From Burkholderiales bacterium (GTDB lineage: Bacteria > Pseudomonadota > Gammaproteobacteria > Burkholderiales > JAEUOS01), in the NCBI GenBank assembly GCA_947473125.1, contig CANJDH010000035.1:1-42923 (forward strand): DNA of 42,923 nt, read 5' to 3'. The position numbers and the translations under genes were made by a program. Shown here piece after piece: positions 1-42,923 of this stretch. Numbering within the stretch: position 1 is the stretch's first letter; the number at the start of each line of letters is the position of its first letter. A model generated the notes under the pieces. That model saw nothing but the letters and a program-made list of their open reading frames with translations, had not been told where the DNA came from and searched no databases.

Positions 1-2
1 AG

Positions 3-620
3 TTTGCAGCCGCACCGGTACGCGCCGCCGACTTGCCGGCTCGTTCGGCAGCAGAGTTGATGGACGTTGTGATGTGGAATCGCGAACCGATCGGCGGGCC
101 GTTCCGCCTGATCGATCACCGTGGCAAGGTGCGTCGCGACACGGATTTTCGCGGCAAGCTGATGCTGGTCTATTTCGGTTTTACCTTTTGCCCGGACATC
201 TGTCCGACCGACCTGCAGCAAATCAGCCTGGTCGTCAAGGAACTGGGAGCGCAAGCCGACCAGATTGCAGCGCTATTCATCACCCTCGACCCGGAGCGCG
301 ACACGCAAGCCCTGCTTGCGCAGTACGTCCCCGCGTTCGACCCGCGCATCACCGGCCTGACCGGCGATCCTGCGGCGATCAACGCGGTGGCGCAGGCCTA
401 CAAGGTCTACTACGCGAAAGTGCCGAACCGGGGTGCCTCGCGCTATACGATTGACCATTCGTCGTTTATCTATCTGATGGGGCGCGACGGCCAATATCTC
501 GGATACTTCCCCCCGAGCACGTCGGCGGCACGGATGCTTGCCGTTTTGCGCCCGCATTTGGGTCAGGATCTGCGGCCGCTTGGGGACGCTGCCAAAAAGA
601 AAGGGGCTACCTCTCGGTAA
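3..620 (+). CDS. SCO1/SenC/PrrC family copper chaperone (5' end outside window)
   Basis: Thioredoxin-fold protein of the SCO family, which delivers copper to the CuA site of cytochrome c oxidase or acts as a thiol oxidoreductase at the outer face of the inner membrane. The copper-binding CxxxC is visible in FCPDICPTD, and the distal histidine ligand lies in the motif TIDHSSF near the C-terminus. The frame is open from base 3 with no stop, and the first residues (Ala-rich, ending in AAD) look like the tail of a signal peptide or anchor. The gene therefore most likely starts upstream of the window. A TTG at 33 and an ATG at 60 are the only in-window start options and neither has a good ribosome site. 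The stop codon lies inside the hairpin that terminates the opposing tRNA gene. Confidence 0.88.
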   Translation, partial: FAAAPVRAADLPARSAAELMDVVMWNREPIGGPFRLIDHRGKVRRDTDFRGKLMLVYFGFTFCPDICPTDLQQISLVVKELGAQADQIAALFITLDPERDTQALLAQYVPAFDPRITGLTGDPAAINAVAQAYKVYYAKVPNRGASRYTIDHSSFIYLMGRDGQYLGYFPPSTSAARMLAVLRPHLGQDLRPLGDAAKKKGATSR

Positions 621-624
621 CCCC
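594..624 (-). terminator. Rho-independent terminator of tRNA-Arg
   Basis: Read on the minus strand, a 9 bp stem (GGGGTTACC with GGTAGCCCC, one G-U pair) and a GAGA loop at 603-624 are followed by TTTCTTTTT (602-594). It sits just downstream of the tRNA. On the plus strand the same hairpin has a mismatch and no T-run, so it mainly serves the tRNA although it overlaps the end of the SCO gene. Confidence 0.8.
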
Positions 625-634
625 TTGAATTAAT

Positions 635-711
635 TGGTGCGGCTGGCAGGAATTGAACCCACGACCCCTTGGTTCGTAGCCAAGTACTCTATCCAACTGA
701 GCTACAGCCGC
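635..711 (-). tRNA. tRNA-Arg (anticodon ACG), CCA encoded
   Basis: A 77 nt cloverleaf on the minus strand. The acceptor stem pairs GCGGCTG with CAGCCGC, followed by discriminator A and a genome-encoded CCA at 637-635. The D arm contains AGCTCAGTTGG and the T arm GTGGGTTCAATTCC. The anticodon stem CTTGG/CCAAG encloses loop CTACGAA, so the anticodon is ACG, which decodes CGN arginine codons after A34-to-I editing. The gene is separated from the decarboxylase gene by 45 bases and has its own -10 element and terminator. Confidence 0.97.
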
Positions 712-719
712 ACAGCCGC

Positions 720-727
720 GAATTATA
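720..727 (-). promoter_or_regulatory. Extended -10 promoter of tRNA-Arg
   Basis: On the minus strand TATAAT (727-722) is preceded by TGA, giving an extended -10 (TGnTATAAT). It lies about 10 bases before the mature 5' end of the tRNA. No good -35 is seen at 16-18 bp. The bases after the -10 are GC-rich (TCGCGG), a discriminator type typical of stringently controlled stable-RNA promoters; that regulation is inferred. Confidence 0.6.
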
Positions 728-756
728 TCAAAAACTGCCGCGTCAGGCCGCGCTTT

Positions 757-3027
757 TCACGGCGTGCGCAGGCAATCGACAAAATACTGCTGCTTGCCGT
801 CCACTTCCTCCTTCACCAGGCCGTGAATGTCGGTCTCGAAGCCGGGGAATTTCTCGTTGAATGATTGGGCAAACTTGAGGTATTCGACGATTGTCTTGTT
901 GAACACCTCGCCGGGGATCAGCAGCGGGATGCCCGGCGGGTAGGGTGTGAGCAACACGCTGGTGGCGCGGCCCTCGAGCTGGTCGATGGCAATGCGGTCG
1001 ATCTCGCGGTGCGCCATGCGCGCAAAGGCGTCGCTGGGTTTCATCGCCGGCTGCATGTCGGACAAATACATTTCGGTGGTCAGGCGCGCCACGTCGCTGG
1101 CCTTGTACATGTCGTGGATCTGTTGGCACAGGTCCTTGAGCCCCACTTTCTCGTAGCGCGCGTTCTTGCCATTGTTGCCGGCGCAGAACTCGGGCAGGAT
1201 GCGCCACAGCGGCGCGTTCTTGTCGTAGTCGTCCTTGAACTGCTGCAAGGCGGTGACCAGCGTGTTCCAGCGGCCCTTGGTGATGCCGATGGTGAACATG
1301 ATGAAAAACGAATACAGGCCGGCCTTCTCGACGATGACGCCGTGCTCGGCCAGGAACTTGGTGACGATTGATGCCGGAATCCCGTTTTTGGCGAATTTGC
1401 CCGAGACGTCGAGGCCGGGTGTGATGATGGTCGCCTTGATCGGGTCGAGCATGTTGAAGCCGGGCGCCAGCTCGCCGAAGCCGTGCCATTTGTCGTTGGT
1501 CTTGAGCATCCAGTCTTCCTGCTTGCCGATGCCTTCGCCATTGAGGCTGTTCGGGCCCCAAACCTTGAACCACCAGTCCTTGCCCCATTCGTCGTCGACC
1601 TTGCGCATGGCGCGGCGGAAGTCGAGCGCCTCGTTGATCGACTCCTCCACCAGCGCGGTGCCGCCGGGTGGCTCCATCATTGCCGCGGCGACGTCGCACG
1701 ACGCGATGATCGCGTACTGCGGCGAGGTCGAGGTGTGCATCAGGTAGGCCTCGTTGAACACGTGGCGGTCGAGCTTGCGCGTTTCGGATTCCTGCACGAT
1801 GATCTGCGACGCCTGCGAGATGCCGGCCAGCAGCTTGTGGGTCGAGTGGGTGGCGAACACCAGCGGGCCCTTGCTGCGGGGACGGTCGCGGCCGATCGCA
1901 TGCATGTTTTTGTAGAAATCGTGGAAGGTGGCGTGCGGCAGCCAGGCTTCGTCGAAGTGCAGGGTATCGATGTAGGTGCCGAGCACTTCCTTGAGTGTCT
2001 CGACGTTGTAGATCACGCCGTCGTAGGTGCTCTGGGTGATGGTGAGGATGCGCGGCTTGCGCCCATGCTTGGCAAATGCGGCGCGCGCAAACGGATTGGC
2101 CTCGATCTTTTTCTGGATGTTTTCGGGCTTGAATTCTTCGAGTGGAATCGGGCCGATGATGCCGAGGTGGTTGCGCTTCGGCGTCAGGAACACGGGAATC
2201 GCCCCGGTCATGATGATCGCATGCAGGATCGACTTGTGACAGTTGCGGTCGACCACCACGATGTCGTCCTGCGCCACGGTGGAATGCCACACCATCTTGT
2301 TGGAGGTGGAGGTGCCGTTGGTGACAAAAAAGCAGTGGTCGGCGTTGAAGATGCGCGCGGCGTTGCGTTCGGAGGCGGCAACCGGGCCGGTATGGTCGAG
2401 CAGCTGGCCGAGTTCTTCGACGGCATTGCAGACGTCGGCGCGCAGCATGTTCTCGCCGAAAAACTGGTGGAACATCTGGCCGATCGGTGATTTCAGGAAG
2501 GCGACGCCGCCCGAGTGGCCCGGGCAATGCCAGGAGTAGGAACCGTCCTGCGCGTAGTGGGTCAGCGCGCGAAAGAACGGCGGCGCCAGGGAATCGAGGT
2601 AGCTCTTGGCTTCGCGGATGATGTGGCGCGCGACGAAATCAGGCGTGTCCTCAAACATGTGGATGAAGCCGTGCAGTTCGCGCAGGATGTCGTTCGGGAT
2701 GTGGCGCGAGGTCTTGGTTTCGCCATACAGGTAGATCGGGATCTCGGCGTTGCGAAAGCGGATCTCTTCGATGAAGGTACGCAGGTTGAGCACCGCCGGG
2801 TCGAGCTCGGGGCCGGGGGTGAACTCTTCATCGTCAATCGACAGGATGAAGGCCGAGGCGCGCGACTGCTGCTGGGCGAACTGCGACAGGTCGCCGTAAC
2901 TGGTGACGCCGAGGATCTCCATGCCTTCCTTTTCGATCGCCTCGGCGAGGGCGCGAATGCCCAGGCCCGAGGTGTTTTCGGAGCGGAAGTCTTCGTCGAT
3001 GATGACGATCGGGAACTTGAATTTCAT
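757..3027 (-). CDS. Orn/Lys/Arg decarboxylase, PLP-dependent (fold type I, wing domain)
   Basis: A 756-residue member of the inducible-type lysine/ornithine/arginine decarboxylases, which remove the alpha-carboxylate of a basic amino acid to give a polyamine or diamine and consume a proton. The order is an N-terminal receiver-like wing domain (about 1-130), the PLP domain with motifs HCPGHSGG (167-174), TNGTSTSNK and HFDEAW, the Schiff-base lysine K398 in THSTHKLL, and the C-terminal domain. Length matches the family. The sequence does not tell which amino acid is preferred. The gene stands alone: the next gene upstream is separated by a strong terminator (3047-3083), and downstream only the tRNA follows. 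The start ATG is the only good one and an in-leader GAGGCG lies about 12 bases upstream. Confidence 0.93.
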   Translation of the reverse strand: MKFKFPIVIIDEDFRSENTSGLGIRALAEAIEKEGMEILGVTSYGDLSQFAQQQSRASAFILSIDDEEFTPGPELDPAVLNLRTFIEEIRFRNAEIPIYLYGETKTSRHIPNDILRELHGFIHMFEDTPDFVARHIIREAKSYLDSLAPPFFRALTHYAQDGSYSWHCPGHSGGVAFLKSPIGQMFHQFFGENMLRADVCNAVEELGQLLDHTGPVAASERNAARIFNADHCFFVTNGTSTSNKMVWHSTVAQDDIVVVDRNCHKSILHAIIMTGAIPVFLTPKRNHLGIIGPIPLEEFKPENIQKKIEANPFARAAFAKHGRKPRILTITQSTYDGVIYNVETLKEVLGTYIDTLHFDEAWLPHATFHDFYKNMHAIGRDRPRSKGPLVFATHSTHKLLAGISQASQIIVQESETRKLDRHVFNEAYLMHTSTSPQYAIIASCDVAAAMMEPPGGTALVEESINEALDFRRAMRKVDDEWGKDWWFKVWGPNSLNGEGIGKQEDWMLKTNDKWHGFGELAPGFNMLDPIKATIITPGLDVSGKFAKNGIPASIVTKFLAEHGVIVEKAGLYSFFIMFTIGITKGRWNTLVTALQQFKDDYDKNAPLWRILPEFCAGNNGKNARYEKVGLKDLCQQIHDMYKASDVARLTTEMYLSDMQPAMKPSDAFARMAHREIDRIAIDQLEGRATSVLLTPYPPGIPLLIPGEVFNKTIVEYLKFAQSFNEKFPGFETDIHGLVKEEVDGKQQYFVDCLRTP

Positions 3028-3046
3028 GGGGCGACGCCTCGTTGAC

Positions 3047-3083
3047 GGAAAGAAAAACGCGCCCGGGTTAAACCACCGGGCGC
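3047..3083 (-). terminator. Rho-independent terminator after the DUF4337 gene
   Basis: On the minus strand a perfect 9 bp stem (CGCGCCCGG with CCGGGCGCG, 3083-3075 and 3065-3057) with a short loop is followed by TTTTTCTTTCC. It ends the leftward thyA-folA-DUF4337 transcript just before the decarboxylase start. Confidence 0.88.
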
Positions 3084-3148
3084 GCTGCGGAGTTTACGGC
3101 GAATTGCCGCCGTCAATGCAAGATTATTCGACGGCTGTCGTGTGCGTG

Positions 3149-3730
3149 CTACAGGTGCAAAAACGCCATGCCGGCAAGCACGGCGCCGATCGCGGTGGCG
3201 ATGTAAACCGCCATCTGCATCCAGCGCTTGCGCGTGAGCAGTGTGATCGCCGCCAGCGCGATCGCGACCTGCATGATGGTCATCGCCTGGGCCCAGCGAT
3301 GGTGCAGGTGGATCTGCTTTTCGGATTCGTCGTCCCACTTCTTTGAGGCCGCTTCAAGCGCCTCGGCTTCCTTCTTGATGTCCTCTTTTTCGCTCTTGTA
3401 GCGCGCCACTTCCTTCTTGTACTTTTCGACGTCGACGCCGGGCAGCGCCATCGCCAGCTCGGCGAGGTTCTGCTTGTTGCTCTTGGCCTGGTAGTAGTTC
3501 CACTGGTTCGAGGCCTCGGTCTTCTTGATGGCGGCGTTGTTCTTGTAGATCATCGCGTCGTTTTGCGTGGCGCCGCCCTGGTAGGAGAACAGCGCCCCCA
3601 CGGTGGAGATGATCGCCGTCATCACCGCGATGCGGCTGGCAAAGCCGTTGTCATCCTCATGGCTGCCGTGTGCGGCGTGCTCGACCGCGTGGTCGTGCGG
3701 GCCGTGTACGTGGAATCCTGCTCCTGACAT
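3149..3730 (-). CDS. DUF4337 family membrane protein
   Basis: A 193-residue protein of unknown function resembling the DUF4337 family. A His-rich N-terminus (HVHGPHDHAVEHAAHGSHE) is followed by one predicted membrane segment (about 33-52), a charged helical stretch of roughly 90 residues likely to form a coiled coil (KYKKEVARYKSEKEDIKKEAEAL), and two C-terminal membrane segments. Two adjacent ATG codons exist at 3733 and 3730. The Shine-Dalgarno AGGAGG (3741-3736) is only 2 bases from the first but 5 from the second, so 3730 is preferred; either overlaps the folA stop. This is the last gene of the thyA-folA run and is followed by a clear terminator. Metal binding by the His-rich tail is possible but not shown. 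Confidence 0.8.
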   Translation of the reverse strand: MSGAGFHVHGPHDHAVEHAAHGSHEDDNGFASRIAVMTAIISTVGALFSYQGGATQNDAMIYKNNAAIKKTEASNQWNYYQAKSNKQNLAELAMALPGVDVEKYKKEVARYKSEKEDIKKEAEALEAASKKWDDESEKQIHLHHRWAQAMTIMQVAIALAAITLLTRKRWMQMAVYIATAIGAVLAGMAFLHL

Positions 3731-4290
3731 CATTGCCTCCTGTATTCGACAAAATCAAACGGCAGCGGCGGGGTGCCGCTGGCGGGTTGCGGCTGGCGCA
3801 GCGTCTCGCGCCACATATGGGGGTCAAGTTCGGGAAAGAAAGCATCCCCCTCGAAATTGTGGCCGATTTCGGTGACAACGATACGACTGGCGAGCGGCAG
3901 CATGGCGCGATAGATCTCGGCGCCGCCGATGACAAACACCTCGCCGGGTTGATTCGCCGAAGCCTGATTCTCCGAAACCCTTGGTGCAGGCGGTTCTTCC
4001 GGTATGGGCGGGGCCACAGCGGCTTGCAGGGCGGCATCCGGCGAGGCGGCGCTGACGGCGCCGGCGTGGGCCCAGGCCGGATGGCGCGTCACCACGATGT
4101 TCCTGCGCCCCGGCAGAGGCTTGCCCAGCGTCGCCAGGATCGATTCGAAGGTCTTGCGCCCCATGATCACCGGGCAACCCATGGTGGTGTCCTTGAAATG
4201 CCTGAGGTCGGCCGGCAGGTGCCAGGGCATGCGGTTGTCCTTGCCGATGGCGCGGTTGGCGGCCATCGCGACGATCATCGAAACCTGCAT
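3730..4290 (-). CDS. folA: Dihydrofolate reductase
   Basis: Reduces dihydrofolate to tetrahydrofolate with NADPH, restoring the folate oxidised by thymidylate synthase encoded just upstream. Visible motifs are the N-terminal strand MIVAMAANRAIGKDN, the Met20-loop MPWHLP, the catalytic acid D28 in LPADLRHFK, VIMGRKTFES and VIGGAEIY. At 186 residues it is longer than the usual 160 or so, because residues about 91-115 form an unusual Pro/Glu/Asn-rich insertion just before VFVIGG. The chosen ATG overlaps the thyA stop (TGATG), so translation is coupled; a longer frame upstream lies wholly inside thyA and is not plausible. Confidence 0.95.
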   Translation of the reverse strand: MQVSMIVAMAANRAIGKDNRMPWHLPADLRHFKDTTMGCPVIMGRKTFESILATLGKPLPGRRNIVVTRHPAWAHAGAVSAASPDAALQAAVAPPIPEEPPAPRVSENQASANQPGEVFVIGGAEIYRAMLPLASRIVVTEIGHNFEGDAFFPELDPHMWRETLRQPQPASGTPPLPFDFVEYRRQ

Positions 4291-5105
4291 CAGACGGCGA
4301 CCGGCGCCTTGATGTGCGCGTGCGACTGGTAGCCGTTGATCTCGAAGTCCTCGTAGCGGTAGTCGAACAGCGTGTCGGGCTTGCGCCTGATGGTCAGGGT
4401 CGGCAAGGCGAAGGGCTGGCGCGACAGCTGCTCGCGGCTCTGCTCGAGGTGATTGGAATACAGATGGCAATCGCCGCCGGTCCAGACGAAATCACCGACG
4501 TCGAGCCCGCACTGCTGCGCCACCATGTGGGTAAACAGCGCGTACGAAGCGATGTTGAAGGGCACGCCGAGGAAAATGTCGGCACTGCGCTGGTACAACT
4601 GGCATGACAGCTTTGCCGGTGCCCCGGGCGCGGGCCCGGGCGCCACGTAAAACTGGAAAAACGCGTGGCACGGCGCCAGCGCCATTTTCGGGATGTCGGC
4701 AACGTTCCAGGCCGAGACGATGATGCGGCGCGAATCGGGCGTTGCGCGGATCTGGCGCAGGATCTCGGCGATCTGGTCGACATGCCCGCCGTCGGGCGTC
4801 GGCCACGAGCGCCACTGGTGGCCGTACACCGGCCCGAGGTCGCCGTCGGCGCGCGCCCATTCGTCCCAGATGGTCACGCCGTTGTCACGCAGGTACTTGA
4901 CGTTGGTGTCGCCGGTCAGGAACCAGAGCAATTCGTGGATGATCGAGCGCAGGTGCAGCTTCTTGGTGGTCACCATCGGGAAACCCTGGCCCAGGTCGAA
5001 GCGCATCTGGTGCCCGAACACCGAAAGGGTGCCGGTACCGGTGCGGTCGGTCTTGGCCGTGCCGTGTTCGAGCACATGGCGCATCAGGTCGAGGTATTGG
5101 CGCAT
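4290..5105 (-). CDS. thyA: Thymidylate synthase
   Basis: Converts dUMP and methylene-tetrahydrofolate to dTMP and dihydrofolate. The 271-residue protein shows the phosphate-binding N-terminus ([14 protein letters not shown]), [23 protein letters not shown], the arginine pair [11 protein letters not shown], the catalytic C146 in [13 protein letters not shown], and the C-terminal PVAV. A short Pro/Gly/Ala insertion (about 155-163) makes it a little longer than E. coli ThyA. It is the first of three overlapping genes (thyA, folA, DUF4337), the classic thyA-folA arrangement. It lies 23 bases after the kinase gene stop, so it may be co-transcribed with it. Confidence 0.97.
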
Positions 5106-5128
5106 CCGGCTATTTTAGCGATACGGCG

Positions 5129-6448
5129 TCAATAGGCGATGTACGAGAACAGCTCGCGCGCCGACTGGAAGCGGTCATCCGGATTCCTGGCGAGGAGGCG
5201 GTCGAGCAGCACCTGGTAGCCCGCCAGGTTGGGCGGCAGCGGCGGCACTTCGCCGTGCACGTGTGAAAACGCGATGGTGGTCAGGTTGTCGGATTCAAAC
5301 AGGCGCCGCCCCGTGAACATCTCGTAGAGCATCACGCCGAGGCTGTACAGGTCGCTGCGGGCATCCTGCGGCTTGCCCAGGCACTGCTCCGGGCTCATGT
5401 AGAGCGGTGTGCCGAGCAGGCCGCCGCCGGTGGCGGTGATGGTTTTCTCGCCGACCTGCTTGGCCAGGCCGAAGTCGACCAATGCGAGCTGCTCGTCGTC
5501 GCGAAACATGATGTTGTTCGGCTTGAGGTCGCGGTGGATCACGCCCGCGGTGTGGATCGCATCGAGCGCCCGCGCCACCTGCATCACGACCTTGAGCGTC
5601 TGCATGGATGTGAAGCGCGGGCCGTCGACCTGCTCTGCGCGCGTGCCAAGCCGAGCGCGCAGGTCGCCACCGGGGAAGTATTCCATCGCGATGTAGAGGT
5701 GGTCGTCGGTGATGCCCTGGTCGAAGATGCGCGCCACGTGCTCGTTCTGCACTACCGAAATCACGCGGTACTCGCGGATGAAGCGCTCGATGAACGAATC
5801 GTTCATCAGATGCGCATCAAGCACCTTGAGCACCACCTGTTTGGGGTCGGGCGGCGCCTGTCCGAGCCTGGGCAGACGCTCGGCAAGGAACACCTTCGAG
5901 GTGCCGCCGCTGCCGATCTTGCGCAACAGGCGATAACCGTTGATCTTGGGCACGTCGGCGGCGGCGGCGCTGCCGATCGCCTCGGTGTCGAATTGTTGCG
6001 TCAGGGTGTCGTTGAACCGGTCGGCCAGGCGCGCGCGCGCCAACACCCGGTCGTGATTGCGCGCGCGCTCGAGAATCGCGTCGTTGATGGCGCCGACCAG
6101 GCGTATCGGGGTCAGATTGTCCTTGCCCAGGAAGTCGGCAGCGCCGAGCTTCATGGCTTGCACCGCGATGTCTTCGCCGCGCTCGTCCGACAACAGGATG
6201 GTCGGCGGCAGACTGTCCACACGGTCCTTGCAGGCACGCAGCCATGCAATGCCGGTCTGGCCGTCGGCGCGGTGGTCGAGCAATACGGCATCGTAGCGCT
6301 GCCAGTCGGCGATCGCGTCGTTGGCGCGGGTACGCGGCGGCAGTTCCTGGGCGCGTGCATCGACCGTCGCGCCCGGCCACTGCAAGGCAATGTGCGCGGT
6401 GCACAGGTCGCGCAGGTTCGGGGAGGCATCAACGATCAGAATGCGCAC
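5129..6448 (-). CDS. Receiver domain / Ser-Thr protein kinase fusion
   Basis: A two-domain signalling protein of 439 residues from the chosen GTG start. Residues 1-120 form a response-regulator receiver domain: RILIVDAS, phospho-acceptor D58 in AVLLDHRADGQTG, and the conserved lysine in FLGKDNLTP. The usual acidic pair is reduced to one Asp and the conserved Thr is Ser. Residues about 170-439 form a complete Hanks-type kinase with IGSGGTSKVF, K208 in VVLKVL, HRDLKPNN with D307, VDFGLAK and SPEQ, so it should be catalytically active. No membrane segment is seen. GTG at 6448 begins exactly at the receiver domain; a TTG at 6523 would add 25 unrelated residues, and neither has a good ribosome site. 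It is divergent from the unknown gene at 6695. Confidence 0.9.
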   Translation of the reverse strand: MRILIVDASPNLRDLCTAHIALQWPGATVDARAQELPPRTRANDAIADWQRYDAVLLDHRADGQTGIAWLRACKDRVDSLPPTILLSDERGEDIAVQAMKLGAADFLGKDNLTPIRLVGAINDAILERARNHDRVLARARLADRFNDTLTQQFDTEAIGSAAAADVPKINGYRLLRKIGSGGTSKVFLAERLPRLGQAPPDPKQVVLKVLDAHLMNDSFIERFIREYRVISVVQNEHVARIFDQGITDDHLYIAMEYFPGGDLRARLGTRAEQVDGPRFTSMQTLKVVMQVARALDAIHTAGVIHRDLKPNNIMFRDDEQLALVDFGLAKQVGEKTITATGGGLLGTPLYMSPEQCLGKPQDARSDLYSLGVMLYEMFTGRRLFESDNLTTIAFSHVHGEVPPLPPNLAGYQVLLDRLLARNPDDRFQSARELFSYIAY

Positions 6449-6535
6449 GGGGCAAGCAGGGGAAGGGAGTGGGCTGAAGCGGGCGCTGGTGACCTGCGCC
6501 GGGGTTCGCAGGGAAGGCCGCAATTCTAGTATGGA

Positions 6536-6570
6536 ATGACGTTGTCATCGACGCATGATGACACTGTCAT
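6536..6570. promoter_or_regulatory. Twin palindromic operator candidates
   Basis: Two 13-mers of the form ATGAC-N3-GTCAT occur at 6536-6548 (N3 = GTT) and 6558-6570 (N3 = ACT), with centres 22 bp apart, about two helical turns. They lie between the divergent kinase gene and the gene at 6695, upstream of the promoter at 6620-6648. The symmetry and helical phasing suggest two dimers of one regulator; the regulator is not identified. Confidence 0.6.
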
Positions 6571-6619
6571 TCTAAAAGGCAAATGTCAGCCCCTTCTTGC
6601 GGTTTTGCACTAGTTTATC

Positions 6620-6648
6620 TTGATAGTGCCTTGATTTTGCGAGATAAT
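6620..6648 (+). promoter_or_regulatory. Sigma-70 promoter for the gene at 6695
   Basis: TTGATA (6620-6625), a 17 bp spacer and GATAAT (6643-6648) match the housekeeping consensus at 10 of 12 positions with ideal spacing. Transcription would start near 6655, leaving a leader of about 40 bases before the ATG. Confidence 0.72.
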
Positions 6649-6694
6649 TATCCGCCGTTCCATGCATGGTTGTTTACGGTTTTGCGGAGCTTGC

Positions 6695-8281
6695 ATGATC
6701 AAACTGTTTCAAACCCTGAAGAACACCGCACTCGGTTCGCGCGATAGCCATCCGCTCGCCAACCCTAGGGAAGCGGAGGAGGTGTTTGTCGAGTTGCGCG
6801 CGGGCGACGCACAAAAGTCGCTCGAAGAGATCACGCACTGGCTCGAATCGGTGACCCACGACGAAGCGCTTAAACCGGAACGCCGATTTGAACTGATCAA
6901 GCGTCTGGATGAATTGGCGCAACCGCACCGGATCAAGGTCGGGCGCGATTACGGCAGCCTGTCGCGCCAGTCGCGCTTCCAGGAAGGAAAATTGTGGAGC
7001 GCCAAGCACGATTTCTGGACCCGCGTATCCGAGGCCTACGGCGACCTGATGCTGCGCATCGAGCGCAAGGACAAGGGTGCGGATGCGCTCAAGCCGCACC
7101 TGGGGCTGATTGCATTGCGCGCGCTGCGCGCGTCGACGCGGCGCCTCAAATGGCTCTATGTGCGTTACGGTCCGGTTCCCGGCGACATCTGGGGTACGGT
7201 GAGCCGCGCATACCAGTTTGCCGAGGCACGCAAGCTCACCCAGGTGCGCGGTGCGGTGTACCCGGGCATCCCCGGCGAGAGTTCCGCCGAAGAGGAGTTC
7301 ATGCGCGCGATGCTGCTGTCGGCATCGGCGCCGGATGCGCTCACGCCGCAGGAAATGGATGTCTGCGAGCGCGTCATCGCGCATTTCGCGGGGCGCTTTC
7401 GCATCGTCAACCAGCCGCAGCCGGATTCGAGCTACTGGTTTGACCTGGAGCAAAGCCGGCAACCCCTGCGCCTCGCTGCGCCGCCGGCGCAGGTCACGCC
7501 CGGCTTGCGTTTCTTCGGCACTGCGACCGCGCACACCGAACTGATGGCGATGCTCGGCAAGCTCGAACACTCCGACGAATTGCCGGCGGGTGTGGATTTT
7601 GGCGGTACGCCCGAGGTGCGCGTGGTGCACGACGTGTTCAAGCACCTGGCGCTCAACTGGGCACCCAAACCGCCAGTGCGCAAGAGCGAGCGCAAGCGCA
7701 TGCAGGCGCGCATGTCGATCGCCCACGGCTTTGACCGGCTGATCGAACTGATGAAAGAGGATGTGGTCGACATCGCCCTCGATGTGGCGGCCGGCGACAA
7801 CGAAACCTGGGTGGTGGAAAACGTCAGCTCCGGCGGTTTCGGCGCGACCGTTAGCCAGGTGAAGGGCGACTGGCTCAAGATCGCCGCGCTGATCGCAGTG
7901 CAACCGGACATGCCCAGCGGCAGCAACGGCCGCTGGGATCTGGCGATTGTTCGGCGCCTGTCGCGCGACGGCAATGCCACGTCCAAGAACCAGGCCAGTA
8001 CCGGCGTGCAGATCCTGTCGCGTTCCGCAGTTGCCGCGACGCTCGCCAATGCCAGCGGTGCCTGGGGCGACGGCAGCAGCATGATCGAGGGCATTTACTG
8101 GGCCGACCCGGCCAACCCCGGCGTGGCGCTACTGGCGCTGCCGGCCGGCACCTACCTGCCGGGGGAGCAGATCCAGACCGCGATTGACGGCCGCAAACAC
8201 CTGTTGTTCCCGGTCGCGATTGCCGAACGCGGGGACGACTACGACCTGGTCAGCTTTCGCGACATGGTGCAGGACGACTGA
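6695..8281 (+). CDS. Unknown conserved-type protein, 528 residues
   Basis: I do not recognise a defined family. The protein is soluble, with no signal peptide or membrane segment. The N-terminal half (about 1-200) is helical and charged. The C-terminal part (about 355-528) contains WVVENVSSGGFGATV, which has the shape of the PilZ-type D/NxSxxG element but lacks an evident RxxxR c-di-GMP motif at the right place; a PilZ-like role is therefore only a guess. The ATG at 6695 is preceded by GGAG 7 bases upstream, so it is preferred over an in-frame ATG at 6662. The gene has its own promoter and is divergent from the receiver-kinase gene, suggesting shared control through the twin palindromes between them. 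Confidence 0.7.
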   Translation: MIKLFQTLKNTALGSRDSHPLANPREAEEVFVELRAGDAQKSLEEITHWLESVTHDEALKPERRFELIKRLDELAQPHRIKVGRDYGSLSRQSRFQEGKLWSAKHDFWTRVSEAYGDLMLRIERKDKGADALKPHLGLIALRALRASTRRLKWLYVRYGPVPGDIWGTVSRAYQFAEARKLTQVRGAVYPGIPGESSAEEEFMRAMLLSASAPDALTPQEMDVCERVIAHFAGRFRIVNQPQPDSSYWFDLEQSRQPLRLAAPPAQVTPGLRFFGTATAHTELMAMLGKLEHSDELPAGVDFGGTPEVRVVHDVFKHLALNWAPKPPVRKSERKRMQARMSIAHGFDRLIELMKEDVVDIALDVAAGDNETWVVENVSSGGFGATVSQVKGDWLKIAALIAVQPDMPSGSNGRWDLAIVRRLSRDGNATSKNQASTGVQILSRSAVAATLANASGAWGDGSSMIEGIYWADPANPGVALLALPAGTYLPGEQIQTAIDGRKHLLFPVAIAERGDDYDLVSFRDMVQDD

Positions 8282-8366
8282 CGCGGCGCGCCGGGGGGGT
8301 GTGTACGCACCTGCGCGCGGTTCAATACGCCGTTTCCGCCACTCTGCGTTCGCAATCCTGAATGCC

Positions 8367-9017
8367 TTAATGCGTACCCGTCGAGAGGCGGGCGCTGGCG
8401 CGGCCTGAGGCGGCATCGGCAGCGACGGCGCTATGGAACGCGAGCTTTCCGAAAATCACCTTCATGAAGCGCCACAGGCCGATGATCAACCCGATCGAGA
8501 CCGCAACAAGCACCGCGAGCACGCACAACGACAGCACCGGATAGGAAAACGCCAGCCACATGACGCCGGCGACCAGTGCTTCTTCGCCGAACGACGCGGC
8601 CCAGTTTGAAAACGGTTCCGGCGAGGTGTTGATCAGGGCGCGCGTGCCGGATTTTGCGAAATGGCTGCTGCTGGCGAGCGTACCGCCGAGGATGCCGGCG
8701 ACCATCACCCACGCAGGGTCGGCCGATACGCCCAGGCTCGCCGCCGCGAGCAGCGCGCCGGCGGGAATGCGGATGAAGGTGTGAACCGCGTCCCAGAGCG
8801 AATCGACGCCGGGAATCTTGTCGGCGAAGAACTCGATGAAAAACATGAAACCGGCCGCGCCGATCACCCACGGGTGGGTCAACACCGCGAGGTTGCCCGG
8901 CAGCTCGACCACGCCGACGCGCGCCAGCAGACCGGCGGCAAACATCACCGCGTAGAGGCGCATGCCGCTGGCCCAGGCAAGCCCGGCGCCGATGGCAATG
9001 GTGTGGATCGCATCCAT
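8367..9017 (-). CDS. DUF4126 family membrane protein
   Basis: A 216-residue hydrophobic protein resembling DUF4126. It starts MDAIHTIAIGAGLAWASGMRLYAV and contains FFADKIPGVDSLWDAVHTFIR, the most recognisable block of this family. About five membrane segments alternate with Gly/Ala-rich loops (GGTLASSSHFAKSGTRALINTSPEP). The function of the family is not known. It is a single-gene unit, convergent with the gene ending at 8281 and divergent from the permease gene at 9099. Confidence 0.8.
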   Translation of the reverse strand: MDAIHTIAIGAGLAWASGMRLYAVMFAAGLLARVGVVELPGNLAVLTHPWVIGAAGFMFFIEFFADKIPGVDSLWDAVHTFIRIPAGALLAAASLGVSADPAWVMVAGILGGTLASSSHFAKSGTRALINTSPEPFSNWAASFGEEALVAGVMWLAFSYPVLSLCVLAVLVAVSIGLIIGLWRFMKVIFGKLAFHSAVAADAASGRASARLSTGTH

Positions 9018-9065
9018 CGGCGCATTATAGGCTTCGCGATGTTGAATTCAAGGGCATGACCGCGG

Positions 9066-9101
9066 TTGGCGGGCAGGGGCGCGTGAGATAATTTTTCAAT
9101 G
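9066..9101 (+). promoter_or_regulatory. Candidate promoter giving a leaderless mRNA
   Basis: GATAAT at 9087-9092 ends 6 bases before the ATG at 9099, so a start at the usual distance would fall on or next to the start codon. A poor -35 candidate TTGGCG (9066-9071) gives a short 15 bp spacer. There is no Shine-Dalgarno before the ATG, which fits leaderless translation. Confidence 0.4.
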
Positions 9102-11603
9102 CATACCATTCGTCTTGCGCTCAAAATGCTGGCCCGCGATGCGCGCGCCGGCGAGTTGCGCATCCTCCTTGCCGCGCTGGTGATCGCGGTGGCCAGTGTG
9201 ACCAGCGTCGGCTTTTTTGCCGACCGCATCGGCCGTGCCCTCAGCCAGGAATCGCACCAGCTGATCGGCGCCGACTTCGTGGTCAGTTCCGACCGGCCGA
9301 TTCCCGAAGACCTTTCTGATGCAGCCCTGGCGCGCGGGCTGCGCGTGGCGCGCGCCATCAACTTTCCGAGCATGTCGTCGTTTGGCGACAAGACCCATCT
9401 GGCCGGGTTCAAGGCGGTATCGGCAGGCTATCCGCTGCGCGGCAGCCTGCGTGTCGCACCGGATCGCAACCAGGCCGACGCCGCGACCCGCGACATTCCC
9501 GCGCCCGGCACCGTATGGCTCGACGAACAGCTGGCCACCAGCCTGATGGTGAAACCCGGCGACCGCATCGGCGTGGGCGAGTCGGAACTCCGCTTCGAAC
9601 GCGTCGTCACCCTCGAGCCGGATCGTGGCGCGAGTTTTTTCTCGATCGCGCCGCGCCTGATGTTCAACCAGGCCGACCTCGCCGCGACAAAACTGATCCA
9701 GCCCGGCAGCCGCGTCACCTATCGCCTGCTGGTGGCCGGTTCCGAGGTTGCGGTAGCCGACTACACGACCTGGGTCAAAAAGGTGCTGGCACGCGGCCAG
9801 TGGATCGAGGAAATCAGCAACGCGCGCCCCGAAGTGCGCGCCTCGGTGGACCGGGCCCAGCAGTTCCTCGGCCTGGTCGCGCTGCTGGCGGTGATCCTCG
9901 CGGCGGTGTCGATTGCGCTGGCGAGCCGGCGCTTCATGCAGCGCCACCTCGACGGCTGCGCGGTGCTGCGTTCGATGGGCGCGAGCCAGCGCACCCTGTT
10001 CACGATGTATGCGGTCGAATTCCTGCTGCTTGGCCTGATCGGCTCGGCGCTCGGCACGTTGCTGGGCTATGTGGTGCATGCCCTGATTGCGCAAATCCTC
10101 GGCTACCTGGTGGCGACCCAATTGCCTGCCGCAGGCGCGATGCCGGCGCTGCAGGGTTTTGCCACCGGCACGCTGCTGCTGCTCGGCTTCGCGCTGCCGC
10201 CGCTTATGCAGCTGGCCGGCGTGCCGCCGATCCGCGTGATCCGCCGCGAAACCGGCGATCCCAAGCCGCTGACGGTGCTCACCTACGCGCTCGGTGCGGG
10301 CGTGCTGGCGGGCCTGATCCTGTGGCAGGCGCGCGATGTCAAGCTCGGCCTGGTGGCGTCCGCCGGCTTTGCCGCTGCCATGGGCGCGAGTGCGCTGGTG
10401 ACCTGGTGGGTATTGCGTGGGCTGGCGCGGCTGCGCACCCGCTCCAGCGGCGCCGGCGGTTTTTCCTGGCGTTACGGGGTGGCGGCGATGCGCCGGCGCG
10501 GGCTCGCCACGGTGACGCAGGTGGTCGCGCTGAGCCTGGGGCTGGCCGCCTTGCTGCTGCTGACGATCACGCGCGGCGACCTGATGGCGCAATGGGAAAA
10601 GAGCGTACCGCCGGACGCGCCGAACCGCTTTGTGATCAACGTGCAGCCGGACCAGCGCGCCCTGTTCGCGCAACAGTTCGCCGACGCCGGCCTGGCGAAA
10701 CCCGACACCTACCCGATGGTGCGCGGCCGCCTGATCGCCGTCAACGACGTGCCGACCGGGCCGGAGCTGTTTCGCGAAGACCGCGCCAAGCGCCTGGTGG
10801 ATCGCGAGTTCAACCTCTCGTACATGGCCGAACTGCCGTCGCACAACCGGGTGATTTCAGGGGGCTGGTTCACGCCGCGCCAGCTTCAAGACGGCGCGCT
10901 CTCGGTGGAAGACGGCATCGCCAAGACCCTGAACCTGAAAATTGGCGATGTGCTGACCTACGAAGTGGCCGGCCAGAAGTTCAGCGCACCAGTCACCAAC
11001 CTGCGCAAGCTCGACTGGGATTCGATGCGCGTCAATTTTTTCGTGATCGTCACGCCCAGGCTGCTCGAGCCGTTTCCGACCACCTTCATCAGCGCGTTCC
11101 ACCTGCCCAAAAACCAGCCCGGGTTTATCGACAAGCTGGTGGCGCGCATGCCCAACCTCACGGTAGTGGACGTCGAAGCCATCCTGCGCCAGTTGCGCGG
11201 CGTGATCGGCCAGGTCGCCGAGGCGGTGCAGTTCATTTTCCTGTTCACGCTGGCGGCCGGCATCACGGTGCTGTATGCGGCGCTCACCGCCAGCCAGGAC
11301 GAGCGTACCCGCGAGGCCGGCATCATGCGTGCGCTCGGCGCATCGGGTGCGCAACTGAAAAGCGCGCAGTGGGCCGAGTTCATCCTGACCGGTGCGCTCG
11401 CTGGTCTGTTCGCGGCCTTGATCGCCTGGGGCATCGGCTACTCGGTGGGCCGCTTTGTGCTGAACCTGCCGATGGCCTTCAACCCCTGGCTGTGGGTCGC
11501 CGGCATTGGCAGCGGCGCGTCGTGTGCGTTTGCCGGCGGCGCGCTGGCGCTGGCAGGCACCTTGAAGCGCCCGCCGATCGTCACCCTGCGGGAGGCGGTG
11601 TAA
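9099..11603 (+). CDS. YbbP-like ABC transporter permease (FtsX/MacB-type)
   Basis: An 834-residue inner-membrane permease of the COG3127 type (E. coli YbbP), whose members work with an ATPase (YbbA) and are thought to move or extract lipophilic substrates by the MacB/Lol mechanism. It has an N-terminal membrane helix (about 22-40), a large periplasmic domain, an FtsX core with helices near 255-280, 305-335 and 350-375, a second pair near 395-440, another periplasmic domain, and a C-terminal FtsX core (about 700-830) with the typical DERTREAGIMRALGAS loop. No ATPase gene or TesA-like esterase gene is beside it. Its stop overlaps the globin start (TAATG). It lacks a Shine-Dalgarno site. Confidence 0.88.
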   Translation: MHTIRLALKMLARDARAGELRILLAALVIAVASVTSVGFFADRIGRALSQESHQLIGADFVVSSDRPIPEDLSDAALARGLRVARAINFPSMSSFGDKTHLAGFKAVSAGYPLRGSLRVAPDRNQADAATRDIPAPGTVWLDEQLATSLMVKPGDRIGVGESELRFERVVTLEPDRGASFFSIAPRLMFNQADLAATKLIQPGSRVTYRLLVAGSEVAVADYTTWVKKVLARGQWIEEISNARPEVRASVDRAQQFLGLVALLAVILAAVSIALASRRFMQRHLDGCAVLRSMGASQRTLFTMYAVEFLLLGLIGSALGTLLGYVVHALIAQILGYLVATQLPAAGAMPALQGFATGTLLLLGFALPPLMQLAGVPPIRVIRRETGDPKPLTVLTYALGAGVLAGLILWQARDVKLGLVASAGFAAAMGASALVTWWVLRGLARLRTRSSGAGGFSWRYGVAAMRRRGLATVTQVVALSLGLAALLLLTITRGDLMAQWEKSVPPDAPNRFVINVQPDQRALFAQQFADAGLAKPDTYPMVRGRLIAVNDVPTGPELFREDRAKRLVDREFNLSYMAELPSHNRVISGGWFTPRQLQDGALSVEDGIAKTLNLKIGDVLTYEVAGQKFSAPVTNLRKLDWDSMRVNFFVIVTPRLLEPFPTTFISAFHLPKNQPGFIDKLVARMPNLTVVDVEAILRQLRGVIGQVAEAVQFIFLFTLAAGITVLYAALTASQDERTREAGIMRALGASGAQLKSAQWAEFILTGALAGLFAALIAWGIGYSVGRFVLNLPMAFNPWLWVAGIGSGASCAFAGGALALAGTLKRPPIVTLREAV

Positions 11604-12010
11604 TGCAAGTCGACGAGCCGCAGCAGGCCGGCGCCACGCCTTACGAACTGCTTGGCGGCGAACCGGTGGTGTTCGCGCTGGTCGACGCCTTCTACGACCT
11701 GATGGACGAAACCCCCGAGTACTACGGCGTGCGCAAGCTGCACCCGGCGTCGCTGGACGGCTCACGCGAAAAGTTAAAGATGTACCTCTCCGGCTGGCTC
11801 GGCGGGCCCAACCTGTACATCGAAGCATTCGGCCACCCGCGCCTGCGCGCGCGGCACCTGCCGTTTGCCATCGGCGTGGCCGAGCGCGACCAGTGGCTCG
11901 CCTGCATGTTCAGTGCGATGGAGCAGGTCGGCGTCGACGAAGCGCTCAAGCCGAGGCTGCAGGAAGCCTTCTTCGGCACCGCCGACTGGATGCGCAACAA
12001 GGACGATTGA
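11603..12010 (+). CDS. Group II truncated hemoglobin
   Basis: A 135-residue single-domain globin of the 2-on-2 group II (TrHbO) type, a haem protein that binds O2 or NO and may have peroxidase or NO-detoxifying roles. Visible markers are the N-terminal YELLGGE, Y31 at the B10 position in DAFYDLMD, KLHP, WLGGP, the proximal haem ligand H85 in RARHLPFAIG, and the group II tryptophan in RDQWLACM. The ATG overlaps the permease stop by one base, with GGGAGG 8 bases upstream. The downstream rmuC start overlaps its stop (TGATG). The link between globin, permease and rmuC is unexplained. Confidence 0.9.
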   Translation: MQVDEPQQAGATPYELLGGEPVVFALVDAFYDLMDETPEYYGVRKLHPASLDGSREKLKMYLSGWLGGPNLYIEAFGHPRLRARHLPFAIGVAERDQWLACMFSAMEQVGVDEALKPRLQEAFFGTADWMRNKDD

Positions 12011-13458
12011 TGGAAACTGCATTCATAGCCGGCCTGGGAGCCTTGGTGGGAGCCATTCTTGGTGGCCTTGCCCTGAAGTTCCTTGGTGGTAGCGCTTCTT
12101 CAGCCAGTAGGGTGGCCGATGCGGTCGCAGAAAAACTCGCGGAGCGCTTCAACCGCATCGATGCCGCCAACGAGCGCGTCGAACGCGAGCTGCGCAATGA
12201 AATCAAGGAGTCGGGTCAAAGCGGCCGGCTCGAGTTGTCGCAAAGCGTGGCGCAGTTCCAGCAGGCGATCAGCCAGCAACTGACGCAGACCACGCTGGTG
12301 CAGAACAATCAGATCGACAGTTTCGCGCAGCAACTGGTGAAACTCACCGACGCCAACGAAGTGCGCCTGGTGGCCCTGCAAAAGGCAGTGGACGAACGAC
12401 TCGCCGGCTTCGCGCAGGACGCGCGCAACGGCCGCGAAGACAGCGCCAACACCCTGAAGCGCTTCGGTGACGGCCTGAACCTGCAACTCGCCGAAGTGCG
12501 CGCCACGCTGGAAGCGCGCCTCAAGGACATCGAAACCCAAAACGCCACCAAGCTCGAGGAAATGCGCAAGACCGTGGACGAAAAGCTCCACGCTACCCTC
12601 GAACACCGCCTCGGCGAATCCTTCAAGCTGGTGTCGGACCGCCTCGAAGCGGTGCACAAGGGCCTGGGCGAAATGCAGACCTTGGCGATGGGCGTGGGCG
12701 ATTTGAAACGCGTGCTGACCAACGTCAAGACGCGCGGCACCTGGGGCGAGGTGCAACTGGGCGCGCTGCTTGAACAGGTGCTCACGCCGGACCAGTACGC
12801 GGTCAACGTGGCGACACGCCCGGGCAGTCGCGACGTGGTCGAGTTCGCCATCCGTCTGCCGGGGCGCCAGGGTGACGAACAGGTATGGCTGCCAATTGAC
12901 TCCAAGTTCCCGATCGAGGATTACGAGCGCATCGTCGCCGCGCAAGACCTGGCCGACGCTGCAGGCATGGAAGAGGCCTCCAAGGCGCTCGAAGCGCGCA
13001 TCAAGCTCGAAGCCAAGACGATCCGCGACAAATACATCGAGCCGCCGCACACCACCGACTTCGGCATCCTGTTCCTGCCGACCGAAGGCCTGTATGCCGA
13101 GGTGCTGCGCCGCCCCGGGCTTTCGGACTGGCTGCAGCGCGAATGCCGCGTCACCATTGCCGGGCCGACCACGCTGACGGCGCTGCTCAACAGCCTGCAG
13201 ATGGGGTTTCGCACCCTCGCGATCGAAAAGCGCTCCAGCGAAGTATGGCTGGTGCTGGGTGCGGTCAAGACCGAGTTCGGCAAGTTCGGCGAAGTACTGG
13301 CCAACGCCAAAAAGCAGTTGCAGACAGTCGCCAATTCGATTGACTCGGCCGAGACGCGCACGCGCCAGATGGAGCGCAAGCTCAAGGGCGTTGAAGCGCT
13401 GCCGGAGCCGGATGCCGTGCGTTTGCTCGATTCCACGTCAGAACCCGAGGCGCCGTGA
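12010..13458 (+). CDS. rmuC: DNA recombination protein RmuC homologue
   Basis: A 482-residue RmuC protein. The family limits inversions between short inverted repeats in E. coli and contains a PD-(D/E)XK nuclease-like fold. A single N-terminal membrane helix (about 5-26) is followed by a long coiled coil (about 35-215) and the RmuC domain (about 215-450) with LTNVKTRGTWGEVQLGALLEQVL, the block WLPIDSKFPIEDYERI, TDFGILFLPTEGLYAEV and GPTTLTALLNSLQMGF. The start ATG overlaps the globin stop by one base. The first 25 codons use unusual codons for this region (TTG, GGA, ATT, CTT) and include a 20-mer repeated exactly in urtC. Confidence 0.94.
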   Translation: METAFIAGLGALVGAILGGLALKFLGGSASSASRVADAVAEKLAERFNRIDAANERVERELRNEIKESGQSGRLELSQSVAQFQQAISQQLTQTTLVQNNQIDSFAQQLVKLTDANEVRLVALQKAVDERLAGFAQDARNGREDSANTLKRFGDGLNLQLAEVRATLEARLKDIETQNATKLEEMRKTVDEKLHATLEHRLGESFKLVSDRLEAVHKGLGEMQTLAMGVGDLKRVLTNVKTRGTWGEVQLGALLEQVLTPDQYAVNVATRPGSRDVVEFAIRLPGRQGDEQVWLPIDSKFPIEDYERIVAAQDLADAAGMEEASKALEARIKLEAKTIRDKYIEPPHTTDFGILFLPTEGLYAEVLRRPGLSDWLQRECRVTIAGPTTLTALLNSLQMGFRTLAIEKRSSEVWLVLGAVKTEFGKFGEVLANAKKQLQTVANSIDSAETRTRQMERKLKGVEALPEPDAVRLLDSTSEPEAP

Positions 13459-13859
13459 ATCTCCGCGTCGTGATCCCGGCGGGCGAAATCGAGATCACGG
13501 CGGTGCGCGCGCAAGGCGCCGGCGGCCAGAACGTCAACAAGGTCTCCAGCGCCATTCATCTTCGCTTCGACATTCGCGCGTCCTCGCTATCCGAAGCGCA
13601 CAAGGAGCGCCTGCTCAAGCTGAACGACTCGCGCATCACGTCTGACGGGGTGCTGGTACTCAAGGCACAGACCTCGCGCAGTCAGGACAAGAACAAGGAA
13701 GAGGCATTGCAGCGCCTGCATGAACTGGTGCAAAGCGTAGCCAAAGCACCGTTGGTGCGTCGCCCCACCAAGCCGTCGCGCAGTGCCAAGCGCAAGCGGG
13801 TCGATGCCAAGACTCAGCGCGGGCAAATCAAGGTGGGGCGTGCGAAGGTATTCGATTGA
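13455..13859 (+). CDS. arfB: Alternative ribosome-rescue factor ArfB (YaeJ)
   Basis: A 134-residue peptidyl-tRNA hydrolase of the release-factor family that frees ribosomes stalled at the 3' end of broken mRNAs. The catalytic GGQ is at 23-25 in AQGAGGQNVNKVSSA, followed by the typical RITSDGVLVLKAQTSRSQ. The basic C-terminal tail (about 100-134, rich in Lys and Arg) is the part that enters the empty mRNA channel in ArfB and distinguishes it from RF1/RF2. It starts with GTG, overlapping the rmuC stop by four bases (GTGA), and is the last gene of the coupled run from 9099. Confidence 0.94.
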   Translation: MNLRVVIPAGEIEITAVRAQGAGGQNVNKVSSAIHLRFDIRASSLSEAHKERLLKLNDSRITSDGVLVLKAQTSRSQDKNKEEALQRLHELVQSVAKAPLVRRPTKPSRSAKRKRVDAKTQRGQIKVGRAKVFD

Positions 13860-13920
13860 GGGCTAGTTTGGATGAATCTGCGTAAACTGATTGCGCAATG
13901 CCCGTTTTAAGGAGAGGCAA

Positions 13921-14877
13921 TTGAAGAAGATTATTTTTTTGTTGGCGATGTTGTGCCTGCCCGCGCTGGTTTCGGCGCAGGGCTTTCCGAACCGCCCGGT
14001 GCGCATCGTCGTCCCTTACGGCACCGGCGGCGGCTCCGACATCCTGGCGCGTCAGCTTGCCTTGAAGCTCGGCGAAATGTGGGGGCAGGCGGTGACGGTG
14101 GAAAACCGCGCCGGGGCCTCCGGCAACCTCGGCACCGAAGTGGTGGTGAAATCGCCGGCCGACGGCTACACGCTGGTGATGCAGAACACCACCATGACGG
14201 TGAACCCGGCGATCATGGCGCGCATGACCTTTGACGTCATCAAGGACCTGACGCCGATTGTGCTGGTGGGCTACACGCCGATCACCATCGTGGCGCACCC
14301 GAGCGCCAAGATCAACTCGATCAAGGATCTCACTGAGGCCGCCAAGGCCAATCCAGGCAAGTTTGCCTACGGGTCGTGCGGCAACGGCACGCCGCAGAAT
14401 TTTGCGGTCGAGCTGTATCAGGTGGTGGCCGGCGTCAGCCTGATCCACGCGCCTTACAAGGGCTGCGCCCCGGGGCTGATCGACGTCGTCGGCGGGCAAG
14501 TGCCGCTGGCGGTGCTGTCGTCCAACATGGTGGCGCCCTACCTGAAGAGTGGCAGGCTCAAGGGCCTGGCGATCACCAGCCGCGAGCCCTACGGCCCGAC
14601 GCCCGAAGTGCCGACCATGGAAGCCCTGGGCTACAAGGATTTCGATTTCGGCAATTGGTACGGGCTGATGGGCCCGGCCGGCATGCCGCGCGCGGTGGTC
14701 GAGAAGATTCAGGCCGATGCGTTGAAAGTCATGGCGCAACCCGACGTGTTGGCCAACATGTCTTCGGCCGGCGTCGAGAAATTCTCCGGCACCGCTGCGC
14801 AAATGGCCGAACAGATCAAACTTGACGTGGCGCGCTACGCACGCCTCGCCAAGCAAGCCAACATCAAACCCGAGTAA
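13921..14877 (+). CDS. Bug/TctC-type periplasmic solute-binding protein
   Basis: A 318-residue binding protein of the tripartite tricarboxylate transporter family, abundant in Betaproteobacteria, that binds small carboxylates or related solutes in the periplasm. A signal peptide (KKIIFLLAMLCLPALVSAQG, cleavage after Ala-Gln region) precedes FPNRPVRIVVPYGTGGGSD, the hallmark N-terminal block, and ENRAGASGNLGTE. The start is TTG at 13921, fixed by AAGGAG at 13909-13914 six bases upstream and by the signal peptide; the longer in-frame extension would bury the signal. No TctA/TctB membrane genes are nearby, so this is one of the orphan Bug proteins. The ligand is unknown. Confidence 0.9.
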   Translation: MKKIIFLLAMLCLPALVSAQGFPNRPVRIVVPYGTGGGSDILARQLALKLGEMWGQAVTVENRAGASGNLGTEVVVKSPADGYTLVMQNTTMTVNPAIMARMTFDVIKDLTPIVLVGYTPITIVAHPSAKINSIKDLTEAAKANPGKFAYGSCGNGTPQNFAVELYQVVAGVSLIHAPYKGCAPGLIDVVGGQVPLAVLSSNMVAPYLKSGRLKGLAITSREPYGPTPEVPTMEALGYKDFDFGNWYGLMGPAGMPRAVVEKIQADALKVMAQPDVLANMSSAGVEKFSGTAAQMAEQIKLDVARYARLAKQANIKPE

Positions 14878-14884
14878 CGTTACC

Positions 14885-14909
14885 GCGCCGGCGTACAAAG
14901 CGCCGGCGC
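14885..14909. terminator. Strong GC hairpin between the Bug and NYN genes
   Basis: A perfect 9 bp stem (GCGCCGGCG with CGCCGGCGC) with a 7-base loop. No T-run follows, so it may be a partial terminator or an mRNA-stabilising 3' structure rather than a strong intrinsic terminator. It lies 13 bases before the next ATG. Confidence 0.5.
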
Positions 14910-14922
14910 AGAGGGAAACACC

Positions 14923-15756
14923 ATGGCCGCACAACCCGAAATCAACAACATGGCGCTGTTCTGTGACTTCGAAAACGTCGCGCTCGGCGTGCGCGACGCC
15001 AAGTACGCCAAGTTCGACATCGGCAAGGTGCTCGAACGCCTGCTGCTCAAGGGCAGCATCGTGGTCAAGAAAGCCTATTGCGACTGGGACCGCTACAAGG
15101 AATTCAAGGGGGCGATGCACGAGGCCTCGTTCGAATTGATCGAGATTCCCCATGTGCGCATGTCGGGCAAGAACTCGGCCGACATCCGCATGGTGGTCGA
15201 TGCGCTGGACCTCTGTTACACCAAGGCGCACGTCGATACCTTTGTCATCATCAGCGGTGATTCGGACTTTTCGCCGCTGGTCTCGAAGCTGCGCGAGAAC
15301 AACAAGACCGTGATCGGCGTGGGCGTGAAGAACTCCACCTCCGACCTCTTGATCGCCAATTGCGACGAATTCATTTTCTACGACGACCTGGTGCGCGAGC
15401 AGGAAGCCAAGAAGACGCGTGCGGTGCGCAAAGCGCCGGCCAAGGCGGCGGCAGGTGCCGAGAAGACGCCGCAGCCGAAGCGCGAAAAGAGCGGCGACGA
15501 CAAGCGCCAGGAGGCCCTTGACCTGATTGTCGAGACGGTCGAAGCGCTGGCGGCGGAACGCGGCGCCGACGACAAGATCTGGGGTTCGATGGTCAAGCAG
15601 ACCCTGAAGCGGCGCAAACCGGGTTTCAACGAAAGCTATTACGGCTACCGCGCCTTCAGCGATTTGCTTGAAGACGCGCAGAAGGACCAGCTGATCACGC
15701 TGGAGCTCGACGAAAAGTCCGGCGGCTACCTGATCCGGCTGCGCCCGCAGGCATGA
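14923..15756 (+). CDS. NYN-domain ribonuclease-like protein with C-terminal OST-HTH/LOTUS-type domain
   Basis: A 277-residue protein resembling LabA/DUF88 NYN proteins, PIN-fold nucleases that act on RNA. The N-terminal domain (about 8-165) shows MALFCDFENVALG with the first catalytic Asp, NSADIRMVVDALDL and FVIISGDSDFSPLVSKLRE with the acidic cluster, and GVGVKNSTSDLLIANCDEFIFYDDL. A Lys/Ala/Pro-rich linker (about 172-200) leads to a winged-helix OST-HTH-like domain (about 200-277), a module that in other proteins binds RNA, including G-quadruplex RNA. All acidic residues of the active centre appear intact. Its stop overlaps the next gene (ATGA). The target RNA is unknown. Confidence 0.88.
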   Translation: MAAQPEINNMALFCDFENVALGVRDAKYAKFDIGKVLERLLLKGSIVVKKAYCDWDRYKEFKGAMHEASFELIEIPHVRMSGKNSADIRMVVDALDLCYTKAHVDTFVIISGDSDFSPLVSKLRENNKTVIGVGVKNSTSDLLIANCDEFIFYDDLVREQEAKKTRAVRKAPAKAAAGAEKTPQPKREKSGDDKRQEALDLIVETVEALAAERGADDKIWGSMVKQTLKRRKPGFNESYYGYRAFSDLLEDAQKDQLITLELDEKSGGYLIRLRPQA

Positions 15757-16127
15757 GAGCGGTCGACATTGTTCGCGCCTACCTGGCAGCGATGGAGGGG
15801 CGCGATCTCGCGGCCGCCGAGGCAATGCTGGCACCGGGATTCACGATGGAGTTTCCCGGCCCGGTGCGGTTCACCACGCTGGCCGAATTGATCGCCTGGG
15901 CCAAGCCGCGCTATCGCTTCGTGAAAAAGGCCTACGACCGCTTCGACGAGGCGCCCGCCGCAGAGGGCGCCGTGGTGTATTGCTACGGCACGCTCGCCGG
16001 CGAGTGGCCGGACGGGGCGCCGTTCGCCGGCATCCGCTTCATCGATCGCTTCACCGTGGCGCAGGGCAGGTTGATCGACCAGACTGTCTGGAACGATCTG
16101 GCAGAGTTCCGCCTCAAGGCTCGCTAG
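15753..16127 (+). CDS. NTF2-like / SnoaL-fold protein
   Basis: A 124-residue single-domain protein with the pattern of the nuclear transport factor 2/SnoaL superfamily: an N-terminal helix pair (IVRAYLAAMEGRDLAAAEAMLAPGF), TMEFPGP, and a C-terminal sheet with FIDRFTVAQGRLIDQTVWNDL. These domains serve as small enzymes (isomerases, hydrolases) or binding proteins, and the sequence does not say which. The ATG overlaps the stop of the NYN gene by four bases, so the two are translated together. It is followed by the URC promoter. Confidence 0.75.
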   Translation: MRAVDIVRAYLAAMEGRDLAAAEAMLAPGFTMEFPGPVRFTTLAELIAWAKPRYRFVKKAYDRFDEAPAAEGAVVYCYGTLAGEWPDGAPFAGIRFIDRFTVAQGRLIDQTVWNDLAEFRLKAR

Positions 16128-16139
16128 CGCGAACATTTC

Positions 16140-16168
16140 TTGACTATTTGGTCAGGATTCACAATACT
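16140..16168 (+). promoter_or_regulatory. URC operon promoter with overlapping RutR-type operator
   Basis: TTGACT (16140-16145), 17 bp and AATACT (16163-16168) make a good sigma-70 promoter. The 16-mer TTGACTATTTGGTCAG at 16140-16155 matches the E. coli RutR box TTGACCA-N2-TGGTCAA at 12 of its 14 defined positions and covers the -35 and part of the spacer, an ideal place for repression. The RutR-like regulator encoded at 19273 in the same operon is the obvious ligand-controlled partner. Confidence 0.75.
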
Positions 16169-16197
16169 CCGGTTTTGCTTCGGCTCCGGAGTGCCAG

Positions 16198-17442
16198 ATG
16201 GTCGCCCCCAGAAAACGCCACGTTGTCCTGACTTCGCACCCGCGCCTGGCCAGCAAGGCGCCGCAGATCCATTGGGGTGCGCCGACTGCGCGTGAGCGCG
16301 GCCCGGTCAATGCGGGGCAGGACCCGGCCGCGCGCAATGCCATCGGCGCCCACGCCGGCAGCTACGCGCTGTACCGTGCGCTGGCGATCGCCGCAGGCAA
16401 GCTCTCGGCGGAACACGTTGCCGACCTGACCGACACCACGCCGGCCGAGAAAATCGGGCCGCACCCGCAATGGGCAGACCCGAAGCGCATCGTCTCGTTC
16501 GACCCCTGGGGCCATATGGTGGCGGACGCGTTTGCCGACGAGCTCGCCGCCGGCATGGACCTGCGCCCGTCGATTGCGATCACCAAGGCGCACGTGACGA
16601 TTCCCGAAATCCAGACGGCCATGGCGGCGGGGCGCCTCAAGCCGGATGCGCGCATCCTGCAGGCTTCGGGCGCGGCACGCGTCACCAAGATCGCGATCGA
16701 GCCGGTCTGGTATCTGCCCGGCGTGGCCGAGCGCTTCGCGATCGCCGAGACCGACTTGCGCCGCGCCTTGTTTGAACACACCGGCGGCATGTTTCCCGAG
16801 CTGGTGACGCGGCCCGACCTCAAAGTGTTTTTGCCGCCGATCGGCGGCATCACCTGTTACGTGTTCGGTGATGTCGAAGCGCTGTCCGACCCGACGCGCA
16901 AGCTGGCGTGCCGGGTGCACGACGAGTGCAACGGCTCCGACGTGTTCGGCTCCGACATCTGTACCTGCCGACCTTACCTTGTGCATGGCGTCGAGGTGTG
17001 CATCGAAACCGCGCAGGCCGGCGGCGTCGGCCTGGTGGTCTACAACCGCAAGGAGGGGCGTGCGCTGGGCGAGGTGACCAAGTTCCTGGTCTACAACGCG
17101 CGCAAGCGCCAGCTTGGCGGCGATCGTGCCGAGAAGTATTTCGAGCGTACCGAGTGCGTCGCCGGCGTGCAGGACATGCGCTTCCAGGAGATGATGCCCG
17201 ACGTGCTGCACTGGCTCGGGGTGACGCGGATCGACCGCTTCGTGTCGATGAGCGACATGAAATTCGACCCGCTGGTCAAGAGCGGCATCGAGGTGGTCGA
17301 GCGCGTCGAGATTCCACCCGACCTGATCCCGCCCGAGGCACAGGTGGAAATGGACGCCAAGCGCGCCGCCGGTTACTTCACGCGCTACCAGCCGGCCGAC
17401 GACGAGATCGCGACTCCGAAAGGACGCCGGCTTGACGAATGA
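16198..17442 (+). CDS. URC1-type GTP cyclohydrolase II-like protein (uracil catabolism)
   Basis: A 414-residue protein with a GTP cyclohydrolase II domain and an N-terminal extension of about 200 residues, the form found in the URC pyrimidine degradation pathway (Urc1p in Lachancea kluyveri), where it is needed to open a uracil-derived nucleotide. The zinc ligands are intact: C244, C255 and C257 in HDECNGSDVFGSDICTC. The YNRKEGRALGEVTKFLVYNARKR region replaces the usual GxGR/LxxK active-site text, arguing against plain riboflavin biosynthesis. The ATG has CGGAG 7 bases upstream. The URC4, upp and regulator genes follow in an unbroken rightward order, which strongly supports the URC assignment. 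Confidence 0.9.
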   Translation: MVAPRKRHVVLTSHPRLASKAPQIHWGAPTARERGPVNAGQDPAARNAIGAHAGSYALYRALAIAAGKLSAEHVADLTDTTPAEKIGPHPQWADPKRIVSFDPWGHMVADAFADELAAGMDLRPSIAITKAHVTIPEIQTAMAAGRLKPDARILQASGAARVTKIAIEPVWYLPGVAERFAIAETDLRRALFEHTGGMFPELVTRPDLKVFLPPIGGITCYVFGDVEALSDPTRKLACRVHDECNGSDVFGSDICTCRPYLVHGVEVCIETAQAGGVGLVVYNRKEGRALGEVTKFLVYNARKRQLGGDRAEKYFERTECVAGVQDMRFQEMMPDVLHWLGVTRIDRFVSMSDMKFDPLVKSGIEVVERVEIPPDLIPPEAQVEMDAKRAAGYFTRYQPADDEIATPKGRRLDE

Positions 17443-18655
17443 GGCGCAACAGACAGCGGCGCGCTGGTTGCTGACGGCCGGCGCGGTGCGAACGCGCGCC
17501 CAACAACTGCTGGCGCGCGCGGAGCGCGACGATTCGGCGCATTTTGTCTACCGACCCGAAAAGCTGGACGCCACGGTGCAGGTGGTGGTCGACACGATTC
17601 GCCAAAACTATCCGCGCCTCGACATCCCGTTCCACAGCCGCTGGCGTCATTTTTCAGCGGGCGACGTCGATCGCTGGGCCGCATTGCCGGCGTCGCGCGA
17701 CCCGGCCGAGCGCGCGCGCCAGCGCATCGACCTTGCCATCGTCAGCGTGCTGCTCGACGCCGGTGCGGGCCCGACCTGGCGCTACCGTGCGCAAGATGGC
17801 AACACCTATTCCCGTTCCGAAGGCCTGGGCGTCGCCAGTATCGAGATGTTCGCGCGCGGCGCGTTTTCGGCCGATGCGGGCCAGCCCCTGCGGTGCGACG
17901 CTACGGCGCTCGCCGTCATCGACGCCGGCATGCTGGCGCACGGCATGCAGGTATCGGACACCAATCAGTTGGCCGGGCTGGAGGGGCGAGCAGCCTTGCT
18001 GCGCAGCCTCGGCGCGCAGATGGGGCGCGATGCGGCGCACTTCGGCACGCCCGGCCGGGTGGGGCATTTGTTCGACTGTCTTCAGGCGGGTGCAGAGCAC
18101 AGCACCGTTCCGGCGACGCGCATTCTTGAATTGGTGCTGGCTGCGCTGGGCCCGATCTGGTCGGGCCGGCACAGCCTTGGCGGTTACGCCCTTGGCGACA
18201 CCTGGCGGCATGCGGCTTTCCCCGAAAGCGACATCGGTGCGGGCATGGTGCCGCTGCACAAGCTCTCGCAATGGCTCACGTATTCGCTGATCGAGCCGCT
18301 CGAAGAGGGCGGCCTCTCGGTCACCGACCTCGACGGCCTCACCGGCCTCGCCGAATACCGCAATGGCGGGCTGATGCTCGACGCCGGCCTGCTCGCGTTG
18401 CGCGAACCGGCACTGGCGCAGCGGACGCTCGACGTGTCGAGCGAGGTGGTGGTGGAGTGGCGTTCACTCACGGTGGCCTTGCTCGATCGCGTTGCCGTCG
18501 GAGTACGCGACGCCTTGCATGGGGATGCGAAACAACTGCCGCTGGCGCGCGTGCTTGAAGGCGGCACCTGGGCGGCCGGGCGGCGCCTCGCCCTTGCGCG
18601 CAGCGCTGATGGCGCACCGCCGCTGCACATCGTTAGCGACGGCACGGTTTTCTAG
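17432..18655 (+). CDS. URC4/Urg3 family (DUF1688) uracil catabolism protein
   Basis: A 407-residue protein of the DUF1688 family, the URC4 component of the uracil catabolic pathway first described in yeasts; its reaction is not firmly established. Recognisable text includes [73 protein letters not shown] and [16 protein letters not shown]. No membrane segment is seen. The start is TTG at 17432, overlapping the URC1 stop by 11 bases with AAAGGA upstream; no ATG lies near. It sits between URC1 and upp and is surely co-transcribed. Confidence 0.9.
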
Positions 18656-18671
18656 AAAAGGAACACACAGC

Positions 18672-19304
18672 ATGGAACCCAATCCGGTCATCATCACCCA
18701 CCCGCTGGTGCAGCACAAGCTCACGCTGATGCGCCGCAAGCAGACCTCGACCGGCGAATTTCGCCTGTTGTTGCGCGAGCTCTCGCCGTTGATGCTCTAC
18801 GAGGCGACGCGCGACCTGCCGATGGCGATGCAGCGCATCAGCACGCCGATGGAGGAGATCGATGCGCCGCTGCTGTCCGGCAAGAAGCTGTGCTTCGTGC
18901 CGGTGTTGCGCGCGGGCCTGGGCATGCTTGACGGCATGCTCGAGCTGGTGCCGGCGGCACGCGTCGGCCATGTGGGGTTGTATCGCGACCCGGTCACGCT
19001 TGATGCGATCGAGTATTACATCAAGGTGCCCGAAGACATCGGCGAGCGCCTCGTGATTGTGCTCGACCCGATGCTCGCGACCGGGCATTCAGCCAGCGCC
19101 GCACTGGACCGCCTCAAGGCGCAGGGCGCGCGTACGATCCGCTTCATCAGCCTGGTGGCGGCACCGCGCGGCATCGCATTGCTGCGCGAAGAACACCCCG
19201 ACGTGATCATGTACACCGCGGCGGTGGACCGTGAACTCAACGAGCACGCCTACATCCTGCCCGGGCTGGGTGATGCCGGAGACCGGCTGTTTGGCACCAA
19301 GTAA
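18672..19304 (+). CDS. upp: Uracil phosphoribosyltransferase
   Basis: A 210-residue enzyme joining uracil and PRPP to make UMP. In the URC pathway this is the entry step, since UMP-level intermediates are degraded. Visible are the N-terminal [28 protein letters not shown], the PRPP loop [17 protein letters not shown] and the C-terminal uracil site [17 protein letters not shown]. The ATG follows AAGGA by about 9 bases, and the gene begins 16 bases after URC4. The regulator gene overlaps its end by 32 bases. It may also serve normal pyrimidine salvage. Confidence 0.96.
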
Positions 19305-19995
19305 AAAGGCAGCGGGGAAAGCCGCGAAAGCCGTGGTGACGCCGGCGCCGCGCATGCGGCGCGTGCGCGACCGCAACCAGGGTCTGCTGTTGCGCGCCGC
19401 CGAGCGCGTGTTTGCGCGTGCCGGTTTTGCCGGGGCCACCGTCGCCGAGATCGCGCGCGAAGCCGGCGTGCCCAAGGCCAACCTGCATTACTACTATCCG
19501 GAAAAGCGTGATCTGTATCGCGCCGTGCTCGACAACATCCTGGCGCTGTGGCTGGGCGAAACCGATGCGTTTACGCCAGAGGCCGAGCCGCTCGCCGCGC
19601 TGGAGGCCTACGTTCGCGCCAAGATGCGCTTTTCACGTGATTACCCAGATGCGTCACGGGTGTTTGCCAATGAACTCCTGCATGGCGCGCCGGAGATCGG
19701 CGCCTATTTGCGCGGCGCGTTGCGCAAACTGGTAGCGTCCAAGGCTGCGGTGATCGATGCATGGATCAGTGAGGGGCGCATCGCGCCGCTCGATCCGGTC
19801 CATCTGTTTTTTTCGATCTGGGCGGTGACCCAGACCTATGCCGATTTCGATACCCAGGTGGCGGCGGTGCTGGGGGTACGCCAAGTGTCGGCGCGGCAGC
19901 ACGCCGAGGCCACCGAAGCGGCGGTCGCGTTGTTCCTGCGCGCCGCGCGCCCTGATGCCGTCGCGAGCCGGACAACATCAGGCAAGTTGGCCTGA
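19273..19995 (+). CDS. RutR-like TetR family transcriptional regulator
   Basis: A 240-residue TetR protein with a basic N-terminal tail, a helix-turn-helix (about 40-90: [29 protein letters not shown]) very close in pattern to that of RutR, and a RutR-type C-terminal ligand domain ([28 protein letters not shown]). RutR senses uracil and controls pyrimidine degradation in E. coli. Here the gene is last in the URC operon, whose promoter carries a RutR-type box, so autoregulation by uracil or a similar pyrimidine is likely. The ATG at 19273 lies inside upp; a second Met at 19354 is possible, and neither has a good ribosome site. Confidence 0.86.
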
Positions 19996-20016
19996 GCCGA
20001 TGCCCGCCGCCGCCAG

Positions 20017-20835
20017 TCAGGCCGCGACGCGCCGCATCCTGCCGATCAGGACCACTGCCGCGAGCAGCACGATGGTGCACGCGCCGATCTGCAAAGTGTG
20101 GGCGTCATACCAGTGGTCCAGGTGTTCATTGGCCAGGCGCGCCAGCCCGAATAGCGCAATCCCGAGGCTGAGCACGCCGATCGTCAGGGTCAGGCGTCGC
20201 GACCAGATGGTGTTGGCGCCGGCGCTGTTGCTCAGGCGATACACCCACAGGCCGTTGGCGGCATCTACCAGCAGCATGCCCAGCGTGAAAATCAGGCCCA
20301 GCAGCAGCGCCACACCCCAGGCGAATTCGCCCGAGGCGGCCAGCGAGAACACCGCGGCCTGGCTCATCGTGTCCATCGAGATTGCGAACGCCGCGCCGAT
20401 CAGGGAAATGAGCAGCGGGTGGGAAACGCGCGTCGCGCGTGCGAACAGGCCGCCGCGCAAGCCGCGCGGGGTAGTGGCCTGGTGCGCCGGGGTGCGCGCC
20501 AGCGTCATCAGGTTTAGGATGCCGATCGCAAATAGAAAGGCCATCGACACCAGATTGCCTGCTGTTTCCACCCATGCCGGAATCTGCTGGGCGCGCGCCG
20601 CTACGGCGAGCAGGGCGGCGACCAGGGTCACCATTGCGCCGTGACCCAGAGAAAAAAACAGGCCGCACCAGCGCGCGCGCTCCGGCGCCGTGCCGGCGTT
20701 GAAGCGCGTCAGGTTGTCCACCACCGCAAGATGATCCGGGTCCATGCCGTGGCGCAGGCCGAGCAGGAAAGTGAGCCCCGCAAGAGGCAACAGCGGGGGC
20801 AGCAGCTGGGAAGACAGCGGGCCGGCGTCGATCAT
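20017..20835 (-). CDS. NiCoT family nickel/cobalt transporter
   Basis: A 272-residue inner-membrane permease for Ni2+ or Co2+. The NiCoT signature is LGLRHGMDPDHLAVVDN (H and D residues at about 28-35), with a second motif FSLGHGAMV and a third around SLIGAAFAISMDTMSQ; seven to eight membrane segments are apparent. It starts four bases after the ureG stop and is the last gene of the urease operon, so supply of nickel for the urease active site is the clear inferred role. The ATG at 20835 is chosen because the longer frame runs back into ureG. Confidence 0.92.
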   Translation of the reverse strand: MIDAGPLSSQLLPPLLPLAGLTFLLGLRHGMDPDHLAVVDNLTRFNAGTAPERARWCGLFFSLGHGAMVTLVAALLAVAARAQQIPAWVETAGNLVSMAFLFAIGILNLMTLARTPAHQATTPRGLRGGLFARATRVSHPLLISLIGAAFAISMDTMSQAAVFSLAASGEFAWGVALLLGLIFTLGMLLVDAANGLWVYRLSNSAGANTIWSRRLTLTIGVLSLGIALFGLARLANEHLDHWYDAHTLQIGACTIVLLAAVVLIGRMRRVAA

Positions 20836-20839
20836 CGCG

Positions 20840-21523
20840 TCAGGGCTTGTGCTTTCTCGCTTCGTCGAGCAGGCCTTCCTTGCGGATGAAGGCAATCACC
20901 TCGGCGACGCCGCTGCCGGTGCGCAGGTTGGTGAAGATGAAGGGGCGCTCGCCGCGCTGCTTTTTGGCGTCGCTCGCCATGATGTCAAGATTGGCCCCCA
21001 CATGCGGCGCCAGGTCGGTCTTGTTGATGATCAGCAGGTCGGAGCGCGTGATGCCGGGGCCGCCCTTGCGCGGAATCTTCTCGCCGCCGGCGACGTCGAT
21101 CACGTAGAGCGTCAGGTCCGAGAGCTCCGGGCTGAAAGTGGCCGCGAGGTTGTCGCCGCCGGATTCGAGCAGGATCAAATCGAGGTCGGGAAAATCCGCC
21201 TGCATGCGCGCGATCGCCTCGAGGTTGATCGAGGCATCTTCGCGAATCGCGGTGTGCGGGCAGCCGCCGGTTTCGACCCCCATGATGCGCTCGGGCGGCA
21301 GGGCGCCGGCGCGCAGCAGGATTTCCATGTCTTCCTTGGTATAGATGTCGTTGGTGATGACACCCATGTCGTAGTGGTCGCGCATGCCCTTGCAGAGCAT
21401 TTCGCACAGGGCGGTCTTGCCGGAGCCGACCGGGCCGCCAATACCGACGCGCAGCGGGTTGTGCTGCGGCGTTGCTCCGGGTACGGCGGCGCGCAATGGG
21501 GAAACTGCGGGTTGGGTGCTCAT
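20840..21523 (-). CDS. ureG: Urease accessory GTPase UreG
   Basis: A 227-residue SIMIBI-class GTPase that carries nickel and drives its insertion into apo-urease with UreF and UreD. The P-loop GPVGSGKT is at 30-37, followed by [12 protein letters not shown], the nickel-binding CPH in [16 protein letters not shown], the switch region [17 protein letters not shown] and the guanine motif INKTDLAP. The N-terminal 20 or so residues are an extra low-complexity tail. AGGAAA precedes the ATG, 8 bases from the ureF stop. Confidence 0.97.
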
Positions 21524-21531
21524 GTATTTTC

Positions 21532-22218
21532 CTAGGATCGAAAGATGCGGCTGTGTTGGGTTTCGTGGCGCATCGAAAGAAATGATAGCCCGGGGGTCCA
21601 GTTGGAAATGTCGTCGTCGTCCAACGCGATGGCGGTAGCGGCAGCGTCGAGGATTTTTTCTTCCATGGCGAACAGCATGCGCTGCCCCGACACCTGGCCA
21701 AGCGGCACTGCCTTGAGGGCGGCCAATACCTGGTTCTCGGTCCAGGCGAACAGGTAGGCGTGCAGCGACGCCTCAAGCGGCGTGTCGAGCATCACGCAAG
21801 CAGCGGCCATGGCGCCGGGAAACGCAAGAGATGCCTCGGAAACCGTTGGTGGAAGCGCTTCTGCGAGGATGTGCCGAGGGAACAGGTCGCGCAGCAGGCG
21901 CGCCAGGGAATAGCCCATCTGCACCGTCTCGGCGCGAAATTCGGCGCTGTCGCGCGAGGCCAGGAAAAATTCGTTCCAGTGTTGCATGGCGTCGCGATCT
22001 GCACTTTGCCAGGCGCGATACAAGCGGCAGAAAATTGGTGCTTCGAGGCGCGCGACCGAAAACTGCAGGGTGTCGCCGATCCACGCCTGCGCGTCCACCT
22101 CGTTCCTGATGATGCCGGCATCAATCGCAGACTCCAGTCCCTGCGAATAGCTGTAGGCGCCCACCGGCAGCGTCGGGCTCGCCAGATGCAGCAGGCGTAA
22201 CAGCGCGAGTGGTGTCAT
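21532..22218 (-). CDS. ureF: Urease accessory protein UreF
   Basis: A 228-residue helical accessory protein that binds UreD and UreG and gates GTP hydrolysis during nickel insertion. Typical text is [24 protein letters not shown] near the N-terminus, [44 protein letters not shown], and the C-terminal [11 protein letters not shown]. The ATG at 22218 overlaps the ureE stop (ATGA); the longer open frame would begin inside ureE and is rejected. Confidence 0.96.
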
Positions 22219-22826
22219 TTGTCCTGCGTGCCTTTCCACTTGGCGGGCCATTTGTCAGGATCAGGACGATGGATTTTTGGCTCATGCACCGGCATGCGGC
22301 TGCCGGGATGCACATCGTGCGCATGGCCGTGACTGTGGTCATGATCGTGCCCACCGACGTGGGAATGCCCGTAGGCACCGGTCTCGGGCTCGAATGGCGC
22401 CAGCACTTCTGCAGAGTGCGCACCCAGCCCGGCGAGCATGTCGGCCAGCACGTGGTCGGCGCGGATGCGCAGCGCATAGTGGCCGTCCGGCTTGCGGCCG
22501 ATGATCTGTACTGGCGTGTGGCGGTTGCCGAGGTGGTAGGCGCAGCGCGCGAATTGGTCGACGTCGTGGCATTCGACCTCGAGCACGGCTTCGGGTGCGG
22601 CGACGATGCGCACCAGGCGCGCATGGCCCCGCTCGTCGATGCCCAACAGGCAATCGCCGCCGCGCAACACCGTACCGCGCGCCAGGAACAGGGCCGCCTC
22701 CTGGCCGGCGCAGGGTCCGCCGGTGAGGGTGGCGCGCAGCCGGCTCTTTTCGCGCAATTCGTAGGGCAGGGCGAGTTCGGCATCCACCTGTGCCACCGGC
22801 GGCACGCGATCTTTCAATGTCAGCAT
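22215..22826 (-). CDS. ureE: Urease accessory nickel metallochaperone UreE
   Basis: A 203-residue nickel-binding chaperone that donates Ni2+ during urease maturation. The peptide-binding N-terminal domain (about 1-75) and the metal-binding domain with ECHDVDQFARCAYHLGNRHTPVQI are followed by a long His/Asp-rich tail (about 150-185) holding HSHVGGHDHDHSHGHAHD, which would bind several extra nickel ions. It lies two bases after the ureC stop and overlaps ureF. Confidence 0.96.
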   Translation of the reverse strand: MLTLKDRVPPVAQVDAELALPYELREKSRLRATLTGGPCAGQEAALFLARGTVLRGGDCLLGIDERGHARLVRIVAAPEAVLEVECHDVDQFARCAYHLGNRHTPVQIIGRKPDGHYALRIRADHVLADMLAGLGAHSAEVLAPFEPETGAYGHSHVGGHDHDHSHGHAHDVHPGSRMPVHEPKIHRPDPDKWPAKWKGTQDK

Positions 22827-22828
22827 GG

Positions 22829-24534
<1,706 letters not shown>

Positions 24535-24538
<4 letters not shown>

Positions 24539-24867
24539 TTGGCTGCTCCCCCAATGTTCTGTTTGAGCTTGCCCATCACCTTGCCGTTGAAGCCGTAGAC
24601 CTTGCGCTCACCCGAGAGCACCACCAGTTCCACCGTGCGCTCCTGGCCGGGCTCGAAGCGCACCGCAGTGCCGGCTGCAATGTTGAGGCGCATGCCATAG
24701 GCGGCATCCCGGTCGAACCGCAGGGCAGCGTTGGTCTCGAAAAAATGGAAATGCGAGCCGACCTGGATCGGCCGGTCGCCGCTGTTGGCGATTTTCAGTC
24801 TGGCGGTCGCGCGGCCGACGTTGAGTTCGATGTCGCCTGGCTGGATGTCGAATTGTCCGGGGATCAT
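24535..24867 (-). CDS. ureB: Urease beta subunit
   Basis: A 110-residue structural subunit of urease, as a separate chain in the usual bacterial three-gene arrangement. It begins [19 protein letters not shown] and carries [18 protein letters not shown] and the C-terminal [16 protein letters not shown]. It starts nine bases after the ureA stop and overlaps ureC by four bases, so the three structural subunits are made in equal amounts. Confidence 0.97.
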
Positions 24868-24876
24868 GGGCGCGCC

Positions 24877-25179
24877 TCAGGGGATCGGATGGTGCACGGT
24901 GACCAGTTTGGTGCCGTCCGGAAAGGTGGCCTCGACCTGGATATCCGGGATCATTTCGGGCACGCCCTCCATGACGTCGGCGCGCGCGAGAATGTTGGTG
25001 CCTTCGCTCATCAGGGAGGCGACGCTTTTGCCGTCGCGCGCACCCTCCATGATTGCCGCGCTGATCAAGGCGACGCTCTCCGGGTAGTTCAGTTTCAGGC
25101 CGCGCGCCTTGCGGCGCTCGGCAAGCAGGGCTGCCGTAAAAATCAGCAGCTTGTCTCTTTCGCGTGGGGTCAGTTCCAT
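24877..25179 (-). CDS. ureA: Urease gamma subunit
   Basis: The 100-residue small subunit of urease. It begins [23 protein letters not shown], continues with [24 protein letters not shown], and ends with [19 protein letters not shown]. Length is exactly that of the family, which fixes the start at 25179; the longer open frame to 25350 is not needed. No clear Shine-Dalgarno precedes the ATG. It is the first gene of the leftward urease operon ureABCEFG-NiCoT, reading away from urtA. Confidence 0.97.
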
Positions 25180-25225
25180 GGTGGCGTGGGCAGTGGCTGG
25201 GGCGGGCAGAGCATAACTGATAGTC

Positions 25226-25295
25226 AAGCGTGATGGCACATACATGACAGCACAAGCGTGTTGGCAAAAGCGTGATGGCAAAAGCGGATGCAAGA
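25226..25295. repeat. Degenerate 14 bp tandem repeat, five units
   Basis: Units start at 25226, 25240, 25254, 25268 and 25282. Units 1, 3 and 4 share AAGCGTG(A/T)TGGCA with at most one difference; unit 2 matches at 8 of 14 positions and unit 5 is shortened (AAGCGGATGCA). A further AAGCGTG follows at 25295-25301. The array lies 50-115 bases upstream of ureA. Confidence 0.7.
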
Positions 25296-25304
25296 AGCGT
25301 GCTC
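25289..25304 (-). promoter_or_regulatory. Weak sigma-54 promoter candidate for ureA
   Basis: On the minus strand the sequence GAGCACGCTTCTTGCA matches the -12 element (TTGCA) and CACG perfectly, but the -24 GG is AG. It lies 110 bases before the ureA ATG. The altered -24 makes it a weaker call than the urtA promoter. Confidence 0.35.
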
Positions 25305-25546
25305 TGCGCACAAAGACGGAGCGTGTGCCGGTTTGTTGCTGCGGCCGCATGTGCCGAACCGCGCAAGACGACGCGCTGCCATCCGGACGCGCGGCCCGAC
25401 CGGAAGGTCTTGCGCACCGTTACGGAGCGTTATTGCGCGAGTCGGGTTCATCCAGGTGCGCAAATTGGTGCGCGACGCTCACTTGCAGGGCGTGAACCCC
25501 GCGCGCCATGCCCCCCAGACCGTTGGTACGCAAGGAGCTTGGGCAA

Positions 25547-25562
25547 TTGGCACGCTGCATGC
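25547..25562 (+). promoter_or_regulatory. Sigma-54 promoter of the urt operon
   Basis: TTGGCACGCTGCATGC carries GG and GC separated by exactly 10 bases and matches TGGCACG-N4-TTGC except for one base (ATGC). Transcription would begin near 25573, leaving about 73 bases of leader before the urtA ATG, which has GGGAGG at 25632-25637. Sigma-54 control of urea uptake fits nitrogen regulation through NtrC. Confidence 0.68.
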
Positions 25563-25646
25563 TCTAAGCATTCCAGTGCTCGCTTCATTCACTTCGTGAG
25601 CCGCAGTGCGGTTTGTCCAATTCATCCTTTCGGGAGGTCCCCTTAC

Positions 25647-26912
25647 ATGCAACGCAGATCATTTCTCAAACAACTGACGGTCAGCGTATCGCTCGCCGTT
25701 GCCGGCATGGGCGCCACGCTGGCCCAGGCGCAGGAAACCATCAAGGTCGGTGTGCTCCATTCGCTTTCGGGCACCATGGCGATTTCCGAAACGGTGTTGA
25801 AAGACGTGGCCCTGATGGCGATCGACGAGATCAACGCCAAAGGCGGCGTCTTGGGTAAAAAGCTGGAACCGGTGGTGGTAGACCCCGCTTCCAACTGGCC
25901 GCTGTTTGCCGAGAAGGCCCGTCAGCTGATCTCCAAAGACAAGGTTGCCGTGACGTTCGGCTGCTGGACCTCGGTGTCGCGCAAGTCGGTGCTGCCGGTG
26001 TTTGAAGAGCTCAACAGCCTGTTGTTCTACCCGGTGCAGTATGAAGGCGAAGAACTGTCCAAGAACGTGTACTACACCGGTGCGGCGCCGAACCAGCAGG
26101 CGATTCCGGCGGTGGAATACCTGATGAGCAAAGAGGGCGGCGGCGCCAAGCGTTGGGTACTGCTGGGCACCGACTACGTGTACCCGCGCACCACCAACAA
26201 GATTCTGCGCGCATTCCTCAAATCGAAGGGCGTGGACGACAAGGACATCGACGAGAAGTACACGCCGTTCGGCCATAGCGACTACCAGACCATCGTCGCC
26301 GACATCAAGAAGTTCGCGCAAGGCGGCAAGACGGCAGTGGTCTCGACCATCAACGGCGACTCCAACGTGCCGTTCTACAAAGAGCTGGGCAACGCCGGCC
26401 TGAAAGCCAAAGACGTACCGGTCGTCGCTTTCTCGGTGGGTGAAGAAGAGCTGCGCGGCGTGGATACGAAACCTCTCGTGGGCCACCTGGCTGCATGGAA
26501 CTACTTCATGTCGGTCAAGAACCCGACCAACGACGAGTTCAAGAAGAAGTGGGCTGCCTACGCCAAGGCCAAGAAACTGCCGGGCGCCGACAAGCCCTTG
26601 ACCAATGACCCGATGGAAGCCACCTACATCGGCGTGCACATGTGGGCGCAAGCCGCAGCCAAGGCGAAGTCGATCGAGACCGACAAGATCATCCCCGCCA
26701 TCAACGGCCAGACCTTCAAGGCACCGTCGGGCTTGACCGCCACCATGGACGCCAAGAACCATCACCTGCACAAGCCGGTCCTGATCGGCGAAGTCAAGGC
26801 TGACGGCCAGTTCAACGTGGTCTGGAAAACCAAGGGCCCGATCAAGGCGCAACCCTGGAGCCCCTTCATTGCCGGCAACGACAAGAAGAAGGACGAGCCC
26901 GAGAAGAAGTAA
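25647..26912 (+). CDS. urtA: Urea ABC transporter substrate-binding protein
   Basis: A 421-residue periplasmic binding protein of the UrtA/FmdD type, part of the high-affinity urea importer UrtABCDE. The N-terminus MQRRSFLKQLTVSVSLAVAGMGATLAQAQ has an RRSFLK motif and looks like a Tat-compatible or Sec signal peptide. The mature part begins ETIKVGVLHSLSGTMAISE and contains the family hallmarks FGCWTSVSRKSVLPVFEE, LLFYPVQYEGEE, LLGTDYVYPRTTNKI and NGDSNVPFYKEL. The tail is very lysine-rich. GGGAGG precedes the ATG by 9 bases. A hairpin with T-run follows the gene, separating it partly from urtB. Confidence 0.96.
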   Translation: MQRRSFLKQLTVSVSLAVAGMGATLAQAQETIKVGVLHSLSGTMAISETVLKDVALMAIDEINAKGGVLGKKLEPVVVDPASNWPLFAEKARQLISKDKVAVTFGCWTSVSRKSVLPVFEELNSLLFYPVQYEGEELSKNVYYTGAAPNQQAIPAVEYLMSKEGGGAKRWVLLGTDYVYPRTTNKILRAFLKSKGVDDKDIDEKYTPFGHSDYQTIVADIKKFAQGGKTAVVSTINGDSNVPFYKELGNAGLKAKDVPVVAFSVGEEELRGVDTKPLVGHLAAWNYFMSVKNPTNDEFKKKWAAYAKAKKLPGADKPLTNDPMEATYIGVHMWAQAAAKAKSIETDKIIPAINGQTFKAPSGLTATMDAKNHHLHKPVLIGEVKADGQFNVVWKTKGPIKAQPWSPFIAGNDKKKDEPEKK

Positions 26913-26954
26913 GCACAGCAGTAACGACTGACGCACGACCGCTTGAGCAGCACC

Positions 26955-27022
26955 CGCGCGGGGCCGCACGATTTGCGACCTCCTCCCGCAGTTCAGTATG
27001 AACCGGCCTCGCGCGTTTTTTC
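26955..27022 (+). terminator. Long-loop terminator or attenuator between urtA and urtB
   Basis: A 12 bp stem (CGCGCGGGGCCG at 26955-26966 with CGGCCTCGCGCG at 27004-27015, one G-U pair) with a 37-base loop is followed directly by TTTTTT. It would let much urtA message end here while some continues into urtBCDE, a common way to make more binding protein than membrane components. Confidence 0.68.
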
Positions 27023-27070
27023 TGACGATTGCTGCTCCCAATTCACTGTTTGATTGATGGAAAGACCATC

Positions 27071-28687
27071 GTGAGAGTTGTTTTGCGCCTGTTTTTGCAA
27101 TGCGTCCTGTGTCTCGCCGCCCTGTCTGCGCAGGCGGTGTCGCCGGACTTATTGCAAAAGCTGGCCTACGGCGAAGCGGACGACAAGCTCGCCGCGCTCG
27201 CCCTGATCGTGGCCGGCGCCGACGAAAGCGCGATTCCCTTGCTCCAGGCGCTGGCCGATGATTCGGTCCAGGCTTCTCCCGACACCAGGGAAAAGAAGAT
27301 CATCCTGATCGTCAAGGACGGCAAAGGTGTCGACGCCGTCACCGGCAAGGCGGTCGAGCCGCTGTCCGAAGGCCTCGAAGACGTGGTCATCAACAATCGC
27401 GTGCGCAAGGAGATCACCACCGCGATCGCCGCCCTCAAGCTGGCCTCACCCGACAAGGCGGTGCGCCTGGCCGCGGCCCGGGAGTTGCAGAGCAACGCCG
27501 AGGAGTCGATGCTGCCGGCGCTGGCCCGCGCCGTCGCCAAGGAATCCGACCCCGACATCAAAAACCTGCTGGCGCTCACGCAGGCGTCGATCCAGTTGTC
27601 CACGGGCGACAAGCCGGCGCGCATGGCCGCCATTTCCGCACTGGCGGCGAGCAACAACCCGAGCACCAAGACCTTGCTGATCGGCCTGTTGGCCAAGAAG
27701 GGCAACGAGTTTGTCGAGCCGGATGCCGACATCCGCGCCGCGGCGCAGCGCTCGCTTGATACGGTGCAAAGCAAGCTGTCGACCGGCGAGCGCTTCGGGC
27801 AGGCCTTTACCGGCATCAGCCTGGGCTCGATCCTGCTGCTCGCCGCGCTGGGGCTCGCCATCACCTACGGCCTGATGGGCGTGATCAACATGGCCCACGG
27901 CGAGCTGATCATGGTCGGCGCCTACTCCACCTACCTGGTGCAGAATTTCTTCAAGGCCAACCTGTCCGGTGCGTTCGACTGGTACCTGCTGGCGGCCGTG
28001 CCGGTGTCGTTTGCGGTGGCGGCCCTGGTGGGCATGCTGCTTGAGCGCGGCGTGATCCGCTTTCTCTACGGCCGGCCGCTCGAAACCCTGCTTGCCACCT
28101 GGGGCATCAGCCTGATGCTGATCCAGGCCTGCCGCTCGATATTCGGCGCGCAAAACGTGCAGGTCGAGAACCCGGTGTGGATGTCCGGCGGGGTCGAGGT
28201 CATGGCGGGCATCATCCTGCCCTACAACCGCATCGTCATCATCGTGTTTGCCTTGTTCGTGCTGTTCATGGTGTGGGTGATGCTGACGCGCACCCGGCTC
28301 GGACTGTTTGTTCGTGCGGTGACGCAAAACCGCGGCATGGCCGCCTGCGTCGGCGTGCCAACCAAACGCATCGACACCGTGGCCTTCGGCCTGGGCTCGG
28401 GGATCGCCGGCCTGGCCGGCTGTGCGCTGTCGCAAATCGGCAATGTCGGCCCGGATCTGGGCCAAAGCTATATCGTCGATTCGTTCATGGTGGTGGTGCT
28501 GGGCGGGGTGGGGCAGCTGGCCGGCACGGTCTATGCGGCGATGGGCCTGGGGATTGCCAACAAGTTCCTTGAAGGTGTTGCCGGCGCGGTGCTGGCCAAG
28601 ATCTGCATCCTGGTGTTCATCATCATCTTCATCCAGAAGCGCCCGCAGGGCATCTTCGCCCTGAAGGGCCGCTTCGCGGACAACTGA
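27071..28687 (+). CDS. urtB: Urea ABC transporter permease UrtB
   Basis: A 538-residue inner-membrane permease of the LivH family. It has a signal-like N-terminal helix (VLRLFLQCVLCLAALSAQA) and a long soluble helical region (about 25-235) with ALIVAGADESAIPLLQALADD and repeated helix pairs, typical of UrtB and absent from ordinary LivH. The LivH core follows with LAITYGLMGVINMAHGELIMVGAYSTY, PLETLLATWGISLMLIQ and VVVLGGVGQLAGT. The start is taken as GTG at 27071, just before the signal helix with GGAAAG upstream; a TTG at 27029 gives 14 extra residues of unlikely sequence. Confidence 0.94.
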   Translation: MRVVLRLFLQCVLCLAALSAQAVSPDLLQKLAYGEADDKLAALALIVAGADESAIPLLQALADDSVQASPDTREKKIILIVKDGKGVDAVTGKAVEPLSEGLEDVVINNRVRKEITTAIAALKLASPDKAVRLAAARELQSNAEESMLPALARAVAKESDPDIKNLLALTQASIQLSTGDKPARMAAISALAASNNPSTKTLLIGLLAKKGNEFVEPDADIRAAAQRSLDTVQSKLSTGERFGQAFTGISLGSILLLAALGLAITYGLMGVINMAHGELIMVGAYSTYLVQNFFKANLSGAFDWYLLAAVPVSFAVAALVGMLLERGVIRFLYGRPLETLLATWGISLMLIQACRSIFGAQNVQVENPVWMSGGVEVMAGIILPYNRIVIIVFALFVLFMVWVMLTRTRLGLFVRAVTQNRGMAACVGVPTKRIDTVAFGLGSGIAGLAGCALSQIGNVGPDLGQSYIVDSFMVVVLGGVGQLAGTVYAAMGLGIANKFLEGVAGAVLAKICILVFIIIFIQKRPQGIFALKGRFADN

Positions 28688-28689
28688 GC

Positions 28690-29853
28690 ATGGCGCCACC
28701 GATTCCGACCTCGTTGTTCTCGCGCCTTTACGGCCCGCGCGGCTGGATGGTGGTCGGTGCGTTTGCCCTGCTCGCCTTCGTGGTGTTTCCGGTGTGCAAC
28801 CTGGTGCTGCCCAAAGACAGCCTGTTCTACATCTCCGATTACCGGGTTGCGCTGATCGGCAAGATCATGTGCTATGCCATGGTGGCGCTGGCGATGGACC
28901 TGATCTGGGGCTACACCGGCATCCTGTCGCTCGGCCACGGTGTGTTCTTCGCGCTCGGCGGCTACGCCATGGGCATGTACCTGATGCGCCAGATCGGCCT
29001 CGACGGCGTGTACCACATGCCCTTGCCGGACTTCATGGTGTTCCTCGACTGGAAGACGCTGCCCTGGTACTGGAGCTTCACCGAACACTTCTGGTACGCC
29101 ATGCTGCTGGTGGTGCTGGTGCCGGGCCTGCTCGCCTTCGTGTTCGGCTTCTTTGCATTTCGCTCGCGCATCAAGGGCGTGTATTTCTCGATCATCACCC
29201 AGGCCATGACCTTCGCCTTCATGCTGCTGTTCTTCCGCAACGATACGGGCTTTGGCGGCAACAACGGTTTTACCGACTTCAAGCGCATCCTCGACATTCC
29301 GATCGCCACCTCCGGCATGCGCATGACCCTGTTCATGCTCTCCGCGGCCACCTTGATCGGCATGCTGCTGATGGCGCGCTGGATCGTCACGTCCAAGCTC
29401 GGCCGGGTACTCACGGCGATCCGCGATGCCGAGAGCCGCGTGATGTTCTCGGGTTACAACCCGGTGCACTACAAGCTCTTCATCTGGACCCTGTCGGCCG
29501 TGATGTGCGGCATCGCCGGGGCGCTCTACGTGCCGCAGGTGGGCATCATCAACCCGTCGGAGATGTCGCCGGCGAATTCGATCGAAATCGCCATCTGGGT
29601 CGCGCTGGGTGGCCGGGGATCGTTGGTGGGAGCCATTCTTGGGGCAGGCATCGTGAACGGCGCGAAAAGCTGGCTGACCGTGGCGTTCCCCGAATACTGG
29701 CTGTTTTTCCTGGGCGCGCTGTTCATCGTGGTGACCCTGTTCCTGCCCAACGGCGTGCTCGGTGCGTTGCAGGACCTGTGGAGCCGCAAAGGTGGCAAAC
29801 GTAGCGATGCGCCTCCCGCCGGGGCGCCGACCAACACCAAGGTGCCATCGTGA
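28690..29853 (+). CDS. urtC: Urea ABC transporter permease UrtC
   Basis: A 387-residue LivM-family permease, partner of UrtB. It shows the characteristic ALAMDLIWGYTGILSLGHGVFFALGGYAMGMYLM, the internal FRNDTGFGGNNGFTDFK, and TAIRDAESRVMFSGYNPVHYKLF in the cytoplasmic coupling loop, with about nine membrane segments. It begins two bases after the urtB stop. At codons 312-318 it contains the 20-mer that is identical to one in rmuC (29623-29642). The C-terminus is a Pro/Ala/Lys-rich tail, and its stop overlaps urtD (GTGA). Confidence 0.95.
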   Translation: MAPPIPTSLFSRLYGPRGWMVVGAFALLAFVVFPVCNLVLPKDSLFYISDYRVALIGKIMCYAMVALAMDLIWGYTGILSLGHGVFFALGGYAMGMYLMRQIGLDGVYHMPLPDFMVFLDWKTLPWYWSFTEHFWYAMLLVVLVPGLLAFVFGFFAFRSRIKGVYFSIITQAMTFAFMLLFFRNDTGFGGNNGFTDFKRILDIPIATSGMRMTLFMLSAATLIGMLLMARWIVTSKLGRVLTAIRDAESRVMFSGYNPVHYKLFIWTLSAVMCGIAGALYVPQVGIINPSEMSPANSIEIAIWVALGGRGSLVGAILGAGIVNGAKSWLTVAFPEYWLFFLGALFIVVTLFLPNGVLGALQDLWSRKGGKRSDAPPAGAPTNTKVPS

Positions 29854-30674
29854 GCGACCTCAAAGCGCCCGCTGGCGACGCCGCCGGGATCGACGGCCGC
29901 GTTGTCACCGGCGAAGTCGACACCATCCACGGCCCGATCCTGTACCTCGACGACATCACCGTCAGCTTCGACGGCTTCAAGGCACTCAACAAGCTGACCC
30001 TGACCATCGAGCGCGGCGAACTGCGCTGCATCATCGGCCCGAACGGCGCCGGCAAGACCACCATGATGGATGTGATCACCGGCAAGACCCGGCCCGACCT
30101 CGGCACCGCATTCTTCGGCCAGACCATCGACCTCACCAAGTTGAGTGAACCGGAAATTGCCAAGGCCGGCATCGGCCGCAAATTTCAGAAGCCGACGGTC
30201 TACGAGAACCACACTGTGTTCGAGAACCTCGAACTGGCGATGAAGACCGACAAGTCGGTGTTCGCCAGCCTCAAGGCCAAACTCAATGGCTCGCAGCATG
30301 ACCTGATCGGCAAGACGCTCGACGAAATCGCCCTGACGCAGCGTGCCTGGGAGCCCGCCGGCCTGCTCTCGCACGGGCAGAAGCAGTGGCTCGAAATCGG
30401 CATGCTGCTGATGCAGGAGCCGCGCCTGTTGCTGCTCGACGAGCCGGTGGCCGGCATGACCGACGAAGAAACCATGAAAAGCGCCGACCTGTTCCTCACA
30501 TTGGCCGGCAAGTATTCGGTGGTGGTGGTCGAGCACGACATGGACTTTGTCGCCAAGCTGTCGGGCGCAGCCGGCACCGTCACGGTGCTGCACGAGGGCA
30601 GCGTGCTCGCCGAAGGGCCGATGGCGCAGGTGCAGGGCGACGACCGTGTAATCGAGGTGTACTTAGGCAGATGA
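29850..30674 (+). CDS. urtD: Urea ABC transporter ATPase UrtD
   Basis: A 274-residue ATPase of the LivG family. Walker A is GPNGAGKTT, the Q-loop region is IGRKFQKPTVYENHTVFENLELA, the signature is the UrtD-typical LSHGQKQWLEIGMLL in place of LSGGQ, Walker B is LLLLDEPVAGM, and the switch histidine is in VVEHDMDFV. About 30 extra residues precede the first strand. It starts with GTG overlapping the urtC stop by four bases. Confidence 0.95.
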   Translation: MSDLKAPAGDAAGIDGRVVTGEVDTIHGPILYLDDITVSFDGFKALNKLTLTIERGELRCIIGPNGAGKTTMMDVITGKTRPDLGTAFFGQTIDLTKLSEPEIAKAGIGRKFQKPTVYENHTVFENLELAMKTDKSVFASLKAKLNGSQHDLIGKTLDEIALTQRAWEPAGLLSHGQKQWLEIGMLLMQEPRLLLLDEPVAGMTDEETMKSADLFLTLAGKYSVVVVEHDMDFVAKLSGAAGTVTVLHEGSVLAEGPMAQVQGDDRVIEVYLGR

Positions 30675-30698
30675 GTGGCCGCCAATAAGACAAAGACT

Positions 30699-31391
30699 AT
30701 GCTGACCCTCGACAACGTCAACCAGTTCTACGGCGGCAGCCACACGCTGCGCAACCTCTCGTTCGAGATTCCCGACGCCGCCTGCACCACGCTGCTCGGC
30801 CGCAACGGTGTCGGCAAGACCACGCTGTTGAAATGCCTGGTTGGCCTGCTGCCGATCAAATCCGGCAGCATCATGTGGAACGGCGCCGACATCAGCAAGC
30901 TCTCGCCGGACGCGCGCGCCAGACAGGGCATTGCCTACGTACCGCAGGGCAGGGAGATATTCCCTCGATTGACGGTCGAAGAAAACCTGCAGATGGGTCT
31001 AGCAACCCAACCGCGCGGGTCAAAGATTCCCGCGCGCATCTTCGACATGTTCCCGGTGCTGAAAGACATGATGCACCGGCGCGGCGGCGACCTGTCGGGC
31101 GGCCAGCAGCAGCAGCTCGCGATCGGCCGCGCCCTCGCCATGAACCCCAGGCTGTTGATCCTCGACGAGCCGACCGAAGGCATCCAGCCTTCGATCATCA
31201 AGGACATCGAGCGCGCAATCCGTTCACTCGCCGACAGCGGCGAGATGGCGATCCTGCTGGTCGAGCAGTATTACGACTTCGCCGAGTCGCTGGCCGGCCA
31301 CTACGTGGTGATGTCGCGCGGCGAGGTGATCAAATCAGGCAAGGGCGCCGACATGGCGCGCGACAACGTCAAGGCGCTGCTGTCGGTGTAG
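30699..31391 (+). CDS. urtE: Urea ABC transporter ATPase UrtE
   Basis: A 230-residue LivF-family ATPase that pairs with UrtD to power urea import. It begins MLTLDNVNQFYGGSHTLR, the usual UrtE opening, then Walker A GRNGVGKTT, QGREIFPRLTVEENL, the signature LSGGQQQQLAIGRAL, Walker B LLILDEPTEGIQPS and the switch VEQYYDF. ATG at 30699 fits the family start; a GTG at 30675, directly after the urtD stop, would add eight residues and cannot be excluded. It is the last urt gene and is convergent with the Ala-rich protein gene 11 bases away. Confidence 0.94.
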   Translation: MLTLDNVNQFYGGSHTLRNLSFEIPDAACTTLLGRNGVGKTTLLKCLVGLLPIKSGSIMWNGADISKLSPDARARQGIAYVPQGREIFPRLTVEENLQMGLATQPRGSKIPARIFDMFPVLKDMMHRRGGDLSGGQQQQLAIGRALAMNPRLLILDEPTEGIQPSIIKDIERAIRSLADSGEMAILLVEQYYDFAESLAGHYVVMSRGEVIKSGKGADMARDNVKALLSV

Positions 31392-31402
31392 GGTCGCGCG
31401 GG

Positions 31403-31891
31403 TCAATGTTTGCGGATCTTCGCAGCCGAGGCGGCGGCGGCAGTGGCCATCCTGCTGGCGTAGGCAGCGGCCTCACTGGCAATGCTTGCTGCTTCGGTGG
31501 CCTCGGCGGCCGCGCGCAGCGAAGCCTCTTCAGCGTGATGCGCAGCCGCCTGCGACGTGGCCGCAGCGGCTGCTGCCGCTGCCGCTGCCGCCTCTGCTGC
31601 CGCTTCAGCCGCCGCTTGGGCTGCTTTGGCGGATGCCTCCGCAACCAGCGTTAATTCACGGTCTGCCGACTCGCGCGCCGCATCGGCCGCCAGGCTCGCC
31701 GCATCGGCACATCGATTGGCCGCTTCGGCGGAGCGTTTGGCCGCCGTCAATGAGCGCTGCGTCATGGCTTTGAGCGATTCGAGCGCACTCGCATAGCGGG
31801 TATGGACGGTCGCGTAGTAATTCTTCAGGCGCAACATTTCCGTCTCGATGCTCGCCATGCGAGCTTGCAGGCTAGTATTATGGTCAATCAT
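31403..31891 (-). CDS. Alanine-rich helical protein of unknown function
   Basis: A 162-residue protein I do not recognise. The N-terminal 55 residues have normal composition and coiled-coil character (ASIETEMLRLKNYYATVHTRYASALESLKAM). From about 56 to 157 it is mostly Ala with spaced Glu, Ser, Arg and Lys, including an 11-residue alanine run near 101-111, so a single long helix or helical rod is expected. It has one Cys and no signal peptide or membrane segment. The gene lies 125 bases downstream of the hybrid histidine kinase gene in the same direction and may be co-transcribed. Histone-H1-like or AlgP-type proteins are Ala-rich too, but this one lacks their Lys/Pro repeats. Confidence 0.6.
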   Translation of the reverse strand: MIDHNTSLQARMASIETEMLRLKNYYATVHTRYASALESLKAMTQRSLTAAKRSAEAANRCADAASLAADAARESADRELTLVAEASAKAAQAAAEAAAEAAAAAAAAAAATSQAAAHHAEEASLRAAAEATEAASIASEAAAYASRMATAAAASAAKIRKH

Positions 31892-32016
31892 GTTGGTCTT
31901 TCAGGTGACGGGGCGGCTTGGTGCCGCTTGGTTCAATTTGATGGTGCATGGCCCGGGTTTCTGATCTGCGCGACGCGCGGGTATCGCCTGGTGCGGGAAA
32001 GTCAAAAAGCGGAAAA

Positions 32017-34566
32017 TCATTTTTCGGCCAACGCGGCACGGGTGGCCAAGGCCCCCCGCATGTAGAGCAGGTAGGCCGTCAGATCTCCGGCCACGCGTTG
32101 CGTTGCGCTGGTTGCGGTCACAGCGATGTCCGACTTGCGCCGCAGTTCCAAAGGGTCCCATACGTCGGCGGCGAAGGCTGCGGCTGCGGCGGTCGCAGCA
32201 ATCCAGGAGTTGTCGGCCAACATGCTCAGAGATCGGGTTTGATTGTCGACTTCGACGCTCATGTCGTTGAGTATCTGTTCCAGTGCAGCCAGCTTTTCGG
32301 TCAAGCGCTCGTGGGTGGCGCGAAAATCGCGATTTTCCGCAGAGACGGTATCAAGCGCAGTCTGAAGGCTCGCCTTGTCGTGCTCCACCAAGCCATGTTC
32401 GGTCTGATCGAGGGGATGCGCGGCAAGGTCATCGTCGAGGCCGGCTTGATGAGATTGCGTCGTATCTCGGGCGTACGCCTGGATGCCTGCTTGCGGCGAT
32501 GGCGGGTTGCCGCTGGTTTCGGGGGGTAGACCGGAATCGCGTCGGCTCGGCGTTGGCTGGTGCAACAGCGCAATCGGCACGGCGATCTGCTGCACAATCG
32601 CCTCGCACAGATCGCCGGCGTCGAGCGCCTTGGAAGTCACCGTTTGTATGCCCGACGCACGGGCCTTCGCCACGAGGTTTTCATCAATGAAACCCGACAC
32701 CATCACCACGGGCAAGTCGGCACGCATCAGTCTTGCCTGCCGGCCCACATCAAGCCCGGACATGCCCGGCATGTTGTAGTCGGTGACGACCAGGGCGAAG
32801 GAGTCGGGCGCTGCCTTGAGCGCTGCGAGCGCGTCGCTTGGGTTGACGTAGCCGGACACGTGATAGCCACGCCGTTCGAGCAGGCGCGTCACCAGCAACA
32901 CCAGGGCTTCATCGTCATCGATGTAGAGAATATGTTGCCTGCCGTTGCCTGGCGCTGCGGCGGCCTTGTCCGATGGCGCCACGGTAGTGACTGCCGTAGT
33001 AACTGCCGTAGTAACTGCTACGGGGGCGGTTGTTGTCGGAAAATAAAGCACAAACGTCGTGCCCCGCCCCAGCGCGCTCTCGACCTCGATGACGGCATCG
33101 TGCGACTGCACAATGCCGTGCACTACGGAGAGGCCGAGCCCGGTGCCCTCGCCGGCCGGCTTGGTGGTAAAGAACGGCTCAAAAATATGTGCCTTCGTGG
33201 CGGCGTCCATGCCGGCGCCGGTGTCCCTAATCGTCAAGCGGACCAGGGGCGCGGGATGCCCATCGCACAAGGCGCGTAACTGACCGCTGGTGCCGGCCGA
33301 ACTCACGTCGGGCGCCACCGTATCGAGGCAAATGTCGATGCTTCCCGGGCTACCCATCAGGGCTTGCATGGCGTTGGTGGCGAGGTTGATGACGATCTGC
33401 TCGATCTGCACGGCATCGGCCAGTACCGGCGGCAAGTCGGGAGCGCTGAAAAAACCGATGTCGATGCGCGGGGGAAGTGTCGTGCGCAGCAGGGCCACCG
33501 CTTCGCTGACCACCAGGTGCAGCGTGATGGGCGTGCGGGTGGTCGCCTGGCGACGGCCGAAGGTGAGAATTTGCTGGACCAGCGCGCGCGAGCGCCGTGC
33601 AGCCTTCTGGATTTCGATCAGGCTGGCGATCGCTTCAGCAGGACGGACCGCCGCGTCTTCGATGGCGAGTTCGGTATTGCCCAGGATGGCGGCGATCGTG
33701 TTGTTCAAGTCGTGGGCAATGCCGCCTGCCAGCGTACCGATGGCTTCCATCTTTTGCGATTCGCGCAACTGCCCTTCGAGCGAAACGCGCCGGGCCTCGC
33801 CTCGATCGCGTGCAGAAAGATCCCTGGCGATGTTCGACACGCCGATGACCTGGCAGTTGCTGTTGAAAACCGGCGAAATGCTGATGGAGATCTTGATCAA
33901 GCTGCCGTCCTTGTGCCGACGGGTCGTCTCGAAGTGGTCAATTTTCTCCCCGCGCGACATACGCTCGAGCATATTCCACTCTTCGTCAAGGCGGTCCAGC
34001 GGCAGCAGGAATGCTATTGAACGACCGACGGCCTCATGCGCCGAATAGCCGAACAGCTTTTCGGCGCCAAGGTTCCAGCTCTCGATCATTCCCAGCAAAG
34101 ACTTGCTGATGATGGCGTCAGTGCTGCTGTCGATGATGGCCTTGTACTGACGCACCAATTGGTGGTGGGCTGCGTTGTCCCTGATGTTGCACTGGATCAC
34201 CATGACGCCGCCAGACTCGTAGGAGTTGCTCACGAATTCGACCGGAATGTTCATGCCAGCCGAACTCACGAAAGGCTGCGTTTCATATCTGACGTAACCG
34301 GTTTGCTGAATCACGGCGAACATCTTCCGGCATTCTTCGATGTCCGCGATCGCGACCACTTCCCAAAGTTTTTTGCCCAGAAACTCGACGTGCGAGTACC
34401 CGAGCAATTCCTCGAGATACGGGTTGACGTCTTCGATCTGCCCGGTATCCGCGTTCAACAGCAGGATGCCGTCTCGTGCGGCTTCGAACAGGCGGCGATA
34501 ACGGATTTCGGAGGCGCGCAGCTTCGCCAGTGCAGGAGCGGACAGTGATGGTGTCTTATTGGTCAT
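32017..34566 (-). CDS. PAS-PAS hybrid sensor histidine kinase with receiver domain and C-terminal extension
   Basis: An 849-residue soluble sensor. PAS1 (about 18-132) and PAS2 (about 138-255) are followed by the dimerisation helix with phospho-acceptor H285 in GGIAHDLNN, and the ATPase with N-box EQIVINLATNAMQAL, DTGAGMD and GTGLGLSVVHG. A linker holding TTAVTTAVTT leads to a receiver domain (about 545-665) with D596 in VVTDYNMPG. A C-terminal part of about 180 residues is of unknown type, with a coiled coil (LTEKLAALEQILNDMSVEVDNQ) and an Ala-rich stretch. No membrane segment is present, so it senses a cytoplasmic signal. The ATG at 34566 has GGAG 7 bases upstream; a TTG at 34584 is less likely. 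Confidence 0.93.
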   Translation of the reverse strand: MTNKTPSLSAPALAKLRASEIRYRRLFEAARDGILLLNADTGQIEDVNPYLEELLGYSHVEFLGKKLWEVVAIADIEECRKMFAVIQQTGYVRYETQPFVSSAGMNIPVEFVSNSYESGGVMVIQCNIRDNAAHHQLVRQYKAIIDSSTDAIISKSLLGMIESWNLGAEKLFGYSAHEAVGRSIAFLLPLDRLDEEWNMLERMSRGEKIDHFETTRRHKDGSLIKISISISPVFNSNCQVIGVSNIARDLSARDRGEARRVSLEGQLRESQKMEAIGTLAGGIAHDLNNTIAAILGNTELAIEDAAVRPAEAIASLIEIQKAARRSRALVQQILTFGRRQATTRTPITLHLVVSEAVALLRTTLPPRIDIGFFSAPDLPPVLADAVQIEQIVINLATNAMQALMGSPGSIDICLDTVAPDVSSAGTSGQLRALCDGHPAPLVRLTIRDTGAGMDAATKAHIFEPFFTTKPAGEGTGLGLSVVHGIVQSHDAVIEVESALGRGTTFVLYFPTTTAPVAVTTAVTTAVTTVAPSDKAAAAPGNGRQHILYIDDDEALVLLVTRLLERRGYHVSGYVNPSDALAALKAAPDSFALVVTDYNMPGMSGLDVGRQARLMRADLPVVMVSGFIDENLVAKARASGIQTVTSKALDAGDLCEAIVQQIAVPIALLHQPTPSRRDSGLPPETSGNPPSPQAGIQAYARDTTQSHQAGLDDDLAAHPLDQTEHGLVEHDKASLQTALDTVSAENRDFRATHERLTEKLAALEQILNDMSVEVDNQTRSLSMLADNSWIAATAAAAAFAADVWDPLELRRKSDIAVTATSATQRVAGDLTAYLLYMRGALATRAALAEK
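32984..33019. repeat. 12 bp coding tandem repeat, three units
   Basis: Units GTAGTGACTGCC, GTAGTAACTGCC and GTAGTAACTGCT lie head to tail. They encode, on the minus strand, the TTAV repeats of the linker between the kinase core and the receiver domain. Being a multiple of three, copy number change would alter linker length without a frameshift. Confidence 0.8.
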
Positions 34567-34638
34567 CGTGCTCTCCGGTTGCAATCGGCAACCAGAAATG
34601 ATCGTCGATACCCAAACAGGACCATGGTACGCTCATTT

Positions 34639-34660
34639 GGCACCCTCAGGGCACCCTCAG
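34639..34660. repeat. 11 bp direct repeat, two copies
   Basis: GGCACCCTCAG occurs twice head to tail (34639-34649, 34650-34660), one helical turn apart, 75-95 bases upstream of the histidine kinase start. Direct repeats at one-turn spacing suit an activator binding on one DNA face. Confidence 0.6.
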
Positions 34661-34695
34661 GTGGCGTCGATTACGCGGCAGGGTGCGCCTCACAA

Positions 34696-34805
34696 ATGTG
34701 GCGCAGGGGCGCGCAGGATGTGGCGCAGGGGCGCGCAGGATGTGGCGCAGGGGCGCGCAGGATGTGGCGCAGGGGCGCGCAGGATGTGGCGCAGGGGCGC
34801 GCAGG
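34696..34805. repeat. Perfect 22 bp tandem repeat, five copies
   Basis: Five identical 22 bp units start at 34696, 34718, 34740, 34762 and 34784. Each contains GCGCAGGGGCGC, an inverted GCGC pair, and GGCGCA. The array is flanked by TGCGCC at 34684-34689 and 34811-34816, the reverse complement of the GGCGCA inside each unit. Because 22 is not a multiple of 3, it cannot encode a regular peptide repeat. It is in non-coding DNA between divergent genes. Confidence 0.95.
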
Positions 34806-34820
34806 GCAAATGCGCCTCTG

Positions 34821-34852
34821 AGGTGACGATGCGGGCGTGCGCATCGTCACCT
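34821..34852. other. Perfect 13 bp-stem inverted repeat
   Basis: AGGTGACGATGCG (34821-34833) pairs with CGCATCGTCACCT (34840-34852) across a 6-base loop. No T-run follows on either side, so it is more likely an operator or RNA structure than a terminator. It lies just after the 22 bp array. Confidence 0.7.
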
Positions 34853-35073
34853 GGCGTTCGCCAGGCGGCCCTATTGGCCCTTGACGCCCGCCGGCTTGAT
34901 GATGCGCGCATATTTCGCCGCTTCTTACTGGTCGTATGATGCGCGCTGGCAGCTTTTCGCCATCGGTGCGAAGCAGATCGGACACCCAACCCGGCCAGCC
35001 CGAGTCGCCCGTCACAACCTATCGCACACCACCGCCAACCACCGCCAACCGCCACAAACACCAGGAGAACACG

Positions 35074-35889
35074 ATGCTTCGCAAATTGACTGTAACCGCA
35101 GTGCTGACCTGCGCTGCCGCCTGCCTGCCTGCCGCCGCGCAAACCCCCGTGGAAGTGACCCTCACGCGCCTCGACTGCGGCACGCAGGTCGTGAACGACG
35201 TGGGAGTACGCTTTACCGACACCTATTCCCACCAGGGCCTGAAGCTGCCGTTCACCTTCAGCTGCTACCTGATCAAGCACGGCGACGACTACATGCTCTG
35301 GGACACCGGCCACTCGATGAGCGCCGGCGCGCCCGCGCCCAAGGTCAGCATCATCGACCAGTTGGCGCAGCTGAAGCTCAAGCCCGAGCAGATCAAGTTC
35401 ATCGGCATCAGCCACTTCCACGCCGACCATACCGGCCAGCTGCCGACTTTTCCCGGCGCGACGGTCATGATCGGCAAGGGCGACTGGGACGGCATCACCG
35501 CCACGCCGCCGATGCCCGGCGCCAATGCTGCGGCCTTCGCGCACTGGCGCACCGGCGGTGGCAAGCTCGAAGCGCTCAGCGGCGACAAAGATGTGTTCGG
35601 CGACGGCACCGTGATGATCCTGCGCACGCCCGGCCACACGCCCGGCCATTTCAGCGCGCTGGTGCGCCTGAAAGAGGCGGGCAACTTCCTGATGCTCGGC
35701 GACCTTGCGCATTTCCACGAGAATTACGAGAGCAACGGCGTGCCGGGCTTCAACTTCCATCGCGGCGATACCGTCGCGTCGCTGGAGCGCATCAAGAAAA
35801 TCGCCGCCAACCTCAAGGCAACGGTGATCATCCAGCACGACCCGCGCGACATCAACAAGCTGCCGGCGTTTCCGGCTGCGGCGAAGTAG
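35074..35889 (+). CDS. Periplasmic metallo-beta-lactamase-fold hydrolase (lactonase-like)
   Basis: A 271-residue protein with a signal peptide (MLRKLTVTAVLTCAAACLPAAAQ) and the MBL zinc site: H114, H116, D118 and H119 in SHFHADHTG, H188 in TPGHTPGH, D210 in LGDLAH, and a late His in QHDPRD. The overall pattern is close to N-acyl homoserine lactonase-like members, but lactonase activity cannot be concluded from sequence, and export to the periplasm is unusual for AiiA types. CAGGAG precedes the ATG by 8 bases, which decides the start; the longer open frame lacks a ribosome site. It is divergent from the sensor kinase and convergent with ureD. Confidence 0.86.
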   Translation: MLRKLTVTAVLTCAAACLPAAAQTPVEVTLTRLDCGTQVVNDVGVRFTDTYSHQGLKLPFTFSCYLIKHGDDYMLWDTGHSMSAGAPAPKVSIIDQLAQLKLKPEQIKFIGISHFHADHTGQLPTFPGATVMIGKGDWDGITATPPMPGANAAAFAHWRTGGGKLEALSGDKDVFGDGTVMILRTPGHTPGHFSALVRLKEAGNFLMLGDLAHFHENYESNGVPGFNFHRGDTVASLERIKKIAANLKATVIIQHDPRDINKLPAFPAAAK

Positions 35890-35897
35890 GCCGGACC

Positions 35898-36005
35898 TTT
35901 CGCGCGCCGCGAAAAGTGGACTAGGCAATGGCCTGAAACCCTTGGTGGGAGCGCTCTTTCAGGTATTGACCTGCTGGGAATGGCTCTGGGAGCGATTCTT
36001 GCCAA
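35898..36005. repeat. Convergent 3' region with hairpin and two REP-like GGGAGC elements
   Basis: Between the convergent MBL and ureD genes lie the hairpin TTTCGCG-CGC-CGCGAAA (35898-35914), then TTGGTGGGAGCG (35942-35953) inside a CCTGAAA...TTTCAGG inverted repeat (35931-35963), then TGGGAGCGATTCTTG (35987-36001). The two GGGAGC elements resemble the TTGGTGGGAGCCATTCTTGG string in rmuC and urtC. REP elements typically sit in such convergent gaps; calling it REP is inference. Confidence 0.5.
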
Positions 36006-36011
36006 TGTTGG

Positions 36012-36875
36012 CTAAGTAGCCCAGAGCCGCGGCACCACCGCTGCGCTGCCGGTAAGCGCCGGGCGCAGCACGCGCCAGACGCGCACGAACAACTCTTTGG
36101 CCTCTTCGCTCGAATCGCCGAGATAGCGTGCCGCAAGCAGGTGCGGCATTCGCGTCAGGCCGATTCGTGCGGCACCTGCGTGATCAGTCACGGCAGCGCG
36201 TGCCGCATCAAGCAAGGTTTGCGGAATCTCGCGGCCCACCGCGAGCAGGGTGCCGGCCACGCTGCGACCCGCGAGCCCGATCGGCGATGCCATCAGTGTG
36301 CCGCCGGCGTCGAGCGTGCCGCGTTCGTTCCACAACAGGCGCCCGTTGCGGGTGACGCTCAGGCGCTGGCGGCAGCACCCGGCATCGAAGGTTTCGCCGG
36401 AGGCGGCGCGGCCGAAGCACAGCACTTCCCATCCCAGGTACAAGGCATTGTCGTCGAGCGCAATCTGCGTTTCGTTGCAGGCTTGCGCAGCGTTGAAGAC
36501 GATCGCTTCCTGCGGCAGCCATTCAAGCGCTGCACCTGCAGCCAGGTGGATGTGTACGCGCTGGATCGCCTCGGTGCCGCTCCTGGCCTTGTACCACTTG
36601 GTGGCGCCCGGGGTGGTGATGAGGCCGCGTGCGCCTTGATGCAGGGCCACGTTGATGTCGAGCCGGTCGCCGCCGGCAATGCCGCCCGGCGGGTGCACGA
36701 TCACCGCGTGGCAGATCGCATCGCCTTCGGGGTAGAGCGGCTTCTGGATGCGCAGCGGGCCCAGGTGCTCGCGATCGGTGAGCACGGTGCGGCCGGTGCC
36801 GTCGTGCGTGAAACCCAGGTTGAGGCGCGCCAGCCAGCCAGCCGCCGCGGCCGGCGCTGCCGTTGCCGCCGTCAA
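36012..36875 (-). CDS. ureD: Urease accessory protein UreD
   Basis: A 287-residue UreD/UreH protein, the scaffold that joins UreF and UreG to apo-urease for nickel insertion. Typical text is RLNLGFTHDGTGRTVL, GPLRIQKPLYPEG, HPPGGIAGGDRL, GLITTPGATKWYKA and EWLPQEAIVFNAA. It is separated from the other urease genes by about 9 kb of urt and sensor genes (11 kb from ureA). It starts with TTG, overlapping the Kdo hydroxylase stop by four bases (TTGA); no better start exists. It is therefore made by coupling to an envelope gene rather than from the urease promoter. The N-terminus is unusually Ala-rich. Confidence 0.95.
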   Translation of the reverse strand: MTAATAAPAAAAGWLARLNLGFTHDGTGRTVLTDREHLGPLRIQKPLYPEGDAICHAVIVHPPGGIAGGDRLDINVALHQGARGLITTPGATKWYKARSGTEAIQRVHIHLAAGAALEWLPQEAIVFNAAQACNETQIALDDNALYLGWEVLCFGRAASGETFDAGCCRQRLSVTRNGRLLWNERGTLDAGGTLMASPIGLAGRSVAGTLLAVGREIPQTLLDAARAAVTDHAGAARIGLTRMPHLLAARYLGDSSEEAKELFVRVWRVLRPALTGSAAVVPRLWAT

Positions 36876-37774
36876 GCCAGCGCCCGCCTGCGCAGGCGTT
36901 CGAGCACCTTGAGCGGCGCGCGCTCGGGAAAATACTGCCGGTCCAGCGGCAGGTGCAGGGTCTGCTCCATCATGAACTGGCCCGACAAGGCGGCATGCGC
37001 GGCCTGGTCGGAAAAGCAGATCCAGGTCGAGCCGGGCGGGAAGCCGAAGGTGAGGTGTGTCGGGCGCGACTGGTAGGCCGGGTCCCGCTTCATCTGGTCG
37101 TGCATGCGCAGCATGATGTGGTCGTAGTGGCTGCGCCGCGATTTGGTCACGCCCAGCGTGCGCAGCAGCGCGGCGCTGCCGGGGATCGGGCGCTTGATGC
37201 GCGGCAGGAATTCCTTTGCCGTATCTTCGAACAGGTCGCCGACCTTCCAGACGCGCGCGCCTTTGCCTGCCGCGCCGGCCGGGTGGACGTTGGTAAAGAT
37301 GCGCAGGATGCGCTCGCCGCGATTCGGCCGTGACGGGAAGGCATCAACGTGCAGCAGGGTGTCGTCCTTGCGCCAAGACAGCTTGTGCTGCTCGACATTG
37401 CCGGGGCGCAGGCTGGTCGGCGCCACGCGCAGGTGCGGCGCGTATTGGGGAAACAGGGCATGCACCAGTGCCAGTGCTTCTTTCTGGAAGCGCGCGATCA
37501 TCGCGGCCAGGGCGCGCAGGTCTTGCGGTGCGCCTTGCGCACCGCGCACGCCTTCGGTGGCCGCCGCGCGTTGCGGCTCGTAGGAGAGGCTCTTGTGGGT
37601 GCCCGAGAGCCAGCGCGTGTCGAGGAAACGGCGTTCGGTCTCGGCAATCTTGAAGCGCAGCTGCGGCAGATAGACGATCTTGCCCAGCTCGAGCTCGCCG
37701 GCGACGCGACGCGATTCGTCCGCAGTGATCGACGGCGACCATTCGGCGAAAGGGAGTTCAAGGATGCGATGCAT
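36872..37774 (-). CDS. Kdo 3-hydroxylase (KdoO-type, Fe(II)/2-oxoglutarate dioxygenase)
   Basis: A 300-residue protein resembling KdoO, which hydroxylates the 3-deoxy position of Kdo in lipopolysaccharide inner core to give Ko, as in Burkholderia and Yersinia. The iron-binding HxD is H142-V-D144 in [23 protein letters not shown], with a distal His in [12 protein letters not shown] (about 260) or [11 protein letters not shown]. No signal or membrane segment is evident. The ATG at 37774 is fixed by an in-frame stop five codons upstream. It is followed without a gap by ureD. A 12 bp repeat array lies just upstream of its start. Confidence 0.85.
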
Positions 37775-37799
37775 GGGGCTGGTTGGCTACGCCGCCGCA

Positions 37800-37859
37800 G
37801 TGGCGTGTTCAGTGGCGTGTGCGGTGGCGTGTGCCGTGGCGTGTTCGGTGGCGTGTTCG
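37800..37859. repeat. 12 bp tandem repeat, five units
   Basis: Units of GTGGCGTGTKCN start at 37800, 37812, 37824, 37836 and 37848 and differ at one to three positions at the 3' end. They lie 26-85 bases upstream of the Kdo hydroxylase start, in its leader or promoter, and 150 bases before the aldehyde dehydrogenase gene. The frames through it have no start or function. Confidence 0.85.
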
Positions 37860-38011
37860 TGCAAGAGCCACCATTGTACTTTTTGGCTGCACTGCGCAAG
37901 GGCCGTGGTTGCGCCGCCGCCGCGCGGGGCCGCTGCGCTAGAATGCGTCGGCTCCGATTGCCCATGCTGCGTACCCACACTGCGGCCCCTCCCATACTGC
38001 GAAAGTGCGAT

Positions 38012-39448
38012 ATGACATCCTTCGACAAACTCTACATCAACGGCGCCTGGGTCGACTCCACCTCCGGCAAATTCATCGACGTCATCAACGCCACCACCGA
38101 GGCGGTGATCGGCCATGTGCCCGAAGGCACGCAGGCCGATGCGGCCGCGGCGATCGCGGCGGCCCGCGCCGCATTTGAAGGCTGGAGCGAAACGCCCGCG
38201 TCCACGCGCGGCGAGTACCTCGCGGCGATCGCGGCCAAACTCAAGGAGCGCGCCGACGAACTGGCCAGGTCGATTACCGCCGAAGTGGGCGTGCCGTTCA
38301 AGCTGTCGCAGCGCGTGATGGTCGGCAACCCGATCCATACCTTCGGCGCCTACGCCAAGCTGGCCGCGGAATTTGCATTCGAAAAGACCGTCGGCAACTC
38401 GCTGGTGGTGCGCGAGCCGATCGGCGTGGTCGGTGCCATCACGCCCTGGAATTTTCCGCTGCACCAGGTGGCGCTCAAGGTGGCGGCAGCGCTCGCCGCC
38501 GGCTGCACCGTGGTGCTGAAACCCTCCGAAGTTGCGCCGATGACGGCCTTCATGCTGGCCGAGATTGCACACGATGTCGGCCTGCCTAAAGGCGTGTTCA
38601 ACCTGGTGTCGGGCTTCGGCCCGGTGGTCGGCGAAGCGCTCGCCACCTCGCCGGATGTCGACATGGTGTCGTTCACCGGCTCGACGCGTGCCGGCAAGCG
38701 CGTCTCGGAACTGGCGGCGCAAACCGTCAAGCGCGTATCGCTGGAGTTGGGCGGCAAGTCGGCGGCGGTGATCCTCGACGATGCGGACCTCGCCATGGCG
38801 GTCAAGGCCACGGTGAGCTTTTGCTACCTCAATTCCGGCCAGACCTGCGCTGCGACCACGCGCATGCTGGTGCCCGCATCCAAATACGACGAAGCCGCGC
38901 AGCTGGCCAGGGACGCGGCGCAAACCTTCACCATCGGCGACCCGATGGGCGATGCGCGCCTCGGGCCGGTGATTTCCGACCTGCAGCGCTCGCGCGTACG
39001 CAGCCTGATCCAGAAAGGCATCGACGAGGGTGCCGAGCTGCTCACCGGCGGCCCGGAGCAGCCCGAGGGCCTCGCCAAAGGCTATTTCGTCAAGCCCACC
39101 GTATTCGGCAAGGTCAGGGAAGGCATGGCGATCGCGCAGGAAGAAGTGTTCGGCCCGGTGCTATCGATCATGGCTTACGACGATGAAGCCGATGCGATTC
39201 GCATCGCCAACAACTCGGTCTACGGCCTGGCCGGCACGGTCTGGTCGAAAGACGAAAGCCGCGCGCTGCGCGTGGCGCGCAAGATCCGCACCGGGCAGGT
39301 CGACATCAACGGCGGCCCATTCAATGCGGCCGCTCCCTTCGGCGGCTACAAGCAGTCGGGCAACGGCCGCGAGGGCGGCGTGTACGGCATGGAGGAGTAC
39401 CTCGAATACAAGTCGCTGCAGTTGCGCCCGCCCAAGGCCGCAGCATGA
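38012..39448 (+). CDS. NAD(P)-dependent aldehyde dehydrogenase
   Basis: A 478-residue member of the aldehyde dehydrogenase superfamily, oxidising an aldehyde to an acid. The catalytic C279 lies in [13 protein letters not shown], the general base E245 in SLELGGKS, the cofactor-site motifs are [13 protein letters not shown] and FTGSTRAGK, and [13 protein letters not shown] and the C-terminal [15 protein letters not shown] complete the pattern. The ATG gives the normal length; a longer open frame runs back through the repeat and is rejected. The substrate is unknown. The SDR gene overlaps its stop, so both enzymes probably act in one pathway. Confidence 0.93.
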
Positions 39449-40230
39449 GCGCCGCCCCGGTGACCTCGAAGGTTGTCATCATCACCGGCGCCGCCAGCGG
39501 CATCGGCGCCGAGACGGCGCGCATGATGGCCGCCAAGGGCTGGCGCGTGGTGGTCAACTACCGCACCAGCGTCGATGCGGCCGAAAAGGTCACGGCCGAG
39601 TGCAAGGCCCTGGGCGCCGCCAGCGGCGGCGGCGCGATCGCCGTGCAGGCCGATGTTTCGGACGACGATGCCTGCAAAGCCTTGGTGGAAGCCACTCTCA
39701 AGGCCTATGGCCGGATTGATGCGCTGATGAACAACGCCGGCGAGACCAAGGCCGCGCCGGCCGCCGACCTCGACGCCCTCAGTGGTGACGATTTCATGCG
39801 CCTGTACCGCAACAACGTGGTGTCGGTCTACCAGATGACGCGCGCAGCGGCGCCCGCGCTCAAGGCGAGCGGCAACGGCAGCGTAGTCAACATCGGTTCA
39901 CGCGCCGGTGTCACCGGCGGCGGCACCTCGACCGCCTACGCCGCGACCAAGGCCGCAGTGCATACGCTTACCAAGTCGCTGGCGCGCGTGCTCGGCCCGC
40001 AGGTGCGGGTCAATTGCGTGGCGCCGGGTTATGTCGACACCACCTGGCACATCCGCGGGCGCGGGCAGGAGCATGCCGACAAGGCAAAGGCCGGCATGAT
40101 CGCCAAGGCATCACTCAAGAAAGTGGTGACCGCCGCCGAGATGGCCGAGGTGTGCGTGATGATGCTGGCCGGCGCAACGGCGATGACCGGCGAAGTGATT
40201 TTCATGGACGCGGGCGTGCATTTGGCTTGA
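39445..40230 (+). CDS. Short-chain dehydrogenase/reductase
   Basis: A 261-residue classical SDR. It shows the cofactor motif [14 protein letters not shown], the catalytic S in NIGSRAG, the YxxxK pair in YAATKAAVH, and the PGYVDT loop. The residues after the second strand (VNYRTS) suggest NADP(H), with low certainty. It overlaps the aldehyde dehydrogenase gene by four bases (ATGA), so an alcohol-aldehyde-acid conversion by the pair is likely. Substrate unknown. Confidence 0.92.
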
Positions 40231-40269
40231 GCGGCCCGCGCGGCTTGGGCCGCGCCGGACCTTCGGGTC
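40231..40269 (+). terminator. Two hairpins after the SDR gene
   Basis: GCGGCCC (40231-40237) pairs with GGGCCGC (40247-40253), and GACC-TTCG-GGTC follows at 40258-40269 with a stable UUCG-type loop. Neither has a T-run, so termination is uncertain; they may protect the 3' end. The remaining bases to 40494 hold no gene that I can support. Confidence 0.4.
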
Positions 40270-40494
40270 GAGACGTCGGGCAGATTAAGCTGGCGGATCG
40301 CCCGATTTCCCGCCAGCGTGCCGGGCGCAATGCGCAACTCACAACGTACAGTTTCGAAATTTCTGCCGCGCGAGTAGACTTGACGGTGGTGGTGAAGCTT
40401 TTGCGGGTTCAGATTAAGGATATGAACAACCGGCATGCTGGCCAAATACCGGATCGGGCTTTTTGGAAACACTGCTGTCCAGGAGCATAGGTAG

Positions 40495-42585
40495 ATGCCT
40501 CTTACTCTGAAGATCAACATCCACGGCGCCGGCGGGACGACGTTTGCCGGCGAACGTGTACTGGAAGGCGACCACGTCACGGTCGGGCGCAGCAAGGAGT
40601 GCTCGCTGAGTCTGGACGATCCCGAGAAATATCTGTCGCGCATTCAGGCGGAGCTGGTCAGGAGCGTGGACGGCTACCTGCTCAAGGCGACTTCGAAGCA
40701 TTCGCCGGTGCTGCTCAACGGCAAGGCGCTCGAAATCGATAGCGAGGTGACGGTTCGCCCCGGGGATACCGTGACGATGGATATTTACGACCTCGAGATC
40801 GTAAACATTGACGAGCCGGAGGGAGATCCGGATGCGACCTACATAGTGGCCGAGGCGGACCCGGAGGCGACGATGATATTTGGCGGGCTGTCCCGCTCGC
40901 CGGCGGCGTTCCAGGCCGGACTCGGGAGCCGTGCCGCCGCCCCTGCGGCCCCACAAATCGACAGTGTGCCGGTGGGGCAGGTGCTTGCCAGGCGCTACCG
41001 GGTCGAAGCGACGCTCGTGGCCAGCGGCATGGGCACGGTATACCGGGCGCATGATCAGTCGCAAGCCAAGGACGTCGCGCTCAGGGTGATGCCGCAGGAA
41101 CTGCTCGCCACCGACCAGGCCAAACAGCGCTTCATGCAGGAAGCCAGGATCGCCGTCAAGCTCACCCACCCGAACATCGTCAGCACCTATGACGCGGTGA
41201 CGGATGCCGAGCACGTGTTTTTGACCATGGAACTGCTCTCCGGGAAGACGCTGCGCGCGGCGATGGAGGAGCGCAACCGCACCGGGCGCAAGTGGAGCGA
41301 GGCGGAAGTGCTGGCGCTGATCCGGCCGCTATGCGCAGCCCTCGCCTATGCACACCAATTCACGGTGCACCGGGACATCCGGCCGGAAAACGTGTGGCTG
41401 GGTGATGGCGGCGTGGTCAAACTGATGGATTTCGGGCTGGCGCCCGGGTTGCCAGACGATGACACCACCCGGCAGAGGCCGGCCAACGGCGCGGCCGCTG
41501 GCTACTATATGGCGCCCGAACAACTGGCCAGGGCCAACAATGTGGACCACCGCACCGATCAGTACGCGCTTGGGGTGATGCTCTACGAACTGCTGGCCGG
41601 GCGCATGCCGGCGGGCCGCATCGAGTCTCTCGGCGCGCTGCGCGCCGATGTCAGCCCCGGCCTGTCCGCCGCGGTCGACAAGGCGCTCTCGGCCAATCCG
41701 GCGGATCGCTTTGGCAGCGATGCGCAATTCCTTGTCGCGCTGCGCACGTCCAGGGAGCCCGTGGCATCTCCCGGCACGTCTGTCCAGCCGGCGGACCGGA
41801 GCGGATGGCGCCCGAAACTGCTTGGCCTTGGCGCTGCCGCGCTGGCCGGCGTGCTGGTGCTGTTCCTGCAATGGCCGAATTTCCAGGGGATTCTCCCGGA
41901 GGGCGAAGCGCAGAAACAGCTGGAGCAGAAGATATCGCGGCTCGATGGCGAGGCCAAAGCGCTGCTGAAAATGATCGAGGGCGACCAGCGTGAACTGAAG
42001 GAGGCCACGGCCGGCGCCAACCGCGATGTCGAGCGCATCGCCGCGCAGTTGCGAGCGGTGCGCACGAGCACGGAGCGCGCCAGCCTGGATCTGGCGCTGC
42101 GTGAGGCACGCAACACGGCCAGGCAGATCGCCGCACTGGAAAACAAACTGCGCGATCAGGTGGAAGGGCCGAAAGGGCTGCCCAAAGCGGAGGGGAATTT
42201 GAGCGCGGCGGCAACGGCGGCCAAAGGGTCGGACAAAACCGGGGCGATCCGGCTGCTTGAAGAAACGGTGGGCACGCTCACCCAGATGCGCGCCAGCATC
42301 ACCGAAGACCGCAAGGCCGCCCAGGCCCTGCAGCAACGTCGCCAGGAAGAACTGCGGATTGCCGAGGCGCGCGCCATCAAGGACGAGGAAGCCCGCACCA
42401 AGGCTGAAGCTGAGGCGAGAGCCATTTCCCTGGCGGAACGCGAGGCGCGCGCAAGAGCGGCATTTGCCGCGAGGGCCAGGGCGGAAAGCATGGCGCGCGC
42501 AAAAGCGGAGGCGGACGAGCGCGACCGGGCGGAAAGTGAGGCCCGTGCCAAGGTGGGGGCGGATGTGAGGCGCGGGACGGACTGA
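40495..42585 (+). CDS. FHA-pseudokinase membrane protein with coiled-coil tail
   Basis: A 696-residue protein. Residues about 1-105 form an FHA-like domain (VTVGRSKECSLSL, SRIQAEL, where the usual SxxH His is Gln). Residues about 168-415 are a Hanks-type kinase fold, but the Gly loop is degraded (LVASGMGTVY), the ATP-binding VAIK lysine is R197 (VALRVM), and the catalytic-loop lysine is R296 (HRDIRPEN). D294, D312 of DFG, and APE remain. Such changes suggest a pseudokinase or a very weak kinase. A single membrane helix (441-460) separates this cytoplasmic part from a 230-residue charged coiled coil rich in Ala, Glu, Arg and Lys. The ATG at 40495 is preceded by AGGAGCATAGGTAG. Confidence 0.85.
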   Translation: MPLTLKINIHGAGGTTFAGERVLEGDHVTVGRSKECSLSLDDPEKYLSRIQAELVRSVDGYLLKATSKHSPVLLNGKALEIDSEVTVRPGDTVTMDIYDLEIVNIDEPEGDPDATYIVAEADPEATMIFGGLSRSPAAFQAGLGSRAAAPAAPQIDSVPVGQVLARRYRVEATLVASGMGTVYRAHDQSQAKDVALRVMPQELLATDQAKQRFMQEARIAVKLTHPNIVSTYDAVTDAEHVFLTMELLSGKTLRAAMEERNRTGRKWSEAEVLALIRPLCAALAYAHQFTVHRDIRPENVWLGDGGVVKLMDFGLAPGLPDDDTTRQRPANGAAAGYYMAPEQLARANNVDHRTDQYALGVMLYELLAGRMPAGRIESLGALRADVSPGLSAAVDKALSANPADRFGSDAQFLVALRTSREPVASPGTSVQPADRSGWRPKLLGLGAAALAGVLVLFLQWPNFQGILPEGEAQKQLEQKISRLDGEAKALLKMIEGDQRELKEATAGANRDVERIAAQLRAVRTSTERASLDLALREARNTARQIAALENKLRDQVEGPKGLPKAEGNLSAAATAAKGSDKTGAIRLLEETVGTLTQMRASITEDRKAAQALQQRRQEELRIAEARAIKDEEARTKAEAEARAISLAEREARARAAFAARARAESMARAKAEADERDRAESEARAKVGADVRRGTD

Positions 42586-42641
42586 GCTTTTGTGCAAAAG
42601 CGGAGCCAGCCGCGAGGGCCAAGGTGGAGTGCGACGCACTC
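42586..42641. terminator. Inverted repeats in the convergent gap
   Basis: GCTTTTG-TG-CAAAAGC (42586-42601) begins right after the stop codon, and GAGTGC-GAC-GCACTC follows at 42627-42641. They lie between convergent genes. The first has internal T and A runs in its stem, so it could act weakly in both directions. Confidence 0.45.
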
Positions 42642-42677
42642 GCCGACGCATCAAGCCAACAATTATCGCGGCGGAAC

Positions 42678-42923
42678 TCAGCGCAGCGTCTTCATGTTTT
42701 GCGTGAGATCGAGGTCGATCGAGGTTTCATCGCGCGCCGCTTCGCGGAACAGCACCACCAGCACCACCAGCAGCACCAGCAGCACCGGCCCGATGATCAG
42801 GCCGACGATGCCCATCGTGCCGACGCCGCCGAAAATGCCGAAAATGCCGAACAGGATCGCCAGGAACGGCAGCTGCGTGCCGCCCTGGATCAGCACCGGG
42901 CGCACCAGGTAGTCGGCCAGCAT
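42678..42923 (-). CDS. AI-2E family transporter, C-terminal part (runs off the window)
   Basis: The visible 81 residues are the C-terminus of a PerM/AI-2E-type polytopic membrane protein: LADYLVRPVLIQGGTQLPFLAILFGIFGGV corresponds to the family block DNxLRPxLIxxxTxLPxLxxLxGxxGG, followed by GIVGLIIGPVLLVLLVVLVVLF and a short charged tail. The text begins inside this block, so the true start lies beyond base 42923. The family name reflects one proposed function in autoinducer export; other members transport ions or are uncharacterised. Confidence 0.8.
   Translation of the reverse strand: MLADYLVRPVLIQGGTQLPFLAILFGIFGIFGGVGTMGIVGLIIGPVLLVLLVVLVVLFREAARDETSIDLDLTQNMKTLR

Follow-up and report, generated by a model that had tools for sequence, protein, structure and literature searches.

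In the stretch of DNA analysed here (the window, 42,923 nucleotides from a Burkholderiales bacterium), the imperfect palindrome at positions 16140–16155 is very probably (a probability of roughly 0.86) the operator of the RutR-family repressor whose gene ends the URC1-URC4-upp-rutR operon, from which the repressor would be released by uracil. This reading is a well-supported comparative prediction that places a known kind of switch on the URC pathway. It was obtained by comparing sequences, from which we infer binding, repression, the role of uracil as inducer and the use of a sigma-70 promoter.

The URC operon and its candidate operator

URC1, URC4 and a uracil phosphoribosyltransferase, whose joint presence was taken to mark a URC pathway operon, are encoded together in the window (Table 1). 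The roles of the pathway genes come from yeast, where the counterpart of the operon gives urea, according to the available text of PMC7530994.

Table 1. Coordinates of the operon genes, candidate operator and putative promoter elements in the window.
Feature	Position	Strand	Basis
URC1, GTP cyclohydrolase II-like	16198..17442	+	NF005536, 745.9 bits (cut-off 403); GTP_CH_N
URC4 (DUF1688), start codon uncertain	17432..18655	+	PF07958, 467.8 bits
upp / URC6-like uracil phosphoribosyltransferase, ATG by eye	18672..19304	+	TIGR01091, 265.5 bits (cut-off 208)
RutR-family TetR regulator, start overlaps upp, exact start uncertain	19273..19995	+	TetR_C_3, TetR_N
RutR-family operator (candidate), TTGACTATTTGGTCAG, imperfect palindrome	16140..16155	.	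sequence, conservation, unbiased scan
Putative -35 hexamer TTGACT, inside operator	16140..16145	+	sigma-70 scan, layout as in L017 and L016
Putative -10 hexamer AATACT	16163..16168	+	sigma-70 scan, layout as in L017 and L016

The operon is adjoined by a gene for a NicO-type nickel transporter (20017–20895) and by urease genes for UreG, UreE and the alpha, beta and gamma subunits (20840–25350, minus strand). A frame at the place expected for UreF (21532–22251) matched no NCBIfam model at 1e-15. Among 91 URC1 loci, for which short stretches around each were searched, a urease alpha match near URC1 was found only in the window. In the window's genome, a search conducted without a positive control genome gave no match to E. 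coli RutA, and a PreA-like protein was found (30% identity, 142.7 bits), a weaker match than PreA gives at most Pyd loci.

The candidate operator begins 58 bp 5' of the URC1 ATG. TTGACTATTTGGTCAG agrees with TTGACCANNTGGTCAA at 12 of the 14 defined positions of the 16-bp palindrome TTGACCA-N2-TGGTCAA, and recomputation reproduced the sequence, coordinates and degree of match that had been given in the initial annotation. The consensus letters are those of that annotation, and the available text of PMC10891134 gives only a 16-bp palindrome. By itself, such a match proves little because near matches are common: the 14-base core occurs with at most one mismatch at 21 places genome-wide, against 15 for a reversed control pattern. 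The window holds six sites with at most three mismatches against 0.8 expected, and a second two-mismatch site lies at 17264, within URC1. A chance palindrome, with the regulator controlling something else, would suit the genome-wide count, yet it is highly improbable, since the site is raised above chance by the comparative results obtained from linked loci, from an unbiased scan and from information content.

Co-occurrence of the box with a linked rutR gene

The loci compared were drawn from a URC1 scan using one genome per species; the best 80 of at least 588 candidates, 10 further loci and the window made up the set of 91. A RutR-family gene lies in the stretch examined at 35 of the 91 loci, the window included (linked loci), the other 56 being unlinked. 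When a box was called wherever the core occurred with two or fewer mismatches no farther than 200 bp from the URC1 start, it was present at 35/35 linked loci and at 2/56 unlinked loci (Fisher p = 3.6e-23, a value that ignores relatedness), and it occupies a similar place across the linked set. The core has no mismatch in 23 linked loci, one in nine and two in three, and random 212-bp windows drawn from linked loci contained a box in 16 of 700 cases. The check that the initial annotation had proposed, a search for the same box in related URC promoters, was thereby run and came out in its favour. The two boxed unlinked loci are the remaining point on the side of chance. Unlinked loci on short contigs (e.g., L043, L064, L088 and L092) may miss rutR or part of the promoter. 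At L016 and L089 the box stands 5' of URC1, yet a genome search at E 1e-25 gave no RutR-family gene for either; the gene may be missing, since both are metagenome-assembled genomes, and the L016 box could be chance.

The linked loci are phylogenetically clustered, many belonging to Cupriavidus or Zoogloea. The URC1 tree implies at least seven changes of rutR and five of the box. Three well-supported independent pairs differ in rutR, and the box follows in about 1.9 of them, goes the opposite way in 0 and shows no difference in 1.1; on three pairs a sign test cannot reach significance. The direction of the association between rutR and the box is consistent, and the independent evolutionary events are few.

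Because the box count had used the known consensus, a consensus-free palindrome scan was added. It covered 3,840 patterns, each composed of a 4-mer, a spacer of 0–14 bases and the reverse complement, over 12 lineages hand-picked from the 35 linked loci. The pattern TGAC-N6-GTCA ranked first, occurring in 12/12 chosen lineages vs 2/56 unlinked loci, and the next three patterns were pieces of the same box. Over the 12 lineages, the box columns carry 1.51 bits of information and the flanks 0.22 and 0.30; the best-match procedure applied to unlinked loci gave a mean of 0.45 and a maximum of 0.60 in 200 draws, a control from which L016, L089 and those loci whose upstream sequence was short had been omitted. 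Furthermore, a search of 10 genomes for exact YTGACCANNTGGTCAR found it in eight, in seven of them at the URC promoter. The three other exact places all lie within long reading frames, and in the two genomes lacking an exact copy (L017 and L023) the URC box carries a single mismatch. The recurrence of the box at every linked locus, its recovery by the unbiased scan and the location of the exact sites elsewhere within reading frames together argue against a chance palindrome.

As a point against the operator reading, the window's box is one of three among 37 that depart in their own way in the core or the outermost arm, and no other box has T at position 6. A regulon extending further through this genome was rejected, the only perfect core (C41:10998) lying within a long reading frame; this examination covered the 15 of 21 places that had a locus, among which the one-mismatch places were considered for covering frames.

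The regulator and its relatives

The window regulator matches TetR_C_3 at 169.2 bits and TetR_N at 51.2 bits, both above the Pfam cut-offs, and is thus RutR-like in the wide sense of a TetR_N domain joined to a YcdC-like C-terminal TetR_C_3 domain. Against TIGR03613 (RutR) it reaches 207 bits, under the curated cut-off of 368 that defines RutR strictly, a narrow cut-off passed by only one of 398 sampled genomes of the phylum. It is the top RutR-family match of its genome (207.6 bits; next 63.4), and its closest solved structures in the PDB are those of E. coli RutR (E 7e-48 to 1e-45). The five uracil contacts described for E. coli RutR in the available text of PMC10891134 (W77, Y97, W167, Q171 and Q179) are kept as WYWQQ in the window and are retained in 35/35 URC-linked regulators. 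They are also kept in 9/10 Rut-linked and 26/28 Pyd-linked regulators and in 21/33 members without a nearby pathway gene. The contacts fit uracil sensing and are not special to the URC clade, because most other family members keep them.

It is unlikely that the linked regulator binds the box in response to an inducer other than uracil, such as thymine or a URC intermediate, or that it serves as an activator instead of a repressor. The family is wide, and 12 of the 33 members without a nearby pathway gene depart from the E. coli contacts, which leaves room for another ligand; the retention of all five contacts in every linked member nonetheless favours uracil. In addition, the box lies over the predicted start site or over the -35 and spacer, a blocking position that speaks against activation. 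With a uracil-released repressor as the preferred reading, the earlier proposal that a RutR-family regulator controls URC through this box is very probably correct, given the distribution of the box and the conserved contacts.

The family was further resolved in a quick maximum-likelihood tree of 108 proteins with a midpoint root. All 35 URC-linked regulators fall in a 36-row branch together with one Pyd-linked regulator, that of L206 (SH-aLRT 96), and one pair of linked loci has identical regulators. The 10 Rut-linked regulators, E. coli RutR included, lie in a separate branch (SH-aLRT 99), with which the window regulator does not group. Because the two branches are separate in the tree, the URC-linked regulator is placed as a sister of RutR and not as RutR proper.

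The distribution of the box beyond URC points the same way. A box whose core departs by no more than one base was seen next to rutR, preT or hyuA at 6 of 25 Pyd-linked loci (L187, L188, L194, L196, L214 and L219), as in L187, where TTGACTATTTGGTCAA stands 5' of preT. At rut loci, a box with at most two mismatches was found before a named pathway gene in 0 of the 9 sampled, and E. coli's own RutR site has three mismatches to the box. This listing of Rut and Pyd sites omitted those with one or two mismatches inside predicted reading frames, as well as loci without a nearby pathway gene. The box is accordingly predicted to serve as operator across the family, with its best conservation at URC loci and some Pyd loci, and on present sequences it is common to URC and some Pyd (reductive) loci more clearly than to Rut. 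The suggestion that a regulator had been re-used between the Rut and URC routes therefore did not hold, in view of the separate tree branches, the rut loci sampled and the divergent E. coli site. At L206, a box near 11587 immediately precedes an ABC-transporter operon whose last gene is rutR and which encodes an NMT1/THI5-like binding protein; a sigma-54-like AGGCACGAAACTCGCT, read by eye, adjoins this box, and the transporter is possibly a pyrimidine importer.

Compared with E. coli RutR and rutABCDEFG, the window system is alike in its TetR-family fold, as judged by sequence, its five uracil contacts and a related palindrome. E. coli rut joins sigma-54, NtrC and RutR (available text of PMC10891134 and PMC8743547), and the window's relatives resemble E. 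coli rutA in pairing a RutR-type site with a sigma-54-like promoter. The two systems differ in their pathway genes, in the place of the regulator gene, which is last in the operon in the window and divergent in E. coli, and in the family branch of the regulator. Moreover, the E. coli RutR site is located some 80 bp 5' of the sigma-54 element, whereas the box of URC promoters is at the predicted start site. Pyd-linked regulators accompany the reductive uracil pathway and occupy other tree branches, except for L206 in the URC branch. RutR regulons have been predicted across Proteobacteria in 68 genomes of 13 taxa (PMC5343134). The present case is like these, as far as the available text describes them, in that RutR regulates pyrimidine catabolism and its motif changes by taxon; that available text names no URC genes, and the supplementary tables or RegPrecise may list URC targets. 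In the literature searched, which left subscription papers mostly outside its scope, none was found that joins RutR with URC1, URC4 or DUF1688.

Promoter architecture and proposed control

In the window, TTGACT-17-AATACT (16140–16168) matches a sigma-70-like promoter at 9 of 12 positions and is the sole sigma-70-like site in the 1 kb scanned, where shuffles gave a mean of 0.1 (sd 0.2). Its -35 hexamer coincides with the operator's left half, so that the match of this hexamer does not count as separate evidence for a promoter. With approximate score matrices, the arrangement TTGACC/T-17-xAT(A/G)CT, in which an operator half supplies the -35, is seen in L017 and L016 as well as in the window, and L017 has TTGACC-17-GATACT, with the spacing of the window. 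The initial annotation had described the box as overlapping a good sigma-70 promoter; the overlap is indeed present, but the arrangement is unusual, 33 of 35 linked loci being sigma-54-like instead. A leader hairpin overlapping the promoter was set aside by eye, as its 5' arm would precede the predicted start.

It is possible, though doubtful, that the sigma-70 promoter is not real and that URC is read through a SnoaL-like gene (15753–16127), with the box acting as a roadblock. That upstream gene stops 12 bp short of the box, the operator itself supplies the -35, and in most relatives the box is at or just past the predicted start, all of which suit such an arrangement; the recurrence of the same spacing in L017 and the single sigma-70-like site in 1 kb argue for a promoter overlapped by the operator, the reading preferred here.

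Sigma-54-like elements, defined as TGGCACG-N4-TTGCW with at most two mismatches and GG and GC fixed, occur in 33/35 linked promoters, 7/56 unlinked promoters and 33/1,820 random windows. Among linked loci, only the window and L017 lack one; in the other 33, the box lies at about -1 to +9 relative to the predicted sigma-54 start. NtrC-like sites with at most two mismatches were found at 18/35 linked loci, 2/56 unlinked loci and 38/910 random stretches, and the best such site of the window has four mismatches. By these promoter sequences, control by uracil seems to have survived in the window and control by sigma-54 and nitrogen to have been lost. The missing sigma-54 promoter is not explained by an absent rpoN, since that gene is present in the window's genome. 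In six loci of Aquabacterium/Leptothrix type without a linked rutR (L025, L027, L028, L047, L050 and L057), which form one branch, a sigma-54 element with one mismatch was observed; such operons are predicted to have nitrogen control without the uracil switch.

In the proposed mechanism, the palindrome would be occupied, when uracil is lacking, by a repressor dimer covering the -35 and spacer and keeping RNA polymerase off; in relatives the dimer would block the start site. Uracil entering the ligand pocket would release the repressor and allow synthesis of the URC enzymes and of more repressor, giving autoregulation. In most relatives, sigma-54 (with NtrC-like sites in about half) and the RutR-family repressor would together require both a shortage of nitrogen and the presence of uracil. 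The lineage of the window would have lost its sigma-54 element, and the TTGAC half of the operator would have become a sigma-70 -35; therefore, uracil alone would switch the pathway, with the urease cluster adjoining.

Of the routes of uracil breakdown, URC is the least understood, and its control in bacteria is apparently undescribed in the literature searched. The present analysis offers concrete operator, regulator and inducer candidates for it, as well as a candidate uracil-responsive promoter part, and points to one sensor family serving three chemically different routes. At about even odds, the uracil operator outlives its promoter and acts, together with its regulator, as a movable uracil switch that serves several pathways and classes of promoter. 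How an operator survives a change of promoter class can be tested directly by comparing, for example, the window or L017 with Cupriavidus.
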